A stretch of DNA of 64,000 nucleotides, from assembly GCA_963969365.1 (NCBI GenBank), contig OZ017760.1:1550001-1614000 (forward strand), written 5' to 3'. Numbering within the stretch: the first letter of the stretch is position 1; every line of letters starts with the position of its first letter. The translations under genes and the position numbers were made by a program. Source of the DNA: Asterochloris sp. CNOR1 (Eukaryota; Chlorophyta; Trebouxiophyceae; Trebouxiales; Trebouxiaceae). The notes under the pieces were generated by a model, which saw nothing but the letters and a program-made list of their open reading frames with translations, did not search any database and was not told the DNA's origin. Shown one piece after another: positions 1 to 64,000 of this stretch.

Positions 1-292
1 TCCTGCATAAGTAACCCTGGGTCACTTCTGTAGACCCACAGTCCCAGGCAGCCCTGCTAGCAGGGGCCCCTGTGAACTCAGTGAGCCAGATGGACCATGA
101 CTGGGCTGCTCACTCTCCACTTCCGCCCTCTTACACTTGCAGGGTCACCTAAGGGCGCAGCTCTCCGTTTGATTGTCACAAGAGCTGCACTTGGTGCGCC
201 TGGACCCACCTTACCCTGCCCTGTAGCATCACCAAGGAAGTTGTGTTCTTGAAGTCCTGCTGGCTCAAGTCACTGTTCTCAGTGCGTCTCGC
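1..292. other. 5' flank of MON1, coding start unresolved
   Basis: No independent gene is seen. In the frame of the first recognised MON1 exon an in-frame TAG lies at 224-226, so the coding part of that exon starts downstream of it unless a splice acceptor (for example the CTGTAG ending at 226) joins an upstream exon. A pyrimidine-rich stretch ending in TTGCAG near 141 is another possible acceptor. The true N-terminus may lie here or left of the window. Confidence 0.4.
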
Positions 293-3200
293 ATGTCCCT
301 CAAGTGGACCCCATGCTCTGCAGGCTCCCCCAAGAATCCAGTCAGCCAGAAGTCCTGGCGACAGCAGCGGCGGCACGTCTTCATCCTGAGCAACGCAGGA
401 AAGCCCATCTGGGCTCTTCATGGCAGCGAGGATGCCCTGGCAGGGTTCATGGCTGTCATCCAGGCCATGCTGGCCTTCGTGCAGGGCCGGGGGGACCGCA
501 TGCACAGCCTGCGGTGAGCTCTGCGATGATGCGCACCAGCAATGCCTGAGTTCTGGGATGTCTCATGAGCCGCTGATAGTGGGAGAGAAGAGAGGTACGG
601 AGGAGGAGTTGATGTACGGGTTGCAGTGGTAAATGCACTGATTTTCCACAAGGTCTGTTGTTGATAATGAAAACCACGACTGGGCTGGCCTCAAGCATAC
701 AGTGTCCTCATCATTGGAAGGTGATGGTGCCATTCTGGCAACGGGGCAGGCGCTCTCCCGTCTACCTTCCCGAGCCTGCACCTGAGGGCTCAGGTTGTGG
801 TTGCAGCTGTAGAGCAGGCTGGGCTGCAAGATCACTGCATGGCTGCTGAGAAAGAGCTAGCTCCTGAGGATTACTGCAAATGCTTGGCTGCAGGGCTGGC
901 GCTCGGCTTTTTGTCTTTCTGGAGCAGGGGCCCCTCATCCTGGTGGCTGTGTCCACTGCTGGGGAGCCCGAGTCATGGCTGCAGCTGCACATGCAGCTGC
1001 TGCATGGGCAGCTGGTCAGCATCCTCACCAGCAGCCTGGAGCGCATGTTTGCCAAAAACCCCAGCTATGATCTGAGGGCGCTCCTAGGTGGGCGATGGCT
1101 GATCTCAGATGTTGCATGGCATCAATCGCTGTCACTCTCCTTCAGCTGTACTTGCTGCCACTGTGTACCTCAAAATGTTTGCCAGGATCCAAGGCTAGTG
1201 CGCAAGCAGCTGGGCAGCATCCCTGAGAGTAGAGCTTGGGCCCTGTTGAATTGATGATCATTTGAGTACCTTACCTGGCCTGGTATGCATGTGCATGACT
1301 GCCACGTGCAGGTGGCACAGTCCATTTGCAGCAACTACCTGGCAAGATGTTCCCACACGACAGCCTGTGCTTTGCAAGGGCTGACTATCTGCCTGTCTTA
1401 CCTGCACAGGGGCTGCTGCAGGCGCTGCTGGTGTCATTTTGAACCCATGTCAGTGTTAAGCAACTCTTGATGCTATGCTTGCCTGTCCTCTGCATATGGG
1501 GCATAGGCAACCTGCAGCATGCGCTGGAGGCATCCTCGACCCTGTAAGGGCTGCTGCTGTGCAGGTGGCACAGGGGAGGTGCTGCAGTCGCTGGTGGCAT
1601 CCTTTGACACTGACCCCAGTGCGCTGCTGCGGGCCATCTGCCCCCTGCCACTGGCGGGCAGCCTGCGCCACAAAGCTGTGGTGGCGCTGCATTCAGCCGT
1701 CAAGGTGAGGTGCACAGCGCTCCCCTGCACTGCATGCATGGCATGCTTGAGGCTGCCTGTAGCCGTTCAGGTGTTGTGTCTGCCAATTGTACAGATCTCA
1801 CGCACACTGCCTGCTTGACCTCCAGGCATGTGGGGCCCTGTACGGCATGCTGCTGACGGACGCCGCAGTTGTGGCCCTGAGCCAGCCCAAGGCCCACCCC
1901 CTGCACCCCCATGACATGCTGTTGGTTGCCAATTTTGTGCGCGCCAGCGAGGGTTTCCGTCAGGCCCAGTCCTTCACGCCAGTCTGCCTGCCCCGCTTCA
2001 ACAGAGGCGCCTTCCTGCACGCATTGGTGACCTATCTACACGAGGTTAGGCCTAGCACGTGGTGCCGCATCACACTGTCTGCCTCGCACTGCATGCGGGG
2101 GGGTAGCTTCACACGCTGGGAACGTATTGGCATCAGGCAGCATTTGGTATGCGGTACATCAACGCTAGTTCTGCCTGGTGCGGGGCCCTTTCTTTACGTG
2201 TTGGTGACGTATCGAGACCAGGTGGGGGCCTGTTCATATGTGCTGATGACAGACTGGCACTGAGTGAGGCGAGTGATTACTGTGCCTGCCCCGTTTCACA
2301 GTGTGCCTGCCCTTTTCAGAAAGGGAGCCATCCTCAATGTGCTGGTGACGTGTCGGCACCAGGTGAGGGGCCTGTGACAAAGTGGGACGCCTGGAGCCTT
2401 GAACACTGTTTGCCAAATGTTGCAGTAGCGGCAGTGCCTGTTGTGAGGGCTGTGTGCTGCAGTCTGATGGCGGAAGGTCCTTCCTTGCCGCATGCACTGG
2501 TGGCCTGCCTGCACCTGGTGGGGCCAGGCACATGGTCAGCACCATCTTCCTGGCCCCATTTCACTAATGGTGTGTTCCTGCAAAGGTTGGTGACATGTCT
2601 GCACCAGGCAAGTTTCAGGAAGCAGGTTGCTGACAACCCAATCACCCCTGGTTTGAGGCTCTTGAGTCCAGCATCTGTCAGGCACGCACTTCAGATGTTG
2701 GTCGCTTTGTGCGGCTTGCTCAGAGTGGCTTGAGACCTTATGAAGTCAAGCAGCAATGCCGGCGCTGCCTGTTTCTTGTGCCTGTCTGGCATGATGATGC
2801 AGCATCACTCAGGGCCATTGACTGTGACCATGGCCACTCGTGTGTTAGCTTTGCCATCAAGTGTCATCTGTTACACTAAGAAACACCGCACTGCCCTGGC
2901 TGTAGGCGTCTGGCCTCTGTCTGGTGCTCTTGGCCCCACGCACAGACGCCTTCTATGAGCTGGCAAGTGCTGCCCAGCAGCTCCAACAGCAGCTGGAGAA
3001 GGCTGAGGTGATCAAGGTGGGCTGGCACAGGTACAGTGCTTGACATCTGACAAAAAACGCTTGCCTGGGATGCCGTGACTTGCACATGCTGCCAGCATGC
3101 CACGTTGGGATGCTGCCTGGGTGGAGAAGGCTTCATGGGCCTGGGTGTGAGTGCAGTTGTGCACAGCCTGTGGGCTAATGGCCTGCTGCTGCAGGCAATG

Positions 3201-3807
3201 CAGACCAAGCTGCCAGCCTAGCTGACTGGCTGCTGCCTGTTGATGAACAGCATGTGCATTGCATCGAGTGACCACTACACCCCTGCCACTGCAGGGCATT
3301 GCTGAGGGCGTGGAGGGTGATGCTCAGGGCGGGCTGCTACGGATAGAGTTTCTGCCCACCCAGGCAGGCGGCGGCTCTGTGGGGAACACCCCGCTGCTGC
3401 ACTTCCTGTATAAGTCTGTGGGCAGGGGCCAGGTGCTGATGCCAGCCTACACAGCCCCACTGGACCGCCCAGAGTGCCAGCAGCTTGTGATGCCAGCCTA
3501 TGCGCGAGCTCATGCCGCCATGTTCAGGAGCTCAGAGGCAGCCCGCGCCGCCAGGCTTGCATCAGCTGCCGCCAGTAGAAGCGGCAAGGGGCCAGTCAGC
3601 AGCAGGGTGGAGTCCCCCAGCCTGCCTCCCCACCGTGTGCATTGGCTGGTGGACGACAACTTTGCCCTTCTCGCCTTTGCTGGCGCTGAGTATGAAGTGT
3701 ATGCCCTCTTTGACGCCTTGACAGACTGCGCAACTGCCCAGACCATCACCCAAAAACTAAGCGCCTACATCAAGGTCCAGCATGCAGACCTGTTCATGCC
3801 ACTTTGA
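293..3807 (+). CDS. MON1: Vacuolar fusion protein MON1 homologue (SAND family)
   Basis: MON1 with CCZ1 forms the guanine-nucleotide exchange factor that converts endosomes from Rab5 to Rab7. Six exons join in phase: 293-513, 894-1087, 1565-1704, 1826-2044, 2906-3016 and 3295-3807. The first starts with the family signature HVFILSNAGKPIWALHGSE. Then follow GPLILVAVS and NPSYDLRALLGG, the Longin-2 part HPHDMLLVANFV with CLPRFNRGAFLHA, CLVLLAPRTDAFYEL, and the C-terminal HWLVDDNFALLAFAGAEYE. The upstream N-terminal region usual in the family is not resolved, so the first ATG at 293 is provisional. The last exon carries an Ala/Ser-rich insert near 3520-3620. The intron at 2045-2905 is unusually long because it holds degenerate copies of the preceding exon end. 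Assignment is by motif order over the whole protein. Confidence 0.93.
1998..2613 (+). repeat. Degenerate tandem copies of MON1 exon 4 end inside intron 4
   Basis: The exon 4 tail plus donor (1998-2050, core TTGGTGACCTATCTACACGAG followed by GT) recurs as imperfect copies near 2184-2227, 2235-2270, 2321-2370, 2480-2525 and 2567-2612, each with a TGGTGACnTnTC...CACCAGG-like core. Most copies keep a GTG-GGG or GTGAGG pseudo-donor. A further very decayed copy may lie at 2690-2733. The copies are spaced irregularly (about 60-190 bp). Confidence 0.75.
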
Positions 3808-4817
3808 CTGCTTATGACAGACTCACATACACTGGATTGTGTTGTATGGTTCAGTTTCAGGCATTTTGCCAGTTTGTACCATCTGTTCATTCCTGTCACT
3901 GCTCTGCAAGCAAAGCAGGATTTGTACCGAAAGCAACAACTGGAGTGGAATGTCTGCCTGTATCTCTGACAATCAGTGCCACTTGCTGAGGATTGCACCT
4001 GCCTTATCATCCGGCATTGCAATCCCTGGTCCATGTATGACCAGACACACGGCCACACTTGGGAACATACTGTAACATAGTCTCTTTCTAGCCTGGGACA
4101 GATGTCCCTGCGTGGGTGCAATTTGCCAGGTGGATCTAGAATGACTAAGTGCTCCGGTCTAGCAGCTTCTAGCTGTGCTCACCGCGTTTACTGCATCGAT
4201 GCAATATGGGCTTGCCAGAATTATGCATGCCAGATGCGAAAGCCCGGTCACTTTTGCTGTGGCAAACAGCATCAAAGTCTCTTGAGCAAGGAAGAGAAAG
4301 AGCCTGATTGCAGGGGTGCTGCAGACAGCAAGCAAGCTTCAGCTTGCATTACCACGTGACTGCGTACAGCAAGCACGGTTCATGACGCAAGCACACTTAC
4401 CCTTCGGGCAGCCATGCCATAGTTCCTCACAAACTGCAGGTCTGGTGGATATGGTCTTATCAGCAGCCCGCATCGCGGAAGCTGAAGGGGCGCCAAAATC
4501 CTGCAGGGCACCAAGCAACAGCTTCTGAGCACGTGCAGCAATCACCTAAGAGAGCCAGGCTCTTGCCGCCACACAAGCAGCATAAGGTCAGCTTCCCGCC
4601 GTTTCAGCTTTCGCCTTGACCTATAGTAAGCCATGTGACGCCCTGCAACATGGCTTGAAACTTCAAGGCCTGCTCCGCAGTAGAGCCTATTCATCGTGCT
4701 CATGCCCACCGGAATACTTCTTGATGAAAAGTTGAGGTTTCAAATGAAAAGTCAAAGAGCTCAGGACTGTGTGCCTACTTAGAGCTTTTTAGTCTCACCA
4801 TAGGTAAGCAGGCTAGA
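3808..4817. other. Intergenic, no gene seen
   Basis: About 1 kb between MON1 and the next ORF. It holds only short ORFs without recognisable motifs. The composition is less GC-rich than the flanking exons, and no exon with splice-consistent borders could be found. It presumably contains the MON1 3' UTR and the promoter of the 4818 gene. Confidence 0.5.
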
Positions 4818-5882
4818 ATGAAGTCTAAGCCAGGCAGTGGCAAGAGGCAAGAGCGCAACTTTGAGAATGTTGTCAACCACATCACCACCAATGAAGACCA
4901 GCTGCCTCAGGTCTCGCGGCAGAGCATGGCGGCTCTGAAGGATGTCTTTGGACACAACAGCAAGAAGTACTCAGGCCCTCTTCACCACAAGTCCGGCAAC
5001 CACCATGTACATGTCCTTGTGATGTCTGAGGCTCCTAAGACCAAGAGCGCTGTCAAAGCCAGTATTGCTGCCTCCATGGCACTCATCTTTGGCACACAGA
5101 CTGACTCTGTGGAAGTGAAGTTGTTCAATGAGTTGAAAGCAGATGCTGGACCAGCTCACAGCCTGAAGGGGCTTGGCGACTACAGGTCGCTGTATGTGAA
5201 CAATAACGACCATGAGAATCACCGCCCAAAGCATCCTGAGCACAGGACAGTGGAGTTCATGTGTGGTGGAGATTGGGAAATTTCACATGGAGGTGCCAGG
5301 AATAGTGCTGGACGACAAGGGCCAGTGCAAGTGGCAATAGCGGCCATCAGGGCAGGGACTCCAGAGTTGCAGTGCAAAAACTATGAGGATTTCCAGCGTC
5401 TGCTGGAAGCCGCCGCGAAGAGTGAGGGTTGCACCATATATACCTTGCCGAAGGTACCGGGTTTCTTCATTACTGTGCCCAAGCGCGTGGAGGGTGACTT
5501 CGTCCCCAACCCTGCCTATGATGAGGAGGAGTTCCAGGCCCTACCCAAACAGGAGCAAACCAGCAAGCGGAAGCGCACCATGAAGTATATGCAGGGGCCA
5601 GACGGGCTAAGCCTGAGGGAGGAGGTGGTGGTCAAGCACAACTTTCTGGAGGGACACCCTCCTGATTTTTACAGATTCAGGCTCCTTGAGCCGATCAGGA
5701 AGTTGCAGTCTAACAGGATGCTCACAGTTCCCAAGTTGAAGCAGCTCTACGAGGAGGCATTCATCGATCTGTTCAAGGACTACCCACCTCCTGGAGGGAC
5801 GTCTGGTCGTGCGCCAGCAAGGGCATGTGTCAGTTACAATCTGCCAGCAGCAGTTATTGCTGATGTGATGAAGGCCAGATGA
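4818..5882 (+). CDS. Unknown intronless protein, 354 aa
   Basis: A single uninterrupted ATG-to-TGA frame, exceptional in this window where nearly all genes are cut into short exons. The protein is polar and basic, starting MKSKPGSGKRQERNFENVV. It contains HKSGNHHVHVLV near residue 57, GGARNSAGRQGPVQVAIAAI near 160, KVPGFFITVPKR near 212 and a KRKRTMKYMQG basic patch near 250. No signal peptide or membrane segment is evident. I recognise no family. Lack of introns and its position convergent to a recombinase gene suggest it may be cargo of a mobile element or a retrocopy, but that is inference. Confidence 0.6.
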   Translation: MKSKPGSGKRQERNFENVVNHITTNEDQLPQVSRQSMAALKDVFGHNSKKYSGPLHHKSGNHHVHVLVMSEAPKTKSAVKASIAASMALIFGTQTDSVEVKLFNELKADAGPAHSLKGLGDYRSLYVNNNDHENHRPKHPEHRTVEFMCGGDWEISHGGARNSAGRQGPVQVAIAAIRAGTPELQCKNYEDFQRLLEAAAKSEGCTIYTLPKVPGFFITVPKRVEGDFVPNPAYDEEEFQALPKQEQTSKRKRTMKYMQGPDGLSLREEVVVKHNFLEGHPPDFYRFRLLEPIRKLQSNRMLTVPKLKQLYEEAFIDLFKDYPPPGGTSGRAPARACVSYNLPAAVIADVMKAR

Positions 5883-6444
5883 TGCAAGCTTGTTTACAAG
5901 ATCATGACTTGTCTGAATCACCATGCCACAGCACAGGTGTGGAAGGTGCGTCCACGTACCACACCGTATGACTTTGTAACAGATGCACAGATTGCGCGAG
6001 TGCAGCCCTTTTCAAGGGCCCAGGAGGTCCTCTTGTGCCACCAGGGATTCAAGTGTAGATGCTGCCAGGTCCAAAAAGCCACCACATGTGTTGGTCAGGC
6101 CAGCTCCCTCTGAGTAATACCTTCAAGTGTAGTTCAAGTGTAGTGGAACCTTTGTTGTGCAGTGGCAAGCCAAAAGTGATTGATTGGCCCAGAGAAAAGG
6201 GTTACGCGGACATGCAGATCTTCCGTTCATGTAGACCAAGAGTGTTTCAAGTGCAGCCTGTTGGGGGGGCAAGCCTGCAGGCTTGCCCCCTTGCATGAGA
6301 TCTGATTTTGTGGAGTGAAATCTGACTTTCTGAGTGAAATGTTACACTGCTCAGTGAAATATGACTTTCAGCAGAGAAATGTACCTGTGCAGGTAGTTGG
6401 CGGTAGGAATTTCGATTTAGATCAGCAAACAATCAAAGGCTTGC
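5883..6444. other. Gap between two convergent genes, with short repeats
   Basis: No coding exon is seen. It contains repeated TTCAAGTGTAG-like words (6048-6140), the perfect palindrome described separately, and a short irregular array of AGTGAAATnTGACTTTC-like units (about 6315-6395). These are candidates for the 3' processing region of both genes or for one end of a mobile element. Confidence 0.5.
6265..6290. repeat. Perfect 26-bp palindrome
   Basis: Arms GGGGGCAAGCCTG/CAGGCTTGCCCCC meet with no spacer. It lies between the stop codons of two convergent genes. It could form a hairpin in either transcript and act as a bidirectional terminator or 3'-end signal, or mark an element boundary. Confidence 0.85.
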
Positions 6445-9415
6445 TCAGCTGCTCTGCTTACGCTTGCCAAGCAGCTTGGAATCACTGCTGTACCTGCTGC
6501 ATAGCTGCTGCAGTGAGCTGACTGTCCTGGTGGCGGAAATTCGCTCACGTTCCATTTCTAAAGCCACGACCACAGCAGCCATGGTGCTTCCCAAGGCCAC
6601 CATGCGGTTCCTGACCTCAGCAGCAATGCCTTTTTTGAATCTTGAGAAGGCCATGCTGCTGGCCCTTGCTTCTTTCTTGCTGCCATGCCACCTGCGGAGG
6701 TCTGAAGGCACCGCTGAGATCTTGAAGAACGCCTCAAATGCTTCTGGGACTGTCTGGAAATCTGAGAGCTTCCACACCTGCAGTTCACAAGGCGACAAGG
6801 TCTGACCAGTACACAGGCGCTCAAGCTGAAAGGCAATTGACTGCATACCTGTTTCTCGACCAAAAAGGAGTCCCTCCCATCCCCGGGGCTCAGCGCACTG
6901 AGGGCCTGAGGCGGCAGAGTAACGCCATAGCTGGCCATTGAAGCCAGAGGCACCCACGGCATGGGGTTGGCGGATGCTGGAGGCTGAACACTGGAAAGAG
7001 GCACCTGGGGCAGCATCACCACAGGGGCAACTGGCATAGGCGTGGCCTCCTTTCCACTTAGCGTCTTGAAGAAAGCCTGCGATATGGCAGGGGAAAGGGT
7101 CAGAGCATGGTTGATATAGATCTGGACACCTCAAGGCCACAGCGCTCACCATTGGGTTGGTGAAAAACTCATTTTTGTCTTTGAGAATCCCCTCAGCGGC
7201 AATGTGTTTGTCCCATGTCTCTTGCCGCAGCTGCTTGCCTACAGCGCTCTGCAGAAGGCGACTGGCTGCTGGCGGGATGGTGCGGAGCCACTGGTCCCCA
7301 TATGACTGAATTCTCAAGCTGGCGTTCTGCACAAACACCTGCCGCAGGTGGTCGATGGCGCGTAAGGGCGCCAGCAAAGGATGTGCAGGGTGGCATCGCA
7401 CGCCAGCTTTGGCGCAGGAGCACTGTCAAGCCCGGGATGATGCGATCCAGCACATCCTCCTCAGCCTGCAGAACACAATCAGATCAGTCCCCCCATTCCC
7501 CAATTTTGGTGATTTGCGTGAGAAGCACTGGCATGCATTGACCTTACCTTGAAATCAGCCTGACCCAAACGATGATTCTCCTTCCTGTCCCGTCCCCACC
7601 CAGCCAGCCTGTGGGCTGTGTCTGGGTCAAAGATGCAATACAGGTCTGTGGTGTCAGACTCATGCCTGCATGGCACAACACTGGTCAGCTGGAGATAATG
7701 TTGTTCAAAGTGCACAGCATGGCCTGAGTTGCCTACCTCGCCGCCATCTTGATCTCTGCTTTGTTGATGCCCACGCTCTTAGCTGCCTCCACACCATGCT
7801 TCTTGAACTTGTGGCTGACTTCGCCTTTGGCTGAGTATCCATCAAGCCTGCCACAGGGCACGCCTGCAGTTTAACAAGCAACAGATGTCATCAACATCTG
7901 TGTCCAAAAGCTGCAGCATCAATGCACTGGCTCACCAGCAAGTTCAAACGCCTGCCGAAGGTGAACGTTGAGGGTCTCCCCGCTCATGGGCTGGTTCCCC
8001 TGCATGCTAGGGGCAGCAACAATGAACTTGGCCAGATCCTCAAGTTTTGATGCCCCTGTGGAAGGTGGCCACAGCCAGGTCAGCAAGCGCTGCCTGAGGA
8101 CAGACGCGATGGCCTCGGTACCTGCGGCAGAAGAGGCATAATGACTGAGAACACCCTGCAGCGCGCTGCCCACCTGTGTCTGACAGCATGAATACGCATA
8201 CCTAACAACACCAGGAATATCCACCTGCCCTGGCTTCACAGTCTTCCCCTGCATGCTGCCAAAGAGAATTGCCACAGAGGGCGCTGGGCCCACACTGTCC
8301 TGCATCCGCAGTGCCAGGCAGCTCCAGGGAAGCTTGCGGAGGTCATCAGAGCGGCCTAATATGGCTGACATGAACGTCATTGCCATCCTCAGCAGAAAGG
8401 CCCACTGCCACTGCTTCTGCAGGAAGGCTGCCTGCAGGGACTGGCGAAGCTGCCCTGCGCTCGGTGCGGCATCCACCTGCAGATGCAAGCAACAAGCTGG
8501 TGTCAGACACGCCATCGCTCTGCTTGCACACTATGCTCTGACCAGGCCGATACCCACCTGAGCTGCCACTTGTGCATTGAGGTTCTCAGCCTGCATCTCC
8601 CTGCCACGTGCACGGACCAAGTCCCTAACTGCCTGGATCTCCAGAGGTGCAGGTACATCTGATGTGATGCGGCCCTGAGAGTACTGCTCCCTGCGGACTT
8701 CCTTGAGGTGGGATAGATAATCACAGGCCAAAGTTGGGGAAGGCAGGATATGAGCGCAGCTCAGACACAGCAGTGGAGTGGCCTCTCACCCCACGCTGCT
8801 GAACGAGTAGCGAGCCCCATTCTGCTGCACTGCCTCATCCACAAGCCACATTGAGAACTCAAGAATCTTGGCCTGAGACATGAGGTCGCCATCAGGGTAC
8901 CGGTGCGCCTCCTGCTCACAGTATCTCTGCAGGACCACATGTGGATCAGTGACATGGCCTTGGAAGCCTCAAGTGCGGCTCAAGAACAGGTGTAAAGGCC
9001 ATGCGGTGCCTACCTTCCAGAGCTTGGCAGCAGACTTTTCAGCCTGGACTGTGTTCTGTGGCTTGGCCGCAGCATGACGCGCATTGATCTCCTGGGTGAT
9101 GCGTAGGATTCGAGCTTTCTCCTCAGGCATGTCAGGCATGGCTGCTGCCAAGCCGACTGCTGTTTCTGAGGCTGGTGCTCCATTCTGCTGGCCCCAAGTC
9201 TCTAAACTGTGCACACCAGCCAGCACCGGCTGGAGATCATCCACCAGTCCAGACAGGTGTCTGCAGGCTTGATCAATGGCTGCTCTGAGGGAAGGTGGGC
9301 TGTTTGGGGAGCAGCTGGCACGCAGTTGTGCCATGTAGTCCTCAGCCAGCCCCAGGCTGATGACATGGTTGATGTAGCTGCTGTACTCAGCAGATGGTAC
9401 CTGATAGTGTTGCAT
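6445..9415 (-). CDS. Crypton-like tyrosine recombinase with GCR1_C-like tail, possibly degenerate
   Basis: Exons on the minus strand join in phase: 9415-9014, 8926-8790, 8690-8558, 8476-7936 (with a likely 102-bp in-frame intron at about 8201-8103), 7863-7737, 7665-7548, then 7465-7150, 7076-6849 and 6825-6445. The central part has the layout of Crypton/DUF3504 recombinases: GRSDDLRKLPW (first Arg), a beta hairpin with GKTVKPGQVDIPG (Lys), SHKFKKHGVEAAKS (family HxxR, here HxxK), a candidate Tyr in DLYCIFDPD, and the post-domain PLRAIDHLRQVFVQNASL. The last exon has WKLSDFQTV...DLRRWHGSKKEARASSMAF, resembling the GCR1_C DNA-binding domain that ends many Crypton proteins. A frame change is needed near 7375-7400, and the HxxR Arg is replaced, so the copy may be inactive. 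First in-frame ATG is 9415; earlier alternatives are not excluded. Family call is by motif layout only. Confidence 0.62.
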
Positions 9416-9557
9416 GAGGATGGATCTGGTTTGGCGCGCTAGGATTATTTGACCTAGCAATTAGGTCGGGAGGGCCACCCTCTTGGTGACTGTAGAGCTC
9501 TGCACTTCATGTCTGAGCGTGCTAAACCCTGTGTTTAAGAGAGCTCTGCTGGAGAAC
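9416..9557. promoter_or_regulatory. Shared promoter of divergent recombinase and nuclease-kinase genes
   Basis: Only 142 bp separate the two ATGs (9415 minus, 9558 plus), so both genes must share regulatory DNA or overlap in their 5' UTRs. A TAGGATTATTTGACC stretch near 9439-9453 is the only AT-richer part. No clear TATA box is seen. Confidence 0.45.
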
Positions 9558-11766
9558 ATGGTGGAGGACACAAAGCTGGCCTGCGATGCTCTTCTTGAGC
9601 TGGAAGGGGAGGACTGGGGAGACACTGCACTGGGAATGCTCTACAGCCCAATCCATGGTGCTCGTCTGCAGCAGCTGGTCCTGGACCTTCGCGGCACTGC
9701 TAAACTGGCTGGAGCAGTAAGGACATTTGTTTACCAGAATCAAGGTGTGTAGCTGTATCCCTGAATGCTGGCTTCAAGCTGACATGTGCCATGCTGGAGC
9801 AATGTGGTGGGCTGACCACACAGCTGGAACTATCTGCTTTGTAGACAAGGTTACTGCGCGAGGCCTCATGCGGCTGCCCCTGCCACAACTGACAGCCCGC
9901 CTCAGCCCCCGCAGCTCCCACAGCCAGACCAGGCCTCGGTATGCCAGGACCTTTTCAGATGTTCTCCTGTGGGACAGCTTCAGCCAGGGTGCAAGTCAGC
10001 TGCTGCTCAGCCTGGATGATCAGGCCGCCAGACACAGCATTCCCAGCATCAGCTGCGAGAGCCCACTGAGCCCACTCAAGCCAGCCTCAGACGAGGCAGA
10101 GGTCAGGGCGCATGTCACTAACCTCACACACTCTGTGAATGAGATAGCAGCACGCATTGGCATCTCAGCAGAATGTGTGGGGGGTGGCAGTGGCCGCAGC
10201 AGCTCATTCACTGACCTAGTGGTGCGCCAAACAGGGCTGGCAAGCGATCCCCAGCACCTTAGCGCCATCATCTGGGGCGTGGGGGAGGTGAAGGGCGATT
10301 GGCAGCTCAGCATCAAGCGCGGTCTGGAGCTCTTCGATGCAATGCGCAGTGAGGCAGAGCTTGGTGGCTTCCTGCCAGGCCTCCAGCAGGTAGCTCATGG
10401 GCATCTGCTGCTTTAGATACACTTCTTGACAACCCAAATTCTATGTACAGAAGGCCCCTTTTATGCTCTGCCTGTGCAAACTGCGTGTCTATCTATATCA
10501 CTCGATGCGCTTCAATGGCCTTCAGGTGTATGGGGATGGAGTCATGGATGAGGCCCCGCTGCTCATCCTGACCAACTACCACGTCACATTCTTTCTGAGA
10601 CGCAGCGCAACTGTCGTTGACAAGCGCCTGTGGGCGTCACCAGCAGTCTGGTGGAACCAGACAGAGCCTCCACCACGCGTCTGCTGGCTATATGCCCTGC
10701 AGCAAGCAGAACAGCTTCGGCAGCTGAAGGCCTCGCTGCTGCGGGTGGCTGTGCCTTACACCCTGATGGGACACCCTCTGCCACAGCGGGGGCACCCTCC
10801 GCCACTGCGGGCAGACAGTGATGAGGAGACACAATCGACCTCACCTTCCAGAGCTAGCAAGAGGCGGCGCACTGCTGCCCAGCAAGCTGCTCAGCAAGTC
10901 ATCGTGCTGAATGCTCACAGTACCTCTGGCAAGGGCTATGAGAAGCACAGCCTGGCTGCTGAGCTGCACGCGCCAGCAACAGGAGGAGTCCACCCCCTTA
11001 ATGAGCCTGCTCTGCCAGACAGCTTGGCGATGGAGCCTGTGCTGGGGTTGGACACCTTGGCACTCTCAGACACCCTGCTTGGGGCGGGGCGTTATGGGCA
11101 AGTTCTTCAGGTAAGCATCCTAACAGGTGTCATGGCCAAGCCACAGGCTTGCATGCAACCATGCTGCAGCTTGTGCTCATGTATGACCATGTGGTCATGC
11201 CATGGCCTTGCAGCTTTCTGCGGCCTGGCAGTGCCATTGCTGCAGGCAGGACTTGACTGTAGCGCCTGAAGTGGATGCTACATTGATGCAGCCTTGCTCA
11301 TGCAGTCATGTGCTTGTAGGGCCACTACCATGGAGAGCATGTCGCGGTGAAATTGTATGACCTGGAGCGACGTGGAGCTGCAGAAGCCTTCAGAGTTGAG
11401 AAGGCTGCCTATGGCGCTCTGGAGGCCCTACAGGGGTTGGTGCTACCACGACTGCTCAAGATAGGCATCCTTGCCCATGTCGGCCTGCCAGCGGTAGTGA
11501 CATCCATTGGTGGCCAGCCACTGAAGGACAGGCTGACAAGGTCTCGCCGGGTCCCGCAGGAATTGCGCCGTCCTCTCAAAGCAGCCCTTCAACAGCTGCA
11601 CAAAGCTGGTGTGGCTCATGGCGATGTGGGCATCTCAAACATTCTTGTAGGAGACAACAATGCTGTCTGCCTCATTGATCTTGGGTCAGCTATGATCAAC
11701 GCTGATCAGGATGTCATGGCACAGGACCTGAAGCGTGCTGCAGGCCTGTTTGATATAGACCACTGA
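9558..11766 (+). CDS. Endonuclease-like (PD-(D/E)XK) plus protein-kinase fusion
   Basis: Four exons joined by phase-0 introns: 9558-9716, about 9850-10389, 10526-11110 and 11320-11766 (start of exon 2 uncertain). Exon 2 holds a long N-terminal region ending in SAIIWGVGEVKGDWQLSI, a hydrophobic strand followed by E-x-K as in restriction-endonuclease-fold nucleases. After a Ser/Arg/Lys-rich linker (SRASKRRRTAAQQAAQQ) comes a compact kinase domain: LLGAGRYGQVLQ (glycine loop), HVAVKLYDL (ATP Lys), VAHGDVGISNILVGDN (catalytic Asp and Asn) and CLIDLGSAM (DLG in place of DFG). All key kinase residues are present. REase-kinase fusions of this kind are known among Crinkler/CR-type effectors and transposon-derived genes of fungi and oomycetes. 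Divergent pairing with a recombinase suggests an element-borne gene. The nuclease assignment is weaker than the kinase one. Confidence 0.66.
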
Positions 11767-12332
11767 GGCAGCACCCCGAGCTGTAATTTGACCGTGATGT
11801 AAATAAGTGTATTCATCTCAGCTGCGCAAAGGTTGCCATGCTCAGGCCCTTCCTGCTTGAAGTTGTGAGCATTCTGATGAAGAAGCATGAGCACTGCATG
11901 CTGGCTGCTGGTGGTGAGCCTGTCTGGAACAGTGTAGCAGTAGTGCTACACCTGGCTGGGCTATGCACACCAGAGAGGCCTTCTTGTAAGATGCTTAAAT
12001 CAGCTGCATTTGCGCTGAAAGCATGTGTATGATTGCTGGGGCACAGCCAGACGGCTAGAGGGCGATGATGTCAGTGTTGCAGTTACCTGTGACCATGCAA
12101 GACGTTGTTTACATGCACACCAGTCGCACTGCCTGCCACTGCGCAATGACAGGAGTGTATGCCAGCGTGAGCACCAGCAGGTTGGAAGTCATGCCTGAGC
12201 CAATCGGAACCTCAAAGCTGCCCAAGGCATGCAGCAACTCCACTCCTCCGGTGTTGCCCTTGGCTGAGTCGCATGCTGTAATGGCAAGTTGTTCTTGTGT
12301 TCATGATGAGCGGCAGCAGCTCGAGGGTACAA
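11767..12332. other. Intergenic, no gene seen
   Basis: Short ORFs only, none with motifs or splice-consistent neighbours. It probably carries the 3' UTR of the kinase gene. Confidence 0.45.
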
Positions 12333-12516
12333 TGCAGGGTGTCACATGACATGTAATATGGTGACAGGTTGCAGGGTGTCACATAGAATGTGATGTATTG
12401 ACAGGTCACAGAGTGTTACATGGCCTGTGATAATATGACAGGTTGCGGGGTGTCACATAGCATGTGATATAGTGACAGGTTGCGGGGTGTCACATAGCAT
12501 GTGATATGGTGACCTA
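12333..12516. repeat. Tandem repeat, about 37-bp unit, five copies
   Basis: The consensus is near GTGTCACATAGCATGTGATA followed by TRGTGACAGGTTGCGGG. The last two copies are almost identical and the first three diverged. Each unit carries the imperfect palindrome CACAT-NNN-ATGTG (core like CACATAGCATGTG). It sits between the nuclease-kinase gene and the next gene, at the likely right edge of the mobile island. Confidence 0.85.
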
Positions 12517-12719
12517 AGTAAGTATGTAAGATCATCACATGGGCCCAGTGCAAGGCTGCCTCTCGCCACCTCCGAAACGGTTGAAGGGAGGGTGAGGAAG
12601 ATCCCAGTTTCACATGCCAGACACAGCTGGGCCCTTCCATGCCTGAAATGGCGCAGGCAGCAGGCAAACTCACCAGCTGAGCACCTGATGCAGGCAACAG
12701 GCAGGATTACCAGTTAAGA

Positions 12720-15700
12720 CCCTGGCTCCCCCACAGCAGGCTGGAGCGCCCTTCACTGGCCTGCCTGGCGAGGAGGCAAGCAGCTCTGACGAAGAATGGA
12801 CCATCACCGCTCAGCCTGACAGTACCACCCAAGCCAGGCCCGGCCACACCAGCAAGGCAGACAGTGTGGTGCCTGGTCAGAAGGCCAGCCCAGGCTACGG
12901 CCAGGCTGATGACAAGCAGCAGCCAAAGGCTGGCGGTGCTGCTGACAGTGGTGCCAGGAGTGCCAGCTGGAACAGGCTGTGCAGCCACGAGGTGCAAAGC
13001 AGCTGCAGTGAAGCGCTGCCCGCTGCAGCCCGGGCAGCTGCTGGCCACAGCACAGGGGGCAGCACTGGCAGGCAGAATGCTGGAGATGCAGGTGTGCAGA
13101 CGCTGTTTCACAAATTTGAGTCATGCTTGTCTGGCCGCCGTTCTACCCTGCACCACCTGTCAAGGTGATGAGCATGTGTTGCTCTGTGTGCCATATCGCT
13201 CAACGTGCAGCAGCCCAGCTGCACCCCTTTATATTTGATGTCTTTACAGCAGATGGCAAGAGCGCAGTAGGGGCAGAGACAGAGGGGAGTGAGGCGCCTT
13301 ACAGGCCTCTGAAGACGCAGGCATTGGATCAGCCACAGGCCCTGCAGCAGGTGCCAGCAGCAGGCGTGCCCCGTCCATGGGCAGCCACAGGTGGTGGCCA
13401 GCAGCATCAGGCAGCGGGCGCCGCCGACAGGCCATGTCAGGCTGTCACCAGCAGCATGGACCAGCAGCAGCAGGATGCCCCAAGAGGCAACATGGCTGCT
13501 GGCATCAGCAACGTGCAGCAGCCAGCAACCGCACGGGGCTACGTCCGGCAGCAGGCAGCCAGCTGGAACAAAGTCTACGCCAATGCTGCCTGGCAGTCAG
13601 CTCAGGTGCAAACAGCAGGATGTCTTGCTTTGCAGAAATTGCAAGCCCTCTGCTTGCAGCACTACATGCAAAGCCACACATACAAATGAAAAATCCTGCC
13701 CAAATATTGCTGCACCTGGACGCAGGGCCAGGAGCAGAGGCAGTCAGCTGCGGCTTCCCAGGCTGAGGGCACAGCAGTGCCAGTGCAGCTTTTGGACAGA
13801 GAGCTGCAGTCCTGGGGATCCCTGCACAACAATGCAGTGTGGCAGCCATCAGTGGAGCAGTCCCCTGGCTTGGCAGGGGCTGATGCGGAGCTACTTGGGG
13901 GCCCCGGTGATGCAGATGATGGGGACAGCCAGTCAGACGAGCTGTCCTCCTCGGCGCCTGCTGGCAGAGCAGACATGCATGGCACAAGGACAAGCAGGCA
14001 AGCTTACTCAAGTCAGGCTCCATGCAGCGCTGCAGCAAGTCACATGCTGCTGCCCTGTAGGACAGCTGGGCCAGGTGCTCGCGCTGCACTGCACTGCCTG
14101 ACTGTGAGTGTCTACCTTGCTGCAGTTCCTGCACCTGGCTCTTGCAGTCTTGGCAGCTCGTCTGTGCACAGTGCAGTCCCTCAGTCAATTCTCTGCCGCA
14201 GGGTTTTCAGCGCAAGTTCGGACAATGAGGCTCCCAAGCTGAGTGGGCTATGCCAGGCAGCAGCGCGGCGCAGGGGCATGGCTGCATTAGCTGCACCTGC
14301 TGCAGCCATGCGGCAGGCTAATTCCCAGCTGTGGCTGGATGATGCTGAGGCTGAGGGGCCCACCAGCAGCGGCGAGCCTGCCTCTCAGGCTCGTCTGACA
14401 GGAGCCACAAGCCGCCCGTCAGCAGGCTGGTCGTCAGATGCTGAATCTGAGGAGCTAACTGGCAGCAGGCAGTCAGCACCCCAGGCTCGCTCTGCAGCTG
14501 CCCCAGTCTGCCTAGCTGCCCTCTGGTCCTCAGACACAGAGGATGCAGCGGGTGATATTGAGCCTGGCTGCCCAGTGACTGACTGCAGGTGAGAGGAAAG
14601 GGTGCTTGCAGCTGACCACCCGCAAAGTGCATCTGCAGCTGCAAACCAGCATACTGCCATGCAGCTTTAAGGCGCTGCTGCTAGATCATGTCGTGGGCTC
14701 TTGCTTGGTGCCTCCAGCTGCCTGCCAAGACAACACAACTGCTGAGCAGCCTCAGGAGGTTGCCAAATGAACAGCAGAATGTCAAGCACCTCAGAAGTTG
14801 CACTATATGTTTTGACGCATTGGGACGCTGCAGACCTCGTCTGAACTGGCCTTGTGTCTGCTGCAGATCACAGGCCGGTCCTGCACATGACCAGCTGCAC
14901 CCTCAGTCTCTCTGGTCTTCAGATGCTGAGGATGCAGAAGCCGCCATAGGGAAGGGCGCCGGCCCCTCTGCACAGCGGCCTGCTGGCCAGCGTGAAGCAG
15001 TAGCAACCAGCTCACATGATGGGGCTGCCAGTAGGGACGCTGCGGGAGCAGCTGGGGCGCCCACAGTTGCTGACATGTCAGGCGGCGACAATGGTGCTGG
15101 GGGTACGGTCGAGGTGAGCGGCTAAGCAGACCAGCAGGCAAGAGCTCAAGTCTTCCTGGAGTGAGCCCATGCCACCTGTGTGATGTCTAGCAGCATTGTT
15201 TATGCACCTGGCTGTGTGTTGTGGGGTGTTGCTGATGAAACGGCTTATCATGTGCTGCTTATTATGCAGCAGCGCCAAGCTGATGAGTGCCTTCGGCCTA
15301 TTGCTGCAGTTTACCGCTGCCGGGGGCGCCTGCCAAAGCCAGCTACCTCGAGCAAGCTCTTACTCTTCTGGAGCAAGTGACCTGGGCCCTGCTGAGCTCC
15401 AGCTGAGCTTTGATGAGGCACCTGGCTCGCCGGGCAGCGCCGGCAGCCAGCCCTATGGTTCACGGGGCAGCACAGGCAGCCAACCAAGCCGTGAGGGCAC
15501 GTCCCAGACCCAGGAGCGCGACGCTGACGCAACAGGGGCAGGGTGCACAGCTGGTGGCCACTTGCGCAGTGGAGGCCAGCCAGGCACAGGTGCAGACTGG
15601 GAGGAGAACCACTGGCAGCAGCTGACAGAGGCCTCCCACAGCTTCAGCGGGGGCAAGAATGCACAGTCCGGGCTGGACAAGAGGGCTCCTGTGCATGCGC

Positions 15701-17735
15701 CTGCCCCCTGCGGTGCTGCGAGCGCAGTGAGCAGCACCAACGGCCCCGTGGCTGGCACAGCCGAGGAGCCTTACCAGAGGCAAACTGCTGCGCACATTGG
15801 CTGCTGGAGCAGCATTGCAGTGCAGCCCCACACAATTGCAGAGCATCAGCAATCAGGTGAGAGGCAGCAGGGTGGAGGAAGCGGCGATCCCAGCAGCACA
15901 ACACAAACTCACAGTGAGCCCAGTCAGCACTCCAGTAGCGTAGCCAGCGCCAGGCAGGCAGATAGGCAGCACAACAGGTTGCAAGGGGATTCAGTGCACG
16001 CCCAGCTTGACTTCGCTGCAAAGGGTCCCCCTGCAGCATCACAGCTGAAGCAGCCAGTCATCTGGCAGGGGCAGGAGGTGGCCAGCCAAGGCATGAGCAA
16101 CGCTGCTGGCCGTCAGAGTCTCCGCAGTCCATGCTGCAATGCTGAACCCAGCACTGCAGCGGGTGAGCCGTCTGCCGGCCCTCAAGGGCAGGCAGCAGGG
16201 GCCACAGGCAGCGCTGCAGACTTGGCAGGCAGCAGCAAGGGGCAGCCCGTGCTGCTGGAGCCCGCAGGCGGGCGCCAGCTGCACAGCCAGCAGGGATTGC
16301 AGAGGCGCGGGGATGCACGTGGTGGCCTCTCTGCAGGTGATCAGGCCGGCAGATCAGCGCCGGCCCAGGACACTGAGCGGCCTGTGGGTGAGAGGTCCTC
16401 AGAGTTCTGGCTGTGTCGCGAGCTCCACTTGGACCTGCTGCTGTCTGTCATTGCAGCAGAGGTCTCAGGCTCACATGTTTTTGTAAGAGCACGAAGACAC
16501 TGCAGAGTGCCTCTGGCTGCAGTCCATCTATGAGGTCTCCCTGAATTGAGAGCAGGCACGCAATGCATTTCTGAATCCCTCCGCATGTGACCAAAGGGTG
16601 CTTGCTGCACTGCAGATGTCAGCATCGCTTTAGATGGAGCCAGTGAGCTCCTGCTGCCTCTCCATTGCTCGAATCTGCCGGAGCAGGGCCCACTCTTGGT
16701 TCGTATACGGGTGCAGCAGTCGCCTGCTCGCAGCGCTTCACCAGCTTCCACTGGTAAGCCGCCAAACCCTTTATATGGCCATGCCACATGCCTCAGCATC
16801 GCTCTGCACATCTGCTTTGCTACATGGGCACTGCCATGTGCTGGGAACGCTGCTGCAGGGGAGCAGTCACTGCATGTGCATCTCGCTGCTGCCATGCCCA
16901 CCTCAGATGCCAGCTGTGCCTACCTCTGTTGCCCCAAAAGCCTGCCATGTCAGTAGCAGAAACAAGCGCCCTAGGTATGCGACTCACTTTGGCGGTGGCG
17001 CTGTGCTACACCGGCTTAAACAGGGCCCTGGCCCGTGTCAGAAGGATGACAGGTGCCCCAGGCAATGGACGTCATACCGATGTGTCATGCAGGTGCCATG
17101 TTGCAGCTCAGGTCACAGCAGGGTCTTGAGGTCATGTCCAGAGCTCCCCAGGCTGCCAACCCCTGCACTTTGCACAGCGCTGGCAGCAGCCCTACTACTT
17201 CATGGAGTACCGCATTGGACACTGGAGACTCGCCCACAAGTGTCCTGTTTCCAGCAGGTGGGCCTTGAAGTGTGCACTGCAGTGAGCCATGTCTTGCTCT
17301 GCAGGGCAGTGTTGCTTCACTCAGGCCGCCCCTTCACCAATCAGGCCTCTGACTCTGATGACATCAGTCTGAGTTCACCACACAACACAGCCGCTTACCC
17401 ACCACAACAGGGTTCTGCTTGATGCTCATTGTGGGGTGTCTTGCAAGGTGTCTCACATCAAGGTGTCTCACTGTGCAGGCCACAAGTCAGGTTCACGTGC
17501 CCCTCCCTCCACACCAGCAGCCCGATTCAAGGTTACGACATTCAACCCCACATACCAGAGAGAACACCCCATCCAGATTGTTAGTGTGCCACCCTTAGCC
17601 TTCACCGCTGCAACATTGCCTGCCCCCATGACACTTGTTCCCAGCAAGTTGCACAGGCTGGCATCCGCTTTGCAGCAGAGGCTGCCTGTCGACCACGACA
17701 GAGCGCTTCACATCTTGACAGTGTTGACCAGTTGA
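12720..17735 (+). CDS. Unknown multi-exon low-complexity protein with W-S-S-D-A-E motifs
   Basis: A run of open plus-strand segments rich in Ser, Ala, Gln and Gly and bordered by GT/AG sites. Main pieces are near 12720-13090, 13250-13620, 13720-13975, 14200-14588, 14867-15114, 15310-16400, 16950-17070, 17155-17253, 17305-17422 and 17480-17735. Short acidic motifs recur: SSSDEEW (12778), LWLDDAEAEG (14328), GWSSDAESEEL (14429), LWSSDTEDAAG (14520), LWSSDAEDAEAA (14908) and ASDSDDISLSS (17343). Conserved-looking non-repetitive stretches lie only at the C-terminal side: YATHFGGGAVLHRL, YYFMEYRIGHWRLAHK and FKVTTFNPTYQREHPIQ. No family recognised. The borders and the assumption that all pieces belong to one gene are inference. 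The SD-x-E motifs resemble casein kinase 2 sites. Confidence 0.5.
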
Positions 17736-17980
17736 GTTGTAGACACACTAGCATTCCATCCAGCATTGTGTCGCTAAAAAACTTCATGGGCACTTACATC
17801 TCTTCATCAATGCACAGCAGCACTCATTGAAACAATGTGATCATGCCAGCAAAGCATGCATTGATTATGCTAAGCAATGTTGCATGCATCAGCCTCATCA
17901 GAAAAAGACATCTCAGCTTGCTCTTGAAGATATTTCGTGTCTGAACAGCATGAGACAAGGAGCGAGGGCCAAAAGGGGAG

Positions 17981-20934
17981 TCAGGCTAATTTGACAATGC
18001 CAGCCAGTGCTGGAGTGATGCACTGGGTGATCATGTCTTCCCAGCCCTCAGCATTGGGATGAAGCACGTCTGGCATTTTGTTTGTGTTGATCTTAGTGGC
18101 ATCCTCCACCTGCGATAAGGAGTCAGTGTTAAGAAGGTGCTGCCTGAGCCCGTGGTTGAGGTGGGTTCAGCAACCTGCACATCTCTTTTTGGTCAAGATA
18201 GCAGTGCAGCTGGTCCCGGCGAAGGCAGGGGGTCTATGCATGCTGCAGAGAGCTGAACCATACCTTCCCATGCTCCTCCAAGAAAGGCTCCTCGCAATTA
18301 AGGTAGCTGACATGCTTCCGCCCGGAGGCATATGCTTCCAATCGCTCATTGGTGGCCTTCAGGGCCGGCGTGAACCTGGAAGCAAAGCAAATTCAGTCCG
18401 CTTCTGACCCTAGGTGCTCACTGTGACTGCAGGGGCCCTGGCATGGGGCTTGACAGTGCAGTGCAGGCTTTTGTTGAAAATGAGCGGCCTGACTGCAGGT
18501 GCCCCCACCTGCTGCAGGCGTCTGCATATAATGCAGAGCACCTCACCGGTTGGGGATGAGCGGCCGAACTGCAGGTGCCTCCACATGGCGATCCCCCCGA
18601 GGGAGCAGGCCTATAAGGAAGAGGTTGGTTGAGGGGGCATGGTCCAGCAGCTGCTCGCAGACAGCAATGATGCTGGCGCTCACTGCGTGCCCTGTCTCCT
18701 CACTTTCTTGCAGCTGCATGGCACCCCAGACAGCTTGTGCGTCGTGGCTAGCAAAAACCTTCTGTTGACACAAAGCTGGCTGGACAGTCTCCTGTGGGGG
18801 GCGCAAGCATCAATCGACCAGTACTTGGGGCCACCAATCCCCCTTGGCATGGGGCTGGTGGCACTCAGTGGAGAATCTCATGCTGGTTGTTGCATGACAT
18901 ATTGTCGGTGGCCACTTGCTGCCGTCCCAAGTGACCACATCCAGCAGCATCCTCAGAGCAACATCCTCACAGCAGCGTCAGATGTAGCTGCAGCCAGGGG
19001 CCAGAGCGCTGGAAGCAAGAAAGCATTGTGCATGGCCAAGGGGTGTGCCCGGCCCCCAGCCAGGATTGAGTGGTCAGCAAGCTCCAACCCCAGGCAATGT
19101 GGATCTTGCTGCATTCCTGGCAGGGGCCAGGCCTGCTGCACACTTAGGCAGGCCCCAGGCAGCAGGGCTTGTACCTTCTCAGCATGGTACGCCTGCAGGC
19201 AGTCACTTAGCGGGTGTCAGCCCAAAGTCTCCTGCTCCGAGCCAGTGTCGTGGTGCAAAGGGATGCTGCTGAGCACCTCAGGTAGCACGCTCTGGTGCAC
19301 ACATGGGATTTGCACAGCCAGAGATGGGTGTCACTCACCAAGAAGTCGTTTGTGCCAATGAGCACAATGATGCCTTTTATACTGATCCCATCGGGGCTCT
19401 CGCCGTGCTGGATGCGCCACAGCAGGTTCTCAGATGTGTCACCTGGAGACACCACTTACAAATGGAATTTGACCACGCCGCGCATGTCTGTGTTGTTGCC
19501 GAGATTGTACAGCACTTCAAGCACCACACGAATGGAACCAGATCACGCCGCGCATGTCTTTGCTGCCGAGGTTGCATGAAGTTCAAGTGCCTAAGAGATG
19601 AGGCCCCTGAGGTTGACATTCAGCACAGAAGGACTTTGGGGCCAGCCAAGGCGTTGCCTTCCCGCTGTCATGCCTGCACCTCTGAGCATGCCTGTACCTG
19701 GCAGACTTGCTCTGCCCACATGCAATGCAGCTCAGCCTGCTTGCGCATGCAGACACAGCGGCGAACTGCAGGACCGGACCTGAATGCTGTCCACTCTGCA
19801 CCACAGAGATTTATGCCGGGACAGCCCACACATGACACTCTACTGCGCTGGGTAGGCACACCATGATATCTGGCTGCGGCATTCTTGGTGCCCCACCTGT
19901 GATGGCTAGCACAACAGACTTGGTGCTGCCAAAATGCTTGCCAAAGACTGCCTTCACATCCTCGTGGGCTCCCTTCCCCAACTGGGTGCCTCGAAGCGAC
20001 TCCATAATGTTGTCGCCATACCACAGCAGGTCTACGCCCTGCATACCGCGTGCTGGCTGTTACAGTTGCCCAGCTGGGGCAGGCAGCAGCTGTGCCTGGT
20101 GGTGACACAGGTGGCCTGCTTGCCCCTGGGGAAAACTACAACCCAGGTGGGCTGCTCCCTCCATTCGGAGACCCAGCTGGTAGCTGCTGCAGAATCAAGT
20201 GTGCTGCGGAGACTGCATCAACTCGGCCACCTTCTCAAGCATGCAGCTTCACTACCACGCTTGTCTCTTTGTGGCAACCTCTTTGTGGCAGCAGGATGGT
20301 GCAGGTGCACCTTCTATCTTGACGCTGGAAGCATGCGCCCCTGGGCTGCTCATGCATCCGGCTGGTGTCAGCTCCAGCACTCATCAGTCCCAGCTGCAAG
20401 CACTGCAGGCACGCATCACTGGAGGGCTCACCTTGCTCCTCGACGCTTCCAGCTCTTGAACAAAACCATGGTGCATGCCTGCCCAGGCGGTGTTGGCCAT
20501 CTTGTCCTCTGTTGGGGCATCGATTGCATGTTCCACAGCCTCAGCCACCTGCAGAGCCAGACCAGTGGGCCGGCTGTGCAAACAGCACCTGCCATGCCCA
20601 CTTGAAGAGACCCCAGATAGGCACATTGGACAAGGTCAACCGTCTGGGGTTGCTGCAGAACCTTGCCTGCTGATGGAGTGTACAGGCTCAACAGTTGCCG
20701 GTCGTAGTCGCTTGCACGCTAGCCTTGAGCCAAGTATGCAGGGTGGATGATGGGGGGGAGGGGCTGGGGGGGGAGAGCGTCAGGACTGCTGCGGCTCATC
20801 CAGTCAGGCCTCACCTCTTTTGAGAAGGTGAGGCGTGCCTTCGTCCCGGGGTGCAGCACTGCCAGCAGGCACAGCACAATGACTGTCACCCCGATGAGGT
20901 ACCCCCGGTTGGCATGGAAGCAGCTCCGGTTCAT
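17981..20934 (-). CDS. Membrane-anchored SGNH/GDSL hydrolase with altered nucleophile
   Basis: Seven exons join in phase: 20934-20815, 20548-20432, 20038-19897, 19442-19339, 18713-18547, 18375-18264 and 18109-17981, about 296 aa. The ATG at 20934 gives a type II signal anchor (GYLIGVTVIVLCLLAVL, residues about 11-27). Block I reads VDLLWYGDNIMESLRGTQ, where relatives of the PAF-acetylhydrolase-like plant/algal group have GDSITESWRGT, so the catalytic Ser position is Asn (codon AAC). Block II Gly (GDTSENLLWRIQHGE), block III GTNDFL and block V DVLHPNAEGW (Asp and His of the triad) are kept. Expected to face a secretory compartment. Either a pseudo-hydrolase or a sequence error. The gene starts 515 bp from the divergent exonuclease gene. 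Confidence 0.85.
18479..18592 (-). repeat. Echo of hydrolase exon 5 end in intron 5
   Basis: The coding segment at 18555-18592 (minus strand, protein RHVEAPAVRPLIP) is matched by intron DNA at 18479-18515 about 76 bp away. Both read TGAGCGGCC, a four-base variable part, CTGCAGGTGCC, then CCAC on the plus strand, with a few substitutions. The intron copy lies directly downstream of the splice donor in transcript direction. Confidence 0.8.
19457..19592. repeat. Tandem duplication of about 67 bp in hydrolase intron 3
   Basis: Two copies share AATGGAA, then CACGCCGCGCATGTCT, then TTGCCGAG/CTGCCGAG and end in TTCAAG. The copies begin near 19460 and 19530 and differ by substitutions and an indel. 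They lie wholly in the intron preceding exon 4. Confidence 0.8.
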
Positions 20935-21448
20935 GCCTCTCAGCTGCCTGCCGCGGCCTGCATGCCCTTCCAATAAGGTGTGAGACGCTCGTGGCGACAG
21001 GTCTAGGCATTCATGCTTCTGAGGCCTGACACCACTAGGCCCTTCCAGGCCAGCATTGTATGCCTCAGCAGGGCTGCCAGGCTTGATGCAGACATGATTC
21101 GTGCTGAATTCTCAAGTCTTGGATTGCACCCAGGCCAACGACATGCTGGAGAAGTCAACATCACCTGGCTGTGCCTCCGCACTGTGGCTCTCTTGATTAA
21201 CGTGACTGGCACAATATTAGCCGAACTAATTGTCTCTGTCCTCTCCCCCGGATCTAAATCTGCCCAAAGGAGTGAGCTGGCTCTCTGCGGGCAGTTCGCC
21301 AGAGTCTTGGGACAGTATGAAACAACGAGCCTGGCAAGCAAAGCTAGTGCCTTTTGCTTCAGAATAATGAGGCTTTAGGTCATGGCGCAGCCAAGTCAAC
21401 TGTTTGCAAGGCTCTGCATTCATATTGCCTTGTGCACTGACAGCTGGC
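20935..21448. promoter_or_regulatory. Divergent promoter region, SGNH hydrolase and 3'-5' exonuclease
   Basis: About 514 bp between two divergent ATGs. It contains no recognisable exon. A short AT-richer part near 21190-21230 (ACAATATTAGCCGAACTAAT) is the only promoter-like feature noticed. Confidence 0.4.
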
Positions 21449-24400
21449 ATGGCAGCTCTGCATAAGCTATCATCAGAATGGCTTTCCAAGCATGACACGA
21501 AGCCACCAGCAGCTCAAAGCTCTGAGGACTCCACAGTTATCACCACAGAGCACACTGCTGATGCATCTGGCAAATCTAAGAAGCGCAAAGCTGCTGAGGC
21601 TCTACTGAACAAAATGCACCTGGCTGCTGATAGCAGGGACCAGAAGAGGCAGCGTCAGGAAGCCTTTGTGGTGAGCCACTGCTGCTTGATTGTTCCCTGG
21701 GCAGTCAGTATCAAGTTGAAGCCAGTCTTAGCAGACCAGCAGTGTCTCTCTTCTGCAGGACTGTATCTCTGTGCCAGCCTGTCAACGGGGCGACAGCCAG
21801 GATGCATGGTTGCAGATGCCCTGCGTAGTGCCAACACTCGATTGGGACCGGCTCATCCAGCAGGTGCAACCGGTGGCTGTTCCACACACACTGCGAGGGT
21901 TGCCTGTTGTTAGCTTGGTCCCAGCAGCGCATGTTGCAACGCTGCGCTGTACAGACGGACTGTGCTGTAACTGCACACAGTGTTGGGGACAGCCGGCTGC
22001 CAACATCAGGCACACAACAGCAACAAAGCCTGCTTTGTGATATCAGCACTGCCCACACCAAAGAGCTCTCATGCCCTTGTGCTTGCAGGTGCTGCCTGCT
22101 GATCAGGCTGGCACGCAGAGCAGGGCAGTCAAATACCAGTTGGGGCAAGGTGTAGAGGTCCATGTAGTCTCAGCAGCTGGACAGCTGCCAGCAGCGCTGC
22201 AGGTAGACACCAGTTGCATGGGTGCCTTTGCAGGTTAAATTTTGCCCGAAGTAGCATAAGCGGGGGAGGCAATCACTTGACTTGCTTGCGCCGAGTGACG
22301 TACGCTGCCTGGCAGAGCAAGGAGTCCTTTGACTTGTAGTAGTGCATGTATCAACTCATGTTTCTGTCCTGCAGGCCCTCAAGGACAGCGCCCGTGATGG
22401 CATTGTGGCCGTTGACCTAGAGTGGCGCCCAACCTTCAAGCGCAAGAGCCTCAGCAAGGCAGGCACTTCTTAGATTGTGGTCCTGTGGTCTGGTGCAGAG
22501 CTTTGTATATAAGTCAGTGGGCTGACCACAGCTACCTCCTGCTGCATGACAGGCAGCTCAATCTGGTCCGCCTGGAGTATTGCAGCTCCCAGTCTGCTTC
22601 GGCTTTCTTCCTTGGTGTTAAAAGGGGTCCCCCATTGTGGAGCGTGCAACGTTGAGACAGCAGGTGCTGCCTCACTTGATGCCTCTCACTCTAGTCCGTC
22701 CCTCCTGCAGGTGGCTCTCATGCAGCTGGCCACTTCCACCTGCTGCCTGCTGATACGGACGTGCAAAATGGGACAGCAGCTGCCACGAATTCTGCTGGAC
22801 TTTCTGAGGTGCGCTGCCTCATAGCCTGCGTGCCGGCAGGGATAGGCATTGCGCAGCTGTATCAGCAGGTCAATCTGACCTCCGACATTGACCATGTGCA
22901 CAGCCGTTTACCTTGAGGGCTTGCGCCATGCATCATGCCTCGTGCACACTGCTCCTGCGCCCTCGGCAGCTGCAAACTCACCGACTGCGCTCCCTCAGCG
23001 CATGCTTTGCCTGGCCTGCCTTGGCTGCCCAAGCCTCTACAATGATGCACCATGCAAACCTGCTGACTGTGCCCCTGGACCTGGCGCCCTGCCTGGCCTT
23101 AACCTTCCCACTGGCACGCTGTGACCGCTGGTGAAGCTGCTGCTGCTGCTGCGTGAACTAGTGGGGCTTGCCACCAAGCTTAGTGTTGCTGTTGCTGGCA
23201 GGCTTTGCCGTGGGCGGGGGGTCATGCGGTGTGGCAGTTGCATCAGAGCATTTAATGCTGCAGCGGACGTGTGGCACCCAATGAATGGCTACAGACGTCT
23301 GTAGCTTGACTCGCTGTGCCAGGCAGAATTGTCCCTGGTCCCCCCGTCAATTGTGATTGGTCACCCAACATGTATGTAACCGGCTTCAGCAGCTGGGTGG
23401 CGGACCTCACTTGCCTGACCTGCTGTGCGTTTGCTGTGACAGGTCACCCAGCATCACAGTGGTGGGCTTCAGCTGGGACGCAGCGGATGAGAAGGCCATG
23501 CAGGCCACCTTCAGAATCGGCAGGGCACAGGCTTTTGGCCGCTTCCTGGACCTGCAGCAGGTGAGATCATCTGTCAACATATTCACCCCCAAAGCCTTTG
23601 TGTTGGCCACTGCGGCCCATGTCAAGCCCTTTGAATAACCTGTCAACTCTGCAACTTTCGGGCACCAATGCTGGGATTGCGGAGCTGTCGCCACAGCAGC
23701 TTACCTGATGCTGTTCATGCTGCACTCTGCTGGCTGCTGCCCTTTGAGCACAGCAAGTCCAGCAGACTCAGCTTTGCCTGCTGCATTCTGGATCAAAGTT
23801 TGCGTACCCAACTGAGCAGAAGTTGACTGGCTGCTTCTGCCAAATATGCTGTTCAGGTGGCTGACATCCTGGGCTACACACACTACGGGCTCAAGCAGCT
23901 GACACAGCGCGTGCTGGGGGTGGCCAGCCACAAGAGCAAGTCCGTGGGCATGAGCAACTGGGAGCAGCGCTGCTTGTCTGCTGCCCAGATCCGCTACGCT
24001 GCACTGGACGCTCTTGTTACAGGGCAGGTGAGCTGACCATGCAGCTTGACAAGCGGGCAACAGCAGCCGAGAGGACCTATGCTTATCAACTGCTGTGATT
24101 TCATTGCACATGCTTCAAGGATACTTTGTGAACCAGAGCTTCTGCCCTTGAAAACTTGTCACAGGACAGGTGAGCTTTGTCTGCAGCTGTAGAGTCGCCA
24201 TGCAAATGAAATGCTGCACCTTTGCATGGCGATCTGATCTGATGGATGGTGTCATTGATTGCAGGTGTTCCGTTCTGTTAGGTTGTGGCATGCAATCCCG
24301 GCAGTCTGCAGCAGCTGCCACTTTGCACTGGGCAAGCCCACACAGGAGCTGCTTCCCTGGAAGTGTATGCACCCCTCGTGCCAGCACCGCAGCTTTGAGC

Positions 24401-24528
24401 ACATGCAACAGCTTAGGAACCACTGCCAGTCATCCCCAGAGCACAACCCCTCAGTCGCCAGATGCGAGGCATGCGGGCGTGACTGCTTATGTCCCTCGAC
24501 AATCTCTTCTGCTCATAGCTCACGATGA
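21449..24528 (+). CDS. WRN-like 3'-5' exonuclease (DEDDy) with Cys/His-rich tail
   Basis: Exons 21449-21670, 21759-21863, 22089-22202, 22375-22458, 22711-22808, 23443-23560, 23857-24027 and 24265-24528 keep phase throughout. Exonuclease motif I is VAVDLEWRP (Asp, Glu), followed by VALMQLAT across a GC-AG intron. The second acidic motif is probably VVGFSWDAADEKAM, and motif III is YAALDALVTGQ (Tyr and Asp), preceded by LGVASHKSKSVGMSNWEQR. The N-terminus is basic and probably nuclear-directed (SKKRKAAEALLNKM). The last exon adds CSSCHFALG, CMHPSCQHRSFEHMQQLRNH and CEACGRDCLC, a likely zinc-binding region absent from the basic domain. Expected role is DNA end processing or RNA trimming as in plant WEX/WRNexo proteins; the substrate cannot be read from sequence. 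Confidence 0.86.
24011..24178 (+). repeat. Echo of exonuclease exon 7 end and donor in intron 7
   Basis: Exon end plus donor at 24013-24034 (CTTGTTACAGGGCAG, then GTGAGCT) is repeated at 24155-24176 with only two substitutions, including an intact GTGAGCT donor. The second copy is a perfect-looking cryptic donor 142 bp downstream. Confidence 0.85.
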
Positions 24529-24742
24529 TGGCCTTTGCAACGTTTGAATGCATGATGTGCTGACGCTTGATCATTTTCAGAGTTCATGAACTGATTAACT
24601 AGACATTCATGGTCCTGTTGGTCTCTCAGGAGGGCATTCAAGGCTGGGATGTGACTAGGGTATGTGCAGGACTATGACATGTTCACGGAAGGAGCAAAGC
24701 TGCAATGCTGGCACGGCAGGGCACCATGCAACAAGGCGGGTG
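24529..24742. other. Short gap between convergent genes
   Basis: About 210 bp between the exonuclease stop and the MFS transporter stop. It presumably holds both 3' UTRs. No exon is seen. Confidence 0.5.
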
Positions 24743-27700
24743 TCAGCCCTTTTTGGCAATGAGGAGATCCTCTCTGCCGAGGTCAAGGAAGTTGGCGGCC
24801 ACCAGAAGCACAATCCCAGACAAAACAGTGGCTGCTGCCCCGCCGTAGAAGCAGCCAGTGTTGCCATAGCCAGCCTTCAGGGATAGGTCTGTAAGCTTGC
24901 CAGCCAGGGAGTTGCTGTAAGCCAGCACCACTCCTGCATGGCAAAGATACAGAGATGTCAGAGCAGCCATGCTCAAGCAGCCATGCACAGGGGTGAAAGG
25001 CCAACGTCCCGTGCCGCATGGACAGATTCAAAAGAGCAAGCAGAGCTTGACCATCCAGCTTGCTAAGATGTTGAGTCAGACTTCATCGCAGTGCAAAGCA
25101 GTGGACGCCCAAGCCAGGACTCTTGGGCGCAACAAGCCCCACCGACGCAGACCTCACCCAGAACAAAGTCTGTGAAGGACCAGACTGTCCCTGAGACACG
25201 CCCCAGGCCTGGGATCTCCCCTGCTGGGATGTAGGCAGAGATCATGCTGAGACAGATACCATGGGTCATGGCCATGTGCACGCCCACCAAGGCTGCGCCC
25301 ACAAACATGCCTGCACACAGCAGGAGACTACTGGGTTTAGGTCTTAACTGCAGCGCACAGTACGGCAGGCATGCTGCTGCTCTGCACATTGTTGGCTGCC
25401 CTCAGCAAACGGTTGTGCAGATGTCCAAAGAGGGATGAACAGGCAAGCTGGACGGAGTGACACGCTGGTGCAGTGGGGGACGGACCTGCGGCATTGTTGG
25501 TGAGGGCAAAAACCAGATCTGCGGAGATCATGGCCCCAAAGCCCAGCAGCAGCAAGCCGTTGCGGGCCCCGATGCTGCGCTTGGCTCTCAGGCCCACAGG
25601 GGTGGCCAGCACTGCCTGGGTCACCATCATCATGGAAGTTACAAGGGGCAGCTGGGATTTTGCCATGACCTGCAGTCGAGCGGAGGATTGAAGTGGTGAG
25701 CACCCCGCTCAGCATGACGCCTCAAGATGGACTTGCCTGAGCCTGTTCAGGCCGGCAGAGCTCTGTAAAGGTGCTATGTGAGGGTAGCAAGCGCAATCCT
25801 GAGCTGACAGCGCTTCACAGGGGGCAGCTGCCGAGGCTACAGGCGCAGCTGAGGCATGCATCCAGGGGTGCTGGGCGCCTGTGCAGTGTTGGCAGTTGCA
25901 TATAGCGCACGACGCTGTTGCCCATTGCCTGTCCCCGAGGTGGTGGCGGCAAGCACAGAGTGACAGCACACAGGCAGGCAGTGAAACCCCAGGACTATGC
26001 TTGAAAAGTTGCAAAGGCGCTGCATGCAGACTGCGGCCCCACCGTTCTGGCTCGTAGCGTGATGAAGCTGGCATCAAAGCGGGCAAAGTAGAGGAGTGAC
26101 ACCACGGCCAGGGCCTGCCAGTAGGCTGGCTGCAGGGCCTTGAGGAAAGCCTTTGCCTTCTGGCCCAGGCTCAGTTCCTCAATGCCATCTGCTGCAGCCT
26201 TGTCAGCAGCATCTGCAGGCAATGAGAGTCCCATGAACACGCCTGTGAGCTCGTTGCAGCTGCACACACAGCAGATTGGCTGTGACGCCAGCTGCTGACT
26301 TGCAACCTGGAGTTGGAGGCAGTTTGCTTTCAGCCTGTGCCACAAGCAACCAGTGCATCTCATGCCCGTAGCACTTCAAATGTCTACATCACGCACAGAC
26401 ATCAACCTGTCTTCAGGGTATTGTGCTGCATTCCAGTTACTGGATGGTCAGTCCCCCAGCCTGTGCTGGTCGCACCTCACATCCAAGCTTCTGAATCCCA
26501 GTATGTGAGACGTTTTAAGCCAAGCGAATGAGGACACACCTTTCCTCTTCTTCTTGTTGGCAGCGTCTGCAGCAGTGGCGCCCTTGCCAAAAGCTGTGGT
26601 TACCAGCAGCAGGGCTGCAGAGGCAGGGATGGCTGACAAGGCAAATGTCAGGATGTAGTTGCTGCCTGACAGCCTGCAGGCCAGCAGACACGGGTGCGTG
26701 AGGAGTGGTAGCCTGGGCGGCTGCTGCCTGACAGACGGAAGGCTGGACCAGCTCCTGAGGACAGACCTGACAGACTGGCTGACAGAACTCTTGGCAGGCT
26801 GGAGAACTCTTGGCAGGCAGCTGACAGGCTGCAAGAGACAGGCTAGCTGACAGACCTCTTGGCAGGCAGCTGTGCTGCTGCAACAGACCGGGAAGCAGCA
26901 GACCTCAACGTGCACAGCCATGGGCTGCCCTGTGGGTACATGCTCCATGAGCACAGACCATTGAGGGGGATTCTTGAGATGAAATGTCTGAAGGGCTGCA
27001 CTATGGTGCCCTGTGCAGGCAGAGGAGCTGTGCTGTGTGTGCAGGCCCACCTGAAGGCAAGACCAGCAATGGCAGATCCCAGGAGCGCGCCGAAAGTGGC
27101 CATCGATTGTCTCAGACCTGCAGCAGCAGGCGCCAGCTGACAGTACAGACAACAGCCACTATTTATATGGTGCAGGTAGCCCGCAGGCCAAGGCCCCTCG
27201 CGTCTATTTCTGGGGAAGCCTGACTGCACGCGACCGTGGCTAGGATACACTCACTGAAGGCTCCTTCTGTCCTGTCGCCAGCCTCGCGAGCCAGGTCTCC
27301 AATTAGTGCCTTGCCAGGGGCCTCCCGGATGCCCTTGCTCATCCTGAAACAGCACTGCCACCTTTGCACAGGTGCGCAGCAAGCCGAGGCAGGGGCTGGC
27401 TGCAGTCTGCAGGCACCATCTGCGCTTCCGCTGAAAGCCAGAGCTGGGACCCTAGGGCTGGCATCTGCCAGGGGACTGGATGATGCATCCAGGCATGCGC
27501 TCTAAGAGCTGCATCGACACAGTGGGCGGGCACCCAAGAGCACAGCAATTGTGCAGACAAGAGGGTGCCAGGCACCAGCTTGGTTGCCAAATGCCCCTGC
27601 AGAGCTTCTGCACACGGCCTACCTGTCGAATACCTTGCCGGCGGTCACCCAGTAGAGGCAGGCCACAGTTCCAAAGGATGCGTACACGTAGCCCGACATG

Positions 27701-28601
27701 GCAAACATGGGCTTGTTGATTGTGGTGAGGAGGGTTCCAAAGATGACCATACGGGCTGGGGACAGAAAGTCTGCCAGAGTCCCGCTAAGGGACTTGGACG
27801 CATTGCACAGGAACTGGGAAACTGCGTACAGGTTGCCGGTCTGCAGGGCACCAGCAGGGTACAGTGCAAGATCTGCTCTTACAGGAGGCCAGCCACACAA
27901 GCCCGTGCCTGACAGCTGTGGGCCAGCAGGCGCCACCGCCTGCACGCTCTTGCAGGAGGACTGTGGCACACAGGAACTGATAATTGCTCTTCAGTTGCAT
28001 GAGGTTTGCTGCCATCAACATTAGAAGGGAAAGTCCCCTTGATCTGGAGCTTGATACAGAGGACAGGCCAGCGCAATCATGTTTTCAGCCAGCCAGCCAC
28101 CAGCCCAAGATCTGCCGGCACACCTACTGACCATGCTGGCTTTGCACCTATATACTGCTGAGGACTCCCACACGGTACCCACATGAGCAAATTACACTGT
28201 GACAACCCAGCCGCCCACCAAAAAATTGTGTTGCCCCCCTCGCCGTAGATGATGGCACACATGCACTACCAGGTAGGCTCAGGTGCTCATCTGTGTGTTG
28301 CTCAGGCCCCCACGTCATATGTTACAGCCCACATGCAAGTGGATAACAGCAAGACTCAATTGCATACCCGTGTGTTGCTCAGACCCAGCACGTCCTGAAG
28401 ATACAGAGGCAGGTAGGTGTCGTGGATGAGGGTGGCCACTGAGCATAGAGCCTGGGCGCAGCACAGTGCCAGCAGACGCCGATTGGCGGAGGCCTCCTTA
28501 AATGGAGACAGCATCTGCCTGAGGCGGCTCTTCGGCGCCTCTGTTGGCTCCCCCTCCTGCCCGCTGAGGGCGCCACCACCTGCAGCAGGTGGGCATGCCA
28601 C
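24743..28601 (-). CDS. Major facilitator superfamily transporter, 12 TM
   Basis: Nine exons join in phase: 28601-28368, 27840-27623, 27343-27255, 27117-27051, 26673-26540, 26212-26043, 25669-25486, 25310-25158 and 24933-24743. The start MACPPAAGGGALSGQEGE is followed by a polar N-terminus and the first membrane segments around LLALCCAQALCSVATLIHDT. The signature between TM4 and TM5 region is VFDRMSKGIREAPGKALIGD, close to the GKGIRtxPRdALI motif of bacterial-type drug/metabolite MFS permeases. A hydrophilic central loop (DAANKKKRKG and DAADKAAADGIEEL) splits the two halves. Later segments include NGLLLLGFGAMISADLVFAL and ATVLSGIVLLVAANF, ending in a short basic tail. Substrate unknown. The bacterial-like signature may mean an old transfer from bacteria or organelle ancestry, which I cannot decide here. 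Confidence 0.88.
28293..28400 (-). repeat. Echo of MFS exon 1 end in intron 1
   Basis: Exon 1 end at 28370-28395 (plus strand GTGTGTTGCTCAGACCCAGC then ACGTC) is matched at 28293-28316 (GTGTGTTGCTCAGGCCCCC then ACGTC), about 77 bp into the intron. A weaker echo of the upstream part of exon 1 (28501-28543) lies at 28631-28665, 5' of the ATG. Confidence 0.75.
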
Positions 28602-31600
28602 TTACAGCACAGGGCAATCCACAGGAAGGGAATGGCATTTGCCTCAGGTGGCTCGGGGAACCCTGTGCTGATTCCCTTGAGCCCGTCGTGATCTGCAGCA
28701 GGTGGGGGACACAGCTGACTGGAACAGAACAAGGATGAGTTCTGCTTGAGGCTGCCTGCTGGCTCATCCTGCTGCTGCTGAGCAACCAGTCTCCTGCAGC
28801 ATGCAATGCATGCAGCAGCTGCTGGCCAACAGAACTCCTAAAGGGAAGAATTATGCCCTGTGAGCGCCCTATTGCCTGCATATGATGGCCCTTTAGACAT
28901 GTCAGGGGTTGCTGAGGTGCCCATCTCATCAGCCTCCTTGCTGCCCGTTACATGATGTCATCCCTGCAGCATGTGTGCCACACCTCAAACGAGCGCTTCC
29001 TGGCATGGCGCTGACCTGCGCTCTCTGTGAAGGCCAGAGAGTCCTGCAGCACCTGGAAAGGCCTGCATGCCACAGCAGGATGGTCTTGACGGCCTCGATG
29101 GTCTGGCCAACCAAAACAGCCAAATGGCCTGCTAGTGGCATATTTGTAACAGAACTCAGGTGCAGAGTGAAGACTTGCACTGACGTCTTGCAGGTGCCAA
29201 GCCTTTGAGCCACAGGGTGAGCTACTTTGCTTGCTGGCTGCAGCTTGTAAGCTGAAGTCTGCTTGGAGACGCCAGGGTTACTCGATGCGCCTCTGCATGC
29301 TCATGCTGCAACTTCTGCATGCTTGAGGTTCGTAGACACAGTGCAGCAGACCACACAGTCTTGCAGAGACAGTCAATTGGGAGTTTCAGCCTCCAGCAGC
29401 ATGTGGGAGAGTTTTCAGCAAGAAGCCGCTTTGCTGGCTGGAACAGGCAATCGGCTGGCCTGCATCTTCATGGGGGGAAGATGTGATGATGCCTCACCTG
29501 GCACCCCTGATGCTGCCTCAGCTTTGACGTGCCAGCTTTGCCAGCGCAGGTTCCCATGCTTTCCCACATGCACTGCATGTTGTTGATGTCGCCTGAGATT
29601 GTGATGTCCAGCAGAGTTTAGGCTCCCGAACTGACTCTGGCTGACTCCCCTATCGAGCAAGAGAGGATGCTGCAGGCAGCCTCCTGTCATATTGGATGCG
29701 GTGATCAGTCAAAGCCACCACTGCTCAGAGAGGATGCCTCAGTCGAAATCATGAGGTAAGCCTCTCCATTGCACGACTGCAGCCAGGCCAGGCTGATGGC
29801 TGAGAGGTGTTTTCGACTGTGTCTTCTTTCAGCACTGCTCGCCATGGCAGCTGAAGGAAGCTTTGGCTGAGAGCGTCACAGTTCTACAGGTCCTAGTAGA
29901 CCTTTTGATTGGGCTGCATGTGAATAGCCAGCACCAGATTACCACTGAGGTTTCACATGTTGGAAGCAATCAGCTTGTCTGTGCCTGCTGCACATGAAAA
30001 GCACTCGCAAAGAATTTCATGCATGCTCACACTCTTCTGTGCGAGCTGATAGTTTTGTCAAGGACTTTTCAATGTTACCAGCCTTATACCGGCTGGGCAG
30101 GCCATCTTTCCCTCAGGTCGTGCCAAAGCTGGGGAGGAATGATGATATGGAGGGTTCAGCTTGTGCTCCACATGTCAAGCCTGGCTACAAGCCAGAGCGC
30201 CTGGACAGGGGCCAGTGGTCTCTGGGGACTCTTCTCACATCAATGGTTTGACAGCGCCAAGCAGAGCACTCTCTGACAGGAGCTGTCTCTGCACTAGACT
30301 CTGCAATGTCTTGCCTCAACCCCAGCCAGCAAGCTGAGAAACTTGCTACACAACCTGAACATCACATTGAAAGCCTACATGGTCTAGTACTTCAGCACTA
30401 GAAGTTTATGCAGCATGTGCGCACACGTGAATACTTAGGCTGGCAAACTGTACTTTTAGATGGCCGGCAATGACCAGGCCCTTTTCTCCTCCTCTTTTCC
30501 ATGATGCTCCTGGTCAGTCTACTGAAACACCTCATGGGGAAAAGCTAGCATTCCAGGGCATAGAGCAAGCAGGCATCGTATCAGGCCAGGAGCAGATTTG
30601 CTGCATTCATATTTATGGGAGGGGTATGCACAACCGAAAGCTCAAATGGGTTCTCAATGAGACTACTTGATGCGGTGTTTGTACCTCTCAAAATTGCCAT
30701 GTGTCAGGACTGTGCACTGCTCCCAACTAAGCGGAGCTTTGGTGAAGGGGCACTGGCGCTGCTCTGCCAACACTGCCTGCAGGCAGATGTGTTGGTACTC
30801 ATGAGACCTTGTGTTGGTCAATTTTACAGGTGCATTTTGTGCTCGTCAGCTCAACAACAGGGGCAGAGGTCGTCAAGCGTACATGAGGTTGCAGACCCTT
30901 CCCTCCTTCTACATGGTCATGCCCGCCACATTGTCATCTGCAGATGTCCAGAGCAGCAGCCCGCATGATATACAGGCAGCAGCCCATCAGCCACCATTCC
31001 AGAGGACACACCTTCCAGGTGGCCATGCCCATCACGTGGCCATATGGCGAGATGGCAGGCGTGACGACTGGCTCTAAGGTGATGGGGTCAATCAAGTGGG
31101 GTAAAGGGTTGCTGGCATCAACCTCTCTGCCAGCATCCCCACAGCGCTGACGATAGCGCTGGGTGCGGGTGACAGCAGACCACCTGCGCAGAGAGAAGTG
31201 GCTCTGCTGACTGCCACTGATCTGGGTTCACTAACGGCTGATGCATGCCTGTCGGGATGTGCTGCTCTCAGCTGTGGCTCTGCTTTGACCACAATGCGCA
31301 GGTGATGGCAGACCACCTGAAGAGCGATCAGACGTCAAGGTTGTAGACGAAGTCACAGGCATTGTCTTGCTCACTTGCTGGACAGACCGTCAGCGCAACC
31401 TGCAGGGTCCTGCTGCTCCTCATCGCTGTGCCCCCTGCAGCAATGCAACAACACTCAATCACACAGCATCAGAAAAATCATGCAGGTTTCTGCAGGCAGT
31501 TGCTGCATGACAGTTGCCACTCAGTGCCGTCACAATATTGCTGACAAGGGATAACCCACCCCACCCAACGGCCCTGGGCTTGCATTCAGCCCCAGAGCAC

Positions 31601-31704
31601 GCCCACACAGTCACAGGGCAGATCTAAAAGCTCATGGCACACTGCATGCACATGCTCCTGGCAAGGCACAGCTTGTGTTGAAGAGAGCCCAGATCAGCAA
31701 GAGC
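28602..31704. other. 3.1-kb stretch without a supportable gene
   Basis: Divergent flank of the MFS gene and downstream flank of the FYR gene. Plus-strand frames near 29263-29586 (with CQLCQRRF), 30811-31077 and 30470-30670 are open, but none shows a known motif or phase-consistent partner exon. A conserved gene too divergent to recognise, or decayed mobile DNA, is possible. Confidence 0.4.
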
Positions 31705-34700
31705 TTACTGAGGAGCCCTCTTAGGTTTTCGTGAGGGCCTGCTGCTGCCAGACCTGACGGCCTGCGGCACCGCTGCTGCCTGTGCTGGCCTCTCAGGCAG
31801 AGGCAGCCCTGCAGCTGCAGCCTCCCGCGCAGCCTTGCCAGCCCAGTACTCCCTGCACAGGTGCTCCGGGTCCAGCGCCTCCACTGCCTGCTGCACCTGT
31901 AGCAGCGAGGCGCAAAGAGTGGCCTTTGCCGTCTTACAGTGCTCAAGGTCCACGGCAGAACCATGCATGTGTTTTAGGCGGTGCCCTCCACAGCCTGCTG
32001 CACCTGCAGAAGCCACTGAGGCGTGCTGGGCATTGCTGTCGCAAGCTACAGCTTGCAGAGCTCACAGCTGCCGGCTGCCACAGCAGTCATAACAGGCTAA
32101 CATGTTCAGGAACAATTTGCAGACCTGTGTCTTCTCAACTTGCTACCCCTGGAGCAGCAGCAACACTCCACACATAATGTGAGTAAGATGAAAATGATGT
32201 GCCGTCCCTCCAACTTCCTTGGCACCTGCCCCTGTTTTGCTTGCTGATCTGTGCTGCCCGGCAGCTGCAGCTCTGCACGACAGCCTGGTCCATGCAATGC
32301 ATGCATGCAGGTCACCTTGGAAATGTTCAGCGTGCCGGCCGCTTCAACAAGGAGAGGTGGTGTAGAAGCCTGCGCATTCATCCTGTGCAGCATGCACATT
32401 GCTTCATGGAGGCAAGCAGGTGTCAGAGCCACTGTGGGGTCTGACTGCCGCATGAGCAAGTCACCAGGCAGTGAGGGTGTGAGGCCTGGCAGCCACATTC
32501 TCAAGCATCTGGCATCCAGGGCAACCCTTGCTAATTTGCAATGCAGACTGGCATGCTTCAAGGGTTGTCACCTCGACCTGGTTTAGCCCAAAGTACTCTG
32601 GCCCAGCCAGAGCAGTCTTTGGGGGAGGTGGCAGGTCATCGCCAGCTTGGCGCCTTGCCTCAATCTCATCATTGATGCGCTGCAGGATCTGCAGGCGCAC
32701 AGAGCAGGGTCTGTATGCTGCAGGCCATATACAGGCAGCATATTTGCAGAACACATCAACAACAGGCCACCAGGCTGTGTGTGCAGGGTTGTACATGCAA
32801 GAGCTGCCCAACTCAGCACCTGACTGCCTGTCACAGGCCACACAGCATGCCTGCATCAGAATGAGTGCAGGGACATCAAGGTGGGCATGCCCCCGGGTAC
32901 ATCAAATGAATCCAGTGAAAGGACCTGAGGCTGCAACGCACTGCAGCAGTTCCAGCACATGCAATGTGTGCCTTGAAGCACCCTCTGATTCTGCAAGGCT
33001 CACATCTGTGACAGTATGTGCGCAGGCCAACTTACCCCCGTCCAGCAGCCTGTGGCCGACTTGCCCAGGAAAGGCTCCTCTGGCCGGTCCCTGGCAGTGA
33101 CCTGCATGGTACACATTCCAAGTCATCAGCCACTCTGCATGCATATCCCCTGTGTCAAAGACCGGCTCTCCACAAGATTGTACACTTGCCCTGTAAGTGG
33201 CGGCAGACTGCGTAGCCTTGCTGCAGGTGGATTCTGCAATGTCCACCCAGCACAGGCATCGGCAGATATTGGCCAAGCCTTGTCAGAAGCAAAGCATGAT
33301 AGCTGGCATTGTTCATATCGAACTGACCCTGAAGGTGGGCAGGGGCGAGTAAATGCCTCCGTGGCCAATAATCTCACAGTCATGAACACAAAGCTGCTCC
33401 ACCGAGACAGAAGACCTGCACCATGTCACACTGCGCGTCAATAGGGCTGCCTGCTGGCTTGCTCATGCAGTGCTTGTGCAACCTGCACCCAACAATTATC
33501 CCTGCGTGGCAGGGCCTGCTTTATGTGGCAGGGCGCCCACCTGAAGCTGACACGTGAGTGGAAACCATCAGGAAAGATGTAGCCGCCGTTGTACCAACCT
33601 TTGTCAACTCTGCAGTCATGATAGCCTCTTCTGACTGATGGTAGGCAAAAAGTGGGCATTCATGCAACTGTTTGCTTCAAAAGCGCTGGTGATAGCATGC
33701 TTGCTGTGCTTGTGTGATCTGGCTGGTCGTGTACAGCAGAGAGTGTATGGAGACCGCCTGTCACGTTGCTGCACAGTGCAGCACCAGAGGAGGCTTTGTG
33801 GAACATGTGACAAATAGTCTCCAGGTCAAGGCCCACTGTCATGCATCTGCGGCCTCTGCTACAGTGCAGCAGGGAAGCTGAGCCACAAGCAGACTGTGGC
33901 ACATCGCTCACCTGAGGCTGCCAGCATTCAGGAGCTCAGCATTCTTGTGGGACTTCTGCCTGACCCGCCCACGGATGGTGTGCCCCGCCTTGGAGATGAC
34001 GTTAGCGGTGCAGCTGCTGGCACGGCTCGTCCTGGGCTTCAGCCTCCTGCCTGCAGAGGCATGCGCTGGCCAGTACAGGAGTGCATATCCTGGGCTTGAA
34101 AGGTCTGTGTGCTGCCAGTTGATGCATTGGCGTACGTCCTGGGCTTCAGCTTGCTTTATGTAACAGCTTTCACTGGCCTGTGCGCTGTCAGCCCGTGCAG
34201 GACACATGTAAAATGATACAGCATCCTTTCTGCTGCACCCTTCAGGGATCTGTGTGGTATTTGGATTGGGAGAGTGCAGGGCAGCCCGTGCTGAGAGAGT
34301 GAACGAAGGAGTAGAGGTCCTGGCACGGCTGCAGCCGAGGGCACCTCAGGCTGATTGCTATCTGTTGCATCTCAGAACAAGCATCTTGCTGGTAAGAGCA
34401 GCAGGCAGCACTGCTCACCTGCCGCCGCCTGCGCTGGGCCTGCCTTGCGCTTTGCCTGTTCAAGTGCACAGCCGGGGCTGCCTTCCTCAGCAACACCTGC
34501 CCCCAGAGCCGCTGTTGGGGCGGCCGCACCCACAGAGATGGACCCAGACTGCTGCTGCTGAGACAGCACCTGAGCAGCAGCTGGGGTAGCGCTAGCTCTG
34601 ACAGCTGGCCTGCTGTCTGGGTGGGCGGTGGGGCTGCGCTTGCGCTTGAGGGGTGTGCGTGCCCGATGCCTGGACGGCTGCTGAACTGGCCTGGGCACGA

Positions 34701-37700
34701 TGAGACCCACAGCTGACTGCCTCTGTCCCTGCTGGCCAAGCACAGTCCTGGGCAGATCCACATCTGATAGTGAGGCATCACTGTCATCGGCCTCCATCCT
34801 GGCTGAGGCAGCAGTTGGGAGCTGCACTGCAGGCAGCCTGCTGTGCACTAGCGTCCTGCTAGCACCTGCTTCCACACCTCTGGCTGCTGCAGTGCCTGCG
34901 AGCAGCGCACTGCCTGCAGCTGACTGCCTCTGTCCCTGCTGGCCAAGCACAGTCCTGGGCAGATCCACATCTGATAGTGAGGCATCACTGTCATCGGCCT
35001 CCATCCTGGCTGAGGCAGCAGTTGGGAGCTGCACTGCAGGCAGCCTGCTGTGCACTAGCGTCCTGCTAGCACCTGCTTCCACACCTCTGGCTGCTGCAGT
35101 GCCTGCGAGCAGCGCACTGCCTGCTGGCGGCCTGCTGGCACCTGCCTCTGCCTCAGCAAGCGCAGCAGCGCCTTGGGGCAGCCCACCCTGGGCTGGCCTG
35201 CTGCTAGCTGCTGGTGCCTGGACCTGCTGCTGGACGGGAGCAGTTGGCTCCAGCCTGGCCTCAGCGAGGGCCACTGACACACCATGCCCGGGCAGCAATG
35301 CATCCAAGGCTGCTCCTCCTGCCGTGCGGTCTGCCTGTGCCTGGGAGCTGATGGAAGCCAGTCCAGCCGGCACAGGACCACCAGCTGGTGCAACCACATC
35401 AGCCACCAAAGCCATGCTGCCCATTGGCCTGGCTGGCAGGAGCTCTGCTGCACCGTCTGCAGATCCAAAGGCTGCCTGGGCTCTGTTGAGGCAGGCCAGA
35501 GCCTCAGCAAACGGGTCCGGCGCATGGGCCTCCTGCCTGCCGGGCTGCCCTCCGCCAGCAGCACCTGCGACACCTGTTCCTGGAGAGCCGATGTGCCGCT
35601 GCTGCGCCCCTTGCAGGCGGGCATGCTCCAGGGGGCCTATTGCACCATGGCAGGCTAAGCTGCGCAGCCTGGTGCGCCTGCTCCTGACTGCTGGCAGCCC
35701 TGGGTGCCCCTGCAGCAGGCAGGGGCGTCCTGGCATGTGCAGCTGGGCTGCCGGTTCTCTGGCTGCTGATGACCCAGAGTGCCTGCCAGGCAGCCACGGT
35801 CTCCTTGACATCTGACATCCTGCTGCGTCTGCTATGTCGCTGGCAGCTACTGAGCTGGCCCTGCAATCTAGTGCTTGGCTGGCTGGCTGGGAGCTGAGCA
35901 GTCCAGCGCCTTGCAGCTCCAGTGTGAATTCCAGGACACGTTCCGCATCTAATGTCTGCAGGTAAGCCTCGTCTGATCCTTCCTTGTGGGATGGACCAGT
36001 CAGGCAGATTGCCAGTTTGAGATCCATTCTGAGGCATGCAGAACTGCAAGGCCAGCATGCGCACTACATCAAACAGGCACCTGCATATCACCTGAAGCGC
36101 AGCCAGAGCTGCCAGACGAAGTACTGGCTCTGCCTGGCGGAGGTGCTTCACCGCCTGAGACTTGAACTGCAGAAGATGTCATCAAATGCTGAGTTGACCA
36201 AAAGCATGCCAGGGCGGCTAAACATACTCCCCTGACTTGGTCTGCAGACATGTCAACAGACTCAGGCTTGACTACTTGCATGAGAGCTATCAAGCATCTG
36301 AGGCCGGTGAGTTGCCTGGAGCAAATGAGCCCACAATGTGGCCTTCATTGATTGCAGCATGCAGCCAAGCTCTCAGGTCTATAAATGAATTGCCTGAACG
36401 CATCTCAGTTGTTGTGTGGATGCACCTCAGTGGCCAGTGGGCTCACCATGCTGCTCACAGCCCTTGCCAGTGCCTGTGCATCTTTGTCTGCTGCAGACAC
36501 CCCTTGTGTTGTATCGAAGTGCCACTCAGCTGCATCTGCAAGGCGCAGCATGCACGCTTAGCTGCTTGTGGCTCAGAGGTGCGCTGGCAGACTTTGATCT
36601 TGGCAGCCCACCTGCTGAAGACCACAGCTTGAGCCTTTCACAGCTCCGCTGCCTCTCTGCTTTACCACGTGCTTGCGACTCAAGCGTAGCAGCACCACTC
36701 TGCAGGTCCAGTGGTTGCCTGGGCCCAAGTCTGCAGTCAACAGAGCACTCTCCTCGTGGCTAACACTAAGACTGGCCCAGGTGAAGTCTTAAGGCTGCAG
36801 CTACTGGTGCACTGCCAGACTGGCCCCAATCCACAGCAGTGAGATGCAGCTGCATCTCAATCAACATCGAGTGCTGGTGAGCATGGTTAGCGCGACAGTG
36901 TGGCAACGCCTCTGCTCCATTGCTACTGACACGCTGCTAGAGTATTGGAGCCAGTGGGTGTGAGAGAACCAGACCTGTCGTTCCCATCACGGAGACCGCT
37001 GCTGAGGTCATCGCTGTCCTGCAGGTTCAACTCCACTGTGCCCCCTGGGAGCGCCTCATGATCACCAACACCTTCAGAGACCTCATGCAGAGCTCCACCT
37101 GCAACAGAACGCCAGGGACAAGGCTGAGCAGGCTTGTACAGGACACAGCAACAGCAGGGATGCAGAAGGATGAAGCACACACCCCTGGGAGTAGATCAAG
37201 CAGCTTGCAGTGGGTTGCCTTGCCTGCCTATCAAACAGATAAAACACACCCGTATGGACTTATAAGGCTGTCAGCACCTCTGAGACAGAGGCCAGCAGGT
37301 CATGCCTGCACAATGTCAGGCTACCGTTGTGCGTCAGCTGATGTGTTGCTTGCACACTGCGAGACCCCTGACACTCCATGCCTCTGATCTGCTCTAGCGG
37401 ATTCTGGCTTTAGACGTCAACGTCAGGCCATGTGTTGAGCGCTGCGCATGCAGACTGTTGGAGGTGCAGGCACCTGTCAGCTCAACACTCATTGCCTTCA
37501 ATAGGTTGGCATTGAGCTGGGGGCCTGAGCAGGCCTCAGCCTCGCCTGCTGCGCTGCCAGCACCCGCCGAAGCTGGCCCCTCTGAGGCCTCCCAGGCTGT
37601 CTGATTGGAGTGCAGGGAGCTCTGCATCGAATTCGGCGGCCGCCTGTCAGCCTTCAGGTTGACTTTACCGCCGGCTCTGCCCCTGAAAGAGCCAATGAAC

Positions 37701-39128
37701 ACCTGCAGATGCACAGCCAGCATGGCGCACAGCGCTGTGGGCATCACATGGCCCCAGGTGCTGGTAGAGATGATGCAATCTGAAGGCAGTCCCTAAGGCT
37801 CCAGGCACCACAGATGCTGGGCAACAATCGCTGACCTTTGCAACACGCGAGTTTGCAGGGGTCTTTGCCAGTACGCACAGGCCAGAGGCTGCCTGGACCC
37901 ACAGAGCAGTCTGCTGTCAAGCCATACAAGACCAGCTCTGGATGAGCAATGCTAGTAGTGCCTTGTGCACAGGCCAGCCCAGGATACTGTCATTCATAGG
38001 GTCGAGCACTCACAGGAAACTTAGCACACCTGGTCCCCAATCTTGCTGGAGTCAATTACTTTGGGCTTCCTGCCAGTGACATAGGTTTTCTCTCGCCTGT
38101 GTGGCAGCTGTGACGTCGCAGGCACTGCAGCAGGAAGCATTGCTTAGTACTTGAAAACAGCAAAGGTGCCATGTGCTCCAATGCTGGTACTGCACACAGG
38201 CTCGATTTGCGCATTGCAGTGAACAGCGATGCAGTTTGCCAAGACCAGCTAGCGCCTGTGCCTGCAATGGCAGCCACAGATCTGCATGGGCTGCAGCTGC
38301 ACCTCCACACTGTACAGCCATCCCACACGCTGTGGCCACCCTGCGCCTGAAGGCTGCATCTGATGCCAGCCGTGCCGCTGCCTCTTCCTCCCTGCATGCA
38401 GCAAGATGCTGCCATTCCTGAGCCGCAAACGCAGCTTGTGGCTGACGGTCTGGCTGTGAGGGCCTGGCTGTGCCACACGCCTTCAAGTGCTGTGTTGTGT
38501 AGTCTCTGTCCACATGTACTGCCTGCATTGGGTCTGCCAGAGGCAAAGTCACGCAGCACAGCAGCTGCCACTGCCGTGTCACCTGCCACTGCAAAGTTCC
38601 AGGGCTGTGGCTGCCTCCCCTCTTGACATTGCGGGACAGACTGTGTGGATGTCAGCCACCTGCACTTGGGCAAGAGGTTCACTGAGACCTGTGGCTTGCA
38701 ATTGCGCACCTGTCTGCCGTACCAGGCCACAGGCAGGGCGATAGGCAATCAGACAGATGCTGAGGCTAGTTCAATGCAGCCAAGACGTGGACTGTAGCCA
38801 ACCAAGCTCAGTGCTGCCGATTGCCTGACGGGGGGGACTGCTACTGTATATGTGCTTATTTGACCTGTTCCCCAGGTCTGCCTCAGCAGTCAAATGGCCT
38901 TGAGAACTTGCCTTGCGCGCTTGCTCCTTCTCCTCGTAGGCCACCAGCATTCGCCTCTGCAGCTCAACCTAGCAGGCAGCATAGCACGACAGAGCTTGGC
39001 GGCGTGTGCAGGGAGGCACGCGCTTCAGAAGCGTAGCACATAGTACTCTGCAGCAACGAGGACCCCAGTGTCACCCTCTGCTGGATGATGGCCTCCTCAT
39101 CATGTGTGAGGTCTCTTGTCTCCAGCTG
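31705..39128 (-). CDS. FYRN/FYRC-domain protein with long low-complexity region
   Basis: The C-terminal half is secure: exons 33609-33541, 33415-33328, 33101-33036, 32688-32572 and 31896-31705 join in phase. They give FYRN (GWYNGGYIFPDGFHSRVSFR, EQLCVHDCEIIGHGG) and FYRC (RPEEPFLGKSATGCWTG, ILQRINDEIEARRQAG, GPEYFGLNQVEV, EALDPEHLCREYWAGK), then a basic tail SRKPKRAPQ. FYR domains occur in chromatin proteins such as TBRG1, MLL/trithorax and plant JMJ demethylases. Upstream exons likely in the same gene: 39128-39075 and 38968-38912 (coiled coil, DEEAIIQQRVELQRRMLVAYE), segments near 38594-38310 and 38100-38050 (GRKPKVIDSSKIGDQ), 37747-37500 (FIGSFRGRAGGKVN) and the long Ala/Gln-rich frame 36027-34400 with PLKRKRSP and repeated DDSDASLSDVDLP. 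That these belong to one gene, and the first exon, are unproven. Confidence 0.72.
34711..35124 (-). repeat. Perfect 207-bp tandem duplication in coding sequence
   Basis: Copies 34711-34917 and 34918-35124 read identically by eye. The unit is a multiple of three, so it adds 69 residues in frame, including the acidic motif DDSDASLSDVDLP and the segment AGASRTLVHSRLP. The absence of differences indicates a recent event, gene conversion or an assembly duplication. Confidence 0.92.
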
Positions 39129-40305
39129 CTGAAACAGGTCAATTGTTCTGCATTGCACAGGGGCCAATTTGAGGCACCTTCTGGCCTTGCAAGCACAATG
39201 TTCGGGATCGAGGCTTGCCTGCGGGTGGCAATGCCATTCTGTCCATCTTGGAAGATCTGCGCCAAGTCATGGCCACAGTCAGCTACACATGACATCTTTG
39301 GCATGCCACTGCCTTCGGCCACATCTGACTGGTCAACCCACGCTTTTTTGGACAGCAAACTGATTACAACTTAAATCTTTATGGAAGCTTGGAGCCTAGC
39401 AGCGTTTAAGCTGGTAGGCAGCCATCATGATTACAGGAAGGCAGTGGTCAGGCAGGGGAGTGCAGGCATGGCAAAGCAAGCTTGTTTTGCAGAGGCGTGA
39501 CTACCTTCATATGTGACAACAGGCACAGGGGAGTGATACAGTCTTGAGCTGTAGTTAGGACAGCTGCGGGCAATATTTGAGTTTCCCAAGCGGCTGTGGT
39601 AGACCTAGTCACATACAAGGTCTGACAGGGACATGAGGGGCTGAGCCTCTGCAGAGCAGCAGGGTGTGTTGTTGGCCAAGACGCCCCTCAGCACCCAGAT
39701 GCAGAAGCAAGCTGCCCTTGCAGTGCCACCACACCTTGATTGTCTCTGGGTGCTGCTGTGCTCTTGAGGTTCACAAGCCTGAGGATTCAGCTGGCTGTGG
39801 GTGTCTGGGTCTGACGTCTGCCATTTGCGGCTGCTGTAAAGCTGGTGATGAGGAGGGTTCTGCGCCCTCCTCTGGAATGGTGGGCAGTGTAGTGCACTTG
39901 AATGACATCAGGGTCTGGGTCAGAAGGGCCAGCATGGTAGCACTTGGCTTCTAGATGGCTTGCGCTGTGTGTGGTTGTGACGTGCAACTAGTGGAAACAT
40001 ATTGTGGAAGGTGGCTGAAGCTAGGGGCAAAATTTCAGCAGGGATCCTGGGCCTATCCCGTCTCCCCCAGCCACACCCTGAACTGTCCACTTTCAGGATC
40101 TCCAATGAGATCTGATGTAAACACAGTCAGCCTGTGGGGTCCAGGGGGACTGGGACAAAGCCTGGATCTGCAGGACTGCTGATTTCGAAGGTTGACTTGG
40201 AAGTCAATGTCTGGCTTGTTGAGTGAGCGGGGGCTGAATGCCTCAGCCCACAGAGCCTGTTGAATATGGGGGTCGCTTGTGATGGCCAGGAGCAAGCCCA
40301 GAGCG
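39129..40305. promoter_or_regulatory. Divergent region between FYR gene and GT8 gene
   Basis: Contains the unresolved first exon(s) of the FYR gene and the GT8 promoter. Short ORFs only. A frame at 39358-39074 on the minus strand (MLSKKAWVDQSDVAEG) could hold the FYR start but shows no family motif. Confidence 0.35.
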
Positions 40306-42392
40306 ATGGAGAGGCGTTTTGCTGCCACTGCATGTGCCGCAGCCCTGCTGACGGTCTGGGTTTTCACCGTTCACCCCTTCATCAAGGAGAAGATCAGGCT
40401 GCACAAGTGAGAGCTCTGCTGAGATCCTGGCTTGCCACACACAGTCTGTCCCGGGGTGCTTGGCCTTTCTTTGCAGGTGGACACCTGCAAGGTGTCCCCT
40501 GCCCCTGTCTGCAGCCCCTGGGAGCGTGACCCTGATCCCTATGAGGGTCGTGCAGCCATCCACCACCCTGTGCCGCAGTGCTGCTCTGGACAGAGCTGCC
40601 TGAAGCAGGACAGCGGCCGGCATGCTGTTATGACCACAGTGCGCAGCCAGTACTACATGATGGGCTTTCGCGAATTGCACTGCTCCCTGGAGCACAGCAA
40701 CCCTGGGCTGCAGCTGATCGTACTGGGCGTGGAGGGTGACCTGCCACCAAAAGATGTGGAGGTGCGCAGGGACTGATGCCCAAGAGCATTGGCTTGGCAG
40801 CAGGTGTCTGGCGCTGCCACGGGTTTTGCTTCACTCAGCCTGCCTCATGCATGCCTCTGATGATATGCTCCTGATAGGGTGAGCTCCCCTCTGCTACCCC
40901 AAAGCCACCTGGCTGTTTGTATGTCCCTCAGGAAAGGGCCACTCGATTGATGGCTCAGCGTGCAGGCTGAGCCTGAGCCTGCTTTCTGACACGTGTGCAT
41001 ACTTAGATGCTGCTGCTGCTGCTGCTGCATTGAAGAGCCTGTGCCCTGAACACGCACGCAGCATGCAGCAGCTGGGCTGCACATGTCTTCAGCTGATGCA
41101 TGCCTGCCCCAGGGCATGCACTAGGCATCTGCACTCGGCTCCGGCTTCCTGGCTGCAAGATGAGCCACCACACGAGGTGCAACACCGCTTCCTGCAGCGC
41201 AGGAGATCAAGAGCAAGGCAGAGTGGCGGCCTGTGGAGGACATCAAGCTGGCCAACAAGCTGAACCCCCGCTTTGGACTGAACTGGGTCAAGCTGCGAGC
41301 CTGGGAGCAGAGCGACCTAGATGCCATTATCATGGTGGTGGGTGAGGGGGGGTGTGGGGGGGGTGCTCAGCCTAGGAAGTGGTAGCACTGCCTGGGGACC
41401 CAGTTTGAGTGCCCCAATGGTTGAATTGCGGCCATCTTTGGCCACAGAGACTGCGTGCGCAAGCTGCAGTGCACCTTTTGGACCACCGTCTTCACCCCTG
41501 TCTCTGCCGGCCTGCAGGACACAGACATGGTCATTTTGCAGGACCTGTCCCATCTGTTCAGCCTCCCAACTGACTTTGCTATAGTGCCACGCCAAGGCCA
41601 CACTGACTTCTACTACAACCAGGGTGGTTTCATCTTCCTGAGGCCATGTCGGCCTGCATTTGCAGCCATGGAGGCTCAGCTGAGTTCTGATGCCCACCTT
41701 CACTTCACGCAGGCAAGTCTCTGGGTTGGACACCCATGCCTGATGGCTGCCATGGGCCAGGGGACGGGTCCACAGAGGTCATGACAGCATTTCTGATGCT
41801 TAAGCTGCTGGGAGGCATGACGTCTTGAGCTGATGCTGCATCACGGCAGCTCTGGTGGAGGTGCCGATTCTCAGCTGTTGCAGTTACAGGTGTAGGGGCA
41901 CCTCTGATAGGGTCCGACTCAGGCAGTGATAGTGCAAGGGCTGACAGGCTTCTGCCAGCTGCTGACTTTGTCATGTGTCTGCAGGCTTATGCTGAGCAAA
42001 GCTTCCTAGACTGGTTCTTCAAGTACACTGCTTGGCACCTTCCAATGGAGTACAACATGAATTTTGCCTTCCTGAACAACAATGCGACAGTGGGCGGTTC
42101 TGGTGAGCTGCTGCCTAATCTGCTTGGTGAGTGCTGTGCACAGGTGCATGTTGTACATGTGATGCTGCGCCCTTTTAGGTGCAGTTAGACACCAAATGCT
42201 CTGAGCAGCAGCAGAGCATCCCTCACTGATCTTGCAATTGCCAGAGCCAATGCCTCCCTGTTGCCTTCAGAGGTGTCCGTGATCCATTTCGCAAACAGCC
42301 CCAAGCCCTTTAATGCCAAGCCAAGTGACCCTTGGTGGCCGTATCTGTGCTGGCAGCCACGCCAATATGCGCAGCACTTGGCAGCTGGCTAG
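40306..42392 (+). CDS. Golgi GT8-family glycosyltransferase (glycogenin-like fold)
   Basis: Six exons in phase: 40306-40406, 40515-40761, 41203-41337, 41518-41712, 41985-42102 and 42271-42392, about 305 aa. The start MERRFAATACAAALLTVWVF is a short type II signal anchor. The catalytic domain shows AVMTTVRSQYYMMGFRELHC, then NPRFGLNWVKLRAWEQSDLD, the metal-binding DTD in IIMVDTDMVILQDLSHLF, then DFYYNQGGFIFLRPC (N-x-G region) and a terminal VIHFANSPKPFN, equivalent to the HFxGxxKPW end of glycogenin/PGSIP enzymes. The DTD codons sit directly after an intron, and the intron after exon 4 begins with GC. Likely transfers a hexose in the Golgi; donor and acceptor unknown. It is followed in tandem by a second Golgi glycosyltransferase. 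Confidence 0.87.
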
Positions 42393-43205
42393 CATCAGCA
42401 TCTCTGAGCTGGCTCCCCCCTGGCTTCTGAGTCTCTCAGAATCATGTCATGTGCCCTCACGATGCTGGAATGCCCCGAGTGCTGAAGCACAACAAAATGA
42501 ATGCCAGCCTGGTCAACTATGAATGGCTGTGAATTCCAGCGGCTGGGATTTCATCGAGCATGCGCCTCAAATTTAGTCAGCCCAAATATCCGAAGCACGG
42601 ATCTCACACACACATGTGCCAGCCAGTCATCAGCACCTCACTGGGAATAGCAGCATTGAGCTAGCTTCAACTTGCAAAAAGTGATTGAGTCCTCCGGTCG
42701 GCTGCTACCGGCTACGATGCACGTCGTGGGAACCTCGGGTGTCCCCTCTGCGGTTCACAGCCATCCCTTTGAAGGTGAGCCTGCTGTAGTCGCTGATGTT
42801 GAAGTGAACCGAAGGTCCTGTGTCTTTCAGCATCAGCTTCAGGGACAATAGATGGAGACCCAGGCGTGCCCTGCGTCCCCTTACCTGCAGAGGCAATGGC
42901 TTGTTAGATTTGAGACCCTTGCCCAATGCAGACTGTGGCGTCTCTATCCATTGACTCACTCAGAGTCTGAAAGAGCACAAGCACAGACAGTCGCAAGTAA
43001 ACAGACAAAGCAGCCCAGGCAGAGAGCTCAGCCCTGGGTCTCACCCTGGCGTGCCGATACAGCCAGTCGCTCCCCTGCTGTGCTGCTGCAGTCCAGGTGC
43101 CACTAGCAGTCAGTGGCGCTGCGACAGCAGAGGCCTGCAACAGCTCTCTGCACCCAAGGGCGAACTGATCCCGGTGATTCAGCGCTGCCGGCGGGAGCAC
43201 TCTCC
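42393..43205. other. Intergenic between two glycosyltransferase genes
   Basis: About 0.8 kb. No exon recognised. It presumably holds the GT8 3' UTR and the GT69 promoter and 5' UTR. Confidence 0.45.
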
Positions 43206-46200
43206 ATGAGAGCAGTAGGGTCATTGCCCCAGCTCAAGGCATCACAATTGCCAGACACAACGGAGGCGTCCCTGGTTGCTGTCACCAGCAGCAGCAGCTC
43301 AAGCACATTCTCCTTCGGCAGCCGCTCTAGGGCCGTGTTACAGTCCAAGCTGCGGGCTGGGCTGTGGTGGGCCCTGCTGACGCTGGTGCTCATCCTGGGC
43401 ACAGTGCCCCTCACACTGTGGCTGTGCCAGCAGCCCCTCCACAGGCTGCAACAGCAGCAGCACCTGCTGGATACTGGAGGCACGGCGTCGTTGCAGCCTG
43501 ACTACTACTATCAGAGGCTGGGCATGCTGCTGCAGCATGCAGAGCCCCTGAGTGCCCAGGAGGTGGGCTGCGTGTTAGCTGCTGAAGGAGGCTGCTGCTG
43601 CCTGCACCTGCCGGTTGCGCACCGCAGGGGTGGCGCTATGCTTCTGCCCAGAGATGCTCCCTGCTGCATGCCTGTTGTGCACGCTAGGCTGGCAGACAGT
43701 CTCACACTGAGAGTAGCACTAAGACTCACCCCTGCAGTCCACAAAGCATGTTGAGCTGGCATTGACTGGTCAGAGTCTTTCACCCACAAATGGGGGCATT
43801 GCAGCTGTCTGGCAGGAGCAGCGGGTGCCAAGGTCGCCCTCTAAAGCAAGGAACACGCTGGCTTGTGCTTGCTAGTTAGCAGCTGCCAGATCGTCAGCAG
43901 CATTCGACTGCGCACACCCCCTGGTGCAGGTGTCTAATGCCCTGAGGGCAGCTGCCCTGGGGCTGCTGTATGGGGAGCCTGTGGACCTGCTCAGCGGGCC
44001 GCCATCTGGAAGCACCGAGCCCAGTACCATGCAGCAGCGCAGCAGGCGGCTCGTGTTTGATCTTCAGCAGATGTTAGCAGAAATTCCCCACGCAGACCAC
44101 CCAGTCCGGACGTGTCAGCTGGATCCTGGCTTTGCCGGTGAGCTGCAGTCTCTCTGGAGTTCTCGGTCCGTCTTCACACTTTGCGGCCAACTGCCTCCCA
44201 TGCTATGGGCTGTCTAAAGAGGCCAGGTGCAAGCGGCTGCTGGACATGCATTGCACAGGATACAGATGCCAGGCTCATGGAATTGCAGTTCTTGCTGGGC
44301 AGCTGCCTGCTGCTGCTCGGTCTCCTGAGGGACCTAGAGCAGCAGGCCAGCACAGTCTTGACTCTGAACTAGCTGCATCGTGTAGGACTGTGCAGTGCCT
44401 GTCGCGGTGGGCTTGCAGCCTCCTCCAGCATGGCCCACTCTGGGAAGCTCATCACCTGGTGACAAATGGCAAGCAATGCGGGCTTTGCCTGTAGGTTCCA
44501 GACTGGATGGAGAGCGCTTCTTGGTAGCCCTCAACCTTCACAACAATGAGGGCGTCCTGCCACACCAGATCCTGCAGCTCATACAGGTGACTTTAGCTGA
44601 CGCCTTGCATACAAGCTTTGCCCACAAGCTGCCCACCCATGCTGCTCCTGGGCGATCTGCCTCTCATCTGTCAGCCACCATCGCCTGGAGCAGCTCAAGG
44701 ACGCAAGCTGTCCATCTCTTCTGCCTGCAGCTGATGGCCATGCTGCCCTCTGGGGACATTGTGCTCTCCATTTATGAGAGTGGCAGCCATGACAGCAGTC
44801 CGGAGTGGCTGGAGCTGTTGGGCCACCTTCTTGAGCTGATGCATGCCAGCGCGCTCATCGTGATGCGGGGCAGCGAGCGAGGGGCTTCAGGGTCGCAGCG
44901 CATTCCACAGCTGGCAAAGCTGAGGAATCTGGCGCTGACGCCGCTGTGGGACGCCAAGGGTGAGTTGCTGGGGCAAGGTGCTGGCACTGGTGCTGGCTTG
45001 GGTGGGGCAGGGACAGCATTATGGAATGCTTGGCATGAGCAGCTGGCAACTTTGCTGGCTAGCTCAAAGTGTGGCCCTGGCCTGAGGAGTATGGCACTAG
45101 AGAGAGGGTTTAGTGTGAGTCGGTGGTCAAGGTGCTGGACAGAGTGCTGGCATTCCCTGGGTGAGGCAGGGATGCTTACAATCCCAAGATGGACCCGCAG
45201 TCAGCCAAGCTGAGGATGCTTGCCTCCAACCCCCAGTGGTTCACTGAGTTAGTGTGTGACTAAAACTGGATTTTGGGAGCTGCCACGCACGCCCACAGGG
45301 ATGTCCTCCCGCTGCTAGCATGAGCTGCGGAGTTGTATGGACCGCTTTCCAAGACCTCATGTGACTAAATGCACCAGTCACGGCTCAATCCTGCAGCTGC
45401 AGGACTGCTCTGCCTGAGCAAGCAGGCAGCAGCAGAGCTGCATGCACTCACTTGTCCGCAGGATTAACGCCCAGCTGTTGCATGCAGATCACCACTCAGG
45501 CCTGTCAGCAGAATGTGCTATCTGCTGCGGCGTGCACCCACTAACCCTCAAGTGGGTCATCCCTTAACATTTGCCTACAGGGAATCAGGAGTCGTAGAGC
45601 CGCATGACGGCCTGCGGGCTCAGCCCAGGCTTGCTGCAAGCCTTCAACAGTGCTTGCACCTCCCTGCAGGGGTGACCTTCCTGAGCAAGCAGGAGCAGCA
45701 AGGCAGCTTCCAAGCAGACCGGGTCATATTCATCAATGACGTCTTCTTCTGCGTCAATGATGTAATGAGGCTGGCCTTCCAGGATGCAGACCTGGCCTGT
45801 GGCATGGACTTCCAGCAGCAGTTCCCGGGGCTGCTGGCCTTCTATGACACCTGGTAATAGACTTGTTTCGGCTCCAGCCCCCGTCTTTGGCATTGACTTG
45901 CAGCAGCAGGCAGTTAGGAGCTGCTGGGCTTCCATGAGCACTTGGTTGGTGTCTTGTGTACTCCAAACAAGTGCTCGCGGAGACTGGGTACCCTTGCCCT
46001 TCTCTGTGCTTGTGCTGGAGCAGAGAAGGAGGTAGGGACATTGGGCACATACCCAAGTCACTCAAGCATACACGACTTTACTTCAGAGTCTGGCCCTGAG
46101 TTAATCATGCTTCTGAGTGCCTGTACCTGACAACGCCACACCTTGATGCGCGCGCTCTGAATCCACAGTGAATTCTCGAGTGGCCATGTTGCTGAGAGCC

Positions 46201-47494
46201 TGCACTGGACAGAGTGACGATGTTGCTCCAACCCTTTTTTGTGGCAGACCTGAGAATGTGCGGTGCCGCCTGCAGTCCCTCGCTGCTCACACAGCTACCC
46301 TGCTGCCACCATGCAGGGTTGCACGCGACGCAGAGGGGTTCAAGTTCAATCACGGCGGCATGCCCTATGTTCGGGAGCCCTTCGCCGAGCAGCGCATCTG
46401 GCAGGGCCTGCCTTTCCCCGTCAGTTGCTGCTGGAACGGGATGGCTGTGCTCAGTGCAGCCCCCTTTCAAAACGGGACGCGCTTCAGGGCAGACGACCCT
46501 GAGGGCTGCCCCAGCTCAGAGTGCTCGCTCATCTGCGACGACTTCATCCGGGCGGGGCACACCAAGATGGTTGTCGACCCAGGTGGGCAGGGGTCCTTGA
46601 ACAGGTTGGCAGGAAGGCATGGAGCACCTGCCAGGCCTGCGGTGTCACATGTGGAGAGGTGCTGCCTGGTCAAGGTGGGCACTGTCTTGCTGAGGGCTGC
46701 CCCAGACCCAACACCGCAGTAAGTTCAGTCGTGCACATCTGGATGGTAGATTAATACTGACCAGGTGAACACCACCAGCTGACAGGGCACCTCAGCTGGC
46801 GACGCAGCAGGGTCAGGCAGGATATTGGCGCACCCCTTCCGAGTGCAGGACAACTGCAAGGCTGGTATCTAGTCCTGTGAGAGCTTGTGGAGCGCGACCT
46901 GCAGTTATGAGCTGCCCTGGTTGGCGCATGTTCAAAGTCGTGGGGTGCATGTCTCCAGAGCGGCAGCTCATGCAGACCTCATGGGCCATCTAGATGGCTT
47001 GCTGACCATGCATGAGAGCATTGTTCTGGGGTTTCAAGCTTGTGTGCAGCCTGTACCTGCCTCAGGGTAGCGTGAGGAACAGGGCTGATATTTTCTGGCA
47101 AGCATCAGCCTGTATTACAGTCAGTGCTGACCTGCAGCCGGCCACCCCTCAGGGGAGGATGACAGCCAACTCACCCGATGCGCCTGACCCTGTTGCAGGG
47201 GTGCAGCTGGCATATGATGCAAAGCTGGCCCATGCCCTCATGGTGCACCCAGCGCGCCAGCCCAGCGGCAAGAAATTCATTCCCCAGTCCTCCTGGGCCG
47301 AAGTGCTGGCAAACCCCATCCCTGCTGCCCGCTTCCCCACTCGATTCGTCAACAACTGCTGCCAGCACTTTGCACGCTTCCTGCTGCTCTGCCAACAACG
47401 CAATGTGCTCCGAACTGGCAACGACAGCCCCGCATCCTGGCTCAGTGGCACACCACTTAGACCCTTGGTGCTGCCTGCCTGGGCACACTTGTAG
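43206..47494 (+). CDS. GT69 / CAP59-like glycosyltransferase, type II membrane protein
   Basis: Seven exons in phase: 43206-43562, 43930-44137, 44495-44586, 44731-44959, 45670-45853, 46317-46582 and 47199-47494. A Ser-rich cytoplasmic N-terminus precedes a signal anchor (LWWALLTLVLILGTVPLTLWL) and a stem. The CAP59/CMT1 signature follows: RFLVALNLHNNEGVLPHQI, DIVLSIYESGSHDSSPEWLE, RIPQLAKLRNLALTPL, DRVIFINDVFFCVNDVMRL (DxD-like region), DADLACGMDF, LPFPVSCCWNGMAVLSAAPF, and SSECSLICDDFIRAGHTKMV, then VQLAYDAKLAH. Members such as Cryptococcus CMT1 are alpha-1,3-mannosyltransferases; the activity here is inferred only at the family level. Introns after exons 4 and 5 contain echoes of the exon ends. 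Confidence 0.9.
45801..45950 (+). repeat. Echo of GT69 exon 5 end in intron 5
   Basis: Exon bases 45801-45853 (GMDFQQQF...LLAFYDT) are matched at 45889-45945, where the same frame would read GIDLQQQ...CWASMSTW. The shared words are GGCATNGACTTNCAGCAGCAG, GCTGCTGG and CTTC-ATGA-CAC. A weaker parallel case is exon 4 (44901-44949, LAKLRNLAL) against intron bases 45191-45239 (AGCCAAGCTGAGGATGCTTG). Confidence 0.8.
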
Positions 47495-48093
47495 TGAGTG
47501 TGAGTGCCAACTGACCCCAGGGAGCACACAGCACCGTTCTGTTACAGCATAAGCACTTATCTGAGTCAAGTCCAGATAGATGATCTGTTCTGCTCTCCGC
47601 ATTCTGACGAAACGCTCAACATGAGGAATATCTGCTCTCCCCTCTTAATAATTGCTTCGTGATGACACGAATGGCCTGCAGGGCTGCACTCTGGGTGCTC
47701 AAGCATGCCCATTGCCTGATGTTCATGAAGCACAGTCACTAATTGTAGAACTGTTTAGTGGCATGCATATTTTGATGCCACATTGATGCACCTTGCCGCT
47801 GTGTGCAACATACAAGTCATTAGTAAATGAATGTCTGCGGTCAGGCAGACAAGGAGGGTACTCTCAGACAGAGTTCAGGCCTTCACAACCGGCACCGGCA
47901 CATGCACAACAAACTAAGCAGCTGAGCACACACTGCGCTCAAGCATCTGCTCGCTCTCCCTCATCTCAGACCGATGCTGCCGCCTATATTCCTGTTGAAG
48001 ATGGAACAGCCTAGGCCTTCCCATCTGGGGGCCTGGGCCGCTGCAGCCCTGCCTGTGGCACCATGAGAAGACGATGCGCATGCTATGACGTGT
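47495..48093. other. Intergenic, no gene seen
   Basis: About 0.6 kb, AT-richer than its flanks (for example 47630-47800). It lies between convergent stops of the GT69 gene and the putative minus gene. No exon recognised. Confidence 0.45.
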
Positions 48094-49508
48094 CTACGTG
48101 CAGGATGCTCTCAGCAGGCTGAGCAGCATGCCATCCTGCTGCTCTGGCGTGAGCTCTGGGCCCAGCTCCTGCATGGGGCCCTGGCCAGGAAGAAGTGCAG
48201 CAGGTGCCCAAGGTCACCAGTGGCACAGTGACCGGCCCCAGCAGCTTGCTGAGTTTTGAGCTCTTCACCATGCTGGGCTCTGGCTGATGTGTTGCTGGGC
48301 CTTCTCATCATCCAGAGACTCTGGCAGCTTGGATGCGTCCTCCTGGCCATTGTTTGCTCCATGCCCAGCCCACAGCATCGCTTATCCCTCTGCCCGAACT
48401 CCTGCCCAGCTGCACTTGCCCGCGGGAGCTGTCCTCAGGCCTGACTGCCAGGAAGGCGGCAGCAAAGGAGACCTCAGTCTGAACCGCCGCATGCATTGGG
48501 CAGCGCTGTCCTGCTTTGCGGTGCTGAGGCTGCTTGGATGGGAGGCGGGGCTGCCTGAAGGGGAGGTGGTGCTGCACGGCTGGTGGCAGGAGTCCCTGGT
48601 GCACCAGCACAGCCACGCAGAGGACAGCAGCGGGCATTGGTGTACGGCTCCTGCTTCATGCTGAAAACTTGTGGCACACTGTGACATATGCACTGCCAGC
48701 AAAGTAGCCATCCTTGTTGAAGCCTGCTGGACCGACAGGCTTGACTTTGTGCGCAACACTTCTCTAGGTCACGCCAAACCCAGCCAAGTGCTCGTTTGCC
48801 TTGCAGCCAGAGCCCAACCTGCTCAAGTGTGTAGTTGTGGCATCTACCGATGTGCAGGAGAGGCACAGATGAACAACAGGGGTGACAAGGCATCATGCAG
48901 AGGACAGGAGGCTGCAACACTTCATCATGTGAAAGCACTGACTGGACCAAGTCAGGCCGCAAGATTGTAGTCGCTATGACAAGGCAGTCCTCCGTGCTTA
49001 CCGCCAACAACACATGCACACTTGACACAGCCCATGCGGTGGGAGCCGCACAAGCCTGTTTGTGCCTGACAAGGTCCAGCAGACAGCGTGCATGTGTTAC
49101 AGGGCCACCAAGCCTCCTGTCTGCCTCAAAGCATTGCTCACCTCCCCGCCACAGCAGCGCCCCATAGATGCTGAGCAGTGACTGCGTGTGCACAGCCTCC
49201 AACACTGGGGAGTGAGCTGCTGGCACTGCCATCACCATGACGTGTGCTTCAGCAGCATCGTCAACCTCGTCAATCATTGTGTCCCTGCCATACAGGCCAG
49301 GAAGTGGTTGCAGAGGGTCCTCGCTGACTCCAGATGCAGCTATTTCTGGTTCCTCAGCCCACTCTTCGGTTGATGGGGCAGACTGTCCTCCATGAGATGA
49401 TATGGCAGGTCCAGAGGTGCATAATGGCTCTGCAGCATGTGAGCTTAGGCATTTTACATTCGGAACAGCTGTGGGCAACTCTATCAGGCAAGGCAGGATG
49501 TGCATCAA
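48094..49508 (-). CDS. Putative unknown multi-exon gene
   Basis: Weakly supported. An open minus-strand frame at about 49385-49135 reads like protein (APSTEEWAEEPEIAAS, DEVDDAAEAHVMVMAVPAAH, SLLSIYGALLWRGGE) and ends at a GTGAGC donor. A short terminal exon 48180-48094, with a pyrimidine-rich acceptor, reads ELGPELTPEQQDGMLLSLL to a TAG. Between them a frame around 48637-48390 may be coding (LVHQGLLPPAVQHHLPF, EVSFAAAFLAVRPED). No family recognised, and the opposite strand is also open at 48430-48660. Confidence 0.3.
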
Positions 49509-49983
49509 ATGAGGCTACTACAACGTAAAACATCAATTGTACTGATAATGTGAATAGAAATCGAAATTTCTAAACACAGTGAATCATAAGCCCGAAGGCT
49601 AGCCCTCCCTCCGAAGAGGAAAGGGATGTTTCTTGGGTGTTGGGGGCGTACTGCAAGAAGCCAGACCCTAATTAGGAACTCCATGCATTCAGATTCCGGG
49701 TTTCTATTTTTGGGAACTGGCGCCGGCTGAGATCACGAAGGCCAAAATAAGGTTGTGCTGTGCTGCACCATGTTACCAGCAGCAAAGAGGGCTCGGCAAC
49801 ATCATGCATGGCAGCAATGTTCTTGCCTGCTAGGGAGCTGGGCCACTGTCGACCCCAAGGGGATGTCCGGATCTAGCCCTGCACAGTGTTACAATCTGGG
49901 TAAGGGTCTGATCTGCAGCCAAAGGTTCTGCATAAGCATGCATGCCATGTTATCTCTGATGCATGCCTCTGTGGTCCCAACAG
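49509..49983. promoter_or_regulatory. Upstream region of P5CDH, probable promoter and first exon
   Basis: It includes the most AT-rich stretch of the window (49520-49580 and 49690-49755) with the palindromic word GAAATTTC in AATCGAAATTTC, and an inverted pair CTTCGG/CCGAAG around 49590-49615. A candidate leader exon (MLPAAKRARQHHAWQQ, ATG at 49770) ends at a good GTAAGG donor (49900). Its phase does not match exon 49984, so the mitochondrial presequence remains unresolved. Confidence 0.4.
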
Positions 49984-52900
49984 AGGTCAGGAATGCACTT
50001 GCAGCAGCATTTTATCTGCAGCCTGCCCAAGTCTGTTTTTCTTGAGGTGCCTGCACGTCTTGCTGCAGTCAATGGAAAGTGGCACCTGCCTGCCAATAGC
50101 AAGACCATTCCCGACCCTTACAATGGAGAGGCATTTGTCAAAGTCCCAGACCCACAAGTGAGATTTGTTTCCAGAGCCTTTCTGGTTGGAGAATGCTGTC
50201 ATTTGGGAACACGCTTGGCCCAGGCGCATACCCACTGTGCTGCTGTACGGCAAAGAGCAGGCTAAATTGTGCTCTGCCTGACAGGTGAATGAGATTGGAG
50301 CCTTTGTGGAGAGCCTGAGGGCAGTACCCAAGACGGGGCAGCACAACCCCCTCAAAAATAAAGAGAGGCGAGCAGATGCTTGTGGGGGATTAATGCAGGC
50401 ATCCCACCGCTTTGGGTGCAATTGGCATGGACTGCTTGCTGGCAGCCAGATGTTGCAACTGCTTGGGAAAGTTTTCTCAGTAGTAAGCCCTGGCAGCTCT
50501 ACAGGTGCTACAGTCCGCTAGGAGTCTGGATGCAGCACCTGCATTCAGCTGCTAGCAGATACCAGGTACCTGCCTGCAGCTTGGCGCTGCCTGGAAAGGA
50601 AGGCTGCAGGGCAACAACCACATGATGCTGCAAGGACTGCCCTGCACCAGCTTTTGTCCCTGCCGTGTGAGCAGGTACTGCATGTATGGCGACATCTCAG
50701 CCAAGACAGCCGAGATGATGCGCAAGCCGGACGTTGCAGAGTACTTTGCCTCCCTGCTCAAGCGGTTCAGCCCCAAGAGCATGGCCCAAGCGATGGCTGA
50801 GGTCACAGTCACCTGTCGCTTCCTGGAGAACTTCAGCGGCGATCAGGTGAGCTACAGTATCACCTGGTCGGCATCTGCTAGCTGTTGCAAAATTAGTGTA
50901 CACTCGGCAGCGCCCAGTCAGGCGTCCACTCTCCAAATGTTCCAGCAGCAGCTATCCTGGCGCTTTTGCTACTACCATACAGTGACAACGTCTGTAGCAA
51001 CCATGTGATGTCTGACACCTCTTGCTGGTCCTTGCACTCACACACCAAGCAGGTACGCTAAGCAGGGCTGGGAACAGGATGCGGGTAAGCTCTTACTGCC
51101 TGGAGCAGTGCCGCAGAAACATCCTTCGCTGGCTGCAATATGCACCTGATGGCTGTTGCTTGTTGAGACTGGTGGCCGCTGATGCAAAGACGTGATGACA
51201 GAGCATTCTTTCCCATGGGAGAGCAGCCACATTAAACTTGTGGCAGCAACACTGGGTCCTGAATGTCTGTGGTAAAACGGCCGCCACATGGTCAAAAGCT
51301 TGCTGCCTCAATTTGAGGTTTCTCAAAGCGGCCAATGCCAGGCTCAGCAGGCTGATCACAGCAGCAAATCAGTCCACTCGCCCCCAAAGATCTGCCTGTG
51401 CCGAGCCTGTGTCCGATTGGCAACATGTCTGTCCTCTTGCAGGCTCCCTTTGTGGCAACCAGCTTGGGTTCCCGAGGCCATTCGTGCCAGCCTGCATGGC
51501 AACTTGTTTGTTGAGCCTCCAGTTGCGCTCCCCTGCAGGTGTGCTCCTCAAGTCCAGCGGCCTGAGGGTCCAATGCGGGTGGTGATGGCAGCTGCCACAC
51601 TGCATCCTTGAGCGCGCCTGAAGGCAGCAAGCCCTGCCTGGCCACTGTCTCTTACCTGGGTTTGCTTGGGTCTTAACCCTTGCAGATGTGCTTTGTCTGC
51701 TGGCCAGCAAACTCTGCATTTCTGGAGCCTCTGCTTCACGGCCACTCTCTAGATCCTGTGTTGCAGGTGCGCTTCATGGCCAGGAGCTTTGGAGTCCCTG
51801 GGGACTACAATGGCCAGCAGAGCAATGGCTTCAGGTGGCCCTTTGGCCGCGTGGGGCTGATCACGCCCTTCAACTTCCCGCTGGAAATCCCAGCACTGCA
51901 GCTGATGGGCGCGCTCTACATGGGGAACAAGCCCTTGCTGCACTGCGATCACAGGTGGGGCATGACGGAACTTCATGCCTTTTCTGGGCCCTGCAGCAGA
52001 CGTTACTCGAGGGCTGCTGCAGTGATATCACAGGGTGGGCCAATGTGCTGCTGGAGGTGGCTATGCTGCCCATGGAATCGGCTGGGCCTGGGCTGCTGCA
52101 TCTGATTGTGCCACACAGGCCGCAAAACCCCTGCTGCACTGCCAGGCGACTATGGCACGGGGCCGGATGAGCAACATGCCCTGCATTCACAGGTGGCATT
52201 GGGAAGCGCTGATGGGCAGCTGTGCTGCATGTCGATGCAGGGTGAGCTTGTGCTGCTGCGTCTGAGCCCGACACATGGGCAGGCAAATCCCTGAAGCACT
52301 GCAATGACAGCTCAGGATGCTGTGATGCTGCTTTCATGGTGCATCGTGGCCACAAATTCAGCTAGCTCGTGCTGCTCTGGTGAGCAAGGTACACATGTCA
52401 TGCATAGGCAACCAGCCGCCATTGTCTGTCATTCTGCTGCTGCTGGTGCCCGGCCCAGCTGACTGCAAGCTGCATTGCCTGCTGAAGTCTGTGCAGTTAA
52501 GGAGGCTGCAGCTGGGCAGCCAGGGTCTGCTCTGCTGGTAAAGCCACACTTGCGACACACTTCAAGGGTGCAGCATGTCCAAGGCAGTTGCTTTGTGGGA
52601 TCTGTCTTGCATTCCAGGCTGTGTGCTGCGTCTGCCGCCCGGCCCTTGCCGCCTTCCAGCCCAGCGATGCTGAGTTTACTGAGACCACGTGTGCCTGCAG
52701 AGTGTCTCTGGTGGCAGAGCAGTTCGTGAGACTGCTTCAGGAGTGCGGCATGCCCGCAACTGATGTGGATATGCTTCACGGCAACGGCAAGGTGGTCAGT
52801 GAGATTCTGAAGCAGGCAGATGTCCGCAGCACCCTGTTCACAGGCAGCCACGGTGTGGCTGAGCTCCTGGCTAAGGATCTGAAGGGCAAGGTACGAAGAG

Positions 52901-55900
52901 GCACCTGTTTATGGGGCTCGTCTGGGACCCAGCAGGAGAAGCCTTAGGTTGCAGGTGCCTTTGGCAGCATCTGGTCCAGGGGCAGCCGCGTGTGGTAGAG
53001 CTGCGTCCAAAGCACTTGGAGGGCGAGGCGGGCAGCTGCTTGGTGTTTGCTGACCTGGTGAAAGGGCTGTGCAATGTGAGGATGTACCCCTTAAGTGGCA
53101 GCCACCGCAGCCTGCGAGCTAAGGGCACCTGAAGGGGCTCCTGGGCTGTAGCAGTCGTGCTATGCTTGCGTAGCCTCCTCATGAGTTCCCTGTAGCTGCC
53201 AGCTCTGCTGGCTTCAGCACATAAGTGTCCTGACGCCTTGCACCCAATTAGTCAGCTATCTGCGTCTGCTGCACCTCTCAGCACAGCCCACATGACATGC
53301 ATCCTCAGGCACACCCCCTTGACATCGGGATCCCTTCTGTTCCATCATATGCTGGGTGAAGGGAGCCTCCCTCATGACATCCAGCAGCAGTGACACAGCC
53401 AGCACCAGCAGGCATACACCCTTTCCTGGCCTGCAGGTGTTCTTGGAGGACGCTGGCTTTGACTGGAAAATTCTGGGGCCTGATGTGCAGAATGTGGACT
53501 ATGTGGCCTGGCAGTGTGACCAGGACGCGTACGCCTGCAGCGGCCAGAAATGCAGCGCCCAGAGCATGTTGTTCATGCACAAGAACTGGGCGCAGGCAGG
53601 TGCGTCCTGCCAAAGGACTGGGCTGCACTCAGGGCATACTGTGTATGGTCATGGAGCCAGCTTCACGGGTTCCCACTGTCCAGCCCTTGATTCACCGGTC
53701 TGTGACTTAGCATTTGCACCTGCGGCTACAGCAACTGTCTGGGCTGGTTGAGCTGTACCTGGTGTCTCCACCAGCTGCATGCCTGTAGGCACCTCACAGA
53801 AAAACGTGCATCATGTGCAGGTCTCCTTGACAAGCTCAAGACATTTGCCTCCAAGCGCAAGATGGAGGACGGCACACTGGGACCTGTGATCACATGGACG
53901 ACTGATGGCATGCTGGGCCACGTCGACAAGCTGACAAAGATTCCAGGTGGGTGTTTCAGCACCTTCAGGAATGTGCATCCTGCCCCGCAGCAGCTCATTT
54001 ATGGAGTGCCTGGATGGACTTCCTGGACCACATTGACAGGATTGTGACATAGTGCTGCTTGCCTGTATGTGCAACATGCATGAAGCATTCCCAGGTCAAC
54101 TGCCAGCCTTCAGCCAGCTGCTCTGCGCTTGAGTCTCAAGAGCTTGCTTGTGCATTCACAGACGCCAAGGCCTGCACCTCAAGGTCTAGGCTGGCTGTGA
54201 GGCTGCAACAGCATTTCGGCACGGGCACCTGTGCATGGTAGAGATGCCTGGTGGGTTGCCTGTCACTTGCTGCTGTCTTCACTGTAGCTTGCTGGGCTCA
54301 AAGGCCTTTGGCATCCTGGGGATGCTCCTGCAGCCAGGCTGTGCCTGCTCTTGAAGGCTGCACATGCATGGCTGGCAGGCTGCAACCTGCACAGCCTGGC
54401 TGGTGCGGCTGCAATGCCCAAGGAGGCGCAGGTCAGCATCTGCAGGCCTGGCAGGCAAGGCTACCAGCCTTCTTAATTTGCTGGACCGTGCCCGGTCAAG
54501 AACGCAGGTGCTCAGTTTTAGCCCCTGAAATGCTTCGTAGGCATTGCAGTGCAGGCTGCTGGCATAGCCTGCAGATTCTTGGGCATCTCAGCCTGGCCAG
54601 TAGTTGCAACAGGTCAAGGTGCTTGGCATATTGTTTCAAGCCACTACCCAACACCAAATGCTGTTCTGCAGGGGCCAAGTTATTATTTGGTGGCAAGGAG
54701 ATCCAGAACCACACAATCCCCAAGGTGTATGGAGCCATTGAGCCCACAGCTGTGTTTGTTCCACTGAAGGAGGTCCTGAAGGACGAAGAGACCTTCAACC
54801 TCATTACGACTGAGGTCTTCGGCCCGGTCCAGGTGTGGCTTGCACTGTGTGTTGCTGAAATTGTTGTGTTAGGACAGCTGTTAGGACAGCTGTGACTAGT
54901 GAGGCAGCTGCGCTACTTCCAGAGACAGAGGTCGCGCGTTTTCAGCATCATCAGGATCAATTGCGCAGCTTGCACGTGGTCACAGAGTATCAAGACAGCG
55001 TCAAGGACTCAGTGCAGAGCCTACATATCCTTGCCCCCTGCATCTGAAATTTCTTGTCATCCTTGCACTCGACTGCCCTGCAGGTGGTCACAGAGTATGA
55101 AGAGGGTGAGATTGACACAGTGCTGGAGGTGACAGAACGCATGCATGCCCACCTGACCTGCGCTGTTGTCTCGAACGACCCTATCTTCACCAACCACGTG
55201 CTCGCCAACACCGTGAATGGGACAACCTATGCTGGGCTAAGGGCGCGCTGCACAGGTGGGCTGGTGGAGAGAAATCTTTTTAATGACACGGGCGCATGGA
55301 TGGAACTGCTGGTATAGCAGAGCAGCAGTGGATGCTATTCAAAGGCTTGGGCGTGTACCAGCTTTGTCATTCACCCTGCAACAGTGCCAGATGGCACTGT
55401 TGGGAAGACCACTGAGATGCTTGCTGAACTGAAGAGGTCCCACAAAATTGGGACGATGTGTTTGGGACTACTCTGCTTAGTGGTAGCACCCACGTCAGGT
55501 TGAAGGTGCATTGCACAAGTGGATTTGCTGGAGCTGCACCAGGATCTGAAGGATGTGGGTGGGCTGGCGGCGTGCTGCACACTTGAATGTGTGGATGCAA
55601 GATTAGCATCCATGAACTAGGCTTAGCTTGCCTTGGGCTGAGCTGCAGAGGGTGGAGCTGTGAGAGTGTCAGGGGCTCTTGGCCTCCCTCTCTGAGCCTG
55701 CTTGTTCTCATGCCGTGCCCCAGATGGTCTAGGATCCCACACATGCTCCGCACACCTCCGACATGCATGACACTTGTCCTGCTGCTGCAGGTGCCCCCCA
55801 GAATCACTGGTTTGGCCCAGCTGGCGACCCACGTGCAGCTGGCATCGGCACCCCAGAGGCCATCCGCCTGGTGTGGTCATGCCATCGTGAGATCATCAAC

Positions 55901-55945
55901 GACGTCGGCCCAGTGCCAGAAGGCTTCCCCTTGAAGCAGTCTTGA
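49984..55945 (+). CDS. P5CDH: Delta-1-pyrroline-5-carboxylate dehydrogenase (ALDH12 type)
   Basis: Oxidises P5C to glutamate in mitochondrial proline catabolism. Ten exons join in phase: 49984-50157, 50285-50367, 50675-50846, 51767-51954, 52701-52890, 53437-53599, 53821-53946, 54672-54832, 55084-55255 and 55791-55945. ALDH12 landmarks run from VNGKWHLPANSKTIPDPYNG through RFMARSFGVPGDYNGQQSNG, LITPFNFPLEIPALQLMGAL, TLFTGSHGVAELLAKDLKG, and the catalytic Cys in AYACSGQKCSAQSMLF. Then follow TEVFGPVQVVTEY, MHAHLTCAVVSNDPIF and NHWFGPAGDPRAAGIGTPEA. Length and order match plant P5CDH. The segment after NKPLL reads HCDHRVS where plant enzymes usually have KVDSKVS. One intron starts with GC, and three introns hold copies of adjoining exon edges. 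The targeting peptide is not resolved. Confidence 0.95.
51898..52320 (+). repeat. Echoes of P5CDH exon end in the following intron
   Basis: The exon end 51915-51960 (CATGGGGAACAAGCCCTTG, then CTGCACTGCGATCACAGGTG) is closely matched at 52271-52316 (CATGGGCAGGCAAATCCCTG, then AAGCACTGCAATGACAG). It is also matched at 52108-52160 (CAAAACCCCTGCTGCACTGC) and in part at 52209-52245 (GCTGATGGGC, then CTGCATGTCGATGCAGG). Three intron copies of different age are thus visible. Confidence 0.8.
53903..54050 (+). repeat. Echo of P5CDH exon 7 end in its downstream intron
   Basis: Exon bases around 53903-53940 (MLGHVDKLTKI) align with intron bases 54012-54048, which in one frame read FLDHIDRIV. The shared nucleotide pattern is CTGGRCCACRTYGACARG, with differences mostly at third-codon-like positions. 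Confidence 0.7.
54976..55125 (+). repeat. Echo of P5CDH exon 9 start in the preceding intron
   Basis: Exon start 55084-55123 (GTGGTCACAGAGTATGAAGA..., VVTEYEEGEIDTV) is preceded 108 bp upstream by GTGGTCACAGAGTATCAAGA... (VVTEYQDSVKDSV). The first 15 bases are identical. The copy is preceded by GCAC rather than an AG acceptor, so it is probably not used as an exon. Confidence 0.85.
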
Positions 55946-56480
55946 GCCACCCCTGCCTGCTTGCACTGTCTGAACTTGTGTTTTTCCTGCTGACCGTTGC
56001 ACTGCATCATTGCATATCTGCTGCATGTCTTGAGGTATAAGGCCAATGATCAAATAGCAGAACTCTGTCTAGTCTGCATGGCTAATTGCCTCCTCGTTCA
56101 ATTGCCTTGACAACTATCATGCGTTCCCCGCGCACATTTGCATGCTACTGCCAGGTGAAGCGCTTTGCCTAGATGTTGAGCGACTTGTTGGGCATGCTTG
56201 GGTCCTGCAAGTGGTCATGCTCCCCTTCGCCGCCTCACGCCTCTGTGTTTGATGACGCCTCTTGCCTGGCTGGGCTTCATTCCTCCACCTCTGCCTGGGG
56301 TTCCTCCACCTCTCCCTGTGGCAAAAGTACTGGCATCTCAGGTGCTCACACTGTATGCCTGCTGTCCATGTCCTGGCCACCGGAGCTGTCGCAACTGTGC
56401 AGCTGCATGCATCCGCACAGCAGCTAGTTAACATGCAGCCGCCATGTCAGAAATAGCACCTCTGCATGCTGACCAATGAG
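55946..56480. other. Gap between convergent P5CDH and PPAN genes
   Basis: About 0.5 kb, holding both 3' UTRs. A degenerate repeat TTCCTCCACCTCTNCCTG occurs twice at about 56279-56318. No exon is recognised. Confidence 0.5.
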
Positions 56481-59400
56481 CTAAACAAGGGCAGCGCCCC
56501 TGGCCAGAGAGCTGAGGCCCTCTCTGAGCAGCACACAGCGCAGCTGCAGCATTGACCCACCTGCAGAGCCCCATGTCTGGGGGTGCGCCTCTGTTCCCCA
56601 CACCCCCAGTGATACATGCAGCTAGCCATCAAAACAACATGTGCCTTGTACCCATCGGCAGTTCCCCTGGCCCAGGGCTGGCTGCCCCCACCTCCTGTGC
56701 GCCTGCGTTCCTGGGCATTCTGCTCTGCCAATACCACCACAAAGAGGTCGCACTTTGTGGGAGCCTGTAGGCACCTGGCAAGCACTCACCACCAGACCCC
56801 GGGTCTCTGGACTGCCTGGGATCTCCTCTGCCCCGGCCTCGGCCCCGGCCCCGCCCCCTGGCCCCTCTGGAGCCACCTCTGGAACCTCCTCTGCCGGCTC
56901 TCTTGAGGCCCACATCATCATCAGGCTCCTGACCGACCTGCACAGTGCACATCACCAGAGTTCACAGACTTGAGTCTGGCCAGGGTGCTGGAGGGGGGCG
57001 TCAACAATGGCTCTGAAAGTGGTTTCAGAAGCAAGCAGCATGCGAAGGTGGGTGGCGCTCTTCATTGGTCACACCTGCACCCCATCAGCACGAGAGGTCT
57101 TGTGGGCTGTGGGCTGTAAACATGGTGAAGCCCATTGCTGTAGCACAATGGTGGGAGTGCAATCTACCCCCCTGCTCACGATGTGCAGCATCAAAATGCC
57201 CACCTGCTCTAGGTAAGCCTGCCTATCGTCATCGTCCTCAAAGTTGCCACCGTCGGCTGCTGTCTCATTCTTGGCCCACCATTGCTGCCCTGCCTGCCTG
57301 GGACGCTTGCTGTCGCCGCCAGACGGGGCATCGGGACCGCGCTTGCGTCCTGAGGCTGCCTGCTTGCGTCGCACGTTCTCCTCCTGCAGCACAGACATTA
57401 CTCCTCCCGTTCAGGCCAACATGCGTGGTGAAACATTTGCACATGATCGCCTGCATGCGTGGTCCCATGGTCCTCCTCTGAATGCTCCTGCCTCCTAAAA
57501 TGTAAAAGGGACGCTCAGCCTCGTCTCACAGTAAAGCAGCTCATGTGGCGGCTGCGCACATCAAAAACTATTCTAACTCAGACACTTGTCCTGCACAACC
57601 AGCTGTGCCCACCTGCTGATGCTTGCACTGGTGCTCCTCAGCTCATGATGGAGCGCCAATCGATGATTGTTACCCACCCTTTAAGGTCCTGCTTTTGGCA
57701 AATGCTCATGCTCACCTGCTGCTTGCGCCGCTTCTCTCGCAACTCCTCACGGGTGCGCCCTTCTGCGACCACGTTCTCCTGCTGGGCCGCCTCTGCAGGG
57801 GACTTGCTCACCCACGAGTGATACAGCACTTTCCCCTGGCACAGCCCCTCCTCGACCTTGACCACTTCCAGCTCCAGGCGAGGGCCGACCTGCACCATTC
57901 AGCCCATGTTGGTCAGGCATGCACCCTTAAGCACTCCTAAGCTAAGTGCAACAGAGTGGTTGCCTGCTCAGGGGCACTCCTGCACAGCAGGTGACATGAA
58001 CTTGAAGAAGGCCAGGCAAGAGTGACAACGATGAGGAGTGTGGTCCAGGGTCGGAGGGAAATTGCTGGGTGGCCTTTTGGGGGTTTGACAAGTGGAGGCG
58101 CGCCCCTGAGAACTGCAGACAGCTTTGCATCTACCTGCACCAGGCAGATACGATAAGGCAGTGGTTGTACTACCCCTCCGCTGCTTACACGCTTTCAGCT
58201 CAGGGCATGGCCGATCTACATGCAATGTGTGCAATGTGCAATGTCAGATTCAACACATCATTTCCACATGGCCCACATCCCCATCTGGACGATGGCACGT
58301 CCAGGTCCCTTCAGCCAAAGCGCTCACCTCTTGGAGCTTGACTCGGCTCTGGCGAGCCGCCAGATTTCCCCGCCCCATGTCGCGTTCCAGCACGACTCGG
58401 CTGTCGCCTGCATCCTCCCCCTCGCTCTCTGAGCCATACCCACCCTTGGTCAAGTAGTCTGCCACGTCCTACACAAACACATGGACCAACAGTGAAAGCA
58501 GGTCGGGGCGAGCACAGCTCAGACTGGGATCCAAAGCACATGCGCTGTGCCAGACCTGGTAGCCAGCTGCTGTTTATACAGCATCTTAGGCAGTTCACCA
58601 CATCATCTGGTAGCAGGCAGCAGCAGTGCTGTTGTTAGCGGTTTGAGCAGTCTTGATAGGCACAGCACAGCTCTCATGTTCTGTGCACAAGAAGCAGACG
58701 CTGTGCTGTTTCAGAGGTATGCAAGCTCAGACTCATTGTTGCCCTCTGCTTGGCCCTGCAGTGCACAGCTGCCAGATAGCCTGCTTGTTTCTCAACTCTC
58801 ACACTGTGCCTCCCATGTTCACTTTTCAGGGCAGAATAAGCAACTTTGCCGCATGGGCACCGCAGCCAGTCCTCCAATCCCTTACTGGGATCTGGCATGG
58901 CAGAGCAGCCACCGGTCAATTTACGCAATTTTCCCTGCAAGGGGTTTAACTCTGCCCTCCAGCTTACACAGGGCACAAGTAGGCTGAGCAGCCCCACCTG
59001 CACATTGCTGAGGTCTGGCACGGCGCGCTGGTTGACCAGGGACTTGACGCCCTTGCTGACCCCGCTGGGGGCTGCTGTGATGCTGTAGTGGCGCAGGCTG
59101 ATGCGCTGAGTGGCCTTGTCGTAGCTCAGCAGCACAATCCTCTACAGGCCATCGAAAAGCGTGGGGTCAGCAGCATGCCTGCCTTGACAGGCAGTGGTGT
59201 GCAATGCACACAGACATCACCACAGAGCAGCTGAGCTCCATCCGGCTCCAAATCTTCCACACCAACGGTGTCATTTGGCTATTTGCAGCAGGGAATTCCA
59301 GTCTAGATGCATGCACAGAGCAGCCACCAGAACATGGGCAGCACACATGGTGCTGGTGCAGCAACGTTCTCACCCAGTGCCTACACCCGTCTCATGCAGC

Positions 59401-60954
59401 CAGGTTCCCGTCTGACAGACAGCTCCCTGCTGCACACTTGACATCACCTACTGCACATGCAGCTGCATGCTGTTTGACACTCATGCAGCCATGTGCTCAC
59501 CTGGCATTGATGCAGCTGTATGTTCTGGACATTGATGGAGGGGAAAAGGTTCTGGAATAGCACAGTGGCCAGCTTGAGGTGCTCCTCTCTGCCAAAGCTG
59601 TTTAGCACCACCAGAGGGGCGCCCTGCACCACTTGAGACAGAAGCTGAGGCGAGGTGCTGAAGTTGCAGCCCACAGCATGGTTATGGCTTATCAGGGTCT
59701 CAGCCCCACGCAAGTGAGGCCATGCTGTATGCATCACAAACAACTAAGTGGCGCTGGCAGGCAGGCATCCAGTGGAGCACTGCAGCCACCACAACTCACA
59801 AAAGTGGCTGCGGGCTCTTTCTAGCTGTCACTGACAGAGACACTCTCTACAGGCGACTGCCACAGCACAGAACAAAACCAACAATTTCTGCAGCCGACCT
59901 GCCACAGGCTCTGGGGCACGCGAGGGCGCAGCTGTGAGGCAGCCACGTCCTTCATGAGCGAGTACTCATGAATCTTCATGGTCAAGGTGGGGCCCTGCAG
60001 TGCATGACGCATCTGAGGTCCCCCTCTGTAAAGTGTCAGTGGTGCTTGGTGACATGCTCTGCAGAGGAGCTTGTGTGGACACGTGGGTCTGGCCGCCCTC
60101 CAGTGCTTGTGGAGCGTCAGGGCCTTGAAAGGAGAGGTGCTGAGCCTCCGGGCGGTCATTGCAGCTGACTCACCCTGGGAGATTTGGCCACTCGCAGGTA
60201 GCATGCAGTCTCGGTGGCTGTCAGCAGCAGCATGTGCGTGACACCCAGCGGCCCTGCCACATGGACAAAGTCCTTCAAGCTATTGCGCTTGGACTCCTGC
60301 AGCAGCAGAAGCAGGTCCTAACGATCAACTGCTAAACATGTGGAAACGGCAGAAGTGCACCCAAGAAAGAGGCCCCCAAGCTGAGCAGGTGCAGCTAAGC
60401 AGCCTGTGCAGCGCGAGGTGCTGACTGCATGTGATAATCTCACGCAGATGCAAAGGCTAGGTAAGCTGAGGCACCAGCATGTTCCATGGAACTCTGTGCA
60501 ACATTGCAGGACTGGCCCTTCCCTCCAGACATCTGCAGCAAGACATCCCACCTTGAGCTTGGAGGCAGTGTTGGGCATCATCATACGCCGGATGTCATCC
60601 TCCAGAGGCTTCATGATGAGCTGCAAAGGGAAGCAGCTTTCAGCACGTTGCACGGATTGATCTGGATGTACAACAGAGGCAGGCATTGACTGCTCAGCAC
60701 AACAGGAGAGCAGCGTCAGGGCAGTCACAGAGCAAGTCCGCATCTTGACAGCTCCAGTGGGCTCACCCCATGCTTGCCGCGGCAGAACACAAAGGTCTTG
60801 GGATCCCCCTTCTTGCTGGGGTCTGTCTGCTCTGTGATGTGCGTGCGGTGCTTTCTCTGCAAAGCAAGCAGCCTCCTTTGATCAGAGTGGGCCCAAGGGA
60901 GGTTGCACAGCACGAGTGCCCATCTCAAATACTTACTCTGCGTGTCTTTGCCAT
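56481..60954 (-). CDS. PPAN: Peter Pan / SSF1 ribosome biogenesis protein (Brix domain)
   Basis: Needed for 60S subunit pre-rRNA processing in the nucleolus. Twelve exons join in phase: 60954-60937, 60856-60767, 60620-60552, 60296-60174, 59994-59899, 59623-59501, 59141-58998, 58468-58328, 57889-57716, 57383-57204, 56937-56790 and a probable last exon 56560-56481. The start MAKTRRKHRTHI matches the family, and its first exon has only 18 coding bases. Brix landmarks are PKTFVFCRGK, LKDFVHVAGPLGVTHMLLL, GPTLTMKIHEYSLMKDVA, LVVLNSFGREEHLKLATVLF, RIVLLSYDKATQRISLRHYS, YLTKGGYGSESEGED and LELEVVKVEEGLCQGKV. The tail is basic (RKRGPDAPSGGDSKRPRQ) and ends with an RGG/GRGRGRG tract typical of nucleolar RNA-binding proteins. 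Divergent from RPS10 across about 440 bp. Confidence 0.94.
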
Positions 60955-61393
60955 GCCTGCACTGTTCGATGGTGGATTCTCACTCCAGTCAGAGGCCAAC
61001 CAAGATTAGGTCTGGTCTACTTCGTGCTGCAGCCGCACTAAGAACTTCACTCTCTAGTCTGACAACCCGACAGCGGCCGGGCAAGCCGCGGGTGAGATGT
61101 AGATCATGCTGGCGGCCTCACCTGCTCCAGCGTGGTCCTGACCTGCAGCAAGCAGCTGTGCATGCCATGCGATCTGCTGGCTGCCTGGTGTGCTGCTTGC
61201 TCCATCTCAACAGCCTCTGCTGAGGCATGCCAGCGCTGGCTCTTAAACAAGTGTTTGCTGGTAGCACCCCTCCCGCAGTCTGCAGCCGCCGCCGCCTCAT
61301 GCCTTACCTCCCCATGCTGCAGCTCACCAGGAGTCGAGTTCTCCTTGAGAGAACGCGAGGCCTCAGCGCCGACTCCTACTCCAGACAGCAGCC
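60955..61393. promoter_or_regulatory. Bidirectional promoter of PPAN and RPS10
   Basis: About 439 bp between the ATGs of two divergent ribosome-related genes. No TATA box is evident. Head-to-head placement implies coordinated transcription. Confidence 0.55.
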
Positions 61394-63729
61394 ATGCTCA
61401 TCCCTAAGAAGAACCGCAGGGAGGTGTACAAGTACCTCTTCAAAGGTGCAGCCTTGTATGTTGTACATGTTGTGCAGGACCTCTGCAAGCCTATGCAAAC
61501 TGCATGTGGCAAAGCAAGCAGCATCAGGTTGCATGTGATGTAGCTTTTCCGCCACTCCTGCTGCATGTGGCAGTCCTGGATGCCCGCTATGAATGCTGTC
61601 CTGTGCACCTGTAGACATCAAGGCTGCATGATTTCAAAAGATGTGCACTGGCCTTGAAGCGCGACATGGGTTTGGTGCAGGCGGCAGGCAGACTCCTGCT
61701 GCAGGCAGCGCGCCTGGTCATGCCTGCCTGTTGCTGGGATGGCATGCTAACTGACATATGAGCTGCCAGATATTGACCCAGCTCTCATGTGTCTGACTTG
61801 TAGAGGGCGTCCTTCAGGCGGAGAAGGACTTCAACTTGGCCAGTCACCCTGAGATTGAGGGCGTCCCCAACCTCCAGGCGAGCTTCATTGGCTGCATCTG
61901 GGGCACTGACGTGCTGTCCAGGGCTGGCCTCCTGCTGAATGGTGCTCCTGGTCTGGGGGAGTCGGGCCACTGCTGGGTGTCCTGGCTGCAACGATGCCAG
62001 GCCTCTCCTGCCACCCCTGTCTATGAACTGGTCAAATGTCTGCTGGGCTTCTGACCCACACTCAAAGTGGGATCTGCTTCCTCAGGCTGCCTGGGTGCTG
62101 GCTGTGAGGTGGCCCACCCAAGCAGTACTTGCCTGCCCCTCCTGTCTCTGAGTCTGTCTGATGTAGTCGGACTTTTTGAGTCACTATGCCTGGAGACCTT
62201 CAGATGACAGCTGCATCAAGGAGCTACCACGCCAGGGGCCTTGCAGTGAAGTCGTAGTGCTGGGTCTTTTGGCTATGATGAGACTGCCCATCGGGGGCTT
62301 CCCTCCCCCCACTGCTCTGATCTGCAGATGTCAGCTGGGCTTCTGAGCCATAAACCCGGGGGGGTGCATTGAGGTGGGTCTGCTGGGTTTGTTGGCTATG
62401 ATGAGACTGCCCATGCGGGGCTTCCCTGCCCCCACTGCTCTGATCTGTAGATGTCAGCTGGGCTTCTGAGCTATCACGCCAGGCTGTTGCATTGAGATGG
62501 GACTGCTGGGTCTGTTGGCTTGGATGAGACTGCCTGTTGGGGGCTTCCCTGCCCCCACTGCTCTGACCTTCAGATGTCAGCTGGGTTTCTGAGCTACGAC
62601 GCCAGCTGTTGCATCGAGATGGAACTGCTGGGTATGTTGGCTTAGATGAGACTGCCCATCGGGGGCTTCCCTCCCCCCACTGCTCTGACCTTCAGATGTC
62701 AGCTGGGTTTCTGAGCTATCATGCCAGGCTGTTGCATCGAGATGGACTGCTGGCATTGTTGCCTTGAAAGGGACTGCCCCGCTGGGGCTTCCTACCCCTA
62801 CTGCTCTGACCTTCAGATGTCAGCTGGGTTTCTGAGCTATCACGCCAGGCTGTTGCATCAAGATGGGACTGCTGGGTTTGCTGGCTTGATGAACATGCCC
62901 ATCAGGGGCTTCCTTGCCCACACCGCTGTGATCTTCAGATGTCAGCTGGGTTTCTGAGCTATCACGCCAGGCTGTTGCATTGCGATGGGACTGCTAGGTT
63001 TGTTGGCATGGACGAGACTGCCCAAGGGGGGCTTCCATTGCCCCACTGCTCTGATCTGCAGTCGTCAGCTGGGTCTCTGAGCTGTCATGCCAGGCTCTTG
63101 CCTTGAGGTATGTCTGCTAGGCTTGTCGGCTTTGATGAGACTGCCCATCAGGGGCTTCCCTGCCCCCACTGCTCTGATCTTCAGATGTCAGCTGGGCTCC
63201 TGAGCTATCACACCAGGGCATTGCCTGCATCAAGGGGTGGACTGCTGGCTTTCATGAGACTGTGCATGGGGGGCATCCCTGCCCGACCTTCACATGCCAG
63301 CTGGCTTTCTGAGGTATCCTGCCAAGGCTTGCCTTGAGGTCGGTCTGTCAGATTTGTTGGCTTTGATGAGACTGCCCTCTGGGGGCTTCCCTGCCCCCAC
63401 TGCTCTGACGTTCAGATGTCAGCTGGGCTTCTGAGCCATCACACCAGGGGATTGCATTGAGGTTGGCCTGCTGGGCGCTGGCTGTCATGAGATCATCCTC
63501 CATGGCCCCACAGTGAGGTAGCTGCCTGGCCATAGGACCGGAAATGGGGCAGTGGCTGTGACGACACTGCCCTCTCACGACTCCCAGCCCTCCTGTCACA
63601 TGTGATCTTGGGATGTGAGCTTGGCGCGTTGAGGTTTGTGTTGGCTGTGCTGCAGGTCATCAAGCTGATGCAGAGCTTCAAGTCCAAGGAATTGGTGACC
63701 GAGCTTTTTGCCTGGAGGCACTACTACTG
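61394..63729 (+). CDS. RPS10: 40S ribosomal protein S10, 3' end beyond the window
   Basis: The start [17 protein letters not shown] (61394-61445), [20 protein letters not shown] (61804-61877) and [20 protein letters not shown] (63656-63729, continuing to HYYW) are the universally conserved N-terminal winged-helix part of eS10, which binds near the mRNA entry/decoding region of the small subunit. Exons join in phase. The second intron (61878-63655) starts with GC (CAG|GCGAGC), is 1.78 kb long and consists mostly of a satellite array. The remaining exon(s) of this roughly 150-180 aa protein should lie to the right of base 64000. Confidence 0.95.
62197..63480 (+). repeat. Satellite array of about 120-bp units inside RPS10 intron 2
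   Basis: At least ten diverged units follow each other, marked by CAGATGTCAGCTGGG near 62325, 62450, 62572, 62693, 62814, 62935, 63179 and 63412, and weaker at 62201, 63061 and 63294. A typical unit continues with TTTCTGAGCTATCACGCCAG, then GCTGTTGCATTGAGATGGGA, CTGCTGGGTTTGTTGGC, GATGAGACTGCCCATCGGGG and CTTCCCTGCCCCCACTGCTC. Spacing is about 121 bp. A further unit appears at 63941-64000, beyond exon 3. Confidence 0.93.
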
Positions 63730-64000
63730 GTGGGTCTGCCATGCTGCCCTGTCTCCAGAGCACATACATGATGTTGGATGAGGTGCGGGCTGTGAGGCTG
63801 CTCGGCCAAGGGGTTTCATTGATTTTGTCACTTCATGTGACTTTCTTCAATCTGCAGCTAGCTTGAGGTTGGGGTTTGGTGGGTGCTGATGGCTTCTTTC
63901 GCAACACATCAGCAGCAAAGAGCCTGCTAAGAGGCTGGGAGGGGCCTCCCTGCCCCTACTGCTGTGATGCATTACTGTCAGCTGGGGTCTGAGCCACTAT

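Follow-up and report, generated by a model that had tools for sequence, protein, structure and literature searches.

Positions 4618 to 12516 of the analysed window, a 64,000-nucleotide stretch of Asterochloris sp. CNOR1 (assembly GCA_963969365.1, contig OZ017760.1, 1,550,001-1,614,000; all coordinates below are window-relative), hold one copy of a nuclear mobile element that is repeated in the genome. Direct evidence covers the ends with their inverted arms and 6-bp direct repeats, the order of the genes, the copy number and the swapping of the right-hand gene between copies. The element is probably a Crypton-like integrative element with a relaxase-like partner gene and a modular nuclease payload resembling Crinkler-RHS (CR) genes. 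It links genes of the CR build, header plus nuclease, with a defined mobile element present in many copies, some of them near-identical, in the genome of a photosynthetic eukaryote. This would allow the travel of toxin-like nuclease genes to be followed, and the proposed transposon origin of such toxin genes becomes testable in one genome. It also combines a recombinase-like and a relaxase-like gene in one nuclear element. No description of CR-build genes on such an element, or of this gene pairing, was found in the open-licence literature.

Extent and ends of the element

The original prediction described a divergent gene pair within a candidate mobile system at 6445-11766. The pair is real, although the integrity of its genes, the completeness of the kinase, the family labels and the extent required correction. 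The features of the element are as follows.

4618-12516, plus strand: whole element, left core to right core, 7,899 bp (cores, arms, single-copy flanks and association with the right-end motif)
4618-4623, plus strand: left 6-bp core GACCTA, a direct repeat (sequence read)
4630-4649, plus strand: left inverted arm GCCATGTGACGCCCTGCAAC, 20 bp, 17 of 20 positions matching the right arm inversely
4818-5882, plus strand: ORF1, intronless, 354 aa, relaxase-like HUH motif (129 genome match rows; motif conservation)
6265-6290, no strand: 26-bp palindrome between the convergent genes (sequence read)
6445-9415, minus strand: recombinase-like gene, ten exons, broken in the window copy (alignment of 18 copies)
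9451-9467, no strand: hairpin GACCTA-GCAAT-TAGGTC, the core in both directions (copy comparison)
9558-11766, plus strand: cargo gene, 587 aa, open; header exon 9558-9744, REase-like part and truncated kinase 9845-10389, 10526-11110 and 11320-11766
12333-12513, plus strand: 37-bp tandem array, 4.9 units, the right end
12511-12516, plus strand: right 6-bp core GACCTA (sequence read)

Both genes of the pair lie between the direct repeats and their inverted arms; they start at ATG codons at 9415 (minus strand) and 9558 (plus strand), with the predicted 142 bp between these codons. The palindrome and the tandem repeat were likewise located on opposite sides, as had been described. An arm match of 17 of 20 was reached by none of 300 random pairs drawn from the window, and the 37-bp array unit contains the left-end sequence in inverted form. 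Exact GACCTA is present at 13 of the 18 left ends read; where the core was read at both ends (n=6), five copies carry GACCTA at each end and one carries CACCTA and GACCTA. The 400 bp beyond either end are single-copy in the genome, which yielded no second copy of either flank usable as an empty site, and by eye no target-site duplication (TSD) was seen beyond the 6-bp core. One further copy (L019) begins directly at the array of another element, with one core common to both. Distances from ORF1 to the right end suggest element sizes of ~7 to 17 kb.

Recombinase-like gene

The exons on the minus strand, defined by alignment, are 9415-9014, 8926-8790, 8723-8558, 8476-8202, 8121-7936, 7863-7737, 7665-7548, 7465-7150, 7076-6849 and 6777-6445; a first exon-4 donor was discarded for one that leaves three copies open. 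Among the 18 aligned copies, the reading frame is open over 762-765 codons in L020, L022 and L035. In the window copy, by comparison, intron 2 has no acceptor, and exons 5 and 8 differ in length in a way that shifts the frame; this copy cannot make its own recombinase as it stands, yet its cargo gene is open.

The motif order of tyrosine recombinases was read by eye in the protein, and the box-II residue is lysine where arginine is expected in active enzymes. Against Pfam, only NDC10_II matched, at E values of 0.011 (L022) and 0.029 (L035), below the Pfam cut-off. The predicted Crypton label is thus weakly supported by this profile and unsupported by the two families originally named: in HMMER searches at E up to 1 and up to 10, whose filters discard most matches above ~0.1, DUF3504 did not match the recombinase at E up to 10 and GCR1_C did not match the L022 or L035 tail at the same threshold. 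DUF3435 profile searches gave no match, nor did searches of PDB sequences and PHROGs. Between subfamilies, dN/dS is 0.21-0.24.

ORF1 and the region between the convergent genes

ORF1, which converges on the recombinase-like gene, is the intronless gene that the original prediction had placed beyond the recombinase and called unknown; the gene is present, and that label overlooked a relaxase-like motif. Residues H57, H63, H65 and Y126 are invariant in 12 of 12 copies. Profile matches are weak (MobL, E 0.038; MobP2, E 0.075), with MobL at E <1 in just one of eight copies, and relaxase matches were also obtained by plasmid tblastn. AlphaFold models were poor (pLDDT 40 and 46), and fold searches with the second were uninformative: one placed HUH transposases at ranks 2, 16, 20 and 43, but with E 0.08-0.5 and a TM-score of ~0.3. 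ORF1 is a core gene of the element, and its residues and matches tentatively suggest a relaxase-like HUH motif. No ORF1 relatives were found in phages, PHROGs searches were without result, and a further PDB sequence search returned one chance-level match. The PF16787 profile gave no match over the genome, and none in its controls either. ORF1 dN/dS is 0.24-0.44 between subfamilies, so that constraint on the recombinase is similar to or stronger than that on ORF1.

This balance of constraint argues against an element resembling Replitrons, in which ORF1 as an HUH endonuclease would be the transposase, acting through a single-stranded or rolling-circle step, and the recombinase-like and nuclease genes would be passengers. 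We consider that reading unlikely. Replitrons, known from green algae and some land plants, are described as HUH elements with 5-11 bp direct terminal repeats (PMC10741241); the 6-bp repeats, the HUH-like motif and relaxase matches of ORF1 and the algal host agree with this. According to the same source, they measure 0.9-4 kb, make TSDs of 2-8 bp and lack terminal inverted repeats, whereas the present element is larger (~7-17 kb) and has inverted arms, a recombinase-like gene and nuclease cargo.

The L022 element (L040) has a palindrome similar to that at 6265-6290, and left cargo starts to the right of it. Scans of the window for tRNAs and Rfam families found nothing.

Hairpin and REase-kinase cargo gene

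DNA homology between copies stops at the hairpin or just past it, at 9464-9480, in 14 of 20 loci and at 9417-9440 in the other six. The gene to its right is swapped from copy to copy; this and the header and REase families in element context support the cargo role that had been proposed. Against Pfam, the window cargo protein matched kinase families only (Pkinase, E 1.1e-7). The match covers profile positions 5-147 of 263; the kinase is without a C-lobe rather than complete as predicted, and both paralogues on C8 likewise stop shortly after the DLG motif. The predicted endonuclease-like E-x-K region was borne out by the residues FTD...GEVK, conserved in both C8 paralogues.

A place was counted as in element context when its own strand carried ORF1 or a recombinase at most 13 kb upstream or the array motif at most 8 kb downstream. 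The 62-aa header occurs at 12 other places, 11 of them in element context (1.15% expected), and the kinase body at just three genome places. Another nuclease (REase) family occurs at 13 places, nine of which are in element context (1.15% expected); the locus of the query is itself counted, and a single left-cargo gene accounts, through its copies, for three of the nine. The C8 kinase bodies score 0 of 2 because all C8 ORF1 rows were left out, though ORF1 and recombinase adjoin one of them. On C9, the header and another nuclease lie 1.5 kb apart. A nuclease motif scan matched 5 of 20 loci and nothing in 51 kb of window used as control, and it misses the window's own motif and that of L033/L034, both seen by eye. 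The payload is best read as a modular gene, a header with a variable nuclease part, built like CR proteins; its product most likely targets DNA, either as a selfish toxin or in defence against viruses or rival elements.

Copies across the genome and the right end

The recombinase was scored at 40 places among 98 candidates in the genome, and 58 ORF1 places were picked by hand from the 129 match rows after every C8 row had been set aside together with short fragments and second pieces. Downstream and on the same strand, the right-end motif was present for 21 of the 40 recombinase copies and for 32 of the 58 ORF1 places; on the opposite strand the figures were 0 of 40 and 3 of 58. With a pattern that allowed 0 mismatches, the exact motif was missing in range at 19/40 and 26/58 places, respectively, and 30 of 66 arrays had neither ORF1 nor recombinase upstream on their own strand. 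In the L016 element, ~30 nt separate the array from sequence of the first recombinase exon (L047); the right end therefore goes with the recombinase side whether or not cargo is present. Recombinase-only short copies were also considered and dropped, because ORF1 was found 4.1 kb further left in L022.

The pairing of recombinase and REase-kinase recurs once, in C8 copy A, with ORF1 alongside and a single array unit that is not followed by GACCTA. The kinase of C8 copy B has no element within 5 kb upstream.

A first reading ended the element at 9473, leaving the REase-kinase as an ordinary neighbouring host gene and the 37-bp array as a separate satellite. Homology between copies never crosses 9480 as a single block, right after the hairpin, and both the scarcity of the kinase exon and C8 copy B would fit. 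This reading was rejected because of the right-end motif and the cores, one of which is at 12511-12516; the header and REase families in element context, the C8 copy A pair and the L047 array next to a recombinase exon also count against it, and we regard it as very improbable.

Least probable of all is an origin from a small integrated virus with an integrase, such as a polinton-like one, of which this would be a remnant; a recombinase-like gene together with repeated ends would be compatible with that in an algal genome. Viral contigs contained no ORF1 or recombinase relatives, which together with the phage result speaks against it; the genes at the loci that were read are ORF1, the recombinase and cargo of nuclease type, and six scanned pieces, covering part of the cargo, had no capsid or polymerase Pfam match.

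Proposed mechanism

As a Crypton-like integrative element, it would be mobilized by the recombinase, which would bind the inverted arms and exchange strands within the GACCTA core. The element would be excised as a circle, its joined ends forming a palindromic site around one core, and the circle would be reinserted at a GACCTA-like site, as proposed for Cryptons. More tentatively, ORF1 might nick and copy the excised DNA, raising copy number.

Comparison with known elements

Starships are fungal elements with a DUF3435 captain recombinase. The algal element shares with them recombinase linkage and variable cargo; it is without a DUF3435 match, much smaller and non-fungal.

Bacterial integrative mobilizable elements combine an integrase, a relaxase-like protein and variable toxin- or defence-like cargo. 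The present element resembles these in gene content and differs in being nuclear with intron-bearing genes. It is possible, if rather doubtful, that it is their eukaryotic counterpart, joining tyrosine-recombinase excision with nicking and copying by a relaxase-like HUH protein, and with CR-type nuclease genes traded in slots marked by its own recombination core (the hairpin at 9451-9467). If so, the element would be a working source where Crinkler-like toxin genes are assembled.

Cryptons of the CryptonF and CryptonS groups are described with 5- or 6-bp terminal direct repeats, and some CryptonS with an extra protein gene (C48 peptidase) (PMC3212892). The algal element matches Cryptons in its tyrosine-recombinase-like core gene, in a core in which no reverse transcriptase was seen and in terminal direct repeats of ~6 bp, five copies out of six having GACCTA at each end. 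It differs in that its sole profile support is a weak match to a Crypton-derived domain, with no match to GCR1_C (the CryptonF tail) or DUF3504, and in having inverted arms, a 37-bp array, ORF1 and swappable nuclease cargo. Its host is photosynthetic, whereas that paper lists fungi, animals, oomycetes and a diatom as hosts, with one DUF3504 gene in a green-algal mitochondrion.

Among CR proteins, a REase joined to a kinase makes up about one sixth of known C-termini, and a link to mobile elements has been proposed (PMC5289972). The algal gene differs in being the payload of a defined element, with a truncated kinase and a header that was not a Ubl header by any test made; the likeness lies in the build, a widely recurring header joined to varying C-terminal parts.

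Element ends and extent

The genome holding the window (C15:1550001-1614000) comprises 56.4 Mb in 21 contigs; genes for photosystem II were found on contig C21 (a fragment also on C2) and light-harvesting matches were spread over several further contigs, and the source is therefore a photosynthetic eukaryote, which the original prediction took to be a green alga. The original prediction was right about where the recombinase-like and REase-kinase genes lie, about the 142 bp between them, and about the positions of the intronless gene next to them, the palindrome and the 37-bp repeat. Main features, in window coordinates, are:

4618-12516, mobile-element copy
4818-5882, + strand, ORF1 (intronless, 354 aa)
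6445..9415, - strand, recombinase-like gene
9451-9467, hairpin GACCTA-GCAAT-TAGGTC

The 37-bp unit, arrayed at the right end, holds the left-end sequence in inverted form, and its motif occurred 74 times genome-wide (reversed control, 0). Within 16 kb downstream, 21/40 recombinase copies had the right-end motif on their own strand and 0/40 had it on the opposite strand; within 20 kb, the counts for ORF1 places were 32/58 and 3/58; 36 of 66 arrays had ORF1 or the recombinase upstream on their own strand within 20 kb, and 7 of 66 on the other strand. Right-end pieces were examined from seven copies. Both ends with a core were readable in six copies, including the window copy, of which five carried GACCTA twice and the sixth CACCTA and GACCTA; the L036 right end reads GACATA instead, the L017 array (piece L045) passes into another repeat, and exact GACCTA stands at 13/18 left ends. 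The inverted arms beside the cores match at 17/20 positions, a value equalled by 0/300 random window pairs. One copy, L019, begins directly after the right array of another element, with a single core common to both; in the L016 element (piece L047) the array lies ~30 nt from recombinase first-exon sequence; and the 400 bp flanking 4618-12516 on either side are single-copy. From the right-end motif, cores, arms, these two junctions and the single-copy flanks, it follows that the REase-kinase gene lies inside the element. A Replitron-like element, with ORF1 as its transposase, is unlikely and was retained because Replitrons likewise carry short direct terminal repeats (PMC10741241).

A repeat 96-99.6% identical over ~515 nt, which begins in GATGATGATTTAAATTTAAAGTCCG, interrupts the elements of L025, L029, L030 and L034 at their recombinase end, to the right of the recombinase, and a diverged relative cuts the array in L045; the repeat is probably a young, separate transposable element.

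Copy number and limits of homology

A 1-kb recombinase-gene segment matched 40 scored genomic places (87-100% identity) and ORF1 gave 129 match rows, versus 3 places for a kinase exon; the first two genes form a repeat family. Among 20 loci compared (10 kb each), the left end fell at 4617-4619 in 8, and the match to the window stopped at 9464-9480 in 14 and at 9417-9440 in the remaining six, coinciding with the hairpin. A separate 200-nt match further on, found in L030 only, is the header (62-aa first exon) of the cargo gene. Six loci seemed to lack ORF1; in the one traced further left, L022, it is present at a distance of 4.1 kb, beyond several other genes. Near-identical copies exist: to the left of the recombinase, L021 and L022 share 99% across 3.4 kb.

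In L020-L022, L024, L028 and L030 other DNA separates the recombinase from the left end; ~268-nt blocks recur within it, and that of L022 includes an REase-type gene. In L031, L032, L033 and L035 the distance from left end to ORF1 is ~1.1 kb longer than in the window copy.

Recombinase-like gene

Alignment of 18 copies gave ten exons with GT and AG sites kept. The window copy is broken; in L020, L022 and L035 every splice site is present and the gene is open over 762-765 codons. Between subfamilies, dN/dS was 0.21-0.24 for this gene and 0.24-0.44 for ORF1; values for close pairs spanned 0.15-0.72. The protein shows, in order, GRSDDLR, GKT, SHKFK and DLY, which we take to fit the tyrosine-recombinase catalytic pattern except at the second arginine, replaced by lysine. 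Pfam searches returned NDC10_II alone, below cut-off (E 0.011 in L022, 0.029 in L035), and no match to DUF3435 or to DUF3504 and GCR1_C, the two domains originally proposed. NDC10_II is a Crypton-derived domain. PMC3212892 lists Cbf2 among Crypton-derived proteins.

ORF1

ORF1 likely carries an HUH motif: H57, H63, H65 and Y126 are invariant in 12/12 aligned copies, and H56 is present in 11/12. It matched MobL (E 0.038) and MobP2 (E 0.075) on the same stretch. With tblastn against 72,556 plasmid records, 10 matched with E no higher than 10, the best value being 0.8; the eight matches listed comprised six annotated MobP2 relaxases, one unannotated stretch and one hypothetical protein. The plasmid alignment sets IHYNTGNIHIH opposite LHHKSGNHHVH, the three-histidine motif of relaxases. 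Against the HUH reading, only 1/8 copies reached MobL at E <1, and structure models of ORF1 were poor.

Cargo genes

The gene to the right of the recombinase varies from copy to copy. In the window it has four exons and is open over 587 codons, and Pkinase (E 1.1e-7) covers profile positions 5-147 of 263 only, short of the complete kinase domain first claimed. Two paralogues on contig C8 keep FTD...GEVK and the kinase motifs (HSD replaces HGD in one), and both contain stop codons. Copy A adjoins ORF1 and the recombinase in the order found in the window (identity 70% in the kinase region, 75-87% in element pieces); copy B has neither gene within 5 kb of the kinase.

The header exon has 12 other genomic places, 11 in element context, and another nuclease family, RPD...GEDK, has 13 places, 9 in element context, against a baseline of 1.15% of the strand-specific genome. 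On one strand of contig C9, a header (659693) and an RPD...GEDK nuclease (661167) lie 1.5 kb apart. The L024 cargo matched HSDR_N below cut-off (E 0.012), which supports its reading as a putative nuclease. Crinkler-RHS proteins are described as a header fused to nuclease regions that vary, one of which is REase-kinase (PMC5289972), and the cargo here has this architecture.

The cargo slot of L035 holds, ~1.4-3.5 kb to the right of the recombinase end, a 714-aa open frame that by eye resembles an endonuclease plus reverse transcriptase of non-LTR type and is probably a nested insertion.

Proposed mechanism

The data show an element with defined ends, a direct core and inverted arms; both of its core genes are under constraint, its cargo is swapped between copies, and some copies are near-identical. 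We infer that the recombinase would drive excision and insertion at GACCTA; with less support, ORF1 may nick and copy the circle. More speculatively, cargo might be exchanged at the hairpin, which would serve as its slot, and the nuclease might target rival DNA or serve as a selfish toxin. Among the open-licence papers searched, PMC10741241, PMC3212892, PMC5289972 and PMC8226300 included, none was found to describe a Crypton-like element of a green alga that carries nuclease cargo or has a relaxase-like gene.

Elsewhere in the window, an open frame at 44395-45213 matched CAP59_mtransfer (PF11735; E 1.2e-14) and is probably an ordinary glycosyltransferase gene.
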